Assembly: GCA_016865015.1 (NCBI GenBank)
Contig: CP018226.1
Span: forward strand, 2,945,001-3,009,000
Origin: Rhizobiales bacterium IMCC20636
GTDB lineage: Bacteria; Pseudomonadota; Alphaproteobacteria; Rhizobiales; GCA-2746425
Length of the DNA: 64,000 bases
Direction: 5' to 3'
This document shows positions 1 to 64,000 of this stretch, piece by piece. Numbering within the stretch: the stretch's first letter is position 1; each line of letters opens with the position of its first letter. The notes beneath the pieces were generated by a model that was not told the origin of the DNA, ran no database searches, and saw only the letters and a list, made by a program, of their open reading frames with translations. Position numbers and translations under genes: made by a program.

Positions 1-273
1 TTTTTAATGTCAGCCTCAATGAGGACTGTTTAACCTGATTTCAAATAGATCGGGACCATAGAGGGGCCTCTGCATTTCTTCAAGCGCTTAGGTTCAGCAC
101 AGGCTAAACATCGCGCATCTGCAAAAAAAGTCACCCAGACGCCACACATCGTTGTCGAACTGCGGGTAAATTCAAAGAAATGACCTAATTCCGTGATTTC
201 AAAGGCTTGGTTAACGATTTATCATTTATTATGACCCTTCACAGATTCTCTCTTTGAAAAAGGCCAGTCGCCA
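1..273. other. Intergenic region upstream of the lytic transglycosylase
   Basis: No coding region or RNA gene is recognisable. The stretch is relatively AT-rich and must hold the promoter of the transglycosylase gene that starts at 274. In many Rhizobiales a dapA gene lies divergently here, but it would be outside the window, so that cannot be checked. Confidence 0.5.
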
Positions 274-2424
274 ATGCATGTCCAAAAGGCTTCAGACCGA
301 AGGGGAAACCCGGTCCTCAAACGCTTTGCGATCGTTCCCGCAATTGTAACCACCATGCTTGGTGCCTGCATGCTGACGGTATGGGGTGCAAATGCCAATG
401 CGCCCTCAGACAGCATCGCGAAGCTGATTCAGACTTCGGATATTCCGGTTCCCAAGCCTCGGCCTGCCGATGCGCCAAAAACACTGATGTCCTTCCTGCC
501 GAAAATGGCAGCGGACTTACCAAATGTCGCGGCACGCAAGGGCAGTTTGAAAACAGCACTGGCTGCAGTTGAAGACAACAAGATTCTCGATGGCCTGGCA
601 TATCGCGCAGCGATGCAGGACCCGGTCGACAAGGCCATTTTGACATGGCGACTGATCAGAACGGGCGATCCTCTCATTCCATATGGCATGATTTCGGAAT
701 TCAGAGAGCAGCACGGCGATTTCCCGATGCAATCCACCATGCAACGGCGTGCCGAAGAAGCGCTGGCCAGGCAGAAGCTTGGCAGCAGTATGGTGCTATC
801 GGTCTATGGCGACACTGATCCGATTTCAATTGACGGCATTATTCAAAAATCCGAGGCGCTTCTGGCAGCGGGACGCAAGAATGAAGCTGCGTCCTTGATC
901 CGTGACCTGTGGCACACGAGCCGCTTGTCACGCTCTTATGAAAATGAGATCAAATCCAAGTTCAAATCGGTTTTGCGCAAGAGCGATCACAAACGGCGCG
1001 CAGAAATGCTGCTCTACCGTGAGCGGACATCTGAAGCCGTGCGCATCGCAGGTCTGGTGGACAATGATTATCTGAAACTTGCAAAGGCTCGTCAGGCAGT
1101 CATTCGCAGGTCAAATGCAGCAGCCGCCCTCAAGACAGTACCGCGTTCGTTGCACAAGGATCCAAGTTATATATTTGCGAAGGTGCAACATTTGCGCCGC
1201 ACCAAGAATCCGCGGGATTCTGCGGCCTTGCTGCAAACAGCACCGACCGACCCTGCCCTTTTGGTGGATCCCGATGAATGGTGGATCGAGCGCAAGCTTG
1301 CGTCACGGGAAATGATGGAACTGGGCCGTCACCAGCAAGCCTATGATATTGCAGCGGCTCATCGTGGAGGCTCGCCTGCAACCATTGCCGACGCGGAATT
1401 TCATGCAGGCTGGTTCGCGCTCAGATTTTTGAACAAACCAAAGCTGGCAAAACCACACTTTGAGGCTATCACAAAGTTTGCCAAGACGCCCCGCACTCTG
1501 TCCAGAGCCTATTACTGGATGGGGCGGTCTGATGAAGCCATGGGAAACAACGGCTCAGCAAGACAGAACTATGAACTGGCTGCCAGATACCCGACGGTGT
1601 TTTATGGCCAACTCGCCAATGAAAAGACCGGACGTAATTCCCTTCAATTGGCAGGAAATCCAAAGCCCAGCAAAGAGGTAATTCAGCGCCACAATGCTCG
1701 CATTCCGGTACAGGCGATTCACAAATTAATGAGTATTGGCCGGGAAGATCTGGCCGGAACATTTGCCCGGGCTCTTTCGGAGACATTGAAAGACCCGGCT
1801 GAGATTGTTTTGCTTGCTCAATTTGCCGAGAAAACCGATCAACATCGCCTTGCACTTCAGATTGGTCGCCTCGCCGAAGCCGAAGGGCATGAACTGCACC
1901 TGTTGTCATTTCCGGTTGCAGCTATCCCGTCCAAGGCCAAGGTGCCAAGTTCTGTTGGCAAAGCGCTGGTTTACTCCATTGCCCGGCAGGAAAGCGGTTT
2001 CAACCCACAGGCTGTCAGTGGTGCCGGTGCCAGAGGCTTGCTGCAATTGATGCCGGCGACGGCCAAGGAAGTCTCCCGGGGGCTGAAGCTGAAATATTCC
2101 AAGGCACGCCTGACAACGGACCCGAGCTACAATGCAACACTTGGAGCGGCCTATCTCGGTCAGTTGCTGTCTGAATATAATGGCTCCATGATCATGACCT
2201 TCGCTGGCTACAATGCTGGCGGAAGCCGGGTTCGCAGATGGATGAAGACTTATGGTGACCCGCGCAAGATGTCAGTTGATGGTATCGTCGATTGGATCGA
2301 GAGCATTCCATTTACCGAGACCCGCTCCTATGTGCAAAAAATCATGGAAAACAATCAGGTGTACCGCGCCAGACTGAACGAAGGCGGTCTCACCATGAGC
2401 ACAGATTTGCGCCGGGGCGGCTGA
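274..2424 (+). CDS. slt: Soluble lytic murein transglycosylase (GH23)
   Basis: This 716-residue protein should cleave the MurNAc-GlcNAc bond of peptidoglycan non-hydrolytically in the periplasm, leaving 1,6-anhydro ends. The N-terminus has a basic stretch followed by a hydrophobic segment (about residues 17-40), read as a signal peptide or anchor. A long alpha-helical superhelix region follows (about 60-540). The C-terminal SLT domain has the catalytic glutamate in the motif ARQESGFNPQAVS (E573), then GLLQLMPATA and AGYNAGGSRVRRW, the usual landmarks of family GH23. The length suits the Slt70-like family. The ATG at 274 is the first start, and a weak AAGG lies upstream. The hydrolase gene begins 4 bases after the stop, so the two are probably co-transcribed. 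The function is secure; the exact start is less so. Confidence 0.93.
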   Translation: MHVQKASDRRGNPVLKRFAIVPAIVTTMLGACMLTVWGANANAPSDSIAKLIQTSDIPVPKPRPADAPKTLMSFLPKMAADLPNVAARKGSLKTALAAVEDNKILDGLAYRAAMQDPVDKAILTWRLIRTGDPLIPYGMISEFREQHGDFPMQSTMQRRAEEALARQKLGSSMVLSVYGDTDPISIDGIIQKSEALLAAGRKNEAASLIRDLWHTSRLSRSYENEIKSKFKSVLRKSDHKRRAEMLLYRERTSEAVRIAGLVDNDYLKLAKARQAVIRRSNAAAALKTVPRSLHKDPSYIFAKVQHLRRTKNPRDSAALLQTAPTDPALLVDPDEWWIERKLASREMMELGRHQQAYDIAAAHRGGSPATIADAEFHAGWFALRFLNKPKLAKPHFEAITKFAKTPRTLSRAYYWMGRSDEAMGNNGSARQNYELAARYPTVFYGQLANEKTGRNSLQLAGNPKPSKEVIQRHNARIPVQAIHKLMSIGREDLAGTFARALSETLKDPAEIVLLAQFAEKTDQHRLALQIGRLAEAEGHELHLLSFPVAAIPSKAKVPSSVGKALVYSIARQESGFNPQAVSGAGARGLLQLMPATAKEVSRGLKLKYSKARLTTDPSYNATLGAAYLGQLLSEYNGSMIMTFAGYNAGGSRVRRWMKTYGDPRKMSVDGIVDWIESIPFTETRSYVQKIMENNQVYRARLNEGGLTMSTDLRRGG

Positions 2425-2428
2425 CAGC

Positions 2429-3376
2429 ATGAATGATACAGTGGATACTTCGGATTTTGTTGAGCCTGATGAAGCAGCCGATGCGGAGCTGAACGCTGCA
2501 CCATCAGGGTCACGAGATGTGTTTTTGCACGCGCAAGATGGCATCAAACTTCATGCCAGGGTCTATGGAGACCAGCACCACACGGTTCCGGTGGTGTGTC
2601 TGCCTGGCCTGACACGAAACGCCAAGGACTTTCACGATATTGCCACCTATCTCAGCCAGGAAGCCAACCCTGCGCGAAAAGTGATTTGTGTGGACTATCG
2701 TGGCCGGGGCCAGTCCGGGTCAGATCCAGACTGGAAGAACTACACCATTTTACAGGAAGCAAACGACCTTCTGACAACGCTGGCACGATTGAATGTTGAG
2801 CACGCCCACTTCATTGGGACGTCCCGTGGCGGCCTTATTCTGTTTGCGCTGACAGCGATTCGGCCGGGCATCATGAAGTCTGTCGTTCTCAATGATATCG
2901 GTCCTGTTGTGGAAGCTGGTGGTCTTGCGCGGATCAAATCCTATTCCGACAATATGCGGCCGCAGAACACCATTGAAGAAGCTGCGGCCTATATGCAGAC
3001 CGTGCACAATCAGCAATTCCCCAGGCTCGATGCGGACGGCTGGTTGAAGCTGGCGCGTCAACTCTATGTGCAAGGCAAGAAGCGTGCTGAGCCGGACTAT
3101 GACAAGAAACTGTTGAAGAGTTTTGATTTTCTTGATCTGAGCAAGCCATTGCCGACTGTGTGGCCCCAATTTGAAGCCTTGAGGCATATCCCCACGCTGG
3201 TGTTGCGCGGCGAGCTGTCTGACATTCTGGCAACAACGACGGTTGAACAGATGAAGGAAGTGCATCCCGATATGGTTGCGAAAACCATTCAGGATGAAGG
3301 ACATGCACCCCTATTGTGGGATCGCAGCACCCAGGATGCCATTCTGGAACACATCAACAAAGCTGACGGCGTGTAG
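2429..3376 (+). CDS. Alpha/beta hydrolase
   Basis: A 315-residue alpha/beta-hydrolase fold protein. The nucleophile elbow is GTSRGG with S132 as the probable nucleophile. An acid is expected after the later strand (near LVLRGELSDIL), and the catalytic histidine is in DEGHAPLLWD near the C-terminus. An HG-like oxyanion loop is replaced by PGLTRNAKDF after strand 3. The first 30 residues are acidic and low-complexity, as is common for the rhizobial members of this group. It starts 4 bases after the transglycosylase gene, so an operon is likely. The substrate cannot be deduced; esterase or lactonase activity is typical of the fold. Confidence 0.85.
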   Translation: MNDTVDTSDFVEPDEAADAELNAAPSGSRDVFLHAQDGIKLHARVYGDQHHTVPVVCLPGLTRNAKDFHDIATYLSQEANPARKVICVDYRGRGQSGSDPDWKNYTILQEANDLLTTLARLNVEHAHFIGTSRGGLILFALTAIRPGIMKSVVLNDIGPVVEAGGLARIKSYSDNMRPQNTIEEAAAYMQTVHNQQFPRLDADGWLKLARQLYVQGKKRAEPDYDKKLLKSFDFLDLSKPLPTVWPQFEALRHIPTLVLRGELSDILATTTVEQMKEVHPDMVAKTIQDEGHAPLLWDRSTQDAILEHINKADGV

Positions 3377-3416
3377 TTAAACACGCCTGTTTCCACCGTG
3401 GATGATTCTGAATTAA

Positions 3417-4049
3417 TCAGCGTTTGTCTGAGCGTTTGGAAAATTCCGTATCCCCGCCTGAAGCCAGAACTTTTGCCTGTTCAATCCAGTCTTCGCGCTC
3501 GATTCGCCCGGGAAATGACAATTCCTTGCCAATCCATTCGGCTTGCCCGGCACTCCAATTGGCAATCTGGTCAAAATGATAAATGCCGAATGAATTCAGC
3601 TTTTTCTCGTTGGCAGGCCCAATTCCCTTCACTTTTTTCAGATCATCAGCAGCGCCATCACGAGGCGCGGTAAGCCGCTCGGGCTTGTCCGGATCAGATG
3701 AAGCAACCGGCTTTGACGCAGCCTTTGCCGTTTTAGGCTTGGGTTTCGTCTTTTTCTTAGCGTCATCCCCTTTTGCCGCAGGCTGAACGTCAGTCTTGAT
3801 ATCAGCTGCTTTCGGAGCGGGCGGCTTGCTGGGCGGGTCTGATTTGACAGATGGCGCAAGAATAGCAGGCGCGGCGGCCTCGGCCACTTTTGTCTCAGGC
3901 TTGGGCGTAACGGGCTTCGGCGTATCCACCACGGGAGCCATGGGTTGCCTTGCTTGTTGCTGAGCTTGCTGAGCGCCGCGCCAGCGGGCAATCAGCCAGC
4001 CAATCACGAAGCACAGGATGTAAAGCAGAATTGCGCGAATGGAAAACAT
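3417..4049 (-). CDS. Membrane-anchored protein with C-terminal helix-hairpin-helix domain
   Basis: A 210-residue protein in three parts. Residues 4-20 form a hydrophobic N-terminal segment followed by RWRG, suggesting a membrane anchor with the rest in the cytoplasm. A Pro/Ala/Lys-rich, probably disordered linker follows (about 25-130). The C-terminal domain begins with DDLKKVKGIGPANEKKLNSF, a helix-hairpin-helix of the type also seen fused to ribosomal protein L21 or NADH dehydrogenase subunit E in Rhizobiales. Such domains often bind DNA or protein non-specifically. A 34-residue membrane peptide is encoded 5 bases upstream on the same strand. No enzymatic motif is present, and the biological role is unknown. 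Confidence 0.75.
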   Translation of the reverse strand: MFSIRAILLYILCFVIGWLIARWRGAQQAQQQARQPMAPVVDTPKPVTPKPETKVAEAAAPAILAPSVKSDPPSKPPAPKAADIKTDVQPAAKGDDAKKKTKPKPKTAKAASKPVASSDPDKPERLTAPRDGAADDLKKVKGIGPANEKKLNSFGIYHFDQIANWSAGQAEWIGKELSFPGRIEREDWIEQAKVLASGGDTEFSKRSDKR

Positions 4050-4054
4050 GAACG

Positions 4055-4159
4055 CTACCCTTTCCCGTCAGTTTTTTGGGGACGCGTGGTCCAGCCTACA
4101 TAATATCCAAGCGCCAGAAATATCAGCGCCAGAATCCAGGTTCCGAAAGCAAATCCCAT
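4055..4159 (-). CDS. Predicted 34-residue single-pass membrane peptide
   Basis: On the minus strand an ATG at 4159 opens a 34-codon frame ending with TAG at 4055-4057. It encodes MGFAFGTWILALIFLALGYY followed by VGWTTRP and a Lys/Gly-rich tail, that is, one hydrophobic helix and a short polar C-terminus. A purine-rich GGGAATGAG lies about 5-8 bases upstream of the ATG and could serve as ribosome-binding site. The stop is 5 bases before the start of the helix-hairpin-helix gene, so translation may be coupled. The clean topology and spacing argue for a real small gene, but no homologue is recognised. Confidence 0.55.
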   Translation of the reverse strand: MGFAFGTWILALIFLALGYYVGWTTRPQKTDGKG

Positions 4160-4331
4160 CGCAGCTCATTCCCTTCAACACTAGAAAATCTGCCAAGATC
4201 ATAGCATCTGAATTGAAAAACTAAAACTCTATTGCTGCTGGCAGGCAACTCCGGGCGGCTTAGTGTCAATTTTACATTGAATGCCAGAGCAATAGCCCAA
4301 GTGAGACCAAAGTCCGCCCCAGTGGGGCTGC

Positions 4332-5186
4332 CTATGCTGTGGATTCCGTTTCCAGGTCCGGAATGCCCTGTGTTGCCCAGGAAATGAAGAATGGGTTGGC
4401 AAATGGCGCATCATGAGTCTGATTCTGTTTGCCATAGGCGAAGACTGAGCCGTCCGAACAGGTGGTCAGACCGCCTGCAGCGCGCAACACGGCATCGCCT
4501 GCCGCCGTATCCCATTCCATCGTCCGGCCAAATCTTGGGTAGATATCGGCCTCCCCCTTCGCCAGCAGGCAAAATTTGAGGGATGATCCGACCGACACGC
4601 AATCGGTGATCTGATGATTTTCCAAAAACGCATCCGTCTCAACGGTCCTGTGAGAGCGGCTTGCAACCGCCACTTCGGCTTTTTTCCGGCCTTTGACCTG
4701 CAAGGCCACGCGTGGCCCCTGCCCGTCTTGTGTCACCTCAACATGGGTCGCGGTTGAGCCATAGCCTGAGAATAAATCCCCCCGCACCGGCGCATAGACA
4801 GTGCCGGCAATGGGTTTGCCATCTTCAATGAGCGCAATGTTGACTGTAAAGTCCGAGCGCTGATTGATGAATTCCCGGGTGCCATCCAGTGGATCGACCA
4901 GAAAGAAATGTCGCCCCAGCGTTTCAGGCATATGCCCCGCACAAATTTCTTCCTCCGCCACGACGGGAATATCGGGAAAGGCGGCGCGCAATCCGGCAAG
5001 GATAATGGCTTCAGCGGCCTGATCAGCAGCTGTCACCGGGGAATCATCAGCCTTGATCATTGTTTCGCAGCCATTTTCGTAAAACGGCATGATCACGGCA
5101 CCGGCTTTCAGCGCCAAATCTTCAAACTGTTCGATCATGGAGGCCAGAACCGCTTCCGGCATTTTGTCAGGCTGCTGAGCGTCCAT
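4332..5186 (-). CDS. cysQ: 3'(2'),5'-bisphosphate nucleotidase CysQ
   Basis: A 284-residue member of the inositol monophosphatase/FIG superfamily. It should hydrolyse 3'-phosphoadenosine 5'-phosphate (PAP) to AMP, removing the by-product of sulfate activation. The lithium-sensitive metal-site motifs are present: AEEE in the first third, DPLDGTREF in the middle and EWDTAAGDAVLRAAGG near the C-terminus. The length is normal for CysQ (about 250-280). Its ATG shares one base with the TAA stop of cysNC, so it is translationally coupled to the sulfate-activation genes, which supports the CysQ reading over a general inositol phosphatase. Confidence 0.93.
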   Translation of the reverse strand: MDAQQPDKMPEAVLASMIEQFEDLALKAGAVIMPFYENGCETMIKADDSPVTAADQAAEAIILAGLRAAFPDIPVVAEEEICAGHMPETLGRHFFLVDPLDGTREFINQRSDFTVNIALIEDGKPIAGTVYAPVRGDLFSGYGSTATHVEVTQDGQGPRVALQVKGRKKAEVAVASRSHRTVETDAFLENHQITDCVSVGSSLKFCLLAKGEADIYPRFGRTMEWDTAAGDAVLRAAGGLTTCSDGSVFAYGKQNQTHDAPFANPFFISWATQGIPDLETESTA

Positions 5187-7078
5187 TACAGGATACCTTT
5201 TGCACGCAGTGCGTTTTCAAGAATTTCGAGCAATTCTTCCGGGCTCTTGCCGGATGTCTGCAAATGAATGTCCGGATGTTCCGGTGCCTCATAGGGCGAA
5301 TCGACACCGGTGAAATTCTTGATCTCGCCTTTCAGCGCCTTTGCATAAAGCCCCTTTGGATCGCGCTTGGCGCATTCCTCGAATGGTGTGTCGACAAAGA
5401 TTTCGACAAATTCGCCCTCCTCCAGCATATCGCTGACCAATTGGCGCTCGGCGCGGAATGGTGAAATGAACGATACGAGGGTGATGAGACCGGCGTCCAC
5501 CATCAGTTTCGACACCTCACCGACGCGGCGAATGTTTTCCACCCTGTCCTCATCGGTAAAGCCGAGATCACGGTTGAGGCCGTGGCGCACATTGTCGCCA
5601 TCCAGAATGGTGCTGTGCCGGCCCTCGACCAGAAGCTTTTTCTCAAGAAGATTTGCGATGGTGGATTTGCCCGAGCCTGACAGGCCGGTAAACCACAGAA
5701 CAGCAGCTGTCTGGCCTTTCTGGTCAGCTTTGGTCTTCTTGCCAATATCCAGTGCCTGCCAGTGAACGTTGGATGCGCGCCGCAGGGCGTGGACGATCAT
5801 GCCAGCGCCAACGGTGGCATTGGTGAGCCGGTCGATCAGGATGAATGCGCCTGTGGCGCGGTTATCTGCATAGGGATCAAACGCAATCGGTGACTGCGCA
5901 GACAAATGACAATAGCCGACCTCGTTCAATTCCAGGCTTTTGGCTGCCTCATGGGCAAAGGAATTGACATCGATGCGGTAGCGCAGATCATTGATCGACA
6001 CGGTGGCGCGATCAGTTTCGGTGCGCAGGATGAACTGACGCCCCGGCAACATAGGCTCTTCGGAAAACCAGACAATATTGGCCGCAAACTGATCGGCCAC
6101 TTCCGGCCGGTCTGCCGGTGCAACCAGCATATTGCCGCGGGACACTTCAATCTCGTCCTCCAGAACCAGCGTGACCGCCTGCCCTTCCACAGCCATGTCA
6201 AGATCACCATCCATGGTGACGATGCGTTTGACCGTGCTCGGCTTGCCGGATTTGGCAACCACAACAGGATCGCCCGGCTTCACGGTTCCGGCAGCCAGAG
6301 TTCCGGCAAATCCGCGAAAGTTCAGATCCGGGCGCAGCACATACTGGACCGGGAAGCGGAACGGGCTTTCCAGACGTTCATCCTCGAAATCAACCGTTTC
6401 CAGATGTCCCAGCAATGTCGGTCCATTGTACCAGTCCATATTGGGCGATGGTGCGGTGACATTATCGCCGTAGCGCGCAGACAGGGGAATCGGTGTGATG
6501 CTGGCGAAATTCATGTCAGCCGACATCGCCCTGAAATCTTCGTTGATCTGATCAAAGATCGTGCGGTCATAATTGACCAGATCGATCTTGTTGATCGCCA
6601 CGATGATGTGACGGATTCCGAGCAGCGATGCGATGAAGGTGTGGCGTCGTGTTTGGGTCAAAATCCCCTTGCGCGCATCCACCAGAACCACAGCCAGATC
6701 AGCCGTTGAGGCACCGGTGGCCATGTTGCGGGTATATTGCTCGTGGCCGGGTGTATCCGCGACAATGAATTTGCGCCGTGAGGTGGAGAAAAACCGGTAG
6801 GCGACATCAATGGTGATGCCCTGCTCACGCTCGGCTTCCAGCCCATCGACCAGAAGCGCCAGATCGATGTCTTCGCCAACAGTTCCCCATTTGCGGCTTT
6901 CATTTTCCAGCGCGGCCAGTTGATCTTCATAGATTAGCTTGGTGTCATAGAGCAGACGGCCAATCAGGGTGGACTTGCCGTCATCAACAGAGCCGCAGGT
7001 GAGAAACCGCAACAGGGTTTTCTGTTCCTGCTCGGCGAGAAAGGATTTCAGCGCAACCGGCGTTTCAAGAGTGTTCAT
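5186..7078 (-). CDS. cysNC: Bifunctional sulfate adenylyltransferase subunit 1 / adenylylsulfate kinase
   Basis: A 630-residue fusion of the two enzymes that make PAPS. The N-terminal part is the EF-Tu-like GTPase subunit of ATP sulfurylase, with Walker [10 protein letters not shown] (residues 29-37), [12 protein letters not shown] and NKID. It couples GTP hydrolysis to sulfate adenylation by CysD. The C-terminal part, from about residue 460, is APS kinase with P-loop GLSGSGKST (about 465-473) and [10 protein letters not shown], phosphorylating APS to PAPS. The same fusion occurs as NodQ/CysNC in rhizobia. Its ATG overlaps the TGA of cysD by one base, and its stop overlaps cysQ by one base. 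Both halves keep their nucleotide-binding motifs, so the enzyme should be fully bifunctional. Confidence 0.96.
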
Positions 7079-7983
7079 CAGAAATAGCCCTCCCGCTTCT
7101 TCTTCTCCATCGATCCGGCTTCATCACGGTCAATCAGGCGTCCCTGGCGTTCGGATGTGCGGGCAATCAGCATTTCACTGACAATGGCTTCCAGCGTGTC
7201 AGCGTCTGATTCAATCGCCCCGGTCAACGGATAGCAACCCAGTGTGCGGAACCGCACCATCTCGTCGCGGGTCTCCTCACCCGGGTTCAGTTTCATACGC
7301 TCATCATCTTTCATGATCAGCATACCGTCGCGTTCGACCACGGGGCGTTTCTTGGCAAAATAAAGCGGTACAATGGGAATGTCTTCCAGCAGAATGTATT
7401 GCCAGATATCCAGTTCGGTCCAATTGGAGATCGGGAAGACGCGAATGGACTCACCCCTGGCAACCCTGGTGTTGAAAATCTTCCACATTTCCGGCCGCTG
7501 GTTTTTTGGATCCCAGCCATGCTGGGCATCGCGGAAGGAAAAGATGCGTTCCTTGGCGCGGCTCTTTTCCTCGTCCCGGCGCGCGCCGCCAAAGGCCGCG
7601 TCAAAGCCGTATTTGTCCAGCGCCTGACGCAGCGCTGCCGTCTTCATGATGTGGGTGTGGGTGTTGGACCCGTGCTCAAACGGATTGATGCCCTGATCCA
7701 CACCGTCCTGATTGATATGCACAATCAGATCAATGCCAAGACGCTTTGCGGTCTCGTCGCGAAACTGGATCATTTCCTGAAACTTCCATGTGGTGTCCAC
7801 ATGAAGGAATGGAAAAGGCGGCGGGGCCGGATAAAACGCCTTCAGCGCGAGATGCAGCAGAACAGAGGAATCCTTGCCGATGGAGTACAGCATGACAGGT
7901 TTTTCAAACGAGGCAGCAACCTCACGAAAAATGTGAATTGCTTCGGCTTCGAGCCGCTTGAGATGAGACAGTTTCTGGGACAT
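7078..7983 (-). CDS. cysD: Sulfate adenylyltransferase subunit 2
   Basis: A 301-residue ATP sulfurylase small subunit, which forms APS from ATP and sulfate with CysN. The PP-loop-like motif [14 protein letters not shown] lies near residue 33. The family's [15 protein letters not shown] is present and is followed by the characteristic [18 protein letters not shown] and [14 protein letters not shown]. The length matches the family. It is the first gene of cysD-cysNC-cysQ. No cysH or cysI is found alongside, so PAPS or APS reduction must be encoded elsewhere. A PAPS-using sulfotransferase gene lies about 7 kb to the right in this window. Confidence 0.96.
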
Positions 7984-8300
7984 TTGACCGCGCTTTCAGG
8001 GTTTAGCGATGAAATAGCAAGAGTTGCGGTCATTTGCCAGACATGTATTTCTAATGTGGGTTCGGTTTGGGGAAATTGGGGTGGGCTGTTAGTCAAACAG
8101 TGGGACGGCAAGTATAGCAGGTAAAATGAACGGCAGGCTGTTTCTATCCCAATCAGTTCATCACATCCAAAAACCTGCGAAGTCATGTCCTTCTCAAGCG
8201 TAGATTTTTTTCTTTCAGAACCACGCTCACGGCAGATTGTGTTTGTTTGTCGATTGCAACAATATGCACGCCATGATCAACGAGCCGGAAAGAACTGAAT
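7984..8300. other. Intergenic region between cysD and the Cys-rich gene
   Basis: About 317 bases between divergent genes. It must contain the promoters of the cys operon (leftward) and of the gene at 8301 (rightward). No riboswitch, tRNA or clear operator was recognised. A short ATG frame (8264-8329, 21 codons) overlaps the start of the next gene in another frame. It could act as a leader peptide, but nothing else supports that. Confidence 0.4.
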
Positions 8301-9326
8301 TTGTCCCAAACGAACTCTTCAACATTTGATGACGCCGAGCTTGAGAGAATAGTCGCACAAATTGAATCGCGGTTACAGATTCAGCCAAACAACACGCGCC
8401 TTGTTTCAAGATTGCTCACGTTTCTAGATATTCAGGCTCCAAGAATTAGCGGAACCAGCGCCTATTCCCAATGTCAGCATGCGCTCAATCGCCTCTTTCA
8501 TGCAGAAGTGACGCTGCAGAACAGTCAAACCTCGAACTTTTTTCTCGATAATTACCGTAAATGGCAATCAGTTCTGAACACCCATGACCTGAACAGGGAT
8601 GTTACAATTGCTCAACTTTTCGAGGGAACTGAATTTCAAATTCGTGAACAACCGACACAATGCGGCAGTTACCTCAAAATGTTTGCAGAAACGGGTGCTA
8701 TCTCGAACCTCTGTTTTGACTGCTTCAAGGTACAGATTCTCCCGGATAATCTGGTATCGCTCTTTGATTTATATTTCATATTGCGCAATTTAAAACTGGA
8801 GAGGGATAATTTTCGAAAATGCATGATCGAACTCCGCGAGCCTGTTCCATACCCGTATAAGGGATATATTTTTTGCCAGTCTGAACAGGAGGCTGAGGAA
8901 TGTAAACGCCGTCTCAAGACTGAACTGCAGAAAAATAACTTGGGCGATATGTATTGCGGGATCAGCCATGGCTGTTCGGAATACGGATTGAAACACCCTG
9001 AATTCAAATATTCTGCCGATGGCGCGCACCGCCAATTCGAACGACCGGCCAATTGGGATGAGCTTGAACAAAATTTTGAGGGTTTAGATCCAGCAAAGCA
9101 GATACGCGTTCAAACTCACAGTAATACCGATATCACGGTTCGCGACATGATGTGTTTTGAAACCTGGATAAGATATGCAGAAATTATCGGAGATGAAACT
9201 CACAAGCGATTTGTCCCTGATCAGCCGACCCCTGACACGCTGATGACATTTTCTGCTCGTGTGAGGAAGCAGGCACATCTGCGAAAAGCGCAATTGACAG
9301 AAATCCAGGAACGGCAATCGAAGTAG
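8301..9326 (+). CDS. Unrecognised cysteine-rich cytoplasmic protein
   Basis: A 341-residue protein that I cannot assign. It has no signal peptide or membrane helix, and cysteines are spread over the middle: QCGSY, LCFDCFKV, FCQSEQEAEEC and YCGISHGCSEYG. Two short-spaced pairs (CFDC and CGISHGC) could bind metal or form disulfides. The sequence is polar and looks mostly helical, with many Glu/Gln/Arg. The frame is closed by a stop at 8274, and no ATG occurs until well inside the protein. The start is therefore taken as TTG at 8301, preceded by GGAAAG about 8-13 bases upstream. It stands alone between the cys operon and the 230-bp repeat array. The length and absence of internal stops support a real gene. 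Confidence 0.7.
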   Translation: MSQTNSSTFDDAELERIVAQIESRLQIQPNNTRLVSRLLTFLDIQAPRISGTSAYSQCQHALNRLFHAEVTLQNSQTSNFFLDNYRKWQSVLNTHDLNRDVTIAQLFEGTEFQIREQPTQCGSYLKMFAETGAISNLCFDCFKVQILPDNLVSLFDLYFILRNLKLERDNFRKCMIELREPVPYPYKGYIFCQSEQEAEECKRRLKTELQKNNLGDMYCGISHGCSEYGLKHPEFKYSADGAHRQFERPANWDELEQNFEGLDPAKQIRVQTHSNTDITVRDMMCFETWIRYAEIIGDETHKRFVPDQPTPDTLMTFSARVRKQAHLRKAQLTEIQERQSK

Positions 9327-9366
9327 CGGCGTCCATTCAGAAGTCCCCAGATTCTGAAAATACTTG

Positions 9367-10428
9367 AAATGCCTGCGTTGACATATACACCATCCGCCAT
9401 TCTCGGACTTGTTCCGAGAATCCAGTAGCGGTGTCCGTCAAGTACCGAGGCCTGGTTCTCGATGGCCACGGGATGGATTCTCGGAATAAATCCGAAAATG
9501 ACGGCGTGGGGTTTGGGTTGGGATGAAATCCCTTGTCATGGATCTGGGCTTTGAGGTTCGCCATCAACCACTTTGCATGTCTGCGCGTTTCATCAAGACG
9601 CGTGCATTGACATACACACTCCCCGTCATTCTCAGACTTGTTCCGAGAATCCAGTAGCGGTGTTCGTCAAGTACCGAGGCCTGGTTCTCTTTGACCACGG
9701 GATGGATTCTCGGAACAAGTCCGAGAATGACGGCGTGGGGGTTTGGGTTGGGATGAAATCCCTTGTCATCGGTCTGGGCTTTGAGGCTCGCCATCAACCA
9801 CTTTGCATGTCTGCGCGTTTCATCAAGACGCGTGCATTGACATACACACTCCCCGTCATTCTCAGACTTGTTCCGAGAAACCAGTAGCGGTGTCCGTCAA
9901 GTACCGAGACCTGGTTCTCGATGGCCACGGGATGGATTCTCGGAATAAATCCGAGAATGACGGCGTGGGGGTTTGGGTTGGGATGAAATCCCTTGTCATG
10001 GATCTGGGCTTTGAGGCTCGCCATCAACCATTTTGCATGTCTGCGCGTTTCATCAAGACGCGTGCATTGACATACACACTCCCCGTCATTCTCGAACTTG
10101 TTCCGAGAATCCAGTAGCGGTGTCCGTCAAGTACCGAGACCTGGTTCTCGATGGCCACGGGATGGATTCTCGGAATAAATCCGAGAATGACGGCGTGGGG
10201 GTTTGGTTTGGGATGAAATCCCTTGTCATGGATTTGGGCTTTGAGGCTCGCCATCAACCACTTTGCATGTCTGTGCGTTTCATCAAGACGCGTGCATTGA
10301 CATACACACTCCCCGTCATTCTCGGACTTGTTCCGAGAAACCAGTAGCGGTGCTCGTCAAGTACCGAGACCTGGTTCTCGATGGCCACGGGATGGATTCT
10401 CGGAATAAATCCGAGAATGACGGCGTGG
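9367..10428. repeat. Tandem array of about 230-bp units with paired inverted palindromes
   Basis: The motif GGATGGATTCTCGGA recurs at 9471, 9700, 9930, 10160 and 10390, giving a period of 229-230 bases and five units. Each unit carries two hairpins with arms ATTCTCGGA and TCCGAGAAT, placed in inverted orientation about 45 bases apart: a left one with loop CTTGT and a right one with loop ATAAA or ACAAG. The hairpin belongs to the alphaproteobacterial intergenic palindrome family (a BIME-like arrangement). Between pairs lies a conserved spacer of roughly 125 bases. The first unit is divergent at its left edge and the last ends in a run of G near 10430. Open frames inside are repeat artefacts. 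Confidence 0.92.
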
Positions 10429-10522
10429 GGGGGGGAAGAGTGTCTTGCCGGATGATCGGGTCCGGATGATCAGGTCCAGATGATCCGCTGATCACGTATG
10501 AAGCTTCTTTCCAAAAAACTCG

Positions 10523-10556
10523 CAAAAAAAGCCCGGCGGTTTCCCGCCGGGCTTTC
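10523..10556 (-). terminator. Rho-independent terminator of the porin gene
   Basis: A GC-rich inverted repeat with arms AAAGCCCGGCGG and CCGCCGGGCTTT around a 3-4 base loop. Read on the minus strand it is followed by a run of seven T. It lies about 40 bases beyond the porin stop codon at 10595, in the right orientation to end that transcript and separate it from the repeat array. Confidence 0.9.
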
Positions 10557-10594
10557 AAAATCTTGAACCTGACAGATGTCAGATCAAAATCAGC

Positions 10595-11911
10595 TTAGAA
10601 GTTGCGCTGAATGCGCAGTTTTGCTTCCCAGTTGTCTGTATCTGTAGCAGCAGTACCGAGCATTACATTCGCTTCTTCTTCGGTATCTGTGTACTGACCA
10701 GCCAAGCTGACTACGAGGTTTTCAACAACTTCGTATTCAAGAGTTGCACTGATCATCCAGATTTCAGCCTGATCGTCAAAGTCATGGTAAGCACCAGTCA
10801 AACCAAGGTTCAGATCGCTGGAGAAGTCATGGCTCAGACCAGCCAAGACATACCAACCGGACATTGTGTCAGTGATGTTGCCAGTAAGAACGTCAACTGC
10901 AGCTTCGTAGTAGTCTGCGCCACCGATGTAGTGCATGGCACCATCAGCATATGCACCAACAACCTTAACTTTGGTCATGGAACCGACATTCAGTTCGATA
11001 CCGGCCTGAACAGCCCAACCATAGTCTTCGTCAAGTTGACCACTTACAACATTAAAAGTTGATATACCTGGAACTACGACAGTACCAGACGTAAAGGTAG
11101 GACCAAATGGTGCAGTAGCAACTGAAGTGATCGAGCGGATCTGATGCAGAGCACCAGAAATCTGAGCAGAACCCCAACCCTGTGAAATACGCAGGCTGGC
11201 AACAACATCAGGAATTTCCATTCCTGCATAAGTCGCATCCGTACCTACATTCGACCCGGCGAGCAACGTAGTAGTAGTAGTAGTGGTAACTATCGCACCT
11301 GCTGAAACAGTTGTGGTGATACCGGTATCAAAAACAGTAGTACCAGCGTACTGAGCAATCTTGGCGCGACGATCACGGCCATCTTCAAGACCCAGTGTCA
11401 TGGACAGGCCATTGCCGAAAGGCATGATGAAAGTGAACTGGTTGATGCCTTCATCAACATAGAAACCGTCATAAATGCCGTAACCACCACCGAAATCGTA
11501 ACGGGATGTTTCACGACCGACCAAGATGTTCTCACCGATTGTGACCCATGCATCGCCAAGATCGATTGAACCTTCGTTCGAACCAGCAATAGCGAACTGA
11601 CCAACCAGCATGCCAACTTCAGTCATTGAAGACGCATTTACTACGAGCTCAATGTTTGAGTTGAGGAAAGATGTGTCGACTGTGTCGTCATCCACGCCAT
11701 TATCGTCGTTTGAACGAACACCAATTTCTGTCCGTACACGGCCAGAGAATTTCAGGCATGTTTCTGTGCCTGGGATGTAGTGGAAACCAGCGCCGAACGC
11801 ATCACAAACACGAACGTAATCAACTGGCTCAACAACTGGCAAATCAGCTGCCTGTGCGCCTGTTACAGCGACGAGAGCGGCGGCAGAGCCGAGCAAAATG
11901 CTCTTTTTCAT
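10595..11911 (-). CDS. Rhizobiales-type outer-membrane porin (Porin_2 / Omp2b family)
   Basis: A 438-residue trimeric beta-barrel porin for passive diffusion of small solutes. A Sec signal peptide is clear (residues 1-21, ending AQA before ADLP). It is followed by the family hallmark YVRVCDAFGAGFHYIPGTETC with two cysteines, and by KFSGRVRTEIG. Alternating hydrophobic strands run to the C-terminal aromatic residue in LRIQRNF, required for BAM recognition. The GGAGGT ribosome-binding site sits 8-13 bases before the ATG, consistent with high expression. One loop has seven consecutive threonines encoded by an ACT triplet run (11268-11288). A strong terminator follows the gene. It is flanked on both sides by repeat arrays. 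Confidence 0.95.
   Translation of the reverse strand: MKKSILLGSAAALVAVTGAQAADLPVVEPVDYVRVCDAFGAGFHYIPGTETCLKFSGRVRTEIGVRSNDDNGVDDDTVDTSFLNSNIELVVNASSMTEVGMLVGQFAIAGSNEGSIDLGDAWVTIGENILVGRETSRYDFGGGYGIYDGFYVDEGINQFTFIMPFGNGLSMTLGLEDGRDRRAKIAQYAGTTVFDTGITTTVSAGAIVTTTTTTTLLAGSNVGTDATYAGMEIPDVVASLRISQGWGSAQISGALHQIRSITSVATAPFGPTFTSGTVVVPGISTFNVVSGQLDEDYGWAVQAGIELNVGSMTKVKVVGAYADGAMHYIGGADYYEAAVDVLTGNITDTMSGWYVLAGLSHDFSSDLNLGLTGAYHDFDDQAEIWMISATLEYEVVENLVVSLAGQYTDTEEEANVMLGTAATDTDNWEAKLRIQRNF
11268..11288. repeat. GTA/ACT triplet microsatellite inside the porin gene
   Basis: On the plus strand five GTA triplets are followed by GTG and GTA. On the coding strand they give ACC, five ACT and ACG, that is, seven threonines in a row. 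The position is in a variable, probably surface-exposed loop of the barrel. Triplet slippage would change loop length without breaking the frame. Confidence 0.85.
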
Positions 11912-12550
11912 AGTATGACCTCCAAAGTCATTTCAATTATCGGGTCTGACACAAGATGGTTCACGAAACTGAATTCCAGGAACCGGGTCAAACCCCCCAA
12001 TGCGAGGGCGATGTCTTCTGGTAGGCCATGCCGCCGGATGAATCGCCCCTAACGCAATCGGACAATTGCGGATCGCGCCGGTTACATCAATGGTAAAATC
12101 GGCATTCGAGGCTGTTGCGTGCGTCTTGAGGTATGAGTGTTGCATTCTGAACACAGATTCTGCACGGGCTTTAAGATTCTGTTGGGATATGTGAACGGCG
12201 TCTCCCGTTTTGACCTGCTTGTTAACCACGTCGAATGGCGGGTTTTTGCGATTTCCTTGCGTCATGCGGGGCATTTCAACAGACGTAGCGTGATTCTTCT
12301 GCCCAGAAATCAGACTTTCGCCGTTTCTGCATTTGGTTCTGTCATCAGGCGTGTAAGCCCTTCCGAACAACTCCCGGGGTGACTGGATAGAGGGTGCGCT
12401 GGTCCAGTAGGTTTGGGGCTGGAAATGGATTCTCGGAATAAATCCGAGAATGACGGCGTGGGTGGTTGGGTTTGAACCTATACGCATTTCTTTAAGACTC
12501 ATGTTTTAGGCATCGGCACTCACCGTAGATTTACGCACCGGTCGCGCCCC
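11912..12550. other. Region upstream of the porin, no convincing gene
   Basis: About 640 bases. The first 20 hold the porin ribosome-binding site, and the promoter must lie within the next few hundred. Open frames on both strands (for example 11933-12502 minus and 12137-12382 plus) show no recognisable motif, and one runs through a palindromic repeat, so I do not call them. A single right-type palindrome is at 12427-12454. A long untranslated leader or small RNA is possible but not visible. Confidence 0.5.
12427..12454. repeat. Solitary palindromic intergenic element
   Basis: One hairpin with arms ATTCTCGGA and TCCGAGAAT and loop ATAAA, followed by GACGGCGTGGGTGG. It has the same form as the right-hand hairpins of the neighbouring tandem arrays. 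It lies about 100 bases before the left end of the 326-bp array and may be its eroded outermost unit. Confidence 0.8.
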
Positions 12551-13600
12551 CACTCCGCGTCACTCTCGGATTTATTCAGAGAATCCACTTGCGGTGCCAT
12601 TGTGGTTGCCAGGTTTGCCGGTGACGTGATGCTTCAACGTGCAGCGCCAGTTCTGTGTGCTCTTTCCTTCTCATATAGGCGGGCGGGCCATTGTCAGGCC
12701 GTGGCTCCCGATGTTCACAAGATGGATTCTCGGAATAAATCCGAGAATGACGGCGTTGGGGCTGGGATTGAACTGGTTGAGACCCTGCTTTGCTGGCAAG
12801 GAAGCGTCCAATGACATGGGCACTGCCGTCTACACATATGCACTGCCCGTAGATATGCGCACTCCCCGCAGACACCCACTCCCCGTCATTCTCGGATTTA
12901 TTCCGAGAAGCCATTGGCAGCGCCATTATCGCTGTCAGGCTTGCGGCTGCCGCGATGCTTCAACATGTAGTGTCAGTCCTGTGCGCTCTTTCCTTCTCAT
13001 ATAGGCGGGCGGGCAATTGTCAGGCCGTGGCTCCCGATGTTCACAAGATGGATTCTCGGAATAAATCCGAGAATGACGGCGTTGGGGCTGGGATTGAACT
13101 GGTTGAGACCCTGCTTTGCTGGCAAGGAAGCGTCCAACGACATGGGCACTGCCGTCTACACATATGCACTGCCCGTAGATATGCGCACTACCCGCAGACA
13201 CCCACTCCCCGTCATTCTCGGATTTATTCCGAGAAGCCATTGGCAGCGCCATTATCGCTGTCAGGCTTGCGGCTGCCGCGATGCTTCAACGTGCAGTGTC
13301 AGTCCTGTGCGCTCTTTCCTTCTCATATAGGCGGGCGGGCCATTGTCAGGCCGTGGCTCCCGATGTTCACAAGATGGATTCTCGGAATAAATCCGAGAAT
13401 GACGGCGTGGGTGGTTGGGTTTGAACTGGTTGGAGGCTGGTTGAGACCCTGCTTTGCTAGCAAGGAAGCGTCCAACGACATGGGCACTGCCGTCTACACA
13501 TACACACTCCCGCTTCACATATGCACTGCCCGTAGATATGCGCACTCCCCGCAGACACACACTCCCCGTCATTCTCGGATTTATTCCGAGAATCCACCTG
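12551..13600. repeat. Tandem array of 326-bp units with alternating palindromes
   Basis: The motif GATGGATTCTCGGAATAAAT begins at 12721, 13047 and 13373, an exact period of 326 bases. Seven hairpins alternate in orientation: left-type near 12558 (degenerate), 12890, 13212 and 13568; right-type near 12723, 13049 and 13375. Spacers include a conserved block from CTCATATAGGCGGGCGGGC to the hairpin. There is also an A/C-rich segment made of short near-repeats of CACATATGCACTGCCCG-like words, which has expanded in the last unit (13491-13560). The first two units are nearly identical, so duplication is recent. The array ends about 100 bases before the ugd start. Confidence 0.92.
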
Positions 13601-13698
13601 CAGAACCATTGTGGTTTGCGTTTTTCCGTGACTTCGGGGCTATGCCGGAATATGCAATGCCGGATTCAGCAACAAGATGGCCTTTGGCAGGAGTTTCC

Positions 13699-15006
13699 AT
13701 GCAAGTCACTATTATAGGCACCGGATATGTGGGCCTTGTTTCGGGAATTTGTTTTTCTGAATTCGGGTTTCAGGTCACCTGTGTGGATCTGGATGCTGAG
13801 AAGATCGATTCCCTGAACAATGGCGTTCTGCCAATCTATGAGCCGGGACTTGACCGGCTTATGGAACAGAACAGCCAGCGGCTGACATTTACAACTGATC
13901 TGGAGTCGGCAGTCGCCAACGCTGATGTGGTGTTCATTGCCGTCGGAACGCCGTCGCGCCGAGGTGATGGTGAGGCGGATCTGCAATATGTTCACTCTGC
14001 CGCCAAGCAAATTGCGCGCGCCATGAAACCGGAAACGGTGATCGTGCTGAAATCAACAGTCGTGGTGGGCACGAATGCCGAGGTTCGGCGTATTATCGAG
14101 GCGGAGCGCCCCGGTGTGCCGTTTTCTCTGGCTTCCAACCCGGAATTTCTGCGCGAAGGATCGGCCATCGAGGACTTCATGCGCCCGGACCGGGTGGTGG
14201 TTGGTGTCACCGATGAACGCGCAACACAGGTTTTGCAGCAATTGTATCGCCCGCTCTATCTCAGAGATGCGCCGATTGTGATAACGACCCCGGAAAACGC
14301 AGAACTGATAAAATATGCAGCGAATGCATTTCTGGCGATGAAAATCACCTTTATCAATGAAGTCGCCGATTTGTGCGAGCAAACCGGCGGCAATGTTCAG
14401 GAAGTTGCCAAGGCCATTGGCCTGGACAACCGCATCGGAGGCAAGTTCCTGCATGCGGGACCAGGATTTGGCGGTTCGTGTTTTCCCAAGGATACACGGG
14501 CCTTTGCCGCCACAGGGCGGAAATATGGCGCAGCACAGACTCTTATAGAGACAGTGGTGGATGTGAATGAGGCGCGCAAACATGCGATGGCCAAAAAAGT
14601 TCTGGCCGAATTGGGCGATACGCCGCAGGGCAAGACTGTTGGCGTGCTGGGGCTGGCTTTCAAGCCAAATACGGATGACATGCGCGAAGCGCCCAGCCTG
14701 GCGGTCATTCCCGCTTTGGAAGCGGCTGGCGTGATAGTAAAGGCGCATGACCCGCAGGCCATGGCCGAAGCAAGGGACTATCTGCCGAATACGCAGTTCT
14801 GTGAAACGGCAGAAGAAGCCATCACCGATGTGGATGTGGCCGTGATCATGACGGAATGGAATGCGTATCGCGCGCTGGATATGAAGACGGTCAAAGCAAG
14901 AATGCGCGGCAATATTATTGTGGATTTACGCAATATCTATCCTGGTGATGCTGTGCGGAAAGCAGGGCTGACTTATGTTTCCATTGGACGTCCCCGGACA
15001 AAGTGA
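13699..15006 (+). CDS. ugd: UDP-glucose 6-dehydrogenase
   Basis: A 435-residue enzyme that oxidises UDP-glucose to UDP-glucuronate with two NAD+, feeding exopolysaccharide, LPS or glycolipid synthesis. The NAD-binding motif GTGYVG is at residues 7-12. The catalytic cysteine is in GPGFGGSCFPKD (C261), and GLAFKPNTDDMREAPS marks the C-terminal domain. The ATG at 13699 is preceded by GGCAGGAG at good spacing and gives the normal family length. The same frame stays open for 744 bases upstream through the repeat array, but that extension is not coding. The next gene, a TPR-sulfotransferase, begins 45 bases downstream on the same strand. Confidence 0.96.
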   Translation: MQVTIIGTGYVGLVSGICFSEFGFQVTCVDLDAEKIDSLNNGVLPIYEPGLDRLMEQNSQRLTFTTDLESAVANADVVFIAVGTPSRRGDGEADLQYVHSAAKQIARAMKPETVIVLKSTVVVGTNAEVRRIIEAERPGVPFSLASNPEFLREGSAIEDFMRPDRVVVGVTDERATQVLQQLYRPLYLRDAPIVITTPENAELIKYAANAFLAMKITFINEVADLCEQTGGNVQEVAKAIGLDNRIGGKFLHAGPGFGGSCFPKDTRAFAATGRKYGAAQTLIETVVDVNEARKHAMAKKVLAELGDTPQGKTVGVLGLAFKPNTDDMREAPSLAVIPALEAAGVIVKAHDPQAMAEARDYLPNTQFCETAEEAITDVDVAVIMTEWNAYRALDMKTVKARMRGNIIVDLRNIYPGDAVRKAGLTYVSIGRPRTK

Positions 15007-15051
15007 TAAAATACATCAAACCGAATAAAACCAGTTGAATTGGCACGATAC

Positions 15052-16887
15052 ATGAACCGCGCAGAAAAACGTCGTCAGGCGAAGCAGGCTCAGGCCGCAC
15101 AACCCACCCCCTCCTCTGGCCGACAGACACGCCGGAAGAAGCGCAACGGTGTCTACCGGACCAAAGGTGACCCGCAACAATTGTTGGCAATGCTGGAACA
15201 GGCACACCTTCTGTATACCAACAAGCAGGAAGAGCGGGCCAAGCTTGCCTATCATGCAATTCTGCAGATTGACCCGAATTTCCCCGATGCCAACAATTCT
15301 CTGGGCATTCTCGATGTCGAGGCCGGGAACCATGAATTGGCGGCACGGTGGTTTGAAAAGGCTATCAAGGCAGAACCGACACGGCCGACGTTCCACAACA
15401 ATCGCGGACTGGCCCTGATGGAAATTGGCCGCATGAAGGAAGCTGTCAGTTGTTTTGAAGCCTCTCTTGATGCCGACCCGGATTTTGTTCCTGCGATGGT
15501 CAATTTGGGCAAAGGTTATAACGCGATCAAGAATTATACCGGTGCGGTGCCCTTTCTGGAGAAAGTAATTGCCACGACGCCAGACTTTCTGGATGCTTAT
15601 TCCGAATTGGCCAATGCGTACGGTGAGTTGGGCGATCTGGAAAATGCCCTGAAAGCACTGGATGCTGCTCTGGAAATCCGCCCGGATTATGGAACACTGC
15701 TGAACCAGAAAGCCATGCTGTTCACCACTTTTGGGCAGCTTGAGAATGCTGAAGCGATTTTCAGGAACATCGCCGAGAAATACCCGGATAATGCTGGTGC
15801 CTATATTGCCATCGCGCGGACCAAGAAATTTGAGTCCTATGATGACGACATGGCAACCATGGAGCGCCTCTACAAGAAGATGCCGGATGTTGACTATGCC
15901 AAAACACTGAAGGGTGAGGCACAGAAAGACGGCGAAGAAGACCTCAAGATGAATTTGGCGATGGCACTGGCCAAAGCCCTTGAAGCGCTGAAGGAATATG
16001 AACAGTCTTTCTTTTATTACAAGGAAGGTAACCGTTTGCGGCGTAAAAAATACTTTTACGATCAAGCCAAGGATTTTGCAGAATTTGATCAGCGCCGGGA
16101 ACTGTTCACCCCTGCACTGCTGAAACAATTTGCAAATGTCGGAGACCAGGACAAGACGCCAATTTTCATCGTCGGCATGCCGCGTTCGGGCACCACATTG
16201 CTTGAACAGGTGTTTCATTCGCATCGGGATGTTTTTGGTGCTGGCGAGTTGGGGTACATGCCGCAACTGGTTCGTGAAAAGTTCAAGGATATGCGTGCTT
16301 TTGAAGACAGACTGAAAGCCGGAAAGGTGACAGCTGAAACGTTTCGGGAGATGGGCGCTGCCTATATCGAGAAAATACGCGAGCTGAATTCTGACAGCCC
16401 GTATATCACTGACAAGATGCCGCACAATTTCCTGCAGGTCGGCTTTATCAAACTGGCCCTGCCGAATGCAAAAGTGATCCACAGCTATCGTAACCCGATT
16501 GACAATGCCTTCGCGATATTCAAGCAAATCTTTGGCAATGACGGGCATTCCTACGCCTATGACCTTGTGGAACTGGGTCAGTATCACAATAAATACCGTG
16601 AATTGATGGCGCATTGGGACAGTATTTTCCCCGGTCAAATCCTGGAAAACCGCTATGAGGATATGGTGGCTGATCTGGAGAAACAGACCCGAACCGTGCT
16701 GGATTTCTGCGGGCTGGACTGGGATCCGAATTGTCTGAATTTCCACGAGTCGGATCGTGCCATTCGCACGGCCAGTGTGACGCAGGTGCGGCAACCGATC
16801 TACAGCGGGTCTGTGGAGAAGTGGCGCAAATATGAAGCGCAGTTGCAGCCATTGATCCGGGTTCTGGAAAAAGGTCTGCCGTTTTAG
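15052..16887 (+). CDS. TPR-repeat sulfotransferase
   Basis: A protein of 611 residues from the ATG at 15052; an in-frame TTG at 15040 is also possible, but MNRAEKRRQ is the usual start of such proteins. The N-terminal half has tandem tetratricopeptide repeats (about residues 45-300). The C-terminal half is a PAPS-dependent sulfotransferase, with the 5'-phosphosulfate loop FIVGMPRSGTTLLEQVFHSH (near residue 373) and the 3'-phosphate-binding VIHSYRNPIDNAF. It should transfer sulfate from PAPS to a carbohydrate, protein or metabolite. The substrate is unknown. The adjacent ugd suggests a uronate-containing polysaccharide, which is inference. It overlaps the convergent metallohydrolase gene by 4 bases. 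Confidence 0.87.
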   Translation: MNRAEKRRQAKQAQAAQPTPSSGRQTRRKKRNGVYRTKGDPQQLLAMLEQAHLLYTNKQEERAKLAYHAILQIDPNFPDANNSLGILDVEAGNHELAARWFEKAIKAEPTRPTFHNNRGLALMEIGRMKEAVSCFEASLDADPDFVPAMVNLGKGYNAIKNYTGAVPFLEKVIATTPDFLDAYSELANAYGELGDLENALKALDAALEIRPDYGTLLNQKAMLFTTFGQLENAEAIFRNIAEKYPDNAGAYIAIARTKKFESYDDDMATMERLYKKMPDVDYAKTLKGEAQKDGEEDLKMNLAMALAKALEALKEYEQSFFYYKEGNRLRRKKYFYDQAKDFAEFDQRRELFTPALLKQFANVGDQDKTPIFIVGMPRSGTTLLEQVFHSHRDVFGAGELGYMPQLVREKFKDMRAFEDRLKAGKVTAETFREMGAAYIEKIRELNSDSPYITDKMPHNFLQVGFIKLALPNAKVIHSYRNPIDNAFAIFKQIFGNDGHSYAYDLVELGQYHNKYRELMAHWDSIFPGQILENRYEDMVADLEKQTRTVLDFCGLDWDPNCLNFHESDRAIRTASVTQVRQPIYSGSVEKWRKYEAQLQPLIRVLEKGLPF

Positions 16888-17687
16888 AGCCTTGCCTGCC
16901 TGGGCGGCACATGCAGGGCGACGATGCTGTCGTCGCCCGTAAATAGCGGCTCATAGATCGACCTGACAATCGGATCGTGACCGGGAATGATGTGATCGTC
17001 GCTTTCCGCAAGCTTTCTCAGAGTATTGAACCCGGACAACATATCCTCGACATCCACGACAATGGGAAACGGTTTGCCAAGGCGGTAATTCTCGTAAAAG
17101 TGGCTTGCATCCGAGGCCAGAACGACCCAGCCACGGGCGGTTTTGACACGGACGCATTGCAGCCCGCGGCTGTGACCGCCAATGAGGTGGGTTTCAACGC
17201 CATCTGTGATGCTGGCGTTGCCGGAGGAAAACTGGACGCGGCCCGCGAACAAAGCGCGCACCATGTCGCAGACATGCTCCCCTGTGAAGGGCGCACGCAG
17301 ATGATCGTGGCACATGCAGGGGCCGGTCGCATACGCCATTTCGGCGGCCTGAACATGAAGTCTGGCGCGTGGAAAGGCAGTCAGACAACCGGCATGATCA
17401 TAATGCAGATGGGTGACAATGACGGTATCGACGGCATCGGGATCAACACCAAACTGGCGCAATTTGTCGGCCGGACTGATCTGAATTTCGCGATGTCTTG
17501 CCCGCGCTTCTTGTGTGTCATAGCCGGTATCGACGACAATGGTGCGGGTCCCCTGCCGCAGCACCCAGATAAAGTAATCCATGGCGTGCGGAAGCTCATG
17601 ATGCGGATCGGCGATGAACGACTCTGCGCGCGTTCTTGCATTACGCTCGGCATATTTCAGCGCAAAGACTTCCCATAGATCACTCAC
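16884..17687 (-). CDS. Metallo-beta-lactamase-fold hydrolase, lactonase-like
   Basis: A 267-residue MBL-fold enzyme resembling the N-acyl-homoserine lactonase (AttM/AiiA) group. The zinc motif HLHYDHAG lies at H93, H95, D97, H98. Further ligands are expected in IGGHSRG, ASDASHF and PGHDP. It starts with GTG at 17687, preceded by AGGAG that overlaps the stop region of the GntR gene 9 bases upstream, so it is the last gene of the minus-strand operon. In this metabolic setting a sugar-acid or other lactone is a more likely substrate than a quorum signal, although family membership alone cannot separate them. Confidence 0.82.
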   Translation of the reverse strand: MSDLWEVFALKYAERNARTRAESFIADPHHELPHAMDYFIWVLRQGTRTIVVDTGYDTQEARARHREIQISPADKLRQFGVDPDAVDTVIVTHLHYDHAGCLTAFPRARLHVQAAEMAYATGPCMCHDHLRAPFTGEHVCDMVRALFAGRVQFSSGNASITDGVETHLIGGHSRGLQCVRVKTARGWVVLASDASHFYENYRLGKPFPIVVDVEDMLSGFNTLRKLAESDDHIIPGHDPIVRSIYEPLFTGDDSIVALHVPPRQARL

Positions 17688-17696
17688 ATCAGGCTC

Positions 17697-18374
17697 CTAA
17701 AGGTGGCTTAGATTGTGATGTTTAATCAGATTCAACAGCATGGTCTTGCCGTTCTCGCGATGGTCGCGATGCAGTTTTCGCGCGGCTTTCCAATTGCCCG
17801 CCTGTACGAGTTCCACCAGCTTTCTGTGATCCTCATTGGAACACACCGGTTTTGGGCGCAGGGTGAGCGTTGCGATGCGGGCACGATGCACCTGATCCCA
17901 GAATGTACCAATGATTTTTGACAGGCGGGCATTGCCTGCAAACCTGACCAGATCCATGTGAAATGCCTGATCGGCATCGGCCCAGGCTACCAGATCATCG
18001 GCCTCAAGGGCCGCGTCCATGGCGCCGACATGCGACATCAGAAGATCATGCGCTTCTGCCCCGAGCCCCGCGCGCGCCACCTTTTCGGCAGCATATGGCT
18101 CCAGCTCGGTCAGAAGATCATAGATATCCTGCATGTCTTCGATGGAAATTGGCAGAACAATTATGCCGTGTCGGGGCCGTATGCTCAAGAACCCCTCGCT
18201 CTGGAGTTGAAGCGTTGCTTCGCGCACCGGTGTGCGGCTCATCCCCAGCATTTCGGCAAGTTCGGTCTCCAGATAGGACGCTGACGGTTTCAGCTTGTTT
18301 TCCATCACCAGTGATTTCAGCGTCTGATAAGCGCGTTGGGTCTGAGTGTCATTCTTTTGCGCCGGGGCTGTCAC
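17697..18374 (-). CDS. GntR/FadR-family transcriptional regulator (FCD domain)
   Basis: A 225-residue regulator. The N-terminal winged helix-turn-helix (about residues 10-80) contains LAEMLGMSRTPVREATLQLQ, typical of GntR proteins. The C-terminal all-helical FCD ligand domain (about 90-215) has the metal-binding histidines expected in such domains (AFHMDLVRFAGN, DHRKLVELV, HRDHREN). The start is GTG at 18374, overlapping the TGA stop of the upstream oxidoreductase gene as GTGA. It sits inside the operon it probably controls and likely binds the AT-rich palindrome near 20704-20732, responding to a substrate or intermediate of the pathway. Confidence 0.92.
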   Translation of the reverse strand: MTAPAQKNDTQTQRAYQTLKSLVMENKLKPSASYLETELAEMLGMSRTPVREATLQLQSEGFLSIRPRHGIIVLPISIEDMQDIYDLLTELEPYAAEKVARAGLGAEAHDLLMSHVGAMDAALEADDLVAWADADQAFHMDLVRFAGNARLSKIIGTFWDQVHRARIATLTLRPKPVCSNEDHRKLVELVQAGNWKAARKLHRDHRENGKTMLLNLIKHHNLSHL

Positions 18375-19423
18375 TGGTCACTTTCTCCTGCGCCAAGCAT
18401 CACTTTCATGCCCGTATCTGCTGCGCGATAAATCTGAGTCTGCAATTCAAGGTTTCTCAAATAGCTCGTAGCGGTGTTCTCAAGCGCCTGTCCAGTTCTC
18501 AAATGCTCCACCACATGGTTTTGCAGCTGGTAGACGCAATCGCCGCCAAAATCCCTGTTATCAAAGGAATAGTTGTGCGTGTGCCAGACGTTCTCGCCAA
18601 ATTTGCGAATACGGATGAGTCCATCTCCGGACAGATGCAGGCTTGCCGCACTCCCCTCAATGAGGAATTCACCCATCGTCAGGCGTCTGTTTTCAGCCAC
18701 ATGGTCAAGCGTCCGGTTGCCATCGAAGACAATGCGGGCAGCGTCTTCCATCTGGAAGGTGAAGGTGCCGCTGTCTTCCCCGACAATGACAGGATTGGAT
18801 TGAAACAGATCAGCGCTGACGGCCACCGGCTCGCCGAACAGAAAGCGAAAGACATCGATCCAGTGCACACCGGTTTCGCGAATCAAAAACTGTTTCATGT
18901 CTCTGAAATAGGGTTGGCGATCAAGATAGGCATCTGCGGCGGCACCATCGCCTGGTCTCAGCCTGAATTGTGCCTGCACAACACGCCCCAGCTGCCCGTC
19001 CTGCAGAATGCGCTGTATTTCGCGGTACCAGGGCTGAAACCGGAAGTTCTCGTGAACCACCAATTGTGTCGCGCTTTTATCACTTTCCGCTGCCAGTTGC
19101 CGTGCCTGAGACAGGGATTCACAAAAGGGCTTCTGGCAAATGATGGCCCGCACGCGTCCCAATGCAGGGCGCACCAGATCAAGATGTGTCGCAGGCGGCG
19201 TTGCAACATCGAGAATATCAAAATCACCCGATGACAGCATCTCATCGATGGTTTCAAACACTACGATCTGCGGTGCTTCCGTCAAGGCGGCAGACCGCCG
19301 GTCTGCTTTCGCGTCCGTCAAGGCCTGCAAGGTTACCCCTGCCAGTCTTTGCCAGGCTTTGAGATGAAACTCCGCAAAATGGCCATATCCAACCATTGCG
19401 ACACGGAGAGACGGCGTTGCCAT
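18371..19423 (-). CDS. Gfo/Idh/MocA-family oxidoreductase
   Basis: A 350-residue NAD(P)-dependent dehydrogenase. The N-terminal Rossmann fold starts VAMVGYGHFAEFHLKAW, with the GxGxxA-like dinucleotide motif. The family's substrate-proximal lysine is in CQKPFCES (EKP is usual; here QKP). The C-terminal alpha/beta domain has GVHWIDVFRFLFGEP with the conserved histidine. Members oxidise sugars, inositols or related polyols, often to lactones. It lies 3 bases after the dehydrogenase-like gene upstream and overlaps the GntR gene by 4 bases, so it is part of one operon. The exact substrate cannot be told from sequence. Confidence 0.9.
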   Translation of the reverse strand: MATPSLRVAMVGYGHFAEFHLKAWQRLAGVTLQALTDAKADRRSAALTEAPQIVVFETIDEMLSSGDFDILDVATPPATHLDLVRPALGRVRAIICQKPFCESLSQARQLAAESDKSATQLVVHENFRFQPWYREIQRILQDGQLGRVVQAQFRLRPGDGAAADAYLDRQPYFRDMKQFLIRETGVHWIDVFRFLFGEPVAVSADLFQSNPVIVGEDSGTFTFQMEDAARIVFDGNRTLDHVAENRRLTMGEFLIEGSAASLHLSGDGLIRIRKFGENVWHTHNYSFDNRDFGGDCVYQLQNHVVEHLRTGQALENTATSYLRNLELQTQIYRAADTGMKVMLGAGESDQ

Positions 19424-19426
19424 GGG

Positions 19427-20563
19427 TCAGGCCACCTTGTCGGAAAAGCCATCTGCCACGATCCGCTTATCAACATTGGCAATCACGGAAGCGGCACAAT
19501 CAATCGTGTTAGCTGCCCCGCCCAGATCCGCCGTCAAATCGCGCTGTGCCACAACATTTTCCCCGACTGCTTCGTCAATCAGACGCGCCGCCTTCGCCAA
19601 ATCCTGATCATCATGTTCCGCTGCCAGCCATTCCAGCATCATGGCGGCGGACAGGATCATCGCCAAAGGATTTGCGATGCCCCTGCCCGCAATATCCGGC
19701 GCGCTGCCGTGGCAGGGTTGGAAAACAGCAGCGTCATCGCCGATATCAGCCGAAGGCGCCAGCCCGAGTGTGCCCATGATTCCAGCCCCCAGATCGGACA
19801 GGATGTCACCGAACATGTTTTCGGTGACCAGAACATCGAATTCCCAGGGTTTTTGAACCATCCACATCGCCAACGCATCAACATAGGCCGCATCGGCCTC
19901 GATTTCCGGGAATGCCTTGGCGCGCTCGAAAAAGATCGAGCGGAAAAACCAGAATGCGCGGAAAACATTGGCCTTATCAACGCATGTTACCTTGGCCGTG
20001 CGGTTGAATTTTTTGGCGCGCTGAGTTGCCAGCCGAAAGGCAAAGTCAAACAGTTTCTCACTGACACGCCGGGTAATGCGCAGTGTTTCAGTGGCTTCCT
20101 GATCATCATGGACCTGTCCCTCATGCATGTGTGCAAACAGGCCCTCGGTCGATTCGCGGATCAGGACGAAATCAATCTGTTCTGCGCGCGGATCAGCCAG
20201 CGGCGTTGTTTGGCCGGGATAGACCCGAACAGGCCTGACACCGGCATACAAATCCAGCTCGAACCGCAAATCAATCTGCGGCGTGATTTCGGTGCCGTCC
20301 GGCTTTCGGATCGACGGCAGACCCATCGCAGACAACAGCACAGCGTCTGCTGCCCGTGCGGCGTCTATCGAGGCTTTGGGCAGCGCTTCACCGGTATCTT
20401 TGAAATGGCCCGCACCAGCTGGCACATGCTTGAAATCAAAAGAGAATGAGCCAAACGAACCTGCGACATGCCGCAGCAAATCCAATGTGGGCGCCATTAT
20501 TTCAGGACCGATGCCATCTCCATCGAAAACCGTAATTGCATAGACCTTCGGCTGTTGAACCAA
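19427..20563 (-). CDS. Isopropylmalate/isocitrate dehydrogenase-family enzyme
   Basis: A 378-residue beta-decarboxylating dehydrogenase. Landmarks are VFDGDGIGPEIM, RESTEGLFAHMHEGQ (a substrate loop unlike canonical LeuB), CVDKANVFRAFWFFR with the catalytic lysine, and the metal-binding aspartates in TENMFGDILSDLGAGIMG. It should oxidise and decarboxylate a 2-hydroxy acid with NAD+ and Mg2+ or Mn2+. Tartrate or D-malate dehydrogenases are the nearest functional analogues, and the catabolic context argues against leucine synthesis. The start is TTG at 20563, chosen because GGGAGAG lies just upstream and no ATG precedes the dinucleotide-binding strand. It is the first gene of the minus-strand operon. 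Confidence 0.86.
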   Translation of the reverse strand: MVQQPKVYAITVFDGDGIGPEIMAPTLDLLRHVAGSFGSFSFDFKHVPAGAGHFKDTGEALPKASIDAARAADAVLLSAMGLPSIRKPDGTEITPQIDLRFELDLYAGVRPVRVYPGQTTPLADPRAEQIDFVLIRESTEGLFAHMHEGQVHDDQEATETLRITRRVSEKLFDFAFRLATQRAKKFNRTAKVTCVDKANVFRAFWFFRSIFFERAKAFPEIEADAAYVDALAMWMVQKPWEFDVLVTENMFGDILSDLGAGIMGTLGLAPSADIGDDAAVFQPCHGSAPDIAGRGIANPLAMILSAAMMLEWLAAEHDDQDLAKAARLIDEAVGENVVAQRDLTADLGGAANTIDCAASVIANVDKRIVADGFSDKVA

Positions 20564-20970
20564 CTCACTCTCCCAATATTAATGATGCCCATCTGCACAC
20601 CGTTGCCTGTGTTCATGGCGTGGTTATGTGTGCTGCAAGGCCGCACAACTCATAGTAGCACGCCCTGCGCCTCACCCGCATACAGGTATTGACCTCTTCA
20701 GACTTTAATGCATACATTAATTAATGCATTGAAGCAAGATCAAGGCATCTCATGACGCCTCGGGCAACTCGAGATGGCAAGACCAAGGGGCACCTGGTCG
20801 CATGTCTAATAAGGAGTTTAACTTATCCATTGTGCGAATAGACGGGAGGTCTGTTCCGTAATAAGGATCAATCAGCGCATAAATGAAAATTCTGGTATCA
20901 ATAACCACCGCTATATGTGTGGATTTTGAAGCTGCATTTTCTGCGCAACAAAAAAGTCTGGGAGGACTAC
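20564..20970. other. Divergent control region of the catabolic locus
   Basis: About 407 bases between the minus-strand dehydrogenase gene and the plus-strand TRAP binding-protein gene. It contains the operator-like palindrome and a plausible sigma70-type promoter described separately. The rest, from 20760 to 20960, has no recognised element apart from the GGGAGGAC ribosome-binding site just before 20971. Confidence 0.6.
20689..20732. promoter_or_regulatory. Candidate promoter and GntR operator
   Basis: TTGACC (20689-20694) and TACATT (20713-20718), 18 bases apart, form a plausible rightward promoter. Across the -10 lies an AT-rich palindrome: AATGCAT occurs at 20707 and 20723, and CATTAATTAATG (20715-20726) is a perfect 12-base palindrome. 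An operator overlapping the -10 between divergent operons, one of which encodes a GntR-FCD repressor, is the expected arrangement. This is inference from position and symmetry. Confidence 0.6.
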
Positions 20971-22017
20971 ATGAAAAAGTTTACGAAAATCGCGCTGGCG
21001 ACCGTCAGTGCCATCGGCCTGATGGCAGCACCTGCAATGGCAGAAAAAGTCCGCATGAAGGTTGCGTCATCTTATCCCTCTTCACAACCACTGATAGGTT
21101 CGGCTGGCGTGGAGCTGACCAAAACAATCACAGCAATTACGAATGGCGATATTGAAATGCGCTTCTTCGAACCAGGTGCGCTCGTGCCGGCATTCGAAGT
21201 TCTGGATGCGGTTGGCAACGGCACGGCTGATGCGGCCTGGTCGAACCCCGGCTACCACACCTCAAAGGACATCGCTTTTGCCATGTTCTCTGCGATCCCG
21301 TTTGGACCAGGTGCCGGTGAATATGGCGCGTGGATGTTCTATGGCGGTGGCCAGGAACTGATGAATGAGAAGCTCTACAACACATTCAATGTGCATTCCG
21401 AAATTTGTGGTGTCTCACCACCAGAGACATCCGGCTGGTTCCGCAAGGAAATCACTTCGCTTGACGATATGAAAGGCATGAAAATGCGTTTCTTCGGGCT
21501 TGGTGCCCGGGTCATGCAGAAACTTGGTGTGGACACACAATTGCTGCCAGGCGGCGAAATCTATCCGGCTCTTGAGCGCGGTACGATTGATGCAACGGAA
21601 TATTCGATGCCTGTTGTCGATGAAGCTGCCGGTTTTTATCAGCTTGCGAAGTTCAACTACTTCCCCGGCTGGCATCAGCAATCCACATTGCAGGATCTGT
21701 TGGTCAATCTTGATACATGGAATGGCATGACCGACAATCAGCGTCTTGCAATCCGCACAGCCTGCCGTGCGACCTACACCAACATGCTGACAGAAGGCGA
21801 AGCCATCAATGGTGCAGCCCTCACCCGTCTGCGTGATGAAAAAGGCGTCAATATCCGTAACTGGAGTGACGAGCAACTTGCCGTTTACGAAGAAAACTGG
21901 GGCATTGTTGTTGAGGAGCTGAAAGCTGAATCTGAAATCTTTGCCGAAGCATGGGCTGCTTTGAAAGAATTTCAGGTCGGTTATGATGTCTGGAAAGAAA
22001 ACGCATATCTGAAATAG
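20971..22017 (+). CDS. dctP: TRAP transporter solute-binding protein (DctP/TakP type)
   Basis: A 348-residue periplasmic binding protein for a carboxylate. A Sec signal peptide covers residues 1-23 (ending AMA before EKVRM). The mature part has the TRAP fold, with the conserved arginine region MRFFGLGARVMQKLG and GGEIYPALERGTIDATEY, a motif close to the TakP alpha-keto-acid-binding subgroup. The ATG at 20971 follows GGGAGGAC, and an in-frame ATG 18 codons earlier would disrupt the signal peptide. It is the first gene of dctP-dctQ-dctM, transcribed away from the catabolic operon. A hairpin after it may raise its level over the membrane subunits. Confidence 0.94.
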   Translation: MKKFTKIALATVSAIGLMAAPAMAEKVRMKVASSYPSSQPLIGSAGVELTKTITAITNGDIEMRFFEPGALVPAFEVLDAVGNGTADAAWSNPGYHTSKDIAFAMFSAIPFGPGAGEYGAWMFYGGGQELMNEKLYNTFNVHSEICGVSPPETSGWFRKEITSLDDMKGMKMRFFGLGARVMQKLGVDTQLLPGGEIYPALERGTIDATEYSMPVVDEAAGFYQLAKFNYFPGWHQQSTLQDLLVNLDTWNGMTDNQRLAIRTACRATYTNMLTEGEAINGAALTRLRDEKGVNIRNWSDEQLAVYEENWGIVVEELKAESEIFAEAWAALKEFQVGYDVWKENAYLK

Positions 22018-22038
22018 GGTTTGCACAATAGCAACTAG

Positions 22039-22067
22039 AACCGCGCCAGAAATGGCGCGGTTTCTGT
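22039..22067 (+). terminator. Hairpin between dctP and dctQ (partial terminator or mRNA stabiliser)
   Basis: A perfect 10-base inverted repeat, AACCGCGCCA and TGGCGCGGTT, closes a GAAA tetraloop and is followed by TTTCTGTG, only a weak T-tract. It lies 22 bases after the dctP stop and 82 bases before dctQ. Such hairpins commonly protect the binding-protein message or stop part of transcription. Complete termination is unlikely here. Confidence 0.7.
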
Positions 22068-22148
22068 GCTTGTGTCAGGGCATTGCCCCGTCCTGACGCC
22101 AGTGTTCAGCCCCAGTTCCACCGCCCAATCTTCTGATCGGCAAATGCT

Positions 22149-22718
22149 ATGAAAAAATCAGCCCTTTCTCCCATCTACAACACTTTCGACTGGGTGTTGG
22201 CATGGGCAGCACGCTTCGGCGCAATCGCAATGGTCGCCCTGATCGCGATCACCATGTACGATGTGATGACGCGCTATTTCAGCATTCCCAAATTCTCCGG
22301 CCTGAACTCAACAATGGTTCAGGAATCGGAATATTGGGCACATGGCATCCTGTTTGCCCTGTTGATGGGATACGGCCTGACGAAACAGGTTCATGTGCGG
22401 ATCGATCTGGTGCGGGACATGATGCCGAGGAAGATCAAATATGTGATGGAGATTCTGGGAATAACGATTTTCCTCATTCCCTTCGCCTATATCGGGACCA
22501 TTTACTGCTTCGATTACGCCGTGAAATCCTATGTTGATGGGGAGGTTTCGCCCTCCACGGTGGGGCTGACAAATATCTGGATCCTCAAATCGACACTGGT
22601 CATGATGTTTGGCCTCATGTTGCTCGCAGGCGTCTCGCAGTTGCTGAAGTCGGTTGACGGGCTTCTGGGAAATCTGACTGCCGAACAAGAAGTGCACGTC
22701 TTGGGAGGCAGTCACTGA
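22149..22718 (+). CDS. dctQ: TRAP transporter small permease (DctQ)
   Basis: A 189-residue inner-membrane protein with four predicted hydrophobic helices (about residues 20-45, 68-85, 102-122 and 148-168). Typical DctQ features include YDVMTRYF in the first loop and an aromatic/charged E-S-E-Y-W region before helix 2 (VQESEYWAHG). It bridges the binding protein and the large permease. Its TGA overlaps the dctM ATG (TGATG), giving translational coupling. Confidence 0.93.
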   Translation: MKKSALSPIYNTFDWVLAWAARFGAIAMVALIAITMYDVMTRYFSIPKFSGLNSTMVQESEYWAHGILFALLMGYGLTKQVHVRIDLVRDMMPRKIKYVMEILGITIFLIPFAYIGTIYCFDYAVKSYVDGEVSPSTVGLTNIWILKSTLVMMFGLMLLAGVSQLLKSVDGLLGNLTAEQEVHVLGGSH

Positions 22719-24181
22719 TGACCCTTGCTGAAGCACTTCCGCTGCTGATGTTTGCAGCGCTCGCCGTCTTCCTGTTTTCCGGTTTCCCCGTTGCTTTCAT
22801 TCTTGGCGGTGTCGGCCTCAGCTTCGCTTTTATCGCGATCCAGGTCGATCCCTGGCTATTTGACTGGCCACAATTCAACGCTATTCCTGCCCGCGTTTAT
22901 GGAGCCATTTCCACCAATTTGATCCTGACTGCGATCCCGATGTTCATATTCATGGGGACGATGCTGGAAAAGTCGGGCATTGCGCGCGATCTGTTAAATT
23001 GTCTGCAAGTGATCTTGCGCCGGGTACCAGGTGGTCTGGCGCTGTCGGTGGTGATCATGGGCACCATTCTTGCCGCCACGACAGGCATTATCGGCGCATC
23101 CGTGATCATGATGTCGCTGCTGGCTCTTCCGGTGATGATGGAACGGAACTATTCCCCTGCTCTGGCATCCGGCACAGTTGCTGCGTCGGGCACACTCGGC
23201 ATTCTGATACCACCTTCCATCATGCTGGTGATCATGGCTGATTTGCTGAGCAAATCTGTTGGTAATCTGTTTGTTGCGGCGATCATTCCCGGCTTCATGC
23301 TGGCCAGTTTCTATCTGATCTATATCGTGATCCGTTGCTCCATCAATCCGACACTGGCCCCCAAGCCGCAGGGTAATATCGGACCCAAAACGGCTGTTGG
23401 TTATGTGGGCATGATCATCCGTTCCTTTGTGCCCCCTGTGATTCTTATCATTATGGTCCTGGGGTCCATTCTGGGGGGCTTTGCGACACCTACAGAGGCG
23501 GCTTCCGTTGGTGCCTTCGGCGCTATTCTTCTAGCGATCTTCAACCTGATCCTCCTGCCGGCACTTAAAATTCAGGATATGAAATTTGAAGGCCAGGCGG
23601 AGCTGGAAGATGACAAGCTTCAGGACGGCGAAGGGCTTTTGGGCCGGTTCTGGCGGATCTTCAAAGATGTGGTCATGCGGTCAGCCCTGACCAATGCGAT
23701 GATCTTCGGTATTTTCATCGGTGCCACGTTGTTTTCCTACGTCTTCCGCCAGATTGGCGGCGAGGAAGTCGTCATTCACATTTTTGACAGCTGGGGACTG
23801 GGATCATGGGGCATTCTGTTTGCACTGATGGTGCTGGTATTCCTGTTGGGATTCTTTTTTGACTGGATCGAAATCACGCTGATCGTCCTGCCTGTTTTTG
23901 CCCCCATCATCGCCAAGCTCAGCTTTGGTGATCATGTGGCCGCAATCGACACTGTTTACTGGTTTGCCATCCTGATGGCGATCAACTTGCAGACATCGTT
24001 CCTGACGCCTCCATTCGGGTTTGCGCTGTTCTACCTGAAAGCGGTGGCCCCCCCGGAGATCAAAATCCAGCACATCTATGCTGGAATCATTCCATTCGTG
24101 TTGCTGCAATTGTCAGGCTTGTCACTGGTGATGCTGTTTCCTGAATTGGCTCTTTGGCTGCCAAGGATGCTGCTTGATTGA
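22718..24181 (+). CDS. dctM: TRAP transporter large permease (DctM)
   Basis: A 487-residue multi-spanning permease of the DctM subfamily, expected to carry the substrate using the sodium gradient. It has about 12 hydrophobic segments. Family-type regions are ATTGIIGASVIMMSLLALPV, GTLGILIPPSIML and NLQTSFLTPPFGFALFYLK near the C-terminus. A slightly extended polar loop lies in the middle (around residues 285-320). It ends 15 bases before the small monooxygenase-fold gene, suggesting the operon continues. Confidence 0.95.
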   Translation: MTLAEALPLLMFAALAVFLFSGFPVAFILGGVGLSFAFIAIQVDPWLFDWPQFNAIPARVYGAISTNLILTAIPMFIFMGTMLEKSGIARDLLNCLQVILRRVPGGLALSVVIMGTILAATTGIIGASVIMMSLLALPVMMERNYSPALASGTVAASGTLGILIPPSIMLVIMADLLSKSVGNLFVAAIIPGFMLASFYLIYIVIRCSINPTLAPKPQGNIGPKTAVGYVGMIIRSFVPPVILIIMVLGSILGGFATPTEAASVGAFGAILLAIFNLILLPALKIQDMKFEGQAELEDDKLQDGEGLLGRFWRIFKDVVMRSALTNAMIFGIFIGATLFSYVFRQIGGEEVVIHIFDSWGLGSWGILFALMVLVFLLGFFFDWIEITLIVLPVFAPIIAKLSFGDHVAAIDTVYWFAILMAINLQTSFLTPPFGFALFYLKAVAPPEIKIQHIYAGIIPFVLLQLSGLSLVMLFPELALWLPRMLLD

Positions 24182-24196
24182 TGAAGGTAGACCCCA

Positions 24197-24484
24197 GTGT
24201 TTGTGGTGACAGTGACATGGAAGGCAAAACCGGATCAGACCAGCGCCTTCTCGGCCAGCCTGATCCGCCAAGCGCACAATTCCCTGAAGAATGAGCCGAA
24301 CTGTCTCCAATTCGATGTTGCTGTTGATCCGCAGGACTCGACCTGCTTTTTGCTGTATGAAGTTTATAGCGCTCCGTCGGATTTCGATGCTCATCTGGTC
24401 TCTGACCATTTCCTCAAATTTTCGGCAGAGACAAATGCGATGGTGGACGAGAAAACCATCAAAGTGTTTCACCGGATAGATTAA
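24197..24484 (+). CDS. Antibiotic-biosynthesis-monooxygenase (ABM) fold protein, YgiN-like
   Basis: A 95-residue protein of the dimeric ferredoxin-like ABM family. Characteristic pieces are VVTVTWKAKPDQTSAF at the start, RQAHNSLKNEPNCLQFDV in the middle and YEVYSAPSDFDAHLVSDHF with the usual histidine. The start is GTG at 24197, with GAAGGTAG about 8 bases upstream. Members act as quinol monooxygenases, as autoinducer-2 (LsrG-like) isomerases, or in small-molecule turnover. It is probably co-transcribed with the TRAP genes before it and the AEC transporter gene 5 bases after it. The substrate is unknown. Confidence 0.85.
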   Translation: MFVVTVTWKAKPDQTSAFSASLIRQAHNSLKNEPNCLQFDVAVDPQDSTCFLLYEVYSAPSDFDAHLVSDHFLKFSAETNAMVDEKTIKVFHRID

Positions 24485-24489
24485 GATAC

Positions 24490-25422
24490 ATGACCAATTT
24501 CTTCAGTATTCTGGAGCTGACACTGCCATTTTTCGCCGTTGTCGCCTTGGGCTACGCTGCTGGCCGAACCAATATCATCGATCCCGAAAGTTCCGGCTCG
24601 ATCAATATTTTCGTGTTCTATTTTGCGATGCCTGCCCTTGTGATCGGCGCCCTCGCCCGACAGGATATCGCAGCCATTCTGGACTGGCGCTTTCTTGGCG
24701 GTTGGCTGGCCGCCGCCTTGGTCTTGTTTGGATTGGGGATGCTGGTCTCCAGAAGCTTTTTCAAGGCAAGCCGTCAGGAAATGGCGCTGTTTGGTCAAGG
24801 TTCTTCCATTGCAAATATCGGATTTCTGGCAATCCCGATTGTGGACGCCACGTTCGGGTCGGAGGGCGTGCGCCTGGCTGCGGCGGCCCTGATCATCGAT
24901 CTGATGATCATGATTCCACTCTCGATCATGATTGTTGAATCTGCTGGTGGCGGCACGCCAGAGGCCGCAGTAAAGCGCGCTCTGGTGGGTGCCATCCGCA
25001 ACCCATTCGCTGTCGCTATTCTGGTTGGAGTGGCGTTATCTGCTAGCGGCATAGGCCTGCCCGGTGCTGCAGGCACTTTCAGCAGTTTTCTCGGCGGCGC
25101 AGCAGCACCAACGGCCCTGTTTGCACTTGGCATGTCGCTGTCACAGCGCAGCGTCGGAGAGAAACTGGCACCGGTTTTCAGCATGAGTTTCCTGAAGCTG
25201 GTGGTACATCCGATCGTCGTTGCGCTGATACTGTATCTGCTGGGACTACCGGCCAGTATTGTGACCATCGGAACTATTATTGCAGCGATGCCGGTTGCCC
25301 AGAATGTTTACGTTCTGGCTGAACATTACGGCATCATGGTTCGGCGCAGCTCTGCAGCCATACTCCTGTCGACGATCATTGCGGTCTTCACGATTACGCT
25401 GATGCTATTTTTATTGGCTTAG
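24490..25422 (+). CDS. AEC (auxin efflux carrier) family transporter
   Basis: A 310-residue membrane protein with about ten hydrophobic segments arranged as two five-helix halves. The N-terminus (LELTLPFFAVVALGYAAGR) and the GSSIANIGFLAIPI and LGMSLSQRS stretches are typical of bacterial AEC permeases, which move organic anions such as malonate or malate. It begins 5 bases after the ABM gene, so it ends the plus-strand operon of the catabolic locus. It could export an intermediate or provide a second uptake route; this is inference. Confidence 0.88.
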   Translation: MTNFFSILELTLPFFAVVALGYAAGRTNIIDPESSGSINIFVFYFAMPALVIGALARQDIAAILDWRFLGGWLAAALVLFGLGMLVSRSFFKASRQEMALFGQGSSIANIGFLAIPIVDATFGSEGVRLAAAALIIDLMIMIPLSIMIVESAGGGTPEAAVKRALVGAIRNPFAVAILVGVALSASGIGLPGAAGTFSSFLGGAAAPTALFALGMSLSQRSVGEKLAPVFSMSFLKLVVHPIVVALILYLLGLPASIVTIGTIIAAMPVAQNVYVLAEHYGIMVRRSSAAILLSTIIAVFTITLMLFLLA

Positions 25423-25593
25423 GATCCGGCTGGACAGCCAGGAATGATCACCGGCTTGTTCTGGGCGAATTATTTTCACTCCGTCACATTGCGGTTCATG
25501 CTAGCCAATAGGGAACCAGCCAGAGCGATTCCCTAGCAAAGAGCACACAGTGTTGACGTTGAGCCATTGGATCATCCAGATCGAATTGTCGGT

Positions 25594-25638
25594 TAGAGCG
25601 TTTGCTGCTTTCACGGAAACGCCTGACACCGCTCTGAC
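25594..25638. repeat. Imperfect palindromic intergenic element
   Basis: A stretch beginning TTAGAGCGTTT and ending CCGCTCTGA, with a smaller inverted pair GCGTTT and AAACGC inside. It resembles the short TAGAG-ended elements near 57784-58044. It lies just before recQ in the 243-base gap after the AEC gene, where no other feature is seen. Confidence 0.45.
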
Positions 25639-25665
25639 GAACCAACACCAGCAAAAAGCACACTA

Positions 25666-27450
25666 ATGCAGCAAGCCCGCAACCTGCTCAAAACCGTCTT
25701 TGGCCATGATGATTTCCGGCCCGGACAGGAGGAAATTGTCGCCAGTGTGCTCGCCGGTGACGATGTGCTGGCGATCATGCCAACGGGTGGCGGCAAATCC
25801 CTGTGTTACCAATTGCCGGCCCTGTGCGGCGATGGCGTCACTCTGGTGGTCTCGCCTTTGGTCGCCCTGATGAATGATCAGGTGGCACAGCTTCGCCAAA
25901 ACGGAGTAGAGGCCGGGGCCCTTACGTCCAACAATACGCCCGAAGAGAATGAGCGGGTCTTTTCAGCTCTGGATGATGGGACGCTGAAACTGCTCTATAT
26001 GGCGCCCGAGCGGATTGCCACATCTCCTGGTTTGCTGAACCGGTTGAAAATAAATCTTCTGGCTGTCGATGAAGCCCATTGTGTCAGCCAGTGGGGCCAC
26101 GATTTTCGGCCCGATTATCTGGAAATCGGACGACTGCGCGACGCCTTGGGCGGTGTTCAGATTGCGGCATTCACGGCGACAGCAGATGAAGAAACCCGCA
26201 GTGAAATCATTGCAAAACTATTCTCTTCCGAGCCCAGGCAGTTTTTGCGCGGCTTTGATCGACCCAATCTGTTCCTGGCCTTTGAGCCCAAGAATAACCC
26301 GAAACGCCAGATTTCCGATTTTATCGCAGCAAGGCCAGATCAGGCCGGCATCGTCTATTGCTCTTCCCGGCGCAAGACGGAAGATCTGGCGGAGCATCTG
26401 CGCGGCAAGGGTGTGAATGCTCTGGCCTATCATGCAGGTCTGGATGCCCAGCAACGTCAATCCAATCAGACACGCTTTTCGCAGGAAGATGGTGTGGTGA
26501 TGACGGCGACCATTGCTTTTGGCATGGGTGTCGACAAGCCTGACGTACGGTTTGTGGTTCACGCGGATTTGCCGAAGACCATGGAGAGCTATTATCAGGA
26601 GATCGGGCGCGCCGGACGCGATGGATTGCCAGCAGACACATTATGCCTTTACGGCGTTGATGATATCAAACTGCGCCGTCGCCAGATCGATGAAGGGGAT
26701 GCCCCGGAAGCGCGAAAGCGGGCCGATCATCAGCGCTTCAATGCGCTTCTCACTCTGGCGGAAGCTGCGCTGTGCCGACGACAAACACTGCTTGGCTATT
26801 TCGATGAACAGACCAAACCATGCGGGTATTGCGATCTATGCAAAAATCCGCGGCAGATGTTTGATGCCACACAGGCCGCTCAAAAGGCGCTGTCTGCCAT
26901 GTTGCGCACCGGGCAGATATACGGATTGGAGCATCTCGTCAGCGTCCTGGTGGGCGAAGAATCCGATCGTATTCTGGCGCAAAGGCACAATCAGCTGCCG
27001 ACATTCGGCGTTGGAACCGAGTTTGACAAGTCCCAATGGCGCAGCCTCTTTCGGCAACTCTATGCAGCAGGCTATGCCAATGTCTCAATTGCTCAGGGCT
27101 CCTGGCAGGTGTGCGAAAAGGCGCGTCCTGTATTGCGTGGTGAAGAAGTTCTGGAACTGCGGTTTCCGGAGAAGCAGGCTGAACGCAAACGCACGAGCGC
27201 CCGCGCTGCCCCAATCGAACTCAGCGATGGGGCAGACCAGGAATTGTTGAAGGCGCTGAAAGTTTGTCGAACAGATTTGGCACGAACCCAGAATGTGCCA
27301 GCCTATGTGATTTTTCCTGATCGCACGCTGATTGAGATGGCGCAGCACCGCCCTGGAACGCTTTCAGACATGATGGACATAAATGGCGTGGGCGCGAAGA
27401 AACTTGAACGCTACGGCGGAGAGTTTTTGAGAGTCATTTCAAGTCATTAG
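25666..27450 (+). CDS. recQ: ATP-dependent DNA helicase RecQ
   Basis: A 594-residue 3'-5' helicase acting in recombination and fork repair. Motif 0 (FRPGQEEIV), motif I MPTGGGKSLCYQLPA (K44), motif II AVDEAHCVSQWGHDFRP (DEAH plus the RecQ aromatic loop), FTATAD, and motif VI QEIGRAGRDG are all present. The zinc-binding RQC cysteines are in ALCRRQ and PCGYCDLC. A C-terminal HRDC domain covers about the last 80 residues (SDMMDINGVGAKKLERYG). The length is normal and it appears complete. It stands alone, with noncoding sequence on both sides. Confidence 0.97.
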   Translation: MQQARNLLKTVFGHDDFRPGQEEIVASVLAGDDVLAIMPTGGGKSLCYQLPALCGDGVTLVVSPLVALMNDQVAQLRQNGVEAGALTSNNTPEENERVFSALDDGTLKLLYMAPERIATSPGLLNRLKINLLAVDEAHCVSQWGHDFRPDYLEIGRLRDALGGVQIAAFTATADEETRSEIIAKLFSSEPRQFLRGFDRPNLFLAFEPKNNPKRQISDFIAARPDQAGIVYCSSRRKTEDLAEHLRGKGVNALAYHAGLDAQQRQSNQTRFSQEDGVVMTATIAFGMGVDKPDVRFVVHADLPKTMESYYQEIGRAGRDGLPADTLCLYGVDDIKLRRRQIDEGDAPEARKRADHQRFNALLTLAEAALCRRQTLLGYFDEQTKPCGYCDLCKNPRQMFDATQAAQKALSAMLRTGQIYGLEHLVSVLVGEESDRILAQRHNQLPTFGVGTEFDKSQWRSLFRQLYAAGYANVSIAQGSWQVCEKARPVLRGEEVLELRFPEKQAERKRTSARAAPIELSDGADQELLKALKVCRTDLARTQNVPAYVIFPDRTLIEMAQHRPGTLSDMMDINGVGAKKLERYGGEFLRVISSH

Positions 27451-27679
27451 CCGAATAAGCTGAAAAACTGATTCAATTCGGCAAGCTGAATGTATTCTTG
27501 AGATGAATTTTCTCTTTTGACTCAAATTCTTATAAGATTTTCCATGACTTTTTCCACACCACACATTTCTGACTGCATGGTGGTGCCCCATCATGCGGCA
27601 GATTGGCTCACTGAGATGTGACTGGAGCGTTACGGCATTAGTCGCTACATCATGAGGGAAGAGAAAAGGAACCACGAAC

Positions 27680-28465
27680 ATGGTCGCACGCTCAACGCTT
27701 TCGCTTTCACTTGCCCTCACCGCCAGCCTGATGATGGTGCTGCCGCTGACCAGCCAGTCTGCGCATGCGGAAATAACAGGCAAACCCAAAGCGGTTGTGG
27801 AGTTGTTTACCAGCCAGGGCTGTTCGTCTTGCCCGCCAGCGGACGAGGTTGTTGCTGATCTTGTATCGGAAGGCGAAATTCTGGCACTCACCCTTCCCGT
27901 CGATTACTGGGATTATCTGGGCTGGCGCGATACGCTTGCCAAGCCGGAGCACACAGAGCGTCAGCGCGCCTATGCAAAAGGCCGACGAGACCGCAATGTC
28001 TATACACCGCAAGCTGTTGTGAATGGTCAGGTTCATGTGGTCGGCAGTCGCCGCAGCCGTATTGATGACTCCATAGATCAGCTACAGAATGCGGGATCCG
28101 CAGGAACGTCATCCTTGCCCCTCGACGTCACAGTGGAAAAGTCGAGAGAAGCGTTGACGATCAGCGTTGATGGATCCAGCGACATTGGCGAAAACACGAC
28201 AATCTGGTTGGTGTTTTACGATAACGAACACGTTGTGAATATCGACCGGGGTGAAAACCGTGGCCGAAAGGTGACCTACCACAATGTGGTGCGTGACATG
28301 CGCCCGATCGGGATGTGGAAAGGCACCAGGACACAGATGGTTTTACCGCTGAGCGAGCTTTCCAAAAGCGGCTATGACAATTGCGCTGTTCTAGTGCAGG
28401 CGACTATCAACGGCAATCCCGGCGCCATTCTGGGTGCCGCCACGCTGAATGGCCTGTCAAGCTAA
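27680..28465 (+). CDS. DUF1223 thioredoxin-like secreted protein
   Basis: A 261-residue exported protein. The signal peptide covers about residues 1-30 (positively charged start, hydrophobic core, cleavage near AHA-EI). The mature part opens with AVVELFTSQGCSSCPPADEV, where CSSC forms a thioredoxin-like CxxC, followed by LALTLPVDYWDYLGWRDTLA, the signature of DUF1223. An AAAAGGA ribosome-binding site is found 9-15 bases before the ATG. The role is unknown; the CxxC suggests thiol-disulfide or metal chemistry in the periplasm. Confidence 0.88.
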   Translation: MVARSTLSLSLALTASLMMVLPLTSQSAHAEITGKPKAVVELFTSQGCSSCPPADEVVADLVSEGEILALTLPVDYWDYLGWRDTLAKPEHTERQRAYAKGRRDRNVYTPQAVVNGQVHVVGSRRSRIDDSIDQLQNAGSAGTSSLPLDVTVEKSREALTISVDGSSDIGENTTIWLVFYDNEHVVNIDRGENRGRKVTYHNVVRDMRPIGMWKGTRTQMVLPLSELSKSGYDNCAVLVQATINGNPGAILGAATLNGLSS

Positions 28466-28624
28466 GCTCATCTCTTTGCCACTTCGATACAGAAGAGCGT
28501 GCCTCAATATTCGGTCTCGATTTAGACCGAGGCGGTTAACAGGTATTTTGAATTTTATCCCGCCGTGCCGCCTGTGCCAATTATACATGTGTGTCCCTTT
28601 GGGCAGATCACCGGCCCGCTAAAT

Positions 28625-28653
28625 AGATTCTCGGAACAAGTCCGAGAACGACG
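28625..28653. repeat. Palindromic intergenic element, right-type
   Basis: AGATTCTCGGAACAAG followed by TCCGAGAACGACG. This is the same hairpin family as the arrays near the porin, but with a G in place of A in the outer arm (GAACGACG). The inverted partner at 28922 carries the matching change, indicating that the two copies were once one unit. Confidence 0.8.
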
Positions 28654-28823
28654 ACGTGTGTGGCGGAGGGTTGTCGAAGTGCGTGACGGCGGGGGCCGGA
28701 GTGTGTGGCAAAGAGGCGGAGAGTGTACGGGCGTGCGTATTGCGAAGGCCTTGAATCTGATTACGGGCAGAGCGTTGTCTGAAATGCAACTACTTTCAAA
28801 TCCACGTCTCTTCGAATTGCTCA

Positions 28824-28896
28824 CAGTGGCCACCCAGTCTCACACTGTCACCCAGTCTCACATTGCTACACAGTCTCACAGTGTCCACCAGTCTCA
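28824..28896. repeat. Four-copy 18-bp minisatellite
   Basis: Four tandem units of 19, 18, 18 and 18 bases, each ending in CAGTCTCA, at 28824, 28843, 28861 and 28879. The variable left half reads CAGTGGCCAC, CACTGTCAC, CATTGCTACA or CAGTGTCCAC. It lies between the two inverted palindromes at 28625 and 28922. Confidence 0.85.
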
Positions 28897-28921
28897 CATG
28901 AGCCCACCTGGTCCCCACCGC

Positions 28922-28951
28922 CGTCGTTCTCGGACTTGTTCCGAGAATCCA
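28922..28951. repeat. Palindromic intergenic element, left-type
   Basis: CGTCGTTCTCGGACTTG followed by TTCCGAGAATCCA, the reverse complement of the element at 28625-28653 apart from one or two bases. It abuts the 3' end of the transposase remnant at 28971. Confidence 0.8.
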
Positions 28952-28970
28952 CTCTGTGAACGCAATGTGT

Positions 28971-29160
28971 CTATCGTTGGCGGCGCAGTTCGATGATGCG
29001 ATCAACCATTGCGCGGGGCGTTGGATTGTTCTGCCAGGCTTGACGTGAAGAGCTATCCATCATGTCATCGGGGCCTTCAGCTTTAAACGCCTCGTCCATT
29101 TGGCGACAATTTTGGCTGACACACAACATTGACGAGATGCTCGAGCTTGGCTCAATTTGC
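28971..29160 (-). pseudogene. IS481-type transposase remnant (N-terminal fragment, frameshifted)
   Basis: Two minus-strand frames together read as the N-terminal helix-turn-helix part of an IS481-family transposase. One gives VSAKIVAKWTRR. After a one-base frame change near 29090 the other gives FKAEGPDDMMDSSSR, then TPRAMVDRIIELRRQR and a TAG at 28971. Intact IS481 transposases have the same order: a VS..TV.KW HTH end, (F/Y)(R/K)AEG, D.SSRP, and a (V)..I..LR.QR helix. The DDE catalytic domain is absent, so this is a dead fragment. No inverted-repeat ends were found. Confidence 0.65.
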
Positions 29161-29414
29161 CAGCAAGCACACAGCTAAGGTGCTTCTTGCTTATTCGGCA
29201 CTGTTTGACCTGATTTGCGCGTTTGCTGCAAGGGCGCAAAAGGATGTCAAGCGAACGCACAAATCCGACCTTCGGTCCCCCATAACAGCCCAGCAACAGC
29301 GTTGGCCTGTTTGCCTGATGCTCAAGCCCTGACACTCATTGGACGCTTCACTGTCTGCCTTTCCGGATGACCAGTTCCGGGGCATCAGACAATTCCGTAT
29401 AAACCTGAAGCGTT
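29161..29414. other. Noncoding stretch before rsgA end
   Basis: About 250 bases downstream of rsgA on its strand and upstream of the transposase remnant. It contains small spurious frames only. The first part may be further decayed transposable-element sequence, but I cannot align it to anything. Confidence 0.3.
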
Positions 29415-30470
29415 CTAAGTCTGAGTGTGGTCTTTCTTGTGCTTGAGTGCCCGTTTTTCCATTTTTGCAAGCGCCGTATTTGTGGTGTGGCGCTCTGACA
29501 GGCTTTCCGTGTTCGAAACTTCCTCTGCAGCGAGTTTTCGCCAGTTTTGAAGTCGATTTTGAGCCAAAGTCCCGTTTTTGATCGCCGCCTGCACCTGACA
29601 GCCTGGTTCTGTGTCATGTCGACAGTCATTGAAGCGACACCCGGCCGCCAGTTCCACAATGTCAGCAAAGACCTGATCCAGCCCTTCTTTCACATCAGTC
29701 AACTGCAGCTCCCGGATGCCGGGGGTATCCAGCAACCATCCGCCGCTGGGCAATTGATAAAATGTTCTGACTGATGTTGTGTGTCGGCCCTTGTCATCGG
29801 CTTCGCGGACAGCACGTGTGACCGCACGGTCCACACCGGACAATGTGTTTACAAGGGTTGATTTGCCAACACCGGATGATCCGACCAGCGCAACAGTTTG
29901 ACCACGGCCGCACCATTTGTTTAGATGCGCCACACTGTCCTTGTTGCGCGCATCGACAATTTCGACCTGCAGATTTTCACCAAGATTGGCGGCAGCGATC
30001 AGATAGTCTTCCGGCGACGATGTGAGATCGGATTTGGTCAGGATGATCACAGGAACAACACCCGCCTCACCTGCCAGCGCCAAATAGCGCTCAAGACGGG
30101 CTGTGCTGAAATCGTGATTGCAGGATGTGACAATGAACAATGTATCGATATTGGCAGCAATCAACTGCAATTTGCGGGCTTTGCCGGGCGCGCGTCGCTG
30201 AAACAGGCTTTGCCGCTTCAGCAAGCGTATGGGTCGGTGCGTTGTTTGCTCCAGCAGCAGCCAATCGCCCACAGTCGCGACATTTTCTTCGTCATCCTGA
30301 GTGGAGCTGAAACGCGGAATTCTCTCATCTACCGCAGGGCCAGCAACACGCAAGCCACTGCGATGAACCTCAACGACGCGGACAGGGATACCGTCCGTGT
30401 CACCGGTGAGTTGGTCAGCAAAAAAGCTGTTCCAGCCCCAGTTTTCCAATTCGGAGTTCTGGGCGTTCAT
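29415..30470 (-). CDS. rsgA: Ribosome small subunit-dependent GTPase A
   Basis: A protein of 351 residues from the ATG at 30470. RsgA (YjeQ) is a circularly permuted GTPase that assists late maturation of the 30S subunit. An N-terminal OB-like region is followed by the permuted GTPase order: TKSD (G4), the P-loop VGSSGVGKSTLVNTL (G1) and DTPGIREL (G3). The C-terminal zinc knuckle CRFNDCRHDTEPGC closes the domain. The frame extends 31 codons upstream to a GTG at 30563. MNAQNSELENWGW is preferred as start because the extension has no family-like sequence, but neither start has a strong ribosome-binding site. Confidence 0.92.
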   Translation of the reverse strand: MNAQNSELENWGWNSFFADQLTGDTDGIPVRVVEVHRSGLRVAGPAVDERIPRFSSTQDDEENVATVGDWLLLEQTTHRPIRLLKRQSLFQRRAPGKARKLQLIAANIDTLFIVTSCNHDFSTARLERYLALAGEAGVVPVIILTKSDLTSSPEDYLIAAANLGENLQVEIVDARNKDSVAHLNKWCGRGQTVALVGSSGVGKSTLVNTLSGVDRAVTRAVREADDKGRHTTSVRTFYQLPSGGWLLDTPGIRELQLTDVKEGLDQVFADIVELAAGCRFNDCRHDTEPGCQVQAAIKNGTLAQNRLQNWRKLAAEEVSNTESLSERHTTNTALAKMEKRALKHKKDHTQT

Positions 30471-30620
30471 AGGCAAGTGAAGGTCACGTGACACCGCACA
30501 TGCGCGAAAGGAATATCTGTGTTTTGCTTCATAATCATTGCGAAATCTATGTTCAGGAACCACACCAAGTCAATATTGCTGTCTCCGCTCGTTCAAAACC
30601 AACGAAAACAGATGTTTTGA

Positions 30621-32300
30621 CTACATATTTGGATAGACCGGGCCGCCGCCGCCCTCTGGGACCGTCCAGTTGATGTTTTGATTTGGATCCTTGATATCGC
30701 AGGTTTTACAGTGAACGCAATTTTGCGCGTTGATGACAAAGCTTGGCTGACCGCCCTCTTCCACCCATTCATAAACGCCTGCCGGGCAATACCGATTGGA
30801 CGGCCCAGCGAAGACATCGTGCTCGCTGGATTTCTGCAACGAAAGATCCTTGACCTTCAAGTGGCAAGGCTGATCTTCCTCATGATTGGTGTTTGACATG
30901 AAGACTGATGACAGGCGATCAAAACTGATCACGCCGTCCGGTTTTGGATAGGCGATTTTCTTGTGCTTTGAAGCAGGCTCCAAAGTTGCATGGTCGGGCT
31001 TGCCATGGCTGCGTGTGCCAAACAGCGAAAAGCCCAACGTGTTGGTCCACATATCCAGACCGCCAAGCGCAATGCCCAACATTGTGCCGAAGCGGGACCA
31101 GAGCGGCTTGACGTTGCGGACCTTCTTCAGATCCTTGCCGATATCGGAACCGCGCCAGGCCTCTTCATAACCGGTCAATTCATCCTGACTGCGGCCAGCG
31201 GCGATGGCTTCAAAAGCGTGCTCTGCAGCCATTTTTCCGGACAGAACAGCGTTGTGAGAGCCCTTGATGCGGGCCACATTGACAAAACCGGCCGAACATC
31301 CAATGAGCGCGCCGCCCGGAAAGCAAAGTTTTGGTACACTTTGCCAACCACCTTCGGTAATGGCGCGTGCCCCATAGGACAGCCGTTTGGCACCTTCAAA
31401 AATGGGGGCAATGGCGAGATGTGTCTTGAAACGCTGAAATTCTTCAAATGGCGAGAGATAGGGATTCTTGTAGTTCAGGTGGACGACGAAGCCGACCGCA
31501 ACCTGATTGTCCTCCAGATGGTACAGAAATGAGCCACCACCTGTGCGGTTATTGAGCGGCCAACCGAAGGAATGCTGCACAAGGCCCGGCTTGTGGTTTT
31601 CCGGCTTTACTTCCCACAACTCCTTGAGGCCCAGCCCAAATTTTTGCGGCTCCCTGCCCTTGTCGAGGTCATATTTTTCGATCAATTGCTTGGCGAGAGA
31701 CCCGCGCACGCCTTCTGCGATCAGCACATATTTTCCCAGCAATTCCATGCCACGCTCGTGGGCGGGTTTGGGCACGCCGTCTTTGCCAATGCCCATATCG
31801 CCGGTGGCGACGCCGCGCATCGCACCATTTTCATCATAGAGAATTTCCGACGCGGCAAAGCCTGGATAGATTTCCACGCCAAGCGCTTCGGCTTTTTCAC
31901 CCAGCCAACGCGTGACATTGCCAAGCGAAGCAACATAATTGCCATGATTGCTCATCAATGGCGGCATCAGGAAATTAGGCAGGCGAATACAACCTGACGG
32001 CCCCATAAACATGAAACGGTCTTCTGTAACAGGTGTTTTTAAAGGGGTGTCCTCATTGCGCCAGTCCGGCAGCAACGCATCAAGTCCGATTGGGTCGATC
32101 ACGGCCCCTGACAGAATATGAGCCCCGACTTCTGCGCCCTTTTCCAGGACGACCACGGAAAACTCATCCTTGCCTGCATCCATAGCCAATTGCCTCAGAC
32201 GAATGGCAGCTGACAGACCTGCAGGACCGGCACCGACAATCACGACGTCGAACTCCATGCTTTCGCGCGGTTCAGCCAATGCGTCCGTGGTGTCAGTCAT
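30621..32300 (-). CDS. etfD: Electron transfer flavoprotein-ubiquinone oxidoreductase
   Basis: A 559-residue membrane-associated FAD and 4Fe-4S enzyme that passes electrons from ETF (fatty-acid and amino-acid oxidation, choline-derived substrates) to ubiquinone. The dinucleotide motif DVVIVGAGPAGLSAAIRLRQ is at about residues 19-38. The 4Fe-4S ligands are at the C-terminus, with CPAGVYEW followed by NCVHCKTCDIKDPNQNINW. The length (about 550) is typical of alphaproteobacterial and mitochondrial ETF-QO. It starts with ATG at 32300 after AAAGGCAG and is divergent from the glycosylase gene. Confidence 0.97.
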   Translation of the reverse strand: MTDTTDALAEPRESMEFDVVIVGAGPAGLSAAIRLRQLAMDAGKDEFSVVVLEKGAEVGAHILSGAVIDPIGLDALLPDWRNEDTPLKTPVTEDRFMFMGPSGCIRLPNFLMPPLMSNHGNYVASLGNVTRWLGEKAEALGVEIYPGFAASEILYDENGAMRGVATGDMGIGKDGVPKPAHERGMELLGKYVLIAEGVRGSLAKQLIEKYDLDKGREPQKFGLGLKELWEVKPENHKPGLVQHSFGWPLNNRTGGGSFLYHLEDNQVAVGFVVHLNYKNPYLSPFEEFQRFKTHLAIAPIFEGAKRLSYGARAITEGGWQSVPKLCFPGGALIGCSAGFVNVARIKGSHNAVLSGKMAAEHAFEAIAAGRSQDELTGYEEAWRGSDIGKDLKKVRNVKPLWSRFGTMLGIALGGLDMWTNTLGFSLFGTRSHGKPDHATLEPASKHKKIAYPKPDGVISFDRLSSVFMSNTNHEEDQPCHLKVKDLSLQKSSEHDVFAGPSNRYCPAGVYEWVEEGGQPSFVINAQNCVHCKTCDIKDPNQNINWTVPEGGGGPVYPNM

Positions 32301-32523
32301 GCGTGCTGCCTTTCAAGATGCCAGTCTTCCGGCGTTTTCCAGTTAATGTCGGGTCCAGGTCAAATCTCACCCGGATCAAATCTCGATTGAATTCAGTTCA
32401 TGTTATCATCTAGCCAGAAACCAGTTCAAATTCCAGCGACATCTATTGGCAATCAAGCGACATGGCTTTTGAGTTGGTGTATAGAGGGATCTTGATTTTC
32501 CGGCTTTTTCCAGAAATGGGCAG

Positions 32524-33384
32524 ATGCAACATACTGAAACACTGAAAGAGGTTCTGCAATTCTACGCCGATGCCGGTGTGGATATGGCGCTGGACGAAAC
32601 ACCGCACAACCGTCTTGCGGCACCAAAAGAGATAGCTGAGCCAGCTGCGGCCCCCGCTGGGCGCACTCATGGCCACTCTGCACCGGCGGATCAAATACAG
32701 CCATCTGTTGCGGCAAAACCTGCTCCTGCTTTCACCCCGCCTGCTCCAGACACAAAAACCCATGATGCGCATCTGGAAGAAGCCAGACAACTGGCAGCCT
32801 CGGCGACATCCCTTGATGAGTTGATTGCGCTCCTGAAAAACTATGACGGGTGCGGTTTGAAGAGAACCGCCACCAATACAGTGTTTGAAGATGGCAACCG
32901 GGAAGCCCGGATCATGCTGGTTGGTGAAGCGCCGGAACGCGACGAGGATCTGCAGGGCATGCCTTTTGCAGGACGTTCAGGACAACTTCTGGACAAGATA
33001 CTACAGGCGATCGGTCTTGATCGAAGCAGTGTCTATATGGGCAATATCCTGCCATGGCGTCCGCCAGGCAACCGCACACCAACCAATGCTGAAATGGAAT
33101 TGTGCAAGCCGTTCATCATACGCCAGATTGAGCTTGCGAAGCCCGAATTACTGGTGTTTCTTGGCACGTCCTGTGCGAAAAACCTGCTGGACACGACTGA
33201 CGGTATTTTGAAATTGCGCGGCAAATGGCGCAGCTATTCCAAGGCTGAAATACCGGTCCTGCCGACGCTGCACCCCAAAAATCTGTTGCGCCAGCCTGCC
33301 CAAAAGCGCCTGGTATGGCGGGACTTTTTAAACCTTCGCAAGGCTGCCATCGAAAAAGGCATTCTGCCCACGATCTCAGAATAA
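32524..33384 (+). CDS. Uracil-DNA glycosylase, family 4-like
   Basis: A 286-residue protein with a Pro/Ala-rich linker (about residues 35-80) and a C-terminal UDG domain. Motif A is GEAPERDEDLQGMPFAGRSG, followed by NILPWRPPGNRTPTNAEMELC and the motif B-like TLHPKNLLRQPAQK. Classical family 4 enzymes hold a 4Fe-4S cluster with four cysteines starting as CxxC. Here only C in YDGCGLKRTATN is seen at that site, with further cysteines in MELCKPF and GTSCAKN, so the cluster may be altered. The aspartate of GEAPGxxED is kept as E-D in RDED. It sits 13 bases before moaB. Confidence 0.86.
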   Translation: MQHTETLKEVLQFYADAGVDMALDETPHNRLAAPKEIAEPAAAPAGRTHGHSAPADQIQPSVAAKPAPAFTPPAPDTKTHDAHLEEARQLAASATSLDELIALLKNYDGCGLKRTATNTVFEDGNREARIMLVGEAPERDEDLQGMPFAGRSGQLLDKILQAIGLDRSSVYMGNILPWRPPGNRTPTNAEMELCKPFIIRQIELAKPELLVFLGTSCAKNLLDTTDGILKLRGKWRSYSKAEIPVLPTLHPKNLLRQPAQKRLVWRDFLNLRKAAIEKGILPTISE

Positions 33385-33397
33385 GACAGGAAGCATC

Positions 33398-33955
33398 ATG
33401 TCCCGCCTTGATTTGTCAAAAGAGTTTGTCCCCCTCAAAATTGCTGTCCTGACCATGTCCGATACACGGTCATTGGCGGAAGACCGCTCCGGCACCGTGC
33501 TGGTTAATCGGTTGGAGGCCGCAGGGCACAGTCTGGCTGACAGGGCCATCTGCAAAGATGATATCGGGCAAATCCAGCAACAGGTTTCCAAGTGGATCGC
33601 GGATCGCAACATTGATGTGATCATCACCACCGGCGGCACCGGATTTACCGGGCGTGATGTAACGCCGGAAGCCCTGACACCCCTGTTTGAAAAACACATG
33701 GATGGGTTTTCCCACGTGTTTCATCGTGTGAGTTTTGAGAAAATCGGCACCTCGACCATTCAGTCACGTGCCACGGCCGGTGTTGCCAACAGCACCTATA
33801 TCTTTGCCCTGCCCGGCTCGTCCGGTGCCTGCAAGGATGCCTGGGACGAGATTTTGGTTCATCAACTCGATTACCGGCATCAACCATGCAATTTTGTGGA
33901 AATCCTGCCGCGACTGGACGAACACATGAAGCGCAGCAAGCTTCAAAACTCCTGA
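33398..33955 (+). CDS. moaB: Molybdenum cofactor biosynthesis protein MoaB
   Basis: A 185-residue MogA/MoaB-fold protein, adenylylating molybdopterin or assisting molybdenum insertion. The motif TTGGTGFTGRDVTPEALTPLF and the later ALPGSSGACKDAW are typical. A GGAAG ribosome-binding site lies 6-10 bases before the ATG. It is probably co-transcribed with the glycosylase gene upstream. After it the chromosome switches to an AT-richer accessory stretch. Confidence 0.95.
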   Translation: MSRLDLSKEFVPLKIAVLTMSDTRSLAEDRSGTVLVNRLEAAGHSLADRAICKDDIGQIQQQVSKWIADRNIDVIITTGGTGFTGRDVTPEALTPLFEKHMDGFSHVFHRVSFEKIGTSTIQSRATAGVANSTYIFALPGSSGACKDAWDEILVHQLDYRHQPCNFVEILPRLDEHMKRSKLQNS

Positions 33956-34438
33956 TTTTACTGTCTCAAAATCAATATATGCTCGATATGTAAATATTCG
34001 TGTTAAATAACAAATAGTTGATGAGTTTCGAGAGGCCGCCTGAATTTTGTATTTTCGATTAGTAAGGTCATAATTAGGCAGCAGGGTAGCAAAGCATAGG
34101 AATTAAGGGCGAATGGGTCTCCCATGCCGTTAGATCAAGCATGGCCCTCAGGCAATTCTAGCTACGAAGACATTCTAACACCTTCAGTGCAGAAATTTGT
34201 CCTCTGTAAATTGTATCTCATCAACAACCATCTGTGATTAGATTCTATGTGGCTATTTCACCACCAGCCAAAAATAAATTCAATCAACCATTATGTAACA
34301 GGAGGAATCGGCTGTAGCCATCAGCTCACTAATGTACCAACCAATGTCAACACTGCGGATGAAACAGACCCAGCATGATCGATGCCGTGCAGCGTGGTAT
34401 ACCTATGGGGAGAGCAGCATGCAGAGAGAGTCTCGGAG
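33956..34438. other. AT-rich intergenic stretch after moaB
   Basis: About 480 bases with clearly higher AT content than the neighbouring genes. No open frame with family features, terminator or RNA gene was recognised. It marks the left boundary of the accessory insert carrying the OLD-family gene. Confidence 0.5.
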
Positions 34439-34627
34439 ATGCGTCCTGACGAATACTGGAAGAATTTCAATCTTGGCACCGTGCTGGATACTGCCGGTAG
34501 ATTCCGGTTCAATGGACCGCAAGCATTCCATGAAATGAGAAACTTTGCGCCAGAAGAAGATGCGTTTGAGTTTCTTTATGGCGTCGCTATGGGGATCCAA
34601 CGATTGCAAAAAATCGCGGTCATTTAA
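34439..34627 (+). CDS. Short hypothetical protein, possibly a truncated gene
   Basis: A 62-codon frame from ATG 34439 with purine-rich GAGAG and CGGAG upstream. It encodes MRPDEYWKNFNLGTVLDTAG, an aromatic and charged middle, and a C-terminus FLYGVAMGIQRLQKIAVI that stops abruptly inside what looks like a hydrophobic helix. The composition is protein-like, and the sudden end suggests the 5' part of a longer gene broken by a stop. The family is not recognised. It faces the OLD gene convergently, 109 bases away. Confidence 0.35.
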   Translation: MRPDEYWKNFNLGTVLDTAGRFRFNGPQAFHEMRNFAPEEDAFEFLYGVAMGIQRLQKIAVI

Positions 34628-34735
34628 CCATCCAAAGTAACCGTCTTCCTCTAGCGAAAACCCGAAGAAAGATCTTGGCCGAATTGTGGATGGCGGCTGA
34701 TGCATTTAGCGCTTCATTCAGATTGCTTTATTCTT

Positions 34736-36574
34736 CTACACCTCACCGTTGTCCTCGCCAAGTTGGGGGTCCGGTTCAGGAAATAGGTAATTTACAATCT
34801 GCGTCACCAGCGGTTCAAGGAATGGCAATCGCAACTGAAAGGCATCGTCCTGTTGTCGGGAGATGTAGCGTGCCATCGGGCCTTTGCCAGCTTGCGCAAA
34901 CTCCTGCTTCACGAATATTCCCCAGTCATCGTGCAAGTGGTCGTCTAGAGTGGTCTCCCCGTTGACTATTTGGTTGTTTAAAGCAGCAGGCATCACTGTC
35001 GGAACATGCCGAGCCTTAAGGTGCTGATGCTCACTGGCCCAGTCCCACGCTGCCCTGTCATACATGCACTCAAGGACCACGGGTATTTGGAACCCTGCCT
35101 GAATAGCGGGTAAAAGATGCGGTGGCATCGGTAGGTTGAAACATTTAGCCGACAGGACGTTTCCAGGAACCTCGTTCCATTGTTTGATTGCAGCCTTGGC
35201 CTCGGGGTCTGAGTCAAGGAGGCCAGCCGCTCGAGGGAGATCAGGGTGGTGCTTGGCGCGACTTCTCCAAGACTGGAGCATATCGATCACGTAATTGATC
35301 CCAGCACTGTTTCTTGTTTCGACATCGATGTCGGCAACTCGTTCCGGAGCAAAGACAGCCAACGCCTTGTCGATGATAAGCTTGTCTGAAGGTCCTTCTA
35401 CAAATAGCTTACCTCGGTTTGCCACAACAAGTTCCTCGACTTCAGCACGGGCACGTTCCTGCCGTCTAACCTTATCTTCAATATCTGTAACCATTGGTGC
35501 AAAGAGAGCTGTGGTCCCCATGCGCTCGTCTAGATCACCAAGCTCCTCTGCCTGCTTTGTTCCATCCTCTTCGATTTCCCGGAAAATATGATGACATGTG
35601 ATCCTATCCCCATCCTTCCGGTGAATATTGTAGAAGACAGGAGAGTGAGTGGTCAGGAGTATCTGTGAAATGCCCTGATCCACAAATCCCCAAAACTGAT
35701 CCGCCAATTCAACACAGCTTGAAAGCTCGAGGTTATTTTCTGGTTCTTCGTAACCCCAAATAAAATTATGTGGCTGCGCACCACGCACTTGAAGTCCACG
35801 CTTTTTGTCCGCCATAAACTTTAAGATAAGAGGTATATGCCGTGCCTTGACGCCATCACCACGAGCGTCGAGCGAAATATTCTGGCCGTCACTCAGAAAA
35901 TCAAGACTTTCAAAGATATGGCTGAGGTCTTTAGGAAGAGCCAATCGCGACCTGAACCCAAGAGATGTTGTGATTTGATCTGTTAGGTCAACCATCTGAT
36001 CGGAGATTGCTTGTTCAAAATTTCGACTGGAGCCGCGAAACTCACGGTCTGCAACTTCAGCGATAACGTCATAGATGCTTGCCCTTAGTTCAGAGAAATA
36101 CTCCAAGTCTTTGACCGCTGGGACGTAAACGAAGTTGATGTTACGCAAGAGGGCATGGACGTTTGATCTATCCGGAATATCGACAGTTTCCAATCCGGCT
36201 CCACCACGGGGGCCGGGCACCTGCCTTTTTCCGACGTATTCGTCATAAACCATGCCTTCATCGCGCCAGCGTCTTTCCCAGACCACGTAGTCACCATTAG
36301 TAACGCGGTATGTGTCTGGCATAGAAATCTCCAACTTGATCGAGATTTCCTTCGCCTTCCTGTTGGGGAGGTTGAAGATATTATGATCGGTATCAAAGTC
36401 TATTTCCTCGCCGGGAACCGTTCTATCGTTAAAGAAAAGGTTTAACGCTCGTAGAATATTTGACTTCCCAGAGTCATTTTTGCCCACAAGAACAGCAAGG
36501 TCCCCCGGCGACAACGATAGGTTCCTCGCCGAGCGAAAGTTCCGTATGTCTAACTTTGTTATTCGTAAGCTCAT
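34736..36574 (-). CDS. OLD-family ATP-dependent endonuclease (ATPase-TOPRIM)
   Basis: A 612-residue protein with an ABC/SMC-like ATPase and a TOPRIM nuclease domain. Walker A is GKNDSGKS (residues 31-38). The signature/Walker B region reads WGYEEPENNLEL (about 273-284), and the switch histidine is H310 in LLTTHSPVF. The TOPRIM glutamate is E393 in LFVEGPSDKLI, with D454 and D456 in GLLDSDPEAK. All key residues are kept, so it is probably active. OLD proteins act in phage defence; class 2 members (GajA) pair with a UvrD-like helicase, which is absent here. It is a solitary gene between moaB and the radical SAM gene, bordered by AT-rich noncoding DNA, consistent with acquisition by transfer. 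Confidence 0.9.
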   Translation of the reverse strand: MSLRITKLDIRNFRSARNLSLSPGDLAVLVGKNDSGKSNILRALNLFFNDRTVPGEEIDFDTDHNIFNLPNRKAKEISIKLEISMPDTYRVTNGDYVVWERRWRDEGMVYDEYVGKRQVPGPRGGAGLETVDIPDRSNVHALLRNINFVYVPAVKDLEYFSELRASIYDVIAEVADREFRGSSRNFEQAISDQMVDLTDQITTSLGFRSRLALPKDLSHIFESLDFLSDGQNISLDARGDGVKARHIPLILKFMADKKRGLQVRGAQPHNFIWGYEEPENNLELSSCVELADQFWGFVDQGISQILLTTHSPVFYNIHRKDGDRITCHHIFREIEEDGTKQAEELGDLDERMGTTALFAPMVTDIEDKVRRQERARAEVEELVVANRGKLFVEGPSDKLIIDKALAVFAPERVADIDVETRNSAGINYVIDMLQSWRSRAKHHPDLPRAAGLLDSDPEAKAAIKQWNEVPGNVLSAKCFNLPMPPHLLPAIQAGFQIPVVLECMYDRAAWDWASEHQHLKARHVPTVMPAALNNQIVNGETTLDDHLHDDWGIFVKQEFAQAGKGPMARYISRQQDDAFQLRLPFLEPLVTQIVNYLFPEPDPQLGEDNGEV

Positions 36575-36989
36575 CGTATCGGCTCAATCATAAGAGCGTA
36601 AATCCCTCAGCCCAACGCCCTTAAATTGTTACCAGTCAGTCGGTCCTGCCAATAAGCTAGAAACGAACTCGCAACGTCTGCAGTAGCCATCGATAGAAGT
36701 ATGCTCATTTTCTTTTTCTGTCGAAAATGTAACATATGGAGTGAATACAATCCTAGCAACATAAACCTTACAAGTGCACGTGCTTTCAACTGCCAGAAAA
36801 GCTTGAACACGGTTCTGTGCCGGAAGCATATTAGAACCGTCGCCGCCTTGGCGTGGTTCAAAATGCAAGCCAAATGGACAAGTAGTGAAGCGGCCCTTAA
36901 AAATCATGATTTTGCGCCATTTTCTCCTCGATTAATCCCTCCAATCATTTTGTTCTTGTTTTGTTCTGATTTTGTATTATCTTGATGAT
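36575..36989. other. AT-rich gap between OLD gene and radical SAM gene
   Basis: About 415 bases between divergent genes, holding both promoters. Composition is AT-rich, like the stretch at 33956-34438. No further gene or repeat was recognised. Confidence 0.5.
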
Positions 36990-38114
36990 ATGGAGAACAG
37001 AACAACAATCATCGGCATGAATGACCACCGCATTGGTGTACAATTCGACCCTCAAAAGGGCCGTGGTGCGCTGACCAATGCCAGTGGCCGGTTTGAAGCT
37101 GTCCAGCGTGAGATCGTAGATGATGGCTGGGATCTGGACGAGCAACCAGAAAAACTCAGGACCCGTGTTCAGGTCGAGCATCCAAAGCGGATCATCACCC
37201 GCAATCAGTCACCAGATATTTCATTTGACCGGTCGATCAATCCCTATCGCGGCTGCGAGCATGGCTGTACTTACTGCTTTGCACGACCAAGCCATGCCTA
37301 TATGGGGCTGTCGCCCGGACAGGATTTTGAATCACGTCTGTTTGCCAAGCCCGATGCCGCGAGTTTGCTGGAAAAGGAACTGGCTGATCCCAAATATGTC
37401 CCGAAAGTGATCGCCATCGGGACCAACACGGATCCATATCAGCCTGTTGAAAAGACCTGGCGCATTACAAGGTCCATTCTGGAAGTTCTGGAACGCACCA
37501 ATCATCCTGTCGGGATTGTGACCAAATCCACCATGGTGACGCGTGATATCGATATTCTTGCCCGTATGGCTGAAAAAGGCCTGGTAAAAGTGGCCCTGTC
37601 TGTCACGACGATGGACAAGAAGCTGTCACGTGCGATGGAACCACGGGCAGCAAGCCCTGCAAAGCGCTTGGAAGCGCTCCAGGCGCTGCACGATGCAGGC
37701 ATACCGACCACCATGATGGTGGCACCCATCATTCCAGGCCTGAATGACAGCGAGATTGAGCGCATATTGGAGGCTGGCAAGGCCGTTGGCATTGATCAGG
37801 CCGGCTATGTGATGCTGCGCCTGCCGCTGGAAGTGCGTGATATTTTCCGCGAATGGCTGCTGGCCCATTATCCGGACCGCTATCGCCATGTGATGTCGCT
37901 GGTAAAATCCATGCGCGATGGAAAGGATTATGATGCAACCTGGGGCCGCCGTATGCGTGGCAGTGGTCCTTATGCCTGGATGATTGGACGGCGGTTTGAG
38001 AAAGCCTGTCAACGGTTGAAAATTGGCACAAAGCGCGTGGAATTGCGCACAGATTTATTTACGCCACCGGCAAAGCTTGATGATCAGATGTCGCTGTTCG
38101 ACATTGCCTGCTGA
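36990..38114 (+). CDS. PA0069-family radical SAM protein (SplB-like)
   Basis: A 374-residue radical SAM protein. The cluster motif is CEHGCTYC near residues 88-95, in the context NPYRGCEHGCTYCFARPSH, as in the PA0069/Rv2578c family related to spore photoproduct lyase. The N-terminal KGRGALTNASGRFE is a family mark. The start is uncertain: ATG at 36990, TTG 18 bases upstream, or ATG at 37017. The reaction is unknown. It is followed 31 bases later by rnhB on the same strand. Confidence 0.9.
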   Translation: MENRTTIIGMNDHRIGVQFDPQKGRGALTNASGRFEAVQREIVDDGWDLDEQPEKLRTRVQVEHPKRIITRNQSPDISFDRSINPYRGCEHGCTYCFARPSHAYMGLSPGQDFESRLFAKPDAASLLEKELADPKYVPKVIAIGTNTDPYQPVEKTWRITRSILEVLERTNHPVGIVTKSTMVTRDIDILARMAEKGLVKVALSVTTMDKKLSRAMEPRAASPAKRLEALQALHDAGIPTTMMVAPIIPGLNDSEIERILEAGKAVGIDQAGYVMLRLPLEVRDIFREWLLAHYPDRYRHVMSLVKSMRDGKDYDATWGRRMRGSGPYAWMIGRRFEKACQRLKIGTKRVELRTDLFTPPAKLDDQMSLFDIAC

Positions 38115-38145
38115 CCGTCAGGCGTAGCGCCTATATATCGCTCAA

Positions 38146-38931
38146 GTGCCCTTGCAGCGACTGGTTTTTTTCAACACAGTCACACGCATGATGATGCGCC
38201 TCTTCGAATCCCCCTATCGGGGTCCCACAGACAGACCCAACTCTGCCAGACCCGATCTGGCAGTTGAAAATTTGGCCTGTTGTCGCCTGCTGTCATTTCA
38301 ACGCAACGGTACGGCGTTCCACCTGCCGCTGTTCAGCGACCTGTCGGAGGATGATGTGAAAGCAGCACAGGATCTGTTTTCAATTGCTGGGGTCGATGAA
38401 GCCGGGCGTGGGCCTCTGGCCGGCCCTGTTGTCACCGCTGCGGTCATTCTGGACCCGGCGCACATACCCAACGGGCTAAACGATTCCAAGAAGCTTTCCG
38501 CGCTCCAGCGCGAAGCTCTGTTTGAGAATCTGGTTCACCGGCATGATATCGGCATTGCCTCAGCAACCCCCAAGCGCATTGATGACATGAATATTCGTGC
38601 TGCCACCCTGTGGGCCATGACGCAGGCGGTCAAGGCCCTGCCGACACAACCGGATGGGGTTCTGATTGACGGGCGCGACGTACCTGACGGTCTTCCCTGC
38701 CCCGGCGGCGCTGTCATCAAGGGCGATGGCCTGTCGCAATCCATTGCGGCCGCATCCATCGTCGCAAAGGTGATGCGTGACCGGATGATGCAGAACTGTG
38801 GACAGGATGCACCGGGCTACGGGTTTGAGAGCCATATGGGCTACGGCACAGAACAGCATCGCTCCGCGATCATCCGCATGGGCGGCACACGGCATCACCG
38901 CATCAGTTTTCGACCGTTGCGGGATTTATAG
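38146..38931 (+). CDS. rnhB: Ribonuclease HII
   Basis: A 261-residue endonuclease cutting RNA within RNA-DNA hybrids and at misincorporated ribonucleotides. The core GVDEAGRGPLAGPVVTAAV has the catalytic D-E pair and the GRG motif. NDSKKLSALQRE and the later ASIVAKVMRDR follow as expected. The first 70 residues are not conserved; the GTG at 38146 opens the frame, but ATGs at 38188-38194 are equally likely starts. A bidirectional terminator separates it from the convergent ATP synthase operon. Confidence 0.93.
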   Translation: MPLQRLVFFNTVTRMMMRLFESPYRGPTDRPNSARPDLAVENLACCRLLSFQRNGTAFHLPLFSDLSEDDVKAAQDLFSIAGVDEAGRGPLAGPVVTAAVILDPAHIPNGLNDSKKLSALQREALFENLVHRHDIGIASATPKRIDDMNIRAATLWAMTQAVKALPTQPDGVLIDGRDVPDGLPCPGGAVIKGDGLSQSIAAASIVAKVMRDRMMQNCGQDAPGYGFESHMGYGTEQHRSAIIRMGGTRHHRISFRPLRDL

Positions 38932-38942
38932 AGCCTTTCAAA

Positions 38943-38978
38943 ACAAAAAGGCCGACTGAAACAGCCGGCCTTTTTTAA
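38943..38978. terminator. Bidirectional rho-independent terminator
   Basis: Arms GGCCGACTG and CAGCCGGCC around AAA, flanked by an A-run on the left and T6 on the right, so both strands can form a stem with a U-tract. On the minus strand the one mismatch becomes a G-U pair. It lies between the convergent ends of rnhB (38931) and atpF (38996). Confidence 0.9.
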
Positions 38979-38995
38979 AACGTATTGAAAACAGA

Positions 38996-39478
38996 TCAGT
39001 TCAGCTTGGCAGCCACATCCTTGATGCTCTTGCCAATCAGTTCGTCAGCAACCTTGCCGCTGACCTTATCTGTGATGATTGCTTCAGCAGCCTTAATGGC
39101 AACATCAACTGAGCGTGTCCGCACATCCTGAACAGCTTGAGCCTCTGCCTGGGAAATCTTGTCTTCTGCCTGTTTCTGGCGACGGGTAACATAGGCTTCC
39201 AGTTTGGCTTTTGCTTCTTTTGCCATTGCCTTGGCTTCGCGCTGTGCCTGACCAACAATGTCTTCGGCCTCGCGCTCGGCTTCGCGTTGCTTGCGCTGAT
39301 ATTCAGCCAGCAATGCCTGAGCTTCTTCACGCAAGCGGCGTGCTTCTTCAAGCTCTGTACGGATGTCGTTGCTGCGCTTGTCCAGCCCTTCAGCAATCTT
39401 TCCCGGGACCTTCACATAGATGATCAGGGCCAGGAACAGGATCAGACCAACAAGGGCCCAAAAAGTTGCGTCAAACAT
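38996..39478 (-). CDS. atpF: F0F1 ATP synthase subunit b
   Basis: A 160-residue peripheral-stalk subunit. One N-terminal transmembrane helix (FWALVGLILFLALIIYV, about residues 6-22) is followed by a long charged amphipathic helix rich in Glu, Lys, Ala and Gln, which dimerises with b' and reaches F1. It is the last gene of the atpI-B-E-b'-b operon, 11 bases after b'. The length is normal. Confidence 0.95.
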   Translation of the reverse strand: MFDATFWALVGLILFLALIIYVKVPGKIAEGLDKRSNDIRTELEEARRLREEAQALLAEYQRKQREAEREAEDIVGQAQREAKAMAKEAKAKLEAYVTRRQKQAEDKISQAEAQAVQDVRTRSVDVAIKAAEAIITDKVSGKVADELIGKSIKDVAAKLN

Positions 39479-39489
39479 GATCTTGGCTC

Positions 39490-40023
39490 CTACGCAGCTT
39501 CTTCAGCCGCAGAAACGGCCTTTTTCAAAGCGGCTTTTGTGGGCTTAGTTCCGATGAGCGCGTTGACCAGTTCTGAAGTTGTGTCTTCCGCAATGGATGA
39601 CACTTCAGACATGGCCTGCTTACGGGTCTCAGCGATACTGGCTTCCGCTTCAGCCATCTTCACACCAAGTGCGGTGTCGACCTTGGCCTGTTCGGCATCC
39701 ACATCAGCTTGTGCCTTGTCGCGTGCAACAAGAGCAATGTCATGGGCTTTCTTGCGCGCTTCAGCCAAAGCCTGTTCGTAGGAAGCGATTGCTTCCTCAG
39801 ACTCGTCTTTGAGCCGTTGCGCTTCATCAAGATCGCTCATGATCCGATCACGGCGCACTTCAAGGATGTCGCTGAGACGCGGCAAAGCGACCTTTGACAT
39901 CAGCCAATAGAGCACACCAAACGTGATCGCCAGCCATAACAACTGGGACCCAAAGGTTGATGGATCAAACGGGGGAAACGATCCTGCCGCTTCTGCACCA
40001 TGTTCTGGTGTTGTGGTGGCCAC
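39490..40023 (-). CDS. atpF2: F0F1 ATP synthase subunit b'
   Basis: A 177-residue divergent second b subunit, typical of alphaproteobacteria and photosynthetic bacteria, which forms a b-b' heterodimer stalk. It has a short acidic N-terminus, one membrane helix (SQLLWLAITFGVLYWLMSKV, about residues 27-46), then RLSDILEVRRDRI and a long coiled stalk. It lies between atpE and atpF. Confidence 0.93.
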   Translation of the reverse strand: MATTTPEHGAEAAGSFPPFDPSTFGSQLLWLAITFGVLYWLMSKVALPRLSDILEVRRDRIMSDLDEAQRLKDESEEAIASYEQALAEARKKAHDIALVARDKAQADVDAEQAKVDTALGVKMAEAEASIAETRKQAMSEVSSIAEDTTSELVNALIGTKPTKAALKKAVSAAEEAA

Positions 40024-40087
40024 GGTCTTCTACTCCTAAAATGCTCCGGATACGGCGGGCAAACCCCGCCGTATTAACTGTCTTTGC

Positions 40088-40312
40088 TTACGCGAAGAGC
40101 AGCAGAAGAGCGATCAGAAGGGAGAAAATGCCGAGGGCTTCTGTCACCGCAAAACCGAAGATCAAACGGCCAAACTGGCCATCAGCTGCGGATGGGTTGC
40201 GCAGAGCGCCGGAGAGGTAGTTACCAAAAATCTGACCAAGACCGATGGCTGCGCCACCCATTCCGAGGCATGCGATACCAGCGCCGATTGCTTGTGCTGC
40301 TGCAAGTTCCAT
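40088..40312 (-). CDS. atpE: F0F1 ATP synthase subunit c
   Basis: A 74-residue proteolipid with two membrane helices joined by the polar loop ALRNPSA. The proton-binding carboxylate is E58 in [10 protein letters not shown], and [19 protein letters not shown] gives the glycine-rich packing motif of helix 1. It forms the rotating ring. The residues surrounding E58 are those of proton-translocating rather than sodium-type rings, judging from the absence of the Gln/Ser sodium ligands. Confidence 0.96.
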
Positions 40313-40377
40313 TGTGTTGCTCCTTAAGCGTTATTTTATGCCGGTCTCAGTTCAAAATGACCGGAATTGGGTTGAGA

Positions 40378-41130
40378 TCAGTGACCTGGATGAACTGCAT
40401 CGTTGAGATACATGCAGGTCAAAACTGTGAAAACGTAGGCCTGAAGAAAGGCTACGAGAAATTCCAGACCAGTCAGTGCGACAGTCATGAGAAGAGGTAG
40501 AACAGAACCAACCACGCCAACAGCACCAAATGCGGTGAGGCTGGTGACAAAACCGGCAAACACTTTCAGTGTGATATGCCCTGCCAGCATGTTGGCAAAC
40601 AAACGAACCGACAGGCTGATCGGACGCGAGAGGAATGAAATCACCTCGATCGCAATTACCAGCGGCATCAGAATGCCGGGAATTCCGCTTGGTACAAAAA
40701 GTTTCAAGAACCCGATGCCGTTGCGCATGAAGCCATATGCGATGACCGTCAAAATCACCAACATGGCCAGCGCAAACGTCACGATGATGTGGCTGGTTAC
40801 GGTAAAGAAGTATGGGAACATGCCCAGCAAATTGGCAAACAGAACGAATACAAACAGGGAAAACACAAGCGGAAAGAAGCGCATCCCTTCTGAACCGGCT
40901 GCATCGCGCAAGGTCTTGGCGACAAATTCATAGGCCATTTCAGTCATGGATTGCCACCGACCTGGCACCAGCGAACGACTGCTTGATCCAACGATCAGAA
41001 ATCCTGCAACAGCAGCAACTGTGGCAATCATGAAGACTGCAGAGTTGGTCAAGGCAAATTCAACACCGCCAACTTCACCCAAAGGTGCAAGTTTGGAGAT
41101 TTGAAACTGATGAATAGGATCGTTTGCCAC
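40378..41130 (-). CDS. atpB: F0F1 ATP synthase subunit a
   Basis: A 250-residue inner-membrane subunit forming the proton half-channels against the c-ring. The essential arginine is R176 in [14 protein letters not shown]. The N-terminal IHQFQISKL and the segment [20 protein letters not shown] are typical. It has five to six transmembrane helices and normal length. It follows atpI after 39 bases and precedes atpE by 65 bases. Confidence 0.96.
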
Positions 41131-41169
41131 AGATCTCAGTCCTTACTTTTAAAACCTTTTGACCGCAAA

Positions 41170-41535
41170 TCAGCCCTTTGTCGAGCCATCCCGCGGTTTA
41201 TCGAATGGTTTCTCCACCAGCCCGATAGAACGCAGAACGTTCATCACCCCGGCAGCGAACCCAAGCAGCAGAAACAGGATGAGACCGAAGGGCGACGTAC
41301 CCAGCCAGCCATCAATCACATATCCAAGCCCGGCACCAACCAGAATACCAGATACAAACTCTGCACCTAGCTTCAGACCTTGCGCCATTTCCATTTTACC
41401 GGAACTGGATCGCTCGACCTGCTGGCTTTTCCTGATGTCCTCACGGCCAAGCCGTGATTTCAACTGATTCAACCGGGCATCGAGATCGGCATTTGCTTCT
41501 TCACCCGGATCTTCAGGGCGATTTTGCGTACTCAT
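41170..41535 (-). CDS. atpI: ATP synthase protein I
   Basis: A 121-residue accessory protein, thought to help c-ring assembly. The N-terminal half is charged and helical (DARLNQLKSRLGRED). The C-terminal half has two membrane helices: GLKLGAEFVSGILVGAGLGY, then SPFGLILFLLLGFAAGVMNV. It is the first gene of the F0 operon, and the promoter should lie in the 234-base AT-rich gap to the end of smc. Confidence 0.92.
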   Translation of the reverse strand: MSTQNRPEDPGEEANADLDARLNQLKSRLGREDIRKSQQVERSSSGKMEMAQGLKLGAEFVSGILVGAGLGYVIDGWLGTSPFGLILFLLLGFAAGVMNVLRSIGLVEKPFDKPRDGSTKG

Positions 41536-41769
41536 ACCGTTCTCGCAGATTTTCTGCCAAATTCGAGCGCAACATAGTTGTGCCTCCTGTCGGTGTCAAG
41601 CATTGCTGAAAGCGCCTTAAGTTTTTGAAAAATATATATTTTTACGGTTTCATCAGAACATATGCGACGAATAGTTTACTGCAATTGCGAACAAGCGCGC
41701 ATTATCGGCGCTTATTTTGGCCGTTCGGAGCAGGTTTCGGCCAAATGGAATCATTAACTGCACCCTGTT

Positions 41770-44700
41770 CTAACTGGCTTCAAGGTATTCTTCTGCGGTC
41801 TGCAAATCCACTGAAACCAGTTGCGATACGCCACGTTCGGCCATTGTGATTCCAAACAAGCGGTCCATACGCGCCATTGTAATGGGATTGTGCGTGACTA
41901 TCACGAATCGTGTGTTTGTCTGTCTGCTCATTTCATCGACCAGGGAACAGAAGCGATCGACGTTGGCATCATCCAATGGTGCGTCGACCTCGTCCAGAAC
42001 ACAGATTGGCGCCGGATTGGTCAGGAACACGGCAAAGATGAGAGACATCGCCGTCAGGGCCTGCTCCCCACCCGACAGCAATGTCATAGTCTGAGGTTTC
42101 TTTCCCGGAGGGCGCGCAATGATTTCCAGACCCGCTTCCAGCGGATCGTCAGATTCGGTCAGTTTCAGCTCGGCCTGCCCGCCTCCGAACAGATGGGAGA
42201 ACAGATGCTGGAAATGGCCATTTACAACTTCAAACGCAGCCAGCAGGCGTTCGCGCCCTTCCCTATTCAGGCTTTGAATGCCAAGGCGCAAACGACGAAT
42301 GGCTTCGATCAGATCGTCGCGCTCTGCAATCAGCCCGTCCAGTCTGGTGCCAACCTCGCCGGCTTCCTCCTCGGCGCGCAAATTGACGCCGCCAAGGCGC
42401 TCCCGCTCGGTTTTCAGTCGATCCAGTCGCTTGTCAATCGAATCGGGATCGGGAAGGATCGCATCCACCGCCAAACCGGTTTTCTCGCGGAGCTCGGATG
42501 GTTTGCATTCGATCACATTGTCGATGCGTTCCACAATATCTGCCAGCCGCTGTTTTGCCGATTCGCTGCGCTCTTCGGCTCGCACCTGTGATTCACGCGC
42601 CTGGCTCAATGCCGCCAGCGCATCCTTGGCAATGCGATCTGCCTCGCGCAGCTCATTGTCTCCAACGGCGCGTGCATCCGCAGATTTGGCTCGTTCTATC
42701 TCCGCCTTTTCAATCTGTGACAGCAGTGATTGACGGCGGTGCAAGAAGGTGTCGGGCGCCTCGTCCAAAACCGACTTTTCGCGGATGTGTTCATCCAGGC
42801 GGGTCTGAAGACTCGCAATCTGCGTCTGTGCATCAGACACCCGGCGCTGCCAATTGGCCCGCTCATTTGCAATGGCCTGCAAACGTTGTGCCCGCAGCGC
42901 GGCCTCGCGCTCCTGCCCCTGAAGGGCTGCCCGTGCCTCTGCAGCTGTGCCGCGGGCTTCTGCAATTTTCACACGCAACACACCAATCGGCTCATCTTGT
43001 GTTGCATGATCTGACTGGGCTTTGAGTTGCTGGTTTGCCTCGTCCACCTGCAATTGTGCTTCGGAGATCGTCGTTTCAAGCCGTTTTTCGGCCTCTTCCA
43101 AGGCGGCCTTGCGGTTTGTAATACGACTGCGCTGTTGTTGCGCCTTGATAAGTTCTTCCTGAGCTTGTGATTGTGACTGGCGCACCTGCCGCAATTTCTG
43201 GCGCAGCGACTGTTCCGTCTCTTCGGCGTGGCGCAATTGTGCCACGACATCCTGCCAGTCCGAGTTCAAGCGCTGCACAGTGCGCTCAGCGTCCTCGGCA
43301 TCGGCTTCCAGATCTGCCAGACGGTTTTTGTTCTCCAGCCGTAACGCAGCCGCAGATGGCGCTTCACTGGCCATGACAAATCCATCCCAGCGCCACATAT
43401 CCCCTTCCCGCGACACAAGTCTTTGACCGGGTTTCAGTTGCTTTTGCAGGTTTGGGCCCTGATCCTTGCTGACCAGACCAATCTGGCTGAGCCGGCGGCT
43501 CAACAACTTTGGCGCCTTGATGTATTCCAGGAGCGGGGTTGTGCCGTCCGGCAAGTTCGCAACCGATGCCAAGGCGTCGCTGTCATCCAGTGCGCGCCAG
43601 TGTGTTGGTGCATGGGCATCAATGGGAACATTGATATCATCGCCGAGGGCGGCACCCAAGGCCGTTTCAAGGCCGGGCTCGACGGTCAGAGCATCAACCA
43701 GAGGCGGCCATAAATCAGAATCATCCACCTGAAGAATCCGCGCGAGTGTCTTGGCTTCGGTCTGCAAGGCGCGCAGATCCTGTTCAGCCTGACGCAGCGG
43801 CTTGCGCGTTTCGGTATCCTGCTGACGCAGATTGCGTAAAGTCGCTTCCGCTTTTTCCAAAGCGGCCTCCATATCACCGACATCCTGCAACCGATCGGCA
43901 ACTTGGTTCTGTAAATCCGTCAGAACCGTGTCTGATGCCAATTGGGTGTTGATCTGTTCCAATTCCTTGGCAACAGAGTGCTTCTGTGCCTTGTGTTGCG
44001 AAACCGACCGCTCACCTTCCGAAACGACGCGCTGCAACTGATTGCGCTCGGCCAGAACCGCCGCCTGCAAACGGTTGAGTTCGGCCAGTTCATGCTCCAG
44101 CACAAGAAGGGCAGCGTCTCTGGCTTCCAGATCTGTTTTCAGGGTTTCCACCTGACTGGATTGCTGATCGGTGGCCTCTTGCAGCGCTGTTTCCTCTTCG
44201 GAAAGCTTGACCAGATTGTCGTCATTGTCTTTGGTCAGTTGCTGTTCGCGGCCAAGATCGTGTTTCAGTTGCTCAATCCGGGCGGCTAATTCGGTCTGGC
44301 GATTTTTAGAGCGCACTTCTTCCGCTTCCAGAGCGTTGCGCGCCACGTTCAGGGTTTGTAAAGCCGCACCGGCCTTCGCCTCTGCCTCCAGCAGTTTTGG
44401 CAATTGCTCGCGCAAAACAGCCTCATTCCGGGCGGCGGCGGCCTGTGCCTGTGTCCGGTTTGCCATATCCAGTGTAACCGTCTTGAACGCTTCGCTCGTC
44501 GTTTCCAGATTCTTTTTGGCCTCAAGCCACTGCAGATAGAACAGTGTTGCCTCTGCCTTGCGAATGTCGCCGGAAATGTTCTTGTAGCGGCTTGCCTGCC
44601 GGGACTGCCGTTTCAACCCGTCCAATTGAGTTTGAATCTGGGTCAGAACGTCTTCCAGGCGATCAAGATTGGTTTCTGCTGCCCTCAGGCGCAGTTCCGC

Positions 44701-45237
44701 TTCGTGACGGCGTGAATAAAGCCCCGAAATGCCGGCCGCCTCTTCCAGAATCGCGCGCCGGGCGGTTGGCTTTGCGCTGATCAACTCGCCAATTTGCCCT
44801 TGCCTGACCAGAGCTGGAGAACGTGAACCGGTCGAGGCATCAGCAAACAGCAATTGCACATCCCGGGCACGAACGTCCTTGCCATTGATCTTGTAAGCCG
44901 AGCCTGCCTCGCGCTCTATACGGCGCGTTACCTCCAGAACATCTGCATCGTTGAAAGCTGCCGGAGCCGTGCGATCGGCATTGTCCACAAACAGCGTTAC
45001 TTCTGCGGTGTTGCGGGATGGCCGGTTGAGCGAGCCGGAAAATATGACATCATCCATTCCGGACGCGCGCATATTCTTGTACGAGCTTTCGCCCATGACC
45101 CAGCGCAAGGCCTCGACCAGGTTGGATTTGCCGCACCCGTTCGGGCCAACAATTCCGGTCTGGCCTTCCTTGATAAAAAATTCGATGGGATCGACGAAGG
45201 ATTTGAAGCCCAGAATTCTGAGCTTGGTGAACATCAT
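41770..45237 (-). CDS. smc: Chromosome segregation protein SMC
   Basis: A 1155-residue condensin ATPase that organises and separates chromosomes. The N-terminal head has Walker A GIVGPNGCGKSNLVEALRWV. Two long coiled coils (about residues 170-490 and 640-990) flank a hinge (about 500-630, with FVMASEAPSAAALRL near its end). The C-terminal head carries the ABC signature LLSGGEQALTAMSLIFA and Walker B CVLDEVDAPLDDANV. The length is the family norm. The gene lies downstream of the DsbA-like gene, in the order DUF721, dsbA, smc on the minus strand. Confidence 0.97.
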   Translation of the reverse strand: MMFTKLRILGFKSFVDPIEFFIKEGQTGIVGPNGCGKSNLVEALRWVMGESSYKNMRASGMDDVIFSGSLNRPSRNTAEVTLFVDNADRTAPAAFNDADVLEVTRRIEREAGSAYKINGKDVRARDVQLLFADASTGSRSPALVRQGQIGELISAKPTARRAILEEAAGISGLYSRRHEAELRLRAAETNLDRLEDVLTQIQTQLDGLKRQSRQASRYKNISGDIRKAEATLFYLQWLEAKKNLETTSEAFKTVTLDMANRTQAQAAAARNEAVLREQLPKLLEAEAKAGAALQTLNVARNALEAEEVRSKNRQTELAARIEQLKHDLGREQQLTKDNDDNLVKLSEEETALQEATDQQSSQVETLKTDLEARDAALLVLEHELAELNRLQAAVLAERNQLQRVVSEGERSVSQHKAQKHSVAKELEQINTQLASDTVLTDLQNQVADRLQDVGDMEAALEKAEATLRNLRQQDTETRKPLRQAEQDLRALQTEAKTLARILQVDDSDLWPPLVDALTVEPGLETALGAALGDDINVPIDAHAPTHWRALDDSDALASVANLPDGTTPLLEYIKAPKLLSRRLSQIGLVSKDQGPNLQKQLKPGQRLVSREGDMWRWDGFVMASEAPSAAALRLENKNRLADLEADAEDAERTVQRLNSDWQDVVAQLRHAEETEQSLRQKLRQVRQSQSQAQEELIKAQQQRSRITNRKAALEEAEKRLETTISEAQLQVDEANQQLKAQSDHATQDEPIGVLRVKIAEARGTAAEARAALQGQEREAALRAQRLQAIANERANWQRRVSDAQTQIASLQTRLDEHIREKSVLDEAPDTFLHRRQSLLSQIEKAEIERAKSADARAVGDNELREADRIAKDALAALSQARESQVRAEERSESAKQRLADIVERIDNVIECKPSELREKTGLAVDAILPDPDSIDKRLDRLKTERERLGGVNLRAEEEAGEVGTRLDGLIAERDDLIEAIRRLRLGIQSLNREGRERLLAAFEVVNGHFQHLFSHLFGGGQAELKLTESDDPLEAGLEIIARPPGKKPQTMTLLSGGEQALTAMSLIFAVFLTNPAPICVLDEVDAPLDDANVDRFCSLVDEMSRQTNTRFVIVTHNPITMARMDRLFGITMAERGVSQLVSVDLQTAEEYLEAS

Positions 45238-45366
45238 ATCGCGGCACCCGCACAGGCAGGAACGAGACCGTTCACAAAATTTTCAAAAACAGGGCAGTCT
45301 GAATTGAAGCGGGCAGAATTTGGACGCGCGAAGCCCTGCCCCGCGCGCACCAAGCGTGGACTTGTG

Positions 45367-46011
45367 TTAGAGCAATGGCTCGATAACTGCGTCCATTTGT
45401 TCAATCGTCAGAGCCCCTGCCTGCCGGGTGCCGTTGATGAAGAAGGTTGGCGTAGACGAAACCTGGAATTCTTCAGCTGCCCGTTTTCTTACCCAGTTTA
45501 CACCGTCAAGAACCTCCTGATTAGTCAAGCATTCCTTGAAGGTCTCCTGTGTAAAACCTAGCTGAAGCGCCATTTTTTGCAACTCGGCGACAACATTCTC
45601 TGCACCGGCCCACTCGCGCTGGCGTTCAAAAAATGCATCGACTACTTCGAAATAGGTTTCTTCAGGCGCGCAACGGGCCAGCATGGCAACCGCCATCGCG
45701 ACGGGATCTAGCGGGAATTCGCGGAACACAAACAGCACCTGCCCGCTATCCACATATTTTTCCTTGAAGGGCTTATAGGTGTTGTTATGGAAGTTGGCGC
45801 AATGACCACATGTCATGCTGGCATATTCAACGACCGTCACGGCGGCATTCGCGTCGCCCAGGGTTTTTTCGCCCATAGGACCCGCGACCATCAGTTCGTC
45901 CAGATCAACGGTTGATGACTGAGCGAAGGCGGCACTGCCAAGCACAGGGATCAGTCCGCCTGCGGCCAACAAACCGGCACTGTGTTTCAACATAAGTCTG
46001 CGGGAAATCAT
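45367..46011 (-). CDS. DsbA-family thiol:disulfide oxidoreductase
   Basis: A 214-residue exported protein with a DsbA-like thioredoxin fold. The start is the ATG at 46011, chosen because GAAGGAG lies 8-14 bases upstream; an ATG 41 codons earlier lacks this. The N-terminus MISRRLMLKHSAGLLAAGG has a twin-arginine and a hydrophobic core ending AFA, so Tat or Sec export is likely. The active site is C68-G-H-C71 in ASMTCGHCANFH, and the cis-proline region is SSTPTFFINGTRQAG. It resembles the DsbA-like proteins next to smc in many Rhizobiales. Confidence 0.9.
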   Translation of the reverse strand: MISRRLMLKHSAGLLAAGGLIPVLGSAAFAQSSTVDLDELMVAGPMGEKTLGDANAAVTVVEYASMTCGHCANFHNNTYKPFKEKYVDSGQVLFVFREFPLDPVAMAVAMLARCAPEETYFEVVDAFFERQREWAGAENVVAELQKMALQLGFTQETFKECLTNQEVLDGVNWVRKRAAEEFQVSSTPTFFINGTRQAGALTIEQMDAVIEPLL

Positions 46012-46336
46012 AAAGGTCGTCTCCTTCGAGCGAAAATTGGCGACAAATAAAGCCGGGGTCCTATCGTTTCGTGGCACAAGCGGCAAAAGAAAGGCAAATG
46101 AAATTTTTGTTATGAAATCAATGTCTGCGGACAAAGGCTTGGCGTCAGTGAAAGATTGAGTTGTTAAGCCCGCCTTTGACGGGAGTCAGCAGCGAAGGCT
46201 CACAATTCTTGCTGATTTTCGCCCCGAGAAGGCCATTTCAACCTGCACGCATACGGTGTGTGAAATCGAAACACCAGCTTGCTGGCTATTGGATCGCTGA
46301 TTACAACACTCGGATCAACCGGGGCAGCACGTCCTG
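46012..46336. other. Intergenic region between DUF721 gene and dsbA-like gene
   Basis: About 325 bases on the leading side of the DsbA-like gene. It contains that gene's ribosome-binding site and presumably its promoter. No other feature is visible; the open frame into it from the DsbA-like gene is not thought to be translated. Confidence 0.5.
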
Positions 46337-46870
46337 CTATCCGGCCTTTTTGCCTCCCAGAATGGCTGCGCCAAGGCGTTTCAGAGACAATTGGAGATCT
46401 GTTTCAGAAATATCTGTCAACCGCGCATCCAGCTCAGCACTTTCTGTGTCGCTCAGCGGCCGGAGTTGCGGTCTCTGTTCACTTTCTGGCCGGCTGATCT
46501 TGCCCTGAACGATTCGCACACGACCGATGGCCTGATACCCGAGAAACTGGTTGATGCGTTCCAGAACCTGAGGCAATTCATGCTGAAAAAACAGGGCATG
46601 GGACGGCAGCACCCGCACTGTCAGGGTTGCCGTGGTGGCATCAGCCCCGCGCTGATCATAACGTTTTGGCCAGTGAATTGATTCTGGAAAGGTGGCTTCC
46701 TCATAATCCGGTCCGACAATGTCTGGCCACCAGGACAACAGTGACGCGGAGCCGAAGCCCCGTCTGGCGCAGATCGGATCAAGCGTTGCACCTATCAAAT
46801 CGGCAAGCGGACGCACGCCCCTGCGGTGCTTCTTTTTTCTCGATTTTCCAGTGTCGTTGACCATGGGCAT
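46337..46870 (-). CDS. DUF721 (DciA-like) protein
   Basis: A 177-residue protein of the DUF721 family, which includes DciA, a loader of the replicative helicase in bacteria lacking DnaC. A basic N-terminus (GKSRKKKHRRGVRPLADLI) precedes the core LLSWWPDIVGPDYEEATFPE and the KH-like LTVRVLPSHALFFQHELPQVLERIN. It is divergent from mutY with 53 bases between them, the usual Rhizobiales pairing. The assignment to the family is good; the helicase-loading role is inferred. Confidence 0.85.
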   Translation of the reverse strand: MPMVNDTGKSRKKKHRRGVRPLADLIGATLDPICARRGFGSASLLSWWPDIVGPDYEEATFPESIHWPKRYDQRGADATTATLTVRVLPSHALFFQHELPQVLERINQFLGYQAIGRVRIVQGKISRPESEQRPQLRPLSDTESAELDARLTDISETDLQLSLKRLGAAILGGKKAG

Positions 46871-46923
46871 AGGATCAACGATATCTGCTTCAACTGCAAT
46901 ATGTTCTCATACGGAATTCGAAT

Positions 46924-48006
46924 TTGACCCAAACTCTGTCCCGATCAACTGCCCCGTTGTTGCTGGCATGGTATGATCGCCATGCGCGGGACCTGCCATG
47001 GCGGGTTCGGCCGGTTGATGGATTGCAGATGCAAGCAGACGCTTATCGGGTCTGGCTCTCTGAAATCATGCTGCAGCAAACCACCGTGGCCGCTGTAAAA
47101 CCCTATTACGAAAAATTCCTGACGCTTTGGCCAGGTGTTGCCGACCTTGCTTCGGCTGAGGACGAGGCTGTGATGGTGGCATGGGCCGGGCTGGGTTATT
47201 ATTCGCGTGCCCGCAATCTGTTGAAATGCGCGCGTGCTGTCGTCGGTGAGTTCGGAGGGCAATTCCCGGATACAGCTTCGCAGTTGCAAAAGCTGCCCGG
47301 CATTGGCCCCTATACGGCAGCCGCAGTTGCCGCGATTGCGTTTCGCGATCCGGTTGCTGTTGTAGATGGCAATGTGGAACGGGTTGTCACGCGGCTTCTG
47401 GCCATAGAAACACCCCTTCCCCAGGCAAAGGAACTGGTGCGAGGCGCTTTGCAGCCGCTTTTTCCAACAGGCCGCCCGGGCGATCTTGCACAAGCCTTCA
47501 TGGATCTTGGCGCAACGCTCTGCTCTCCCAAGCGCCCCACCTGCAGCCTGTGTCCATTGCATGAGCATTGTCAGGCGTATGCAGACGGCCAACAGGAGCG
47601 TTTTCCTGTGAAGCTGCCAAAACTTAAAAAACCAACACGCAAGGGCGCAGCCTTTGTCCTGATCCGGGATGATCAGCAGATCTGGTTGCAAAAACGCGGC
47701 CCCAGTGGCCTGCTGGCTGACATGACGCAAGTCCCGACAACAAACTGGTCGTCCCGCGAAGATGGAGAGACTTCGGTCGATGCCTCACCGTGCAAGGCAG
47801 ATTGGCAAAATGCCGGAGAAGTTCGACACACATTCACGCATTTTCATCTGGAATTGTCCGTCTACAGTGCCAGGCTCAGTTCAGGCCGCAAGACGACACC
47901 AGCGTCAAGCGAAACGCTTGCGATGGGCTGGTGGAGCGATCTGGACGCACTCAATGATGAAGCCCTGCCCAATTTGATGCGCAAGGTCATTGCCTGTGCG
48001 CTTTAG
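46924..48006 (+). CDS. mutY: A/G-specific adenine DNA glycosylase
   Basis: A 360-residue enzyme removing adenine opposite 8-oxoguanine. SEIMLQQTTVAAVKPYYEKF has the catalytic glutamate, LQKLPGIGPYTAAAVAAIAF is the helix-hairpin-helix, and VVDGNVERVVTRLL carries the catalytic aspartate. The 4Fe-4S ligands are in CSPKRPTCSLCPLHEHC. The C-terminal NUDIX-like domain recognises the 8-oxoG (last 120 residues). The start is a TTG at 46924, since no ATG precedes the conserved LLAWYDRHARDLPWR; it is 53 bases from the divergent DUF721 gene. Confidence 0.95.
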   Translation: MTQTLSRSTAPLLLAWYDRHARDLPWRVRPVDGLQMQADAYRVWLSEIMLQQTTVAAVKPYYEKFLTLWPGVADLASAEDEAVMVAWAGLGYYSRARNLLKCARAVVGEFGGQFPDTASQLQKLPGIGPYTAAAVAAIAFRDPVAVVDGNVERVVTRLLAIETPLPQAKELVRGALQPLFPTGRPGDLAQAFMDLGATLCSPKRPTCSLCPLHEHCQAYADGQQERFPVKLPKLKKPTRKGAAFVLIRDDQQIWLQKRGPSGLLADMTQVPTTNWSSREDGETSVDASPCKADWQNAGEVRHTFTHFHLELSVYSARLSSGRKTTPASSETLAMGWWSDLDALNDEALPNLMRKVIACAL

Positions 48007-48092
48007 CGAGCGCTGATTGCAAGGCAAATTTTCCGCTGTTCACACTGCATTGAGTGCTGGAATTTGACGCTGAGCCTGTGTTACAGCGTATT

Positions 48093-49340
48093 ATGTTTGG
48101 ACAAATAATCCCCATTTCAGCATTGATACTTGGCAGCGCTTTTCTGATGATAGCGGGCGGTATCAATGGCTTGATTCTTCCGCTGCGCGGCTCCATTGAG
48201 GGGTTTTCCGCGTTTTCACTGGGTATGCTGGGAACGGGCTGGGCCATTGGCTATGTTCTTGGGTGCATTCTTGTTCCAAATGTCGTGGCACGGGTCGGAC
48301 ATGTGCGATCGTTCAGTGTCATGGCTGCCATTGCCGTTATTTCAGTGCTGTTGTCCCTGCTGATCATCCATCCTGCGGCATGGATTCCGCTTCGCGCGCT
48401 GGCAGGTTTCAGCTTCGCTGGCGGTGCCATGATCGTAGAAAGCTGGATCAGCGAGCGCACTGATCCTTCCTATCGTGGCCGAGTTTTTGCGACCTATACG
48501 ATGGTCAATCTGGCGGCGACCACAATTGGGCAATTGTTGCTGATAATGGGTGACGCCAGTGGCTATCTGTTCTTTATCCTGGCTGCCGTGTTTTACGCCT
48601 GTTCGCTGTTTCCCACGGCTCTGTCCACGACGACCGCTCCGCTGCCGCTGGTGCAGCCGAAATTGGATCTAAAAATCCTGTGGCGAAATTCGCCGATTGC
48701 GGTTGTCGCAGTATTTCTCGTCGGCGTTTCGAACAGTTCATTCGGCACGCTGGCTGCGGTTTACGGACAGCAAATCGGCCTGGATGTCGCTTCCATCGCA
48801 TTTCTGGTCAGCATCACAATCCTCACGGGTGCCCTGTTTCAGCTCCCTGTCGGCTGGCTTTCAGACCGAACAGACAGACGCGCCGTCCTGATCGGATTGG
48901 CCCTGATCGCAGGTCTGACAGATCTCTTCTTCATGATCATGCAACCGCGTGATGTCACTGTGGTGCTCATCGTTGCTGCCATATTCGGAGCGATGATCTA
49001 TGCCATGTATCCGGTCATTGTTGCGCACGCCAACGATCACGCGGACAAGGATTCATTTCTGACAATCAGTTCGGGATTGCTGCTGGTATTTGGTGCCGGC
49101 AGCATCATCGGGCCGTTGATTGGCGGCGGCATGATGGCCGTACTCGGTCCCGATTTCCTGTTTGGGCCCACATTACTGTCTCACCTTGTCATGGCAGGCT
49201 TTGCGGCCTGGCGGATGACCAAGCGTGCGGCCGTTGAGGATGAGGACAAAGGAGATTTTGTCTCCAGTTCGACAGTCCGCATGAACACGCCAGAGACAGC
49301 CATGCTGGACCCGAGAACAGACGAAGATCAAGCCTCCTGA
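48093..49340 (+). CDS. Major facilitator superfamily transporter, YcaD-like
   Basis: A protein of 415 residues from the ATG at 48093 (a GTG at 48054 would add 13). It has twelve predicted membrane helices and MFS features such as SDRTDRRAVLIGLAL between helices 8 and 9 and RALAGFSFAGGAMIVESWIS in helix 5. It is similar in layout to the YcaD/'UMF' type of small MFS proteins. The substrate is unknown. The C-terminal tail is acidic and soluble. It follows mutY after 86 bases. Confidence 0.82.
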   Translation: MFGQIIPISALILGSAFLMIAGGINGLILPLRGSIEGFSAFSLGMLGTGWAIGYVLGCILVPNVVARVGHVRSFSVMAAIAVISVLLSLLIIHPAAWIPLRALAGFSFAGGAMIVESWISERTDPSYRGRVFATYTMVNLAATTIGQLLLIMGDASGYLFFILAAVFYACSLFPTALSTTTAPLPLVQPKLDLKILWRNSPIAVVAVFLVGVSNSSFGTLAAVYGQQIGLDVASIAFLVSITILTGALFQLPVGWLSDRTDRRAVLIGLALIAGLTDLFFMIMQPRDVTVVLIVAAIFGAMIYAMYPVIVAHANDHADKDSFLTISSGLLLVFGAGSIIGPLIGGGMMAVLGPDFLFGPTLLSHLVMAGFAAWRMTKRAAVEDEDKGDFVSSSTVRMNTPETAMLDPRTDEDQAS

Positions 49341-49529
49341 CCGGGGGTGGTCGGCCTCACTGTCGACCGTTTTTCTGGCTGGTATTGCCGCGGCTCTGGT
49401 GTCTTTGATTTTGTGCGGATTTGCCCTGACACACCCTGCGAGGGCCATTAATCCCGATTATCTGCACGCAGAATTAAATTAACTTCAAAAGTATAGATTT
49501 TTTAAAAGACAAATAAAAATATTGTATTT

Positions 49530-50567
<1,038 letters not shown>

Positions 50568-50642
50568 TTATGGCTGTTTCCATGAATGTCATTTGATTCC
50601 AAAAGCCTGCCCGGTCAATCCTGCATCATTTCCGATGCTTGC

Positions 50643-50963
50643 TCAGCCCTGTCGTTCCGGAACAGTGACCGCAAGTCCATCCAACTCAGAGGTGATTCTG
50701 ATCTGGCAGGACAAACGGCTGGTCGGGCGCACATCATAGGCAAAATCCAGCATGTCCTCTTCCATGGGCTCAGGATTGCCAACGCGTTCGCTCCATTCCT
50801 CAGCAACGTATACATGGCAGGTTGCACAGGCACAGGCTCCCCCGCATTCCGCTTCAATGCCAGGCACAGCATTCTTGATTGCGGTCTCCATGACCGTTGA
50901 GCCTTCCTCGCCTTCAACGTCGAATGTCTGGTTGTCATGCGTGGTGAATGTGATTTTTGCCAT
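50643..50963 (-). CDS. Adrenodoxin-type 2Fe-2S ferredoxin
   Basis: A 106-residue electron carrier. The cluster ligands follow the adrenodoxin pattern C-x5-C-x2-C...C: C40, C46, C49 and C86, with an extra C44 in GGACACATCHVYV. EEDMLDFAYDVRPTSRLSCQI is the conserved acidic partner-binding and last-ligand region. It could serve Fe-S assembly or a cytochrome P450/oxygenase. The adjacent FNR-like gene suggests an NADPH to FNR to ferredoxin chain. Confidence 0.95.
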   Translation of the reverse strand: MAKITFTTHDNQTFDVEGEEGSTVMETAIKNAVPGIEAECGGACACATCHVYVAEEWSERVGNPEPMEEDMLDFAYDVRPTSRLSCQIRITSELDGLAVTVPERQG

Positions 50964-51822
50964 GTTGCTTCGGTCTCGTTTTCAGGAGGTTGTAATGCGA
51001 GGGGGTGTTTCAGAAAAGATCGTCCCAGTGATGTTTAGTGCTGTATCACGGCGCTTTCAAGTGACCACAGGCATAAAGCCATCAGCGCCGTTGCAACGTT
51101 GGAAACCGCCAGATTCGGGAACAAATCAGGAATCCCAAGAGCCTTTGTTAACCATAATACCATTTTCCACAATTTGCGTTCAGAGTCTAAGGCTGCGGCC
51201 CTCAGAGTCCAGCCGGAGTCAAAAAACACCGAAATCTGCCGGTTGTTTGGAGCTATATTTGAATTTTGCTGAAAATGATCGGGTTCGAATGAGTCTTGGC
51301 GTTAACAAAAGCCGCTAATTGCTTATTTTTTTTGTTGTCTTGGCTTTCCAAAGCGATACGATACGGGAGCGGCAAGAAGACGTGGATTCTCTGAAGCACC
51401 GGATTGTTAAAATTTAAGCAAAATTTAACCAATCCAGCTTCTCGCACCCCGTTAGCGCGGCCCTGTACGGACAAACCCTGATTTCTGCGGGATTGCCCTA
51501 TTGGCGCCAAACTAGCGGGTTATGGAATCCGAAGAGTGCGGTGTTGCTGGTTTTTGTCTTGAGCAGTTTCTTTTCGGGAACTTTCGTTCAAGGCGACTGG
51601 CATATCGGTTTTTTGCATTTCTTCCGCGGGGCAAAAAACGATTTTCAATCGGTGGGCTGGACTGTTGTCCAGGTATTTTGATTGGATTTCGAATTGGGCA
51701 CGTTGGTGCCGGGTAAATTGTACAGGCCAGATGTCAGGCCAGATAGATTGTGCAGTCCTGGCGAATGTCTGAAAAATGCGCCGCTGGCGAAAATGTTATG
51801 AGTACGAACGCGAGGCAAAACG
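50964..51822. promoter_or_regulatory. Long control region upstream of the giant GPR-like gene
   Basis: About 860 bases between divergent genes, AT-rich from about 51250 to 51550. Candidate elements are a TTAACCAT half-site at 51148-51155, a near-perfect 35-base palindrome at 51401-51435, and a CtrA-like box inside it. Weak open frames on both strands lack any family feature. The gene itself begins with ATG at 51823. Confidence 0.5.
51401..51435. promoter_or_regulatory. CtrA-like box within an AT-rich palindrome
   Basis: A 35-base near-palindrome starting GGATTG and ending CCAATCC contains TTAA (51414-51417), seven bases, then TTAAC (51425-51429). This matches the full CtrA recognition pattern TTAA-N7-TTAA of alphaproteobacteria. 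A further TTAA at 51407 lies three bases before. It is about 395 bases upstream of the GPR-like gene and about 440 bases from the start of the divergent ferredoxin gene, so which gene it controls is not settled. Confidence 0.55.
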
Positions 51823-54800
51823 ATGGCTAAGAACTCTCCGAAGTCAAAAGGGTCCAATGATCCGACTGTATCGGCAGTGGAAGAGGCTCTCAAAATAGAT
51901 TTTGGTGCTGAAGACGCAAAGAGTGACGGGCCATCCCGTCGCGGCAGATCCCGTCGTTCGCGACGCGATGAAGAAAAAAACACACCCGAGGCAGAACGAA
52001 ACAAGCCTGGCCGTGCTTCTGGAACTGCTGCAGACGATACGCCGCCACGCCGTGACCGCTCTGCTTCACGTAATCGCGCCCAACGTCCTGCCAATGATGA
52101 CCGCCAGTCCGTTGGCAACATGCTTTACAGCATTAACCGTCGTCCCTCATTGATGCCATTCTGGGGCGCCCTCGCCGCCTCAGCACTCTGGCTTCTGTTT
52201 GGTGGCATTGTCGGCAGTGCAGCCTTTGGCAAGGATCTGGCCAATCTCGATGGGCTTGCTGGCCTTGGTGAAGCGCCGCATCTGTTTGCCTATTTTGTCA
52301 GCCTGATTTTGCCCGTTGTATTTTTCTGGGTGTTTGCACTGATGATCTGGCGCTCCCAGGAAATGCGCATCGTTGCCAATGGCATGACCGAAGTTGCGCT
52401 CCGCCTGTCCGAACCGGAAGACATTGCCAAAGATTCTGTTCTCAGCGTTGGCCAGGCCATTCGCCGGGAAGTGGCAGCCATGGGTGACGGTATTGAACGC
52501 GCTCTTGCACGTGCCAGTGAACTGGAAGTGATGGTTCATACTGAAGTGGCAGCGCTGGAGCGCGCCTACTCAACCAATGAAAGCCGAATTCGTTCTGTTG
52601 TCGATGAGCTTGTCTCACAACGAGAAGCAATCGTTCATAATTCCGAACGGTTGCGGACTGCCATTGGCGGTGCGCGCGAAACGCTTTCCGAAGAACTTGC
52701 CAAAACCAGTGATGCAATTGCTGACCGGGTGTCTGAATCCGGACAACGCGTGATCGCGTCCCTTGGCCAAAAAGGTGAGCAGATCACCATCGCTCTTGGA
52801 ACAGCTGGCGAAACAATGATTTCCACATTGTCCATTCGCGGGCAGGAACTGGTGCAGAACCTGTCCAACACGGGCCAGGAAGTAACTGCTTCATTGCAGG
52901 AAACCGGTTTGCAGGTTTCTGACACCATATTGAAATCCAAAGACAATCTGACAGCAACACTGATGGAGCGCTCGCAGGAAGTCAGCGGCTCTCTGGATCT
53001 GGCTGTGGAAAACGTTGTTACTCAATTCTCCAATCAGGGTAGCAAAATTGCCGAGCGGATTGACGCAACCGGCAAATCTGCCGGCGATCAGATTTTCGCC
53101 CGTGGAACGCATCTTGCCGACCGTCTTGAAACCGCAAGCACACGCCTGTCGAAAGCTATTGAAGGACATGGCGAGGAAGTTACCGATCGCCTCGCCTCAA
53201 CAAGCGAGCAGGTCGCCGCCGCATTGGATGGCAAGACAGCTGAATTCAAAAGCACGCTGGATCTTGGAGCACAGACAGTGCGCGACGCGCTGAATGTCAA
53301 CGGCACTCAATTGGCCACACAAATTGCCACAGTCGGTACGGAAGTTGCCAAGGCCATTTCCACACGCGGCAAGCATTTGATGAGCGAAGTGCTCAACCTC
53401 AATGACCAGATCAACATCACCCTGAATGACAAGGGCAAGGAGCTCAGTGAAGCTCTGGATGGCCGGTTGAAGGCTCTGGACACGACCATCAATGAAAACG
53501 GCTCCGCGCTGACATCTGCACTTGGCAGCCGGTCAAGCGAGATCGAACAGCTCTTCACATCCCGCATCGCGGATCTGGATGGCTCCATTTCCAAACATAG
53601 TGCTGCCATGCAGTCCACCATGGCCGACCATCTTGATAATTTCACCACGTCTGTGAGTGCCGCGACCGAAAAGGTTGGCGATACGCTTGCTGAACGCACA
53701 GGTGTTCTGGAAGAAGTCCTGTCAGGTCGCCTCAATACGTTTGAAGACAGCGTCGGGGTTCGCCTCGACAGCGCTGCAAGCACTATTGGCAGCAAAGCCG
53801 ATGCGCTTGCCGAGATACTTGAGCAACGCTCCAACATGGTCAGCGAAGCACTTGATATTCGCACCGCTGAGATGAATGAGGCGCTGATCGAGCGCACTCG
53901 TGAAATCGCACGTGCATTCGGTGAAGGCCAGAACGACATCACCATGACGCTCGAAGGCCGCTTCCAGGAAGTCAACGAAGCGCTTTCCAACAAGACCCGC
54001 GAAATGTCGGAAGTCGTGTCCGAGCGGATTCAGGAAATCAACATGGCGCTTGGTACCAAAGTGTTTGAGGTTGCTGAAAACCTTGAAGATCGCGCAACCA
54101 TCCTGCAACAGTCCCTTTCGGCCAGCATGGAGGCCATCGGCACCGAGCTCTACGAACAGGGTGAGAAAGCCAATTCCAATTTTGTCGTTAATGTTGAAAA
54201 CGCGAACAACATGTTCCGCTCGACGATAACCGATGCAAGCGAAAGCCTGCTCAATAATCTGGAACGTGCATCAAGTGGTATTGCCGGCCTGACCGAGGAA
54301 CTGGACGAAAAACTGGTCAGCCGCATTGCAATTGCAACCGAGAACCTCTCCGGCTCTACTCTGCAATTGAATGAAACGCTGGGAGCACGAACTGCTGAAC
54401 TGACCGAAATTCTGGACAATAGCGGTGGATCACTGATCTCCGCCTTGCACGAAAAAGGTCTCGACCTGTCCTCACAGCTGCGCACTGCCGGTTCGACCAT
54501 TGTCGATACGTTCTCGCAGCAGGGTGAAGATATTGCGGCGGCCATTGCCGCTTCCAGCGAAAACGCCCGTGCCCGTCTTCTCGATGGCAATCAGGAACTT
54601 CTGGCCAATATCGAAGAACAGGGTGCAGCCGTTGTCCAAAGATTGGCCGAAAGCGGAAATTCGATCCTGCTGCTCAGCGAACAGGCAACAGAGCGCCTGG
54701 CCAATGTAAACACGGACTTTGTAACGACACTCCAGACCCTGAGCGATCAGGCTATCGAGAAACTGAACGAAAGCAGCTACGCCGCTGTCGAGCAGACTGA

Positions 54801-57543
54801 TGCGGCCCGTACGCGTATCGCAGAAGCCAATCAGCAACTCGTAACTGCCCTTGCAGCGCAAAGTGATGAAGTCACCGACCGTCTTGATGAAAGAGGTCGT
54901 GCTGCAATTCAGTTGGCTGATGAAGCCAGCGCACGCATCGCTGAAGCAAACCAGGAATTGCTGGCCACTTTGACAGCGCAAAGTGAAGAAGCTGCCACAC
55001 GCCTCAATGACAGCGGACGTGCCGCGACACAAATGGCCGAAGAAGCACGCGCACGCATTGCTGAAGCCAATCAGGAACTGATGGCAACTTTGGCAGCCCA
55101 AAGTGACGAAGTTGCCGCGCGTCTCAATGACAGCGGTCGTACTGCAACACAATTGGCTGAAGAAGCTCGCACCCGTATCGCTGAAGCCAATCAGGAACTG
55201 GTCGCAACGATTGCTGCGCAAAGCGAAGAAGCTGCCAAACGCCTCGACGAAAGTGGTCGTGCTGTTGCACTACTGGCTGAGGATGCACGCTCTCGTATGC
55301 TGGACAGTGGTGAGCAACTCATCGGAGCTCTTGCCAGCCAGACCGATACATCAGCAGACAAGCTGGATCAGACCAACCGCGCTGTTGCGCTGCTGGCCGA
55401 TGAAGCCAATGCCCGCATGATGGAAAACAACGACAAGCTGATCAGAGCACTTGCCACTCAGAGTGAGGAAGCTGTCAATCGTCTCGACGACAGCGGACGT
55501 GCCATTGCCATGTTGGCTGAAGAAGCCCGCACGCGCATGCTGGACAGCAATGAGGAGCTGGTTGCGACACTCAAGACCCACGCTGAAATGTCCGGTCTGC
55601 AATTTGACGAAGGCAACCGCGTGGTTGCTGAACGTCTCGACGAGACCAGCCGTGGCCTGCTGGAAGCCTTTGAAGAACGTGGTCGCGAGATCGCCAACAT
55701 CATGACGGGTGCGACCAGCGACTTCATCACCAAGATGACCAGTCAGTCTGATCAGGCAGCAAGCCGATTGAGCGAAAGCAGCCACAGTGTCCTGGCCGCT
55801 CTTGATACGCAGAGCAGTGAAGCTGTTGAACGCCTGCTGGCCGCCAGTCAGAACACTGTTGTCAATCTCGAGCAGACCTCAATGGAAGCTGCGGAACGGG
55901 TGTTCAACAACAGTGAATCCATGGCCAACACGCTGACAGAACGCAGTCGTGAAATTGCCGAAACAATCGCGGCCTCTTCCAGCTCCATGGTCGAGTTGCT
56001 CGACAGCCGCAGCACAGAGGCCATAAGCCTGCTGAGCAACGCTAATGAGCGCCTGCGTGACGATGTGGAATCCATGGTGTCTCGCCTTGAGAATGCCAAT
56101 TCCGGCCTTCAGCAAGTTCTGGCCTCAGCGCATGAGCAGTTGGGCTCTGTAGAAGATGGACTTGGTGCACGTGCTGAAGAATTCCGCGCTACACTTGCCA
56201 AGGCGCTTCAGGAAAGTCAGGTCTCTACGGATGCTATTTCCGGACAGGTTGGCATTCTTCATGACGTTTCCGACACTGTGCTTGGTGGTATGGGTGGATT
56301 GGCCGACAAGATCGCAACGCAGATCACGGCTCTTGCCGAAGTCTCAGATCGCCTCGACAACAGCAACAACACCATCGAAGACACCTTCCAGTCACGCTAT
56401 GCGGTTCTGGAGCAGGTCGCTCAGGGTATCATGCAAAAATCGGATGATGTTGAGACACGCATGCGTGCCTTCTCAAGTCTGATCGCCGAAACGCTTGCTG
56501 GTGCAGAAGACCGTGCCGAACAGATTGGTATCAATCTCAGCCGTAACGCTGAGAAAGCGACCCGCGGTGTGGTTGAGCAATTGGCTGCCATGAGCACTGC
56601 CGCAGGCGCAGAAGGCACCAAAGCCTCCGAGGCCGTCCGACTGGCACAGTCAGAATTATCGGAAGGTATTGCCAACGCAATATCCGATGCGACATCGCGC
56701 TTCAAAGACGCAACGGTTGAGATGCGTGCCACAGCACAAGCCATGCAGGCTGAACTGAACGCCGTTCGCTCTGATCTGAAGAAGGCTACCGTTGAACTGC
56801 CAGAAGAAACACGTGAGAACATGGCCACCATGCGCCGTGTCGTAGCTGAACAGATTCAGGCCTTGTCTGACCTGTCAGAAATTGTGACACAGCATGCCCG
56901 TCCAAACTCTTCCGGCACGTCGGCGGCCATCGCTGCAGCAGGTACCCGTCCTGCTCCCGCAGCCAAGGAAACTCCGGCGCCAGCGGCAAAGGCTGCAACA
57001 CGGCCTGCACCGACACCGATAAGGCCTTCCACAGCATCCAGCACTTCTAGCCGGGATGGCGAGAAGAAAGGTTCTGGCTGGGTCAGCAGTCTTCTGGAAC
57101 GTGCATCCACAGATGATGACCGTGCCGTTGGCGAACAACTCGGCAAGCGTGAAGACCGCAAAGAGCCGAAAGCTGAAGAAGTGAAACGCAGTGAACCGGA
57201 TATGGTGGAGTCACTGAATTCACTGTCTGCCGACATTGCCCGTGCCATTGATCATTCAACTTCAGTGGAGTTGTGGGATCGTTACAATCGTGGGGAACGG
57301 AACGTCTTTACCCGTCGTCTCTATACAATCCAGGGTCAGAAAACCTTCGATGACATTCGTCGCAAATTCCAGAATGATGGTGAGTTCCGCTCAGCGGTGA
57401 ACCAGTATATCGAAGACTTTGAACGTCTGATGGGTGAAGTGACAGACAAGCACGGTGACGCCGAACTGACCGAGAAATATCTCACATCAGACACAGGCAA
57501 GGTCTACACAATGCTGGCCCATGCGAGCGGGAAGTTGAGCTAG
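51823..57543 (+). CDS. gpr: Giant coiled-coil membrane protein, GPR/RgsE-like (growth pole ring)
   Basis: A 1906-residue protein. It has a charged disordered N-terminus (1-105) and two membrane helices (about 110-136 and 153-176). A very long helical region follows (about 200-1690), with apolipoprotein-like repeats. Seven 40-residue units starting RIAEANQEL or RMLDSNEEL lie at codons 998-1277. A Pro/Ala-rich linker (about 1693-1745) follows, and then a compact conserved C-terminus with SVELWDRYNRGERNVFTRRL and RSAVNQYIEDFERLMGEV. This architecture matches the Growth Pole Ring protein of Agrobacterium and RgsE of Sinorhizobium, which organise unipolar growth. The assignment rests on architecture, size and lineage. 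A terminator follows. Confidence 0.85.
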   Translation: MAKNSPKSKGSNDPTVSAVEEALKIDFGAEDAKSDGPSRRGRSRRSRRDEEKNTPEAERNKPGRASGTAADDTPPRRDRSASRNRAQRPANDDRQSVGNMLYSINRRPSLMPFWGALAASALWLLFGGIVGSAAFGKDLANLDGLAGLGEAPHLFAYFVSLILPVVFFWVFALMIWRSQEMRIVANGMTEVALRLSEPEDIAKDSVLSVGQAIRREVAAMGDGIERALARASELEVMVHTEVAALERAYSTNESRIRSVVDELVSQREAIVHNSERLRTAIGGARETLSEELAKTSDAIADRVSESGQRVIASLGQKGEQITIALGTAGETMISTLSIRGQELVQNLSNTGQEVTASLQETGLQVSDTILKSKDNLTATLMERSQEVSGSLDLAVENVVTQFSNQGSKIAERIDATGKSAGDQIFARGTHLADRLETASTRLSKAIEGHGEEVTDRLASTSEQVAAALDGKTAEFKSTLDLGAQTVRDALNVNGTQLATQIATVGTEVAKAISTRGKHLMSEVLNLNDQINITLNDKGKELSEALDGRLKALDTTINENGSALTSALGSRSSEIEQLFTSRIADLDGSISKHSAAMQSTMADHLDNFTTSVSAATEKVGDTLAERTGVLEEVLSGRLNTFEDSVGVRLDSAASTIGSKADALAEILEQRSNMVSEALDIRTAEMNEALIERTREIARAFGEGQNDITMTLEGRFQEVNEALSNKTREMSEVVSERIQEINMALGTKVFEVAENLEDRATILQQSLSASMEAIGTELYEQGEKANSNFVVNVENANNMFRSTITDASESLLNNLERASSGIAGLTEELDEKLVSRIAIATENLSGSTLQLNETLGARTAELTEILDNSGGSLISALHEKGLDLSSQLRTAGSTIVDTFSQQGEDIAAAIAASSENARARLLDGNQELLANIEEQGAAVVQRLAESGNSILLLSEQATERLANVNTDFVTTLQTLSDQAIEKLNESSYAAVEQTDAARTRIAEANQQLVTALAAQSDEVTDRLDERGRAAIQLADEASARIAEANQELLATLTAQSEEAATRLNDSGRAATQMAEEARARIAEANQELMATLAAQSDEVAARLNDSGRTATQLAEEARTRIAEANQELVATIAAQSEEAAKRLDESGRAVALLAEDARSRMLDSGEQLIGALASQTDTSADKLDQTNRAVALLADEANARMMENNDKLIRALATQSEEAVNRLDDSGRAIAMLAEEARTRMLDSNEELVATLKTHAEMSGLQFDEGNRVVAERLDETSRGLLEAFEERGREIANIMTGATSDFITKMTSQSDQAASRLSESSHSVLAALDTQSSEAVERLLAASQNTVVNLEQTSMEAAERVFNNSESMANTLTERSREIAETIAASSSSMVELLDSRSTEAISLLSNANERLRDDVESMVSRLENANSGLQQVLASAHEQLGSVEDGLGARAEEFRATLAKALQESQVSTDAISGQVGILHDVSDTVLGGMGGLADKIATQITALAEVSDRLDNSNNTIEDTFQSRYAVLEQVAQGIMQKSDDVETRMRAFSSLIAETLAGAEDRAEQIGINLSRNAEKATRGVVEQLAAMSTAAGAEGTKASEAVRLAQSELSEGIANAISDATSRFKDATVEMRATAQAMQAELNAVRSDLKKATVELPEETRENMATMRRVVAEQIQALSDLSEIVTQHARPNSSGTSAAIAAAGTRPAPAAKETPAPAAKAATRPAPTPIRPSTASSTSSRDGEKKGSGWVSSLLERASTDDDRAVGEQLGKREDRKEPKAEEVKRSEPDMVESLNSLSADIARAIDHSTSVELWDRYNRGERNVFTRRLYTIQGQKTFDDIRRKFQNDGEFRSAVNQYIEDFERLMGEVTDKHGDAELTEKYLTSDTGKVYTMLAHASGKLS
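54814..55653 (+). repeat. Seven 120-bp tandem repeats inside the GPR-like gene
   Basis: Seven consecutive 120-base units, each coding 40 residues. The first four begin RIAEANQ(Q/E)L and the last three begin RML or RMM with looser sequence. Each unit has the pattern: start, ...ATLAAQSEEA..., RL(N/D)(D/E)SGRA..., LAEEAR. The 40-residue period suits long helices of the apolipoprotein/ring-forming kind. Units 2-4 are the most alike, suggesting recent duplication. Confidence 0.93.
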
Positions 57544-57592
57544 GGCGGCCCACTGCCAAGACCTTTGCAAGGCCACACTGGCACTTAAAACA

Positions 57593-57627
57593 AAAATCTG
57601 CGGGTGCATCAGCCCCGCGGATTTTTT
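57593..57627 (+). terminator. Terminator of the GPR-like gene
   Basis: Arms AAATCTGCGGG and CCCGCGGATTT (one T-G wobble) around an 8-base loop, followed by a run of T. It starts 50 bases after the stop codon at 57543, in the correct orientation. Confidence 0.85.
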
Positions 57628-57783
57628 GTTTGTAGTACCAACTGCAAGTATCTCAAACCGACCTGAGTAGCTGAAGCAAACCAATTGGAACCGGAGATTG
57701 CTGTGACTGGCCTGGTGCTGGGGGACGCACAACAGAGTCGAATCAGAGGCATTGTATAAGGCTTTGGAGGCGCCTGCCCGTCT

Positions 57784-58044
57784 TAGAGTCTTTCTCCTTT
57801 ATCCGGAATCATTTGATGCCTCGAAACAGCTCATCCAGACAGGCATTCAGCTCAGCGCCCAATAGAGCCTTTCACGATTATACGGAAGCATTTGATGTCC
57901 CGGAACAGTTCATCCAGCTAGGCAGTCAGCGCAGCACGATGCGGCGCATCGGGCAAGCTGGCTAACGCAGCTGGTGGGCTGTAACGATGTCCGGCGGGCG
58001 CGCAAATCCGGTCAAATGGTTCCGTATAAACGAGAAAGACTCTA
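57784..58044. repeat. MITE-like element with 33-bp inverted ends
   Basis: The left end starts TAGAGTCTTTCTCCTTTATC at 57784. The reverse complement of the right end (58012-58044) starts TAGAGTCTTTCTCGTTTATA; over 33 bases they differ at about four positions. Inside, the first 73 bases are repeated directly at 57863-57935 with moderate divergence. No open frame is present. The ends read TAGAGTCT and AGACTCTA, a form common in rhizobial intergenic repeats. No clear target-site duplication was seen. Confidence 0.7.
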
Positions 58045-58234
58045 GGTCGCGGCCCACCATTGGCTTGCATCGGTATAAAGTTCAAATGTTACGGTCTTGT
58101 GACTTTAAGCTACCATCTCATGGAACCTGCCGATGGCTCAGCATCAGACTGACTGATGATGGCCGCGACGCAAATGCCGTTGCAGACACTTTGCACAATC
58201 GAATTGGAACGGGAACACATCTCGAAATGCTATG
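58045..58234. other. Noncoding gap before the RND terminator hairpin
   Basis: About 190 bases to the right of the MITE-like element. Nothing recognisable was found; a frame at 57987-58244 crosses the element and is not called. Confidence 0.4.
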
Positions 58235-58259
58235 GCTGGTGTGACTGAATCACACCAGC
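58235..58259. terminator. Hairpin after the RND permease gene
   Basis: Perfect 10-base arms GCTGGTGTGA and TCACACCAGC around CTGAA, 14 bases beyond the stop of the permease (minus strand). There is no T-run, so it may protect the mRNA 3' end or need Rho. Confidence 0.6.
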
Positions 58260-58272
58260 GTGCTCATGACAT

Positions 58273-61200
58273 TCATTCTGCTGGTGAGACAGATGATTGC
58301 GTTGCTGTTTCTGCTGCAGCCACCTCATTTTCAAGCTTTCGCGATGAGGCACCTGGCACCGCGCAAATCGGTGCGATCAGGCGATAGAAGACGGGGGTCA
58401 GGAACAGGGTGAAGACGGTGGCAAAGCCAAGCCCTCCCACAACCACCCAACCCACTGCGATCCGCGCCTCAGCACCGGCACCCGACGCGAATACCAATGG
58501 CAGGCCACCGAACACGGTTGAAATCATCGTCATCATCACTGGCCGGAAACGTAGCCGCACAGCATCTCTGATGGCGCTGTCGACATTCTGGCCCTGCTCG
58601 CGCAACTGATTGGCAAATTCGACGATCAGGATCCCGTTCTTGGCCATGATGCCGATCAGCATCACCAGTCCGATCTGGCTGTAGTAATTCAGGGATCCGC
58701 CGGTCAGGGAGATGGCCAGTACAGCAGCTGCCAGACCAAAGGGCACCGTCAGCATGATGATGATGGCACTGCCAAAGCTTTCGAACTGTGCGGCCAGCAC
58801 AAGGAAAACGATCAGCAACGCAACGCCGAACACAAGCAATGTGCTGCTCTGGCTTTCATCCAATGCTGCGGCTTCCGCCAGGAAAATGATTCCCATATCC
58901 GCTGGCAATATCTCACGGGCCAATTCCTGCGCCCGGTTAGCTGCTGCACTCAAATCCACGCCTGAGGCCAGATTTGTCTGAACCGGGACAGCGCGGTCGC
59001 CCCCTTCTCGGGACAGCTGTGCCGCGGAAGCAGTCTGGGTCAAGGTTACAGCGGTCGAGAGCGGAATATAATTTCCCGATGAAGTCTGCACGAAGACTCG
59101 CTCCAGATCACCCGGATCGTTGATGGGTGCGCCGGCAGGCAACAGTTTGATGTCTACTTCCTTGCCGTCCACGATAACCGTGGCGGCCGTTGACCCTTCA
59201 CTCATAGTGTTGATGATCGAGTTGATGGTCCCAACAGTCAGACCGAGTCTGGTTGCCAGTTCCCGGTCTATCGAGACAGAGATCAGCGGTTGGCTCGTGT
59301 CATAGCCAAGTTGCGGATTGACGAACATATTCGTCTCCTGCGTCATGGCGCTGACCAACTCGTCTCCCGCCTGGACGATTGCGTCATAGTCATTGCCGGT
59401 GACAGCAAATTGCAAGCCGCGTCCCGCACCGCGAATGCCCAAACTGTTGGGCGTTCGAACCGACAAGGTCAGCCCGGTAATACGGCTGAGCCGCTGGTTG
59501 ACCTCACTAGCGATCTCCTGCTGGCTACGGGTGCGTTCAGCCCAATCCGCCAGTCTGATGATGATGAAGGCGGAGGAAGTTGACCCCCGGCCAACAAGTG
59601 CCAGAACCGAGGCCATTTCACCACTTTCGATGTAGGGCTCCAGAATGGACTCAACCTGTCGTGCCTGACTGTCGGTAAAGCTCAGGCTGGCACCGGATGG
59701 CGCCCGCGCGGAAATGATGAAAAATCCGCGATCTTCCTGAGGCGTCAGTTCCGAAGGCAGTGTCAGAAAGCTGCTGGCCGCGAACATAGCGAAAGCAATC
59801 GCAATTCCGATTGTCAACGCAGGCAAGCGCAAGGTGAAATCGACAATCGAGCTATAGCCGCGCGCAAAAATACTGTCGCGCGGTTGCTTGACATCGTCGG
59901 ATTTGCGGTCACGACCGGGATCGAGAATAGCGGCCATGGCCGGAACCAACGTCAGAGCGACAACCGAGGACAAGGTGACGCAAAAAGCCAGTACAAAGCC
60001 GAACTCGGAAAAAATACCGCCCGCCTGCCCCGGCAGAAATGAAATTGGAATGAACACAGCAGCCAGAGTGGCTGTGGTCGAGATAACGGCGAAGAACACT
60101 TCATTGGTACCGGCAACGGCCGCCGCTCGCGGACCCATCCCGGAGCGACGTTTGCGGACAATGTTTTCGACAACAACAATCGCATCATCAACGACCATCC
60201 CGGTGGCCAATACCAGTGCAAGAAGAGAGATCGTATTGATCGAGAACCCGGCCATCCAGATGGCTGCCAGAGTTCCAGTCAGAGCAATCGGGATAGCCAC
60301 TGCCGGAATCATGGTCGCGCTGACAGACCGCAGGAAGACAAAGATTACGCTGATCACAATCAGCACCGCCATGGAGATGGAAAAGACCACCTCGGATATG
60401 GACTGTTCGATGAAGATGCCATCGTCGGAATTGACGATAAGACGGATGCCATCAGGCAATTCGGACTGCAAATCCACAATGGCGGCGCGCACTTCTTTCG
60501 AAATAGACAATGTATTGCTAACCGACTGACGGACGATACTCAGACCAACAGCACTCTCGCCATTGACGCGGAAATAGCTTGAACGCTCACTGGCTGCCAA
60601 TTGAACAAAGGCAACATCACCGATGCGGGTGTTTCCGTCGATCAAAGTGTTGCTGATGGTCGCGGCTGTGACCAATGGATCGGTGCTGCGCATCACGACG
60701 GATTGCGCTTCGGAGTCCAGATCCCCCAATGGGGCCGTTGCCCGCAACGAGGACAGGGCTTGTTCCATGTCATCAGGTGTCAGCCCACGCCCGGTGAGTG
60801 AGATCATGTTGACGTAGACCTGAAATTCATTGGTCTGATCTCCGGAAATACTGACTTCCGAAACGCCTTCAATGGTTGAAACACGATCAGAAACCGGGCC
60901 TTCCGCCAATTCGGTCAGAACTTCAAGGCTGGTGCCCCCCAGCAGCGCCAGACGCATGATCGGGTCTGCATCTGAATCGTTTTTGGTCACTGTCGGATCA
61001 TCAATATCATCCGGCAGTCTTCGCAACGTCCGAGCCACGATTTCCCGAGCTTCATTTGCGACATCATTGATATCGACGCCGTCTGAAAACTCCATGTTGA
61101 TGCGGCTTCGCCCATAGCTGGACCGGGAGGATACGCTTTGTAGCCCCTCAAGAGCCGACAGCGCATCTTCCAGCGGTGTGGTGATCTCCGTATCAATGGT

Positions 61201-61401
61201 TTCAGGCGCAGCGCCGTCATAGGTCGTGTTGACCGACAGGACCGGTTGATCGACATTCGGCAATTCGCGCACGTCAACTGCGGTGAAGGCCGCCAACCCT
61301 GCAACAGCAATCAACAGATTGATTACGAGTGCAAGAATCGGCCTCTTGATAAACAGTTCTGCAAAGCCACTGCGCTTCGATTTCACGATTTCTTTGCTCA
61401 T
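58273..61401 (-). CDS. RND efflux transporter permease (AcrB/MexB-like, HAE1)
   Basis: A 1042-residue inner-membrane proton antiporter. The first helix (PILALVINLLIAVAGLAAF) is followed by the periplasmic porter domain with RSSYGRSRINMEFSDGVDIN. The helix 4 region (LLALVLATGMVVDDAIVVVEN) carries the paired aspartates (D-D) for proton translocation. A second periplasmic loop and a C-terminal six-helix bundle follow (GLVMLIGIMAKNGILIVEFA). It should expel hydrophobic compounds with the adaptor encoded directly upstream (ATGA overlap) and an outer-membrane channel encoded elsewhere. The length is typical. Confidence 0.96.
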   Translation of the reverse strand: MSKEIVKSKRSGFAELFIKRPILALVINLLIAVAGLAAFTAVDVRELPNVDQPVLSVNTTYDGAAPETIDTEITTPLEDALSALEGLQSVSSRSSYGRSRINMEFSDGVDINDVANEAREIVARTLRRLPDDIDDPTVTKNDSDADPIMRLALLGGTSLEVLTELAEGPVSDRVSTIEGVSEVSISGDQTNEFQVYVNMISLTGRGLTPDDMEQALSSLRATAPLGDLDSEAQSVVMRSTDPLVTAATISNTLIDGNTRIGDVAFVQLAASERSSYFRVNGESAVGLSIVRQSVSNTLSISKEVRAAIVDLQSELPDGIRLIVNSDDGIFIEQSISEVVFSISMAVLIVISVIFVFLRSVSATMIPAVAIPIALTGTLAAIWMAGFSINTISLLALVLATGMVVDDAIVVVENIVRKRRSGMGPRAAAVAGTNEVFFAVISTTATLAAVFIPISFLPGQAGGIFSEFGFVLAFCVTLSSVVALTLVPAMAAILDPGRDRKSDDVKQPRDSIFARGYSSIVDFTLRLPALTIGIAIAFAMFAASSFLTLPSELTPQEDRGFFIISARAPSGASLSFTDSQARQVESILEPYIESGEMASVLALVGRGSTSSAFIIIRLADWAERTRSQQEIASEVNQRLSRITGLTLSVRTPNSLGIRGAGRGLQFAVTGNDYDAIVQAGDELVSAMTQETNMFVNPQLGYDTSQPLISVSIDRELATRLGLTVGTINSIINTMSEGSTAATVIVDGKEVDIKLLPAGAPINDPGDLERVFVQTSSGNYIPLSTAVTLTQTASAAQLSREGGDRAVPVQTNLASGVDLSAAANRAQELAREILPADMGIIFLAEAAALDESQSSTLLVFGVALLIVFLVLAAQFESFGSAIIIMLTVPFGLAAAVLAISLTGGSLNYYSQIGLVMLIGIMAKNGILIVEFANQLREQGQNVDSAIRDAVRLRFRPVMMTMISTVFGGLPLVFASGAGAEARIAVGWVVVGGLGFATVFTLFLTPVFYRLIAPICAVPGASSRKLENEVAAAETATQSSVSPAE

Positions 61402-62597
61402 GAATCAGCCTCAGACGTTTGAGGGCCACTCTGTTTTTGGCCAGGCGCGCCTGCGGGTCGATTGCGATTGCCACCGGCAGCTCTCTGGTTAAGTTGCTCA
61501 AGTGTCACAACCTCAGCCCCCTCTCGGAGTTTCTGCACGCCCTCGATGACGACCTGGTCGCCATCTTTCAAATCCGCGTCCAGCCAGACAACATCATTCT
61601 CACGTGAGCGAACAACGACAGGGACCTTGCTGACTTTACCATCAGTTGCGATCCAAACCGTTGCGCCATCCCGGCTCCAGGACAATGCTGAAACAGGTAC
61701 ACTTGGCAAGGGTTCATTGGTGTTGCTGACCAGCACGTTGACAATGGCACCGGGTTGCAGCACCCGTCCGACATTCGCAAATCGTGCCTTTACCCCAATC
61801 AGACGGGTCTCCGGATCAATTTCATTGTCATAGGCCGTAATCTCACCCTCCAAAACAGCACCAGGACTTGACGGAGCCGTGACCCGAACGGGGTAGCCAG
61901 GCCGCAACAAGTCACTTGCACGATCGGGCAGCGTGAACCGGACTGTGAGGTTTTCTGTATTGGTCAGGGTGACCAATTCCGAGCCTGCATTCAGATAACT
62001 GCCCACCTGCACATCTGTCAGGCCAGGCGTACCGGCAATCGGTGCAACAATGCTGCGCTGTTCAAGATCATAATTTGCCTTGTCCAACGCCGCCTGGGCT
62101 ATATCAACAGCCACCTGCGCGTCAGCCAGTGATGTGTTCGTCAATGTTCCGCTAGCGGCCAGTTTCTCATAGCGGGACAGAGTTTCCTGTGCCTGCTGCA
62201 ACTGAATTTGAGCTGTTCTGACGGCTATTTTCTGCAACTCATCATTCAGGGAAACCAAAAGCGCTCCGGCCTCAATTCTGACATTTGGCACCATATGAAC
62301 AGCGGTGACCCGACCACTGGTCTCACTGAGTATTTTTACCCGCGCGTCGGCCTGGACATTGCCAAGAGCACTGAAAAGATCCGTATAGGGTTCAACCTTG
62401 ACCGATTCCATCGTGACTGTGGATGCCTGATTGCCACCCCGTCTTCCGCCGCCGCGTTGTCCTGGCGGGCCTGACCGTCCTGCTGGAGCACTCGCGCTGC
62501 TTTGTTCCGGCGTTCCGGCGCCTTCATATTCAAAAATGAAAAAATAGGTTCCGCCTATCATGGCAGCCGCAACCAGAACGGAGAGAAAGTGTTTCAT
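61398..62597 (-). CDS. RND efflux periplasmic adaptor (membrane fusion protein)
   Basis: A 399-residue adaptor of the HlyD/MexA type. The N-terminal signal or anchor (residues 4-24) is followed by a Gly/Arg-rich linker. The lipoyl halves lie around ILSETSGRVTAVHMVPNVRI and VAPIAGTPGLTDVQVGSYLN, flanking an alpha-helical hairpin. Beta-barrel and membrane-proximal domains follow. The C-terminal stretch is Pro/Gln-rich. Its stop overlaps the permease start (ATGA), so both are made from one message. No local regulator is seen. Confidence 0.94.
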   Translation of the reverse strand: MKHFLSVLVAAAMIGGTYFFIFEYEGAGTPEQSSASAPAGRSGPPGQRGGGRRGGNQASTVTMESVKVEPYTDLFSALGNVQADARVKILSETSGRVTAVHMVPNVRIEAGALLVSLNDELQKIAVRTAQIQLQQAQETLSRYEKLAASGTLTNTSLADAQVAVDIAQAALDKANYDLEQRSIVAPIAGTPGLTDVQVGSYLNAGSELVTLTNTENLTVRFTLPDRASDLLRPGYPVRVTAPSSPGAVLEGEITAYDNEIDPETRLIGVKARFANVGRVLQPGAIVNVLVSNTNEPLPSVPVSALSWSRDGATVWIATDGKVSKVPVVVRSRENDVVWLDADLKDGDQVVIEGVQKLREGAEVVTLEQLNQRAAGGNRNRPAGAPGQKQSGPQTSEADS

Positions 62598-63244
62598 GTA
62601 TTTTCGTTACTCCAAAGCAAACAAGACTTAGAGGTTTAACCAATCCGTGCCACATAAGGCTTAGGTCTTCACCCAAACAAGCCACTCCAGGATTGCGGTG
62701 TCGCACCCTCGCCCGAATGAATCTATGTGACCAACAAGGTCAGTTACCCTCGAGTTCTTTCGCACAGCGTTCAAACCAATCAATGCGGCAAACTCTAAAA
62801 TTTCGGACAATCAAAGCGTGAAAGGCAAAAGGCCACTCGGAAAACCTGAACAAATCGGACACCAGCCTTGTCCCGAAACGATTGGGCACAAGCCTGTTGA
62901 GCAACTCTATGCTTACAATCTGACAGTGAGTCTTAAAAGACAAGGATTTTTGCTTCGCATACGCCGACATTATTGTAATCAAATGTAACACCGGATTACG
63001 GCAAATTCTGGCCAGAATGACAAAAAGCCATGGCCGAAACGGGTTCTGGCAAGGTTGAAACGACTGGGAGTTTTCTTGATGATCGATCGCTTGAAGCACC
63101 ATGTACAAGCTTCAAGGACTACGTTTTAAGACCGTGTTCCCCGCTGGACGCAGGAGCAATATACGTGGTCGAGATGAATGCAGATGATCGTTCCGCAATA
63201 TCGCGCAGACAGGTCTAAGCCGAAGACTTTTGTCTCTTTGCGCT
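62598..63244. other. Intergenic region upstream of the RND operon
   Basis: About 650 bases between the start of the adaptor gene and the end of the lipoprotein gene, both on the minus strand. It must hold the RND promoter. A perfect 14-base palindrome ATTCTGGCCAGAAT lies at 63005-63018 and could be an operator, though it is about 400 bases from the adaptor start. Short frames on both strands show no features. Confidence 0.45.
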
Positions 63245-63934
63245 TCAGACGCGCGCCAAAGTCCAACGTACAATGTCGCTGATGACCTCGTCCATGGCTT
63301 CGTCAATGGCAAAGACAGCGTCTTCAATGCTGTCTGTCGGCGCAAAAGCGCTGGCGCTGAATTCCCGGGAGCCTGCTACCTGGCCGGTTCTGTCATTCAC
63401 AATTTTTACAGAGATATCGATGATAGCGGACTGTGTAATGGCATCAAACTCGAAAGAGCGCAGGTTCGACAAGATCTGGTAGTCAATGACCAGCCCATCT
63501 CCGGGTTTGCCTACGGCTTTGGTCCTGCCAGTCGCCTCAAAGGATTCCTGCAGTTTCACCTGCACCAATCTTGGCAACGTATCGGCCCATTGCGCCCTTG
63601 GAAAATAATTCAGCTCAGATGCCGATGGCCGAACGACAATTCCGTTGCCAGCCAACGCCTGCAAGGCACCGGGTTCGACAATCAGTAATTGCCCTGCATG
63701 GCCCCTAAGTTTCGAAATATCTGTGGGTGCCGACAAATCAAAGGTGCGCGATGCAGGTGGTGTCAGCAAAATACAGCCTGACAGAACAAGGCTCAGGGCT
63801 GCGGCGACAACCAGGTTTGCGCCCCATTTACAAGGGCACACCCTTCCATCGGATCGATGTGGACGCTTGTCTTGTTTCCTGTAAAAGGCCAAAGCCAACT
63901 CACTATCACTTGCGGAGTTTGGAGAAATTAACAT
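63245..63934 (-). CDS. ABC-type transport auxiliary lipoprotein (PF03886-like)
   Basis: A 229-residue lipoprotein. A lipobox LSGC follows the hydrophobic stretch NLVVAAALSLVLSG (cysteine about residue 53). The mature part matches the ABC_trans_aux/PqiC-like family, with the pattern RTFDLSAPTDIS, the strand LIVEPGALQALAGNGIVVR, YFPRAQWADTLPRLVQVKLQ and YQILSNLRSFEF. Such proteins work with Mla/Pqi-type lipid transporters (ATPase, permease, MCE protein), whose genes would lie upstream, beyond the right edge. The N-terminus before the signal is unusually long; a GTG near 63841 may be the true start. Confidence 0.82.
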   Translation of the reverse strand: MLISPNSASDSELALAFYRKQDKRPHRSDGRVCPCKWGANLVVAAALSLVLSGCILLTPPASRTFDLSAPTDISKLRGHAGQLLIVEPGALQALAGNGIVVRPSASELNYFPRAQWADTLPRLVQVKLQESFEATGRTKAVGKPGDGLVIDYQILSNLRSFEFDAITQSAIIDISVKIVNDRTGQVAGSREFSASAFAPTDSIEDAVFAIDEAMDEVISDIVRWTLARV

Positions 63935-64000
63935 CTTTGCTTTTGAACAGAGATTCCCAAGAAATCAAGCGCCCCCACCCGTTTCGGATGCGAGTGTTGC

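Follow-up and report, generated by a model that had tools for sequence, protein, structure and literature searches.

The stretch of DNA analysed here (the window) comprises 64,000 nucleotides of Rhizobiales bacterium IMCC20636 (contig CP018226.1, positions 2,945,001 to 3,009,000 of the forward strand). At 51823-57543 on the plus strand it carries a gpr/rgsE orthologue of 1906 codons plus a stop, open throughout, which was characterised from the ORF, its translation, alignment to RgsE and GPR and a copy search that returned it as a single copy in the closed 4.79-Mb genome of the species. The start sequence MAKNSPK is common to the window protein and its counterparts in the four further genomes of the genus; in two of these an extra in-frame ATG stands five codons upstream of it. 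On the minus strand upstream lies a 2Fe-2S ferredoxin-type gene (50643-50963), identified by sequence comparison as a conserved neighbour and 67% identical to the neighbour of S. meliloti rgsE, followed by an 859-bp gap (50964-51822) in which, by locus comparison, most relatives carry a divergent Hpt gene. Downstream, an AcrB-type efflux pump gene and an HlyD-type membrane-fusion gene occupy 58273-62597 on the minus strand.

All features of the protein are given with their plus-strand coordinates in the window. The N-terminal region ahead of the membrane helices is charged and contains a short motif, SAVEEALKIDFG (residues 17-28; 51871-51906), which resembles that of many relatives in a by-eye reading of N-terminal sequences. 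Hydropathy placed membrane helices at residues 117-135 (52171-52227) and 158-176 (52294-52350), these residue numbers being the hydropathy frame numbers minus 7. A conserved post-anchor helix (about residues 188-281; 52384-52665) was delimited by alignment and by a predicted model in which the anchor region forms long helices (pLDDT 86; pTM 0.37, at which only local structure is trustworthy). It is followed by a rod, helical and in 11/3 register, that spans about residues 282-1692 (approximate limits; 52666-56898) and was recognised by its PF01442 score and periodicity; within it, a repeat search and comparison with congeners located a 40-residue (120-bp) tandem array of 3.9 copies (54817-55290), variable in copy number within the genus. 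A Pro/Ala/Ser-rich linker read from the sequence (residues 1693-1788; 56899-57186) bears the motif GSGWVSSLL (residues 1750-1758; 57070-57096), found by pattern search and similar in RgsE and Agrobacterium GPR. Of 130 proteins from the order, 44 match a strict form of this pattern and 79 a loose form, the latter also matching 3 of 28 others, and the GxGW..LL motif is a possible docking site. The conserved C-terminal helical domain (residues 1789-1906; 57187-57540), defined by domain searches, alignment and modelling, was modelled as all-helical (best of five models pLDDT 83, pTM 0.77; pLDDT range 65-83). Searches with this domain gave no significant fold match in the PDB (best E 0.37), and the best match among PDB sequences (E 0.024) was to unrelated chains; no function is claimed from its fold. 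An earlier note made from the letters of the window had described a 1906-residue protein with two N-terminal membrane helices, a long helical repeat region and a compact conserved C-terminal domain, and each of these parts was recovered.

The earlier note had also assigned the gene, by architecture, to the GPR/RgsE growth-pole proteins and proposed alignment of the C-terminal domain and the membrane region with both, and these alignments bear the assignment out. The C-terminal domain is 66.4% identical to that of S. meliloti RgsE and 67.6% identical to that of an Agrobacterium GPR (locus L107), each at E 4e-50, and the membrane-anchor segment is 54% identical to RgsE and 51% to GPR. Across the rod, identity to either protein falls to about 22%, and the alignment with Agrobacterium GPR forms one match spanning residues 120-1905 (E 1e-147); both ends are thus conserved while the rod drifts. 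On these comparisons the window gene is the orthologue of Sinorhizobium RgsE and Agrobacterium GPR, and its product is an ordinary, expected member of a known family. RgsE (SMc00190) shares with it a rod period of about 3.65 and a ferredoxin neighbour, but is 183 residues longer, is built of other repeat units and has an Hpt gene between the ferredoxin gene and rgsE that the window lacks. GPR (Atu1348, 2115 aa) differs in consisting mostly of 22-residue units rather than a 40-residue array, and its gene likewise has an Hpt neighbour.

The RgsE reference was a 2089-aa protein annotated "kinesin" in S. meliloti Ak57 (CP090106.1), recovered from a plasmid collection with the C-terminal domain as query and taken as RgsE because its length equals the published one (2089 aa in the accessible text of PMC7327166). 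CP090106.1 (L038) is labelled pSymB, measures 3.72 Mb and carries rgsE as well as genes for cytochrome bc1; apparently it is a chromosome under the wrong label. Agrobacterium genomes were reached through the telomere-resolvase family PF16684, which we take to be a marker of Agrobacterium, and were then checked against named records. The protein of A. tumefaciens UMA610 (L117) was 100% identical to reference L107 over residues 1-2118, and the proteins of loci L110 and L111 are 2115 aa long, precisely the length published for GPR. From the scan of named-record genomes the best 80 of 93 confirmed gpr loci were used, of which 73 extend to the C-terminal domain; listed lengths are invalid for L153 (masked sequence) and L186 (no start motif). 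Elsewhere, contig 1 of genome G520 (1.0 Mb), which belongs to the same family as genome G023, carries two telomere-resolvase-like genes at 351066-353819.

Against the Pfam Apolipoprotein family (PF01442) the whole window protein scored 164.7 bits, above the gathering cut-off of 90, while in a genome-wide scan every single stretch of it stayed below the cut-off (best 43.2 bits). Hydrophobic periodicity was 3.65-3.655 residues, close to 11/3, in the window protein, RgsE and the Agrobacterium GPR-type protein. Rod self-identity was 0.181 at lag 40, 0.152 at lag 22 and 0.149 at lag 11, above chance, as 200 shuffles gave at most 0.104 at these lags; the strongest lag was 40 in the window protein, 22 in RgsE and GPR and 55 in L165. 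The rod contains neither Pro nor Trp across the 1437 residues measured, and its Phe and Tyr contents are 1.5% and 0.3%. A true apolipoprotein-like lipid binder, whose amphipathic helices would lie on the membrane and sort lipids, would account for the PF01442 score and would agree with the lipid role proposed for GPR in the available part of PMC8262873; it would also be compatible with a scaffold. We nevertheless consider it unlikely, since the aromatic content (a weak argument, being one of composition) and the locking of indels to the 11/3 register described below speak more for a helical rod or coiled coil. The protein differs from the PF01442 family in being bacterial and membrane-anchored and in having a very long rod with a register. 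The label "apolipoprotein-like" used for the repeats in the earlier note holds as a Pfam match; a helical rod in 11-residue register is the better description of the region.

Rod length varied within the genus, in line with the repeat-number difference that had been anticipated. Relative to the window protein, two species show a large length gap of 80 residues and two others one of 40; these sit at the 40-residue array, the remaining gaps being of 3-7 residues. An alpha helix rises 0.15 nm per residue, so about 1500 helical residues would reach about 225 nm if fully extended, and one 40-residue repeat would alter rod length by about 6 nm. The extended rod of 600 nm given for 1700 helical residues in the accessible text of PMC8262873 was set aside, since it amounts to about 0.35 nm per residue, as in an extended chain, and a 1700-residue alpha helix would measure about 255 nm.

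Indels were analysed in 102 proteins with the anchor motif, 79 of which fell into 11 clusters of close relatives; events of at least 7 residues were counted along spanning trees of these clusters and scored as in register when within 0.15 turn of 11/3. In the rod, 99 of the 103 indels counted among these 79 proteins were in register, compared with 8 of 17 in the flanks (N-terminal region; linker plus C-terminal domain; Fisher p 1e-6), a small control of short indels (7-13 residues) not length-matched to those of the rod. Counts over all pairs, in which events are not independent, put 98% of 458 rod indels in register, and 37.5% of 48 and 37.8% of 270 flank indels. Multiples of 11 made up 81 of the 103 rod indels, and 18 of the 22 others were also in register. 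The four exceptions measured 58, 80 and twice 292 residues; the 80-residue one is the two-repeat step of the window's genus, 0.18 turn off, where a single 40-residue step is 0.09 off. Because unequal exchange between repeats would by itself favour multiples of the unit, part of this pattern is mutation bias; we infer that it also reflects selection in part, of which the in-register steps of 7, 29 and 40 residues, not being multiples of 11, are the better sign. The pattern bears on the published GPR deletions of about 20 residues (PMC8262873, available in part), one of which, in region A-IV-4, showed the strongest interference of all, yet formed foci alone, while the other, in A-IV-1, largely complemented and formed paired foci. 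By our computation, removal of 21 or 20 residues at A-IV-1 puts the helix 0.27-0.45 turn off register; that such a deletion largely complemented argues against a strict register rule.

Of 101 genomes sampled from the order, 97 carry the C-terminal domain, with one match each except for two in G002. The domain is likewise present in all five genomes examined of the window's genus, and elsewhere in the class in 87 of 237 sampled genomes; no relative was confirmed in viral contigs. Such near-universal presence in the order is unlike that of a defence gene, and a ZorA-type anti-phage or motor-type protein, which the "kinesin" annotation of the S. meliloti copy and weak NCBIfam matches to ZorA (20.9 and 20.7 bits) might suggest, is extremely improbable; the cut-offs of those two models are 190 and 700 bits, and the sole Pfam family found in the protein was PF01442.

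None of the five genomes examined of this genus has a true MreB; their best PF06723 match reached 66.7 bits, compared with 379-510 bits for full MreB elsewhere in that search. Within the order, full MreB was present in 9 of 58 genomes (G001, G011, G018, G025, G031, G032, G037, G038 and G039), in each together with a shorter-rod GPR-type protein, and an MreB fragment in G009; the GPR-type C-terminal domain occurs in all ten of these genomes, in proteins whose rods measure 605-1170 residues. In the accessible text of PMC7327166, a study that restricted RgsE homologues to lengths within 50% of 2089 aa, Rgs proteins are said to be mutually exclusive with MreB and their hosts to lack it; the co-occurrence seen here qualifies that statement. 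The median rod in the order was 715 residues with MreB (n=9) versus 1520 without (n=37; Mann-Whitney p 0.0007), a count that left out, of the 58, genomes in which the gene is cut at a contig end (G016, G024 and G048), the MreB-fragment genome G009, four of the five congeners and genomes with no C-terminal match (G026, G036, G068 and G078). In a gene tree (73 sequences, 267 columns, read without regard to support values) the MreB-bearing members of the order fell mainly in two clades, in the larger of which the MreB-less members are also short-rodded, and three genomes outside the order combine rods of more than 1400 residues with MreB. In view of this clade pattern and these three genomes, the idea that losing MreB drove the rod to lengthen was set aside, and no link between the two is claimed.

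All 22 tested genomes outside the order that carry the C-terminal domain also have MreB, so the domain alone is no proof of polar growth. Their proteins raise the possibility that the window protein is a TipN-like polarity marker, a member of the same family whose task at the pole it marks would be to organise proteins of the chromosome or of division, and not wall growth. A GPR-TipN similarity is remarked on in the accessible part of PMC8546619, and the shorter relative in G222, a genome outside the order, matched the window protein at 30% identity over the membrane segment (E 6e-6) and 36% over the C-terminal domain (E 2e-24). Frames with the C-terminal domain in G222 and in G325, of the same genus, encode 881 and 886 aa, and TipN has 882 aa in the available text of PMC13170164; these frames are candidate TipN genes, although the name link comes from the literature and could not be proven. 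TipN-sized relatives in other Alphaproteobacteria share the anchor segment and the C-terminal domain, and differ in having mostly much shorter rods (median 756 residues in the 22 loci outside the order, three exceeding 1400) against 1613 residues in the window protein. Since the window protein is moreover far closer to RgsE and GPR and its genus lacks true MreB, a polarity marker of the TipN kind is very unlikely.

In S. meliloti the gene order is ferredoxin, Hpt, rgsE, with the first two divergent from rgsE. All 80 named Rhizobiaceae loci (the best 80 of 93, picked by similarity and mutually related) have a one-domain Hpt gene upstream of gpr/rgsE and divergent from it, and in 79 of them the ferredoxin gene lies on the far side of Hpt. 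A divergent Hpt gene was also present in 38 of 44 genomes representing one per family of the order, each with at least 1 kb of upstream sequence, and outside the order at 7 of 22 loci, from five genera. Among the six genomes of the order, other than those of the window's genus, that are without a divergent copy, four (G045, G030, G017 and G050) had no Hpt profile match anywhere, G034 has an Hpt gene on the same strand 1.8 kb from gpr, and G008 showed none in its 1.4 kb of upstream sequence.

The ferredoxin and Hpt genes are habitual companions of gpr/rgsE and not a defining trait. None of the five genomes of the window's genus carries a divergent Hpt gene next to gpr. The Hpt profile gave no match in three of these genomes (G000, G040 and G080), and weak unlinked matches alone in G338 and G339 (E 2e-4 and 5e-4); the two other Hpt domains that Pfam finds in the window's genome are both distant from gpr. 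A tblastn search of the Hpt set against the 859-bp gap reached a best E of 0.028 across 19 residues, and the ORFs at 50752-51318 and 51645-52121 gave no Pfam match. The ferredoxin gene is kept in all five genomes, divergent and 698-927 bp from gpr; because it persists there while Hpt is missing, the pattern reads as loss of the Hpt gene in place. The neighbour suggests that the growth pole may receive a hitherto unstudied phosphorelay-type input, and the genus of the window shows what is left when Hpt is absent. The acceptor His is present in 68 and missing in 31 of 99 neighbour copies, so some may escape phosphorylation, which weakens a phosphorelay reading. In the accessible literature on TipN or Rhizobiales polar growth, which took in few subscription papers, no paper dealt with such a neighbour, as judged by titles and the openings of abstracts.

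For GPR and RgsE, the accessible text of PMC8262873 and PMC7327166 describes a scaffold at the growing pole that confines wall synthesis to the tip. In Rhizobiales that grow at the tip, both proteins are leading candidates to replace MreB as scaffold. We hold it very probable that the window gene is the GPR/RgsE orthologue of an MreB-less member of this order and most likely specifies a growing-pole scaffold, with topology, oligomerisation, polar ring and scaffold role inferred. By homology, the N-terminal helix pair would anchor the protein in the inner membrane, from which the long, nearly unbroken rod with its 11/3 hydrophobic stripe, probably paired as a coiled coil, would reach into the cytoplasm; the flexible linker would bear the compact C-terminal helical domain, which may dock or assemble pole components. 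By analogy with its relatives, the most likely job of such a scaffold would be to hold wall synthesis at the tip, but with a rod only about 22% identical to theirs, the role of the rod could differ, and the lack of the Hpt gene that most relatives have next to gpr is a further point against the assignment.

Beyond this orthologue assignment, what merits further work is the register pattern, the length changes in steps of 40 residues and the loss of the Hpt neighbour. A tentative and rather doubtful reading is that the GPR/RgsE/TipN-type family has a register-locked, length-tunable rod and an old divergent Hpt-type partner, possibly a regulator of pole assembly, that was lost in the window's genus; its probability was reduced because the A-IV-1 deletion largely complemented. 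If true, rod length, register and Hpt control could be tested separately by way of the window's genus, with its steps of 40 residues (about 6 nm). Elsewhere in the window, the region 41770-48006 includes an SMC-family gene (1155 aa, minus strand), a DciA-type gene (46337-46870, minus strand) and a MutY-like gene with HhH-GPD and NUDIX domains (46924-48006, plus strand).
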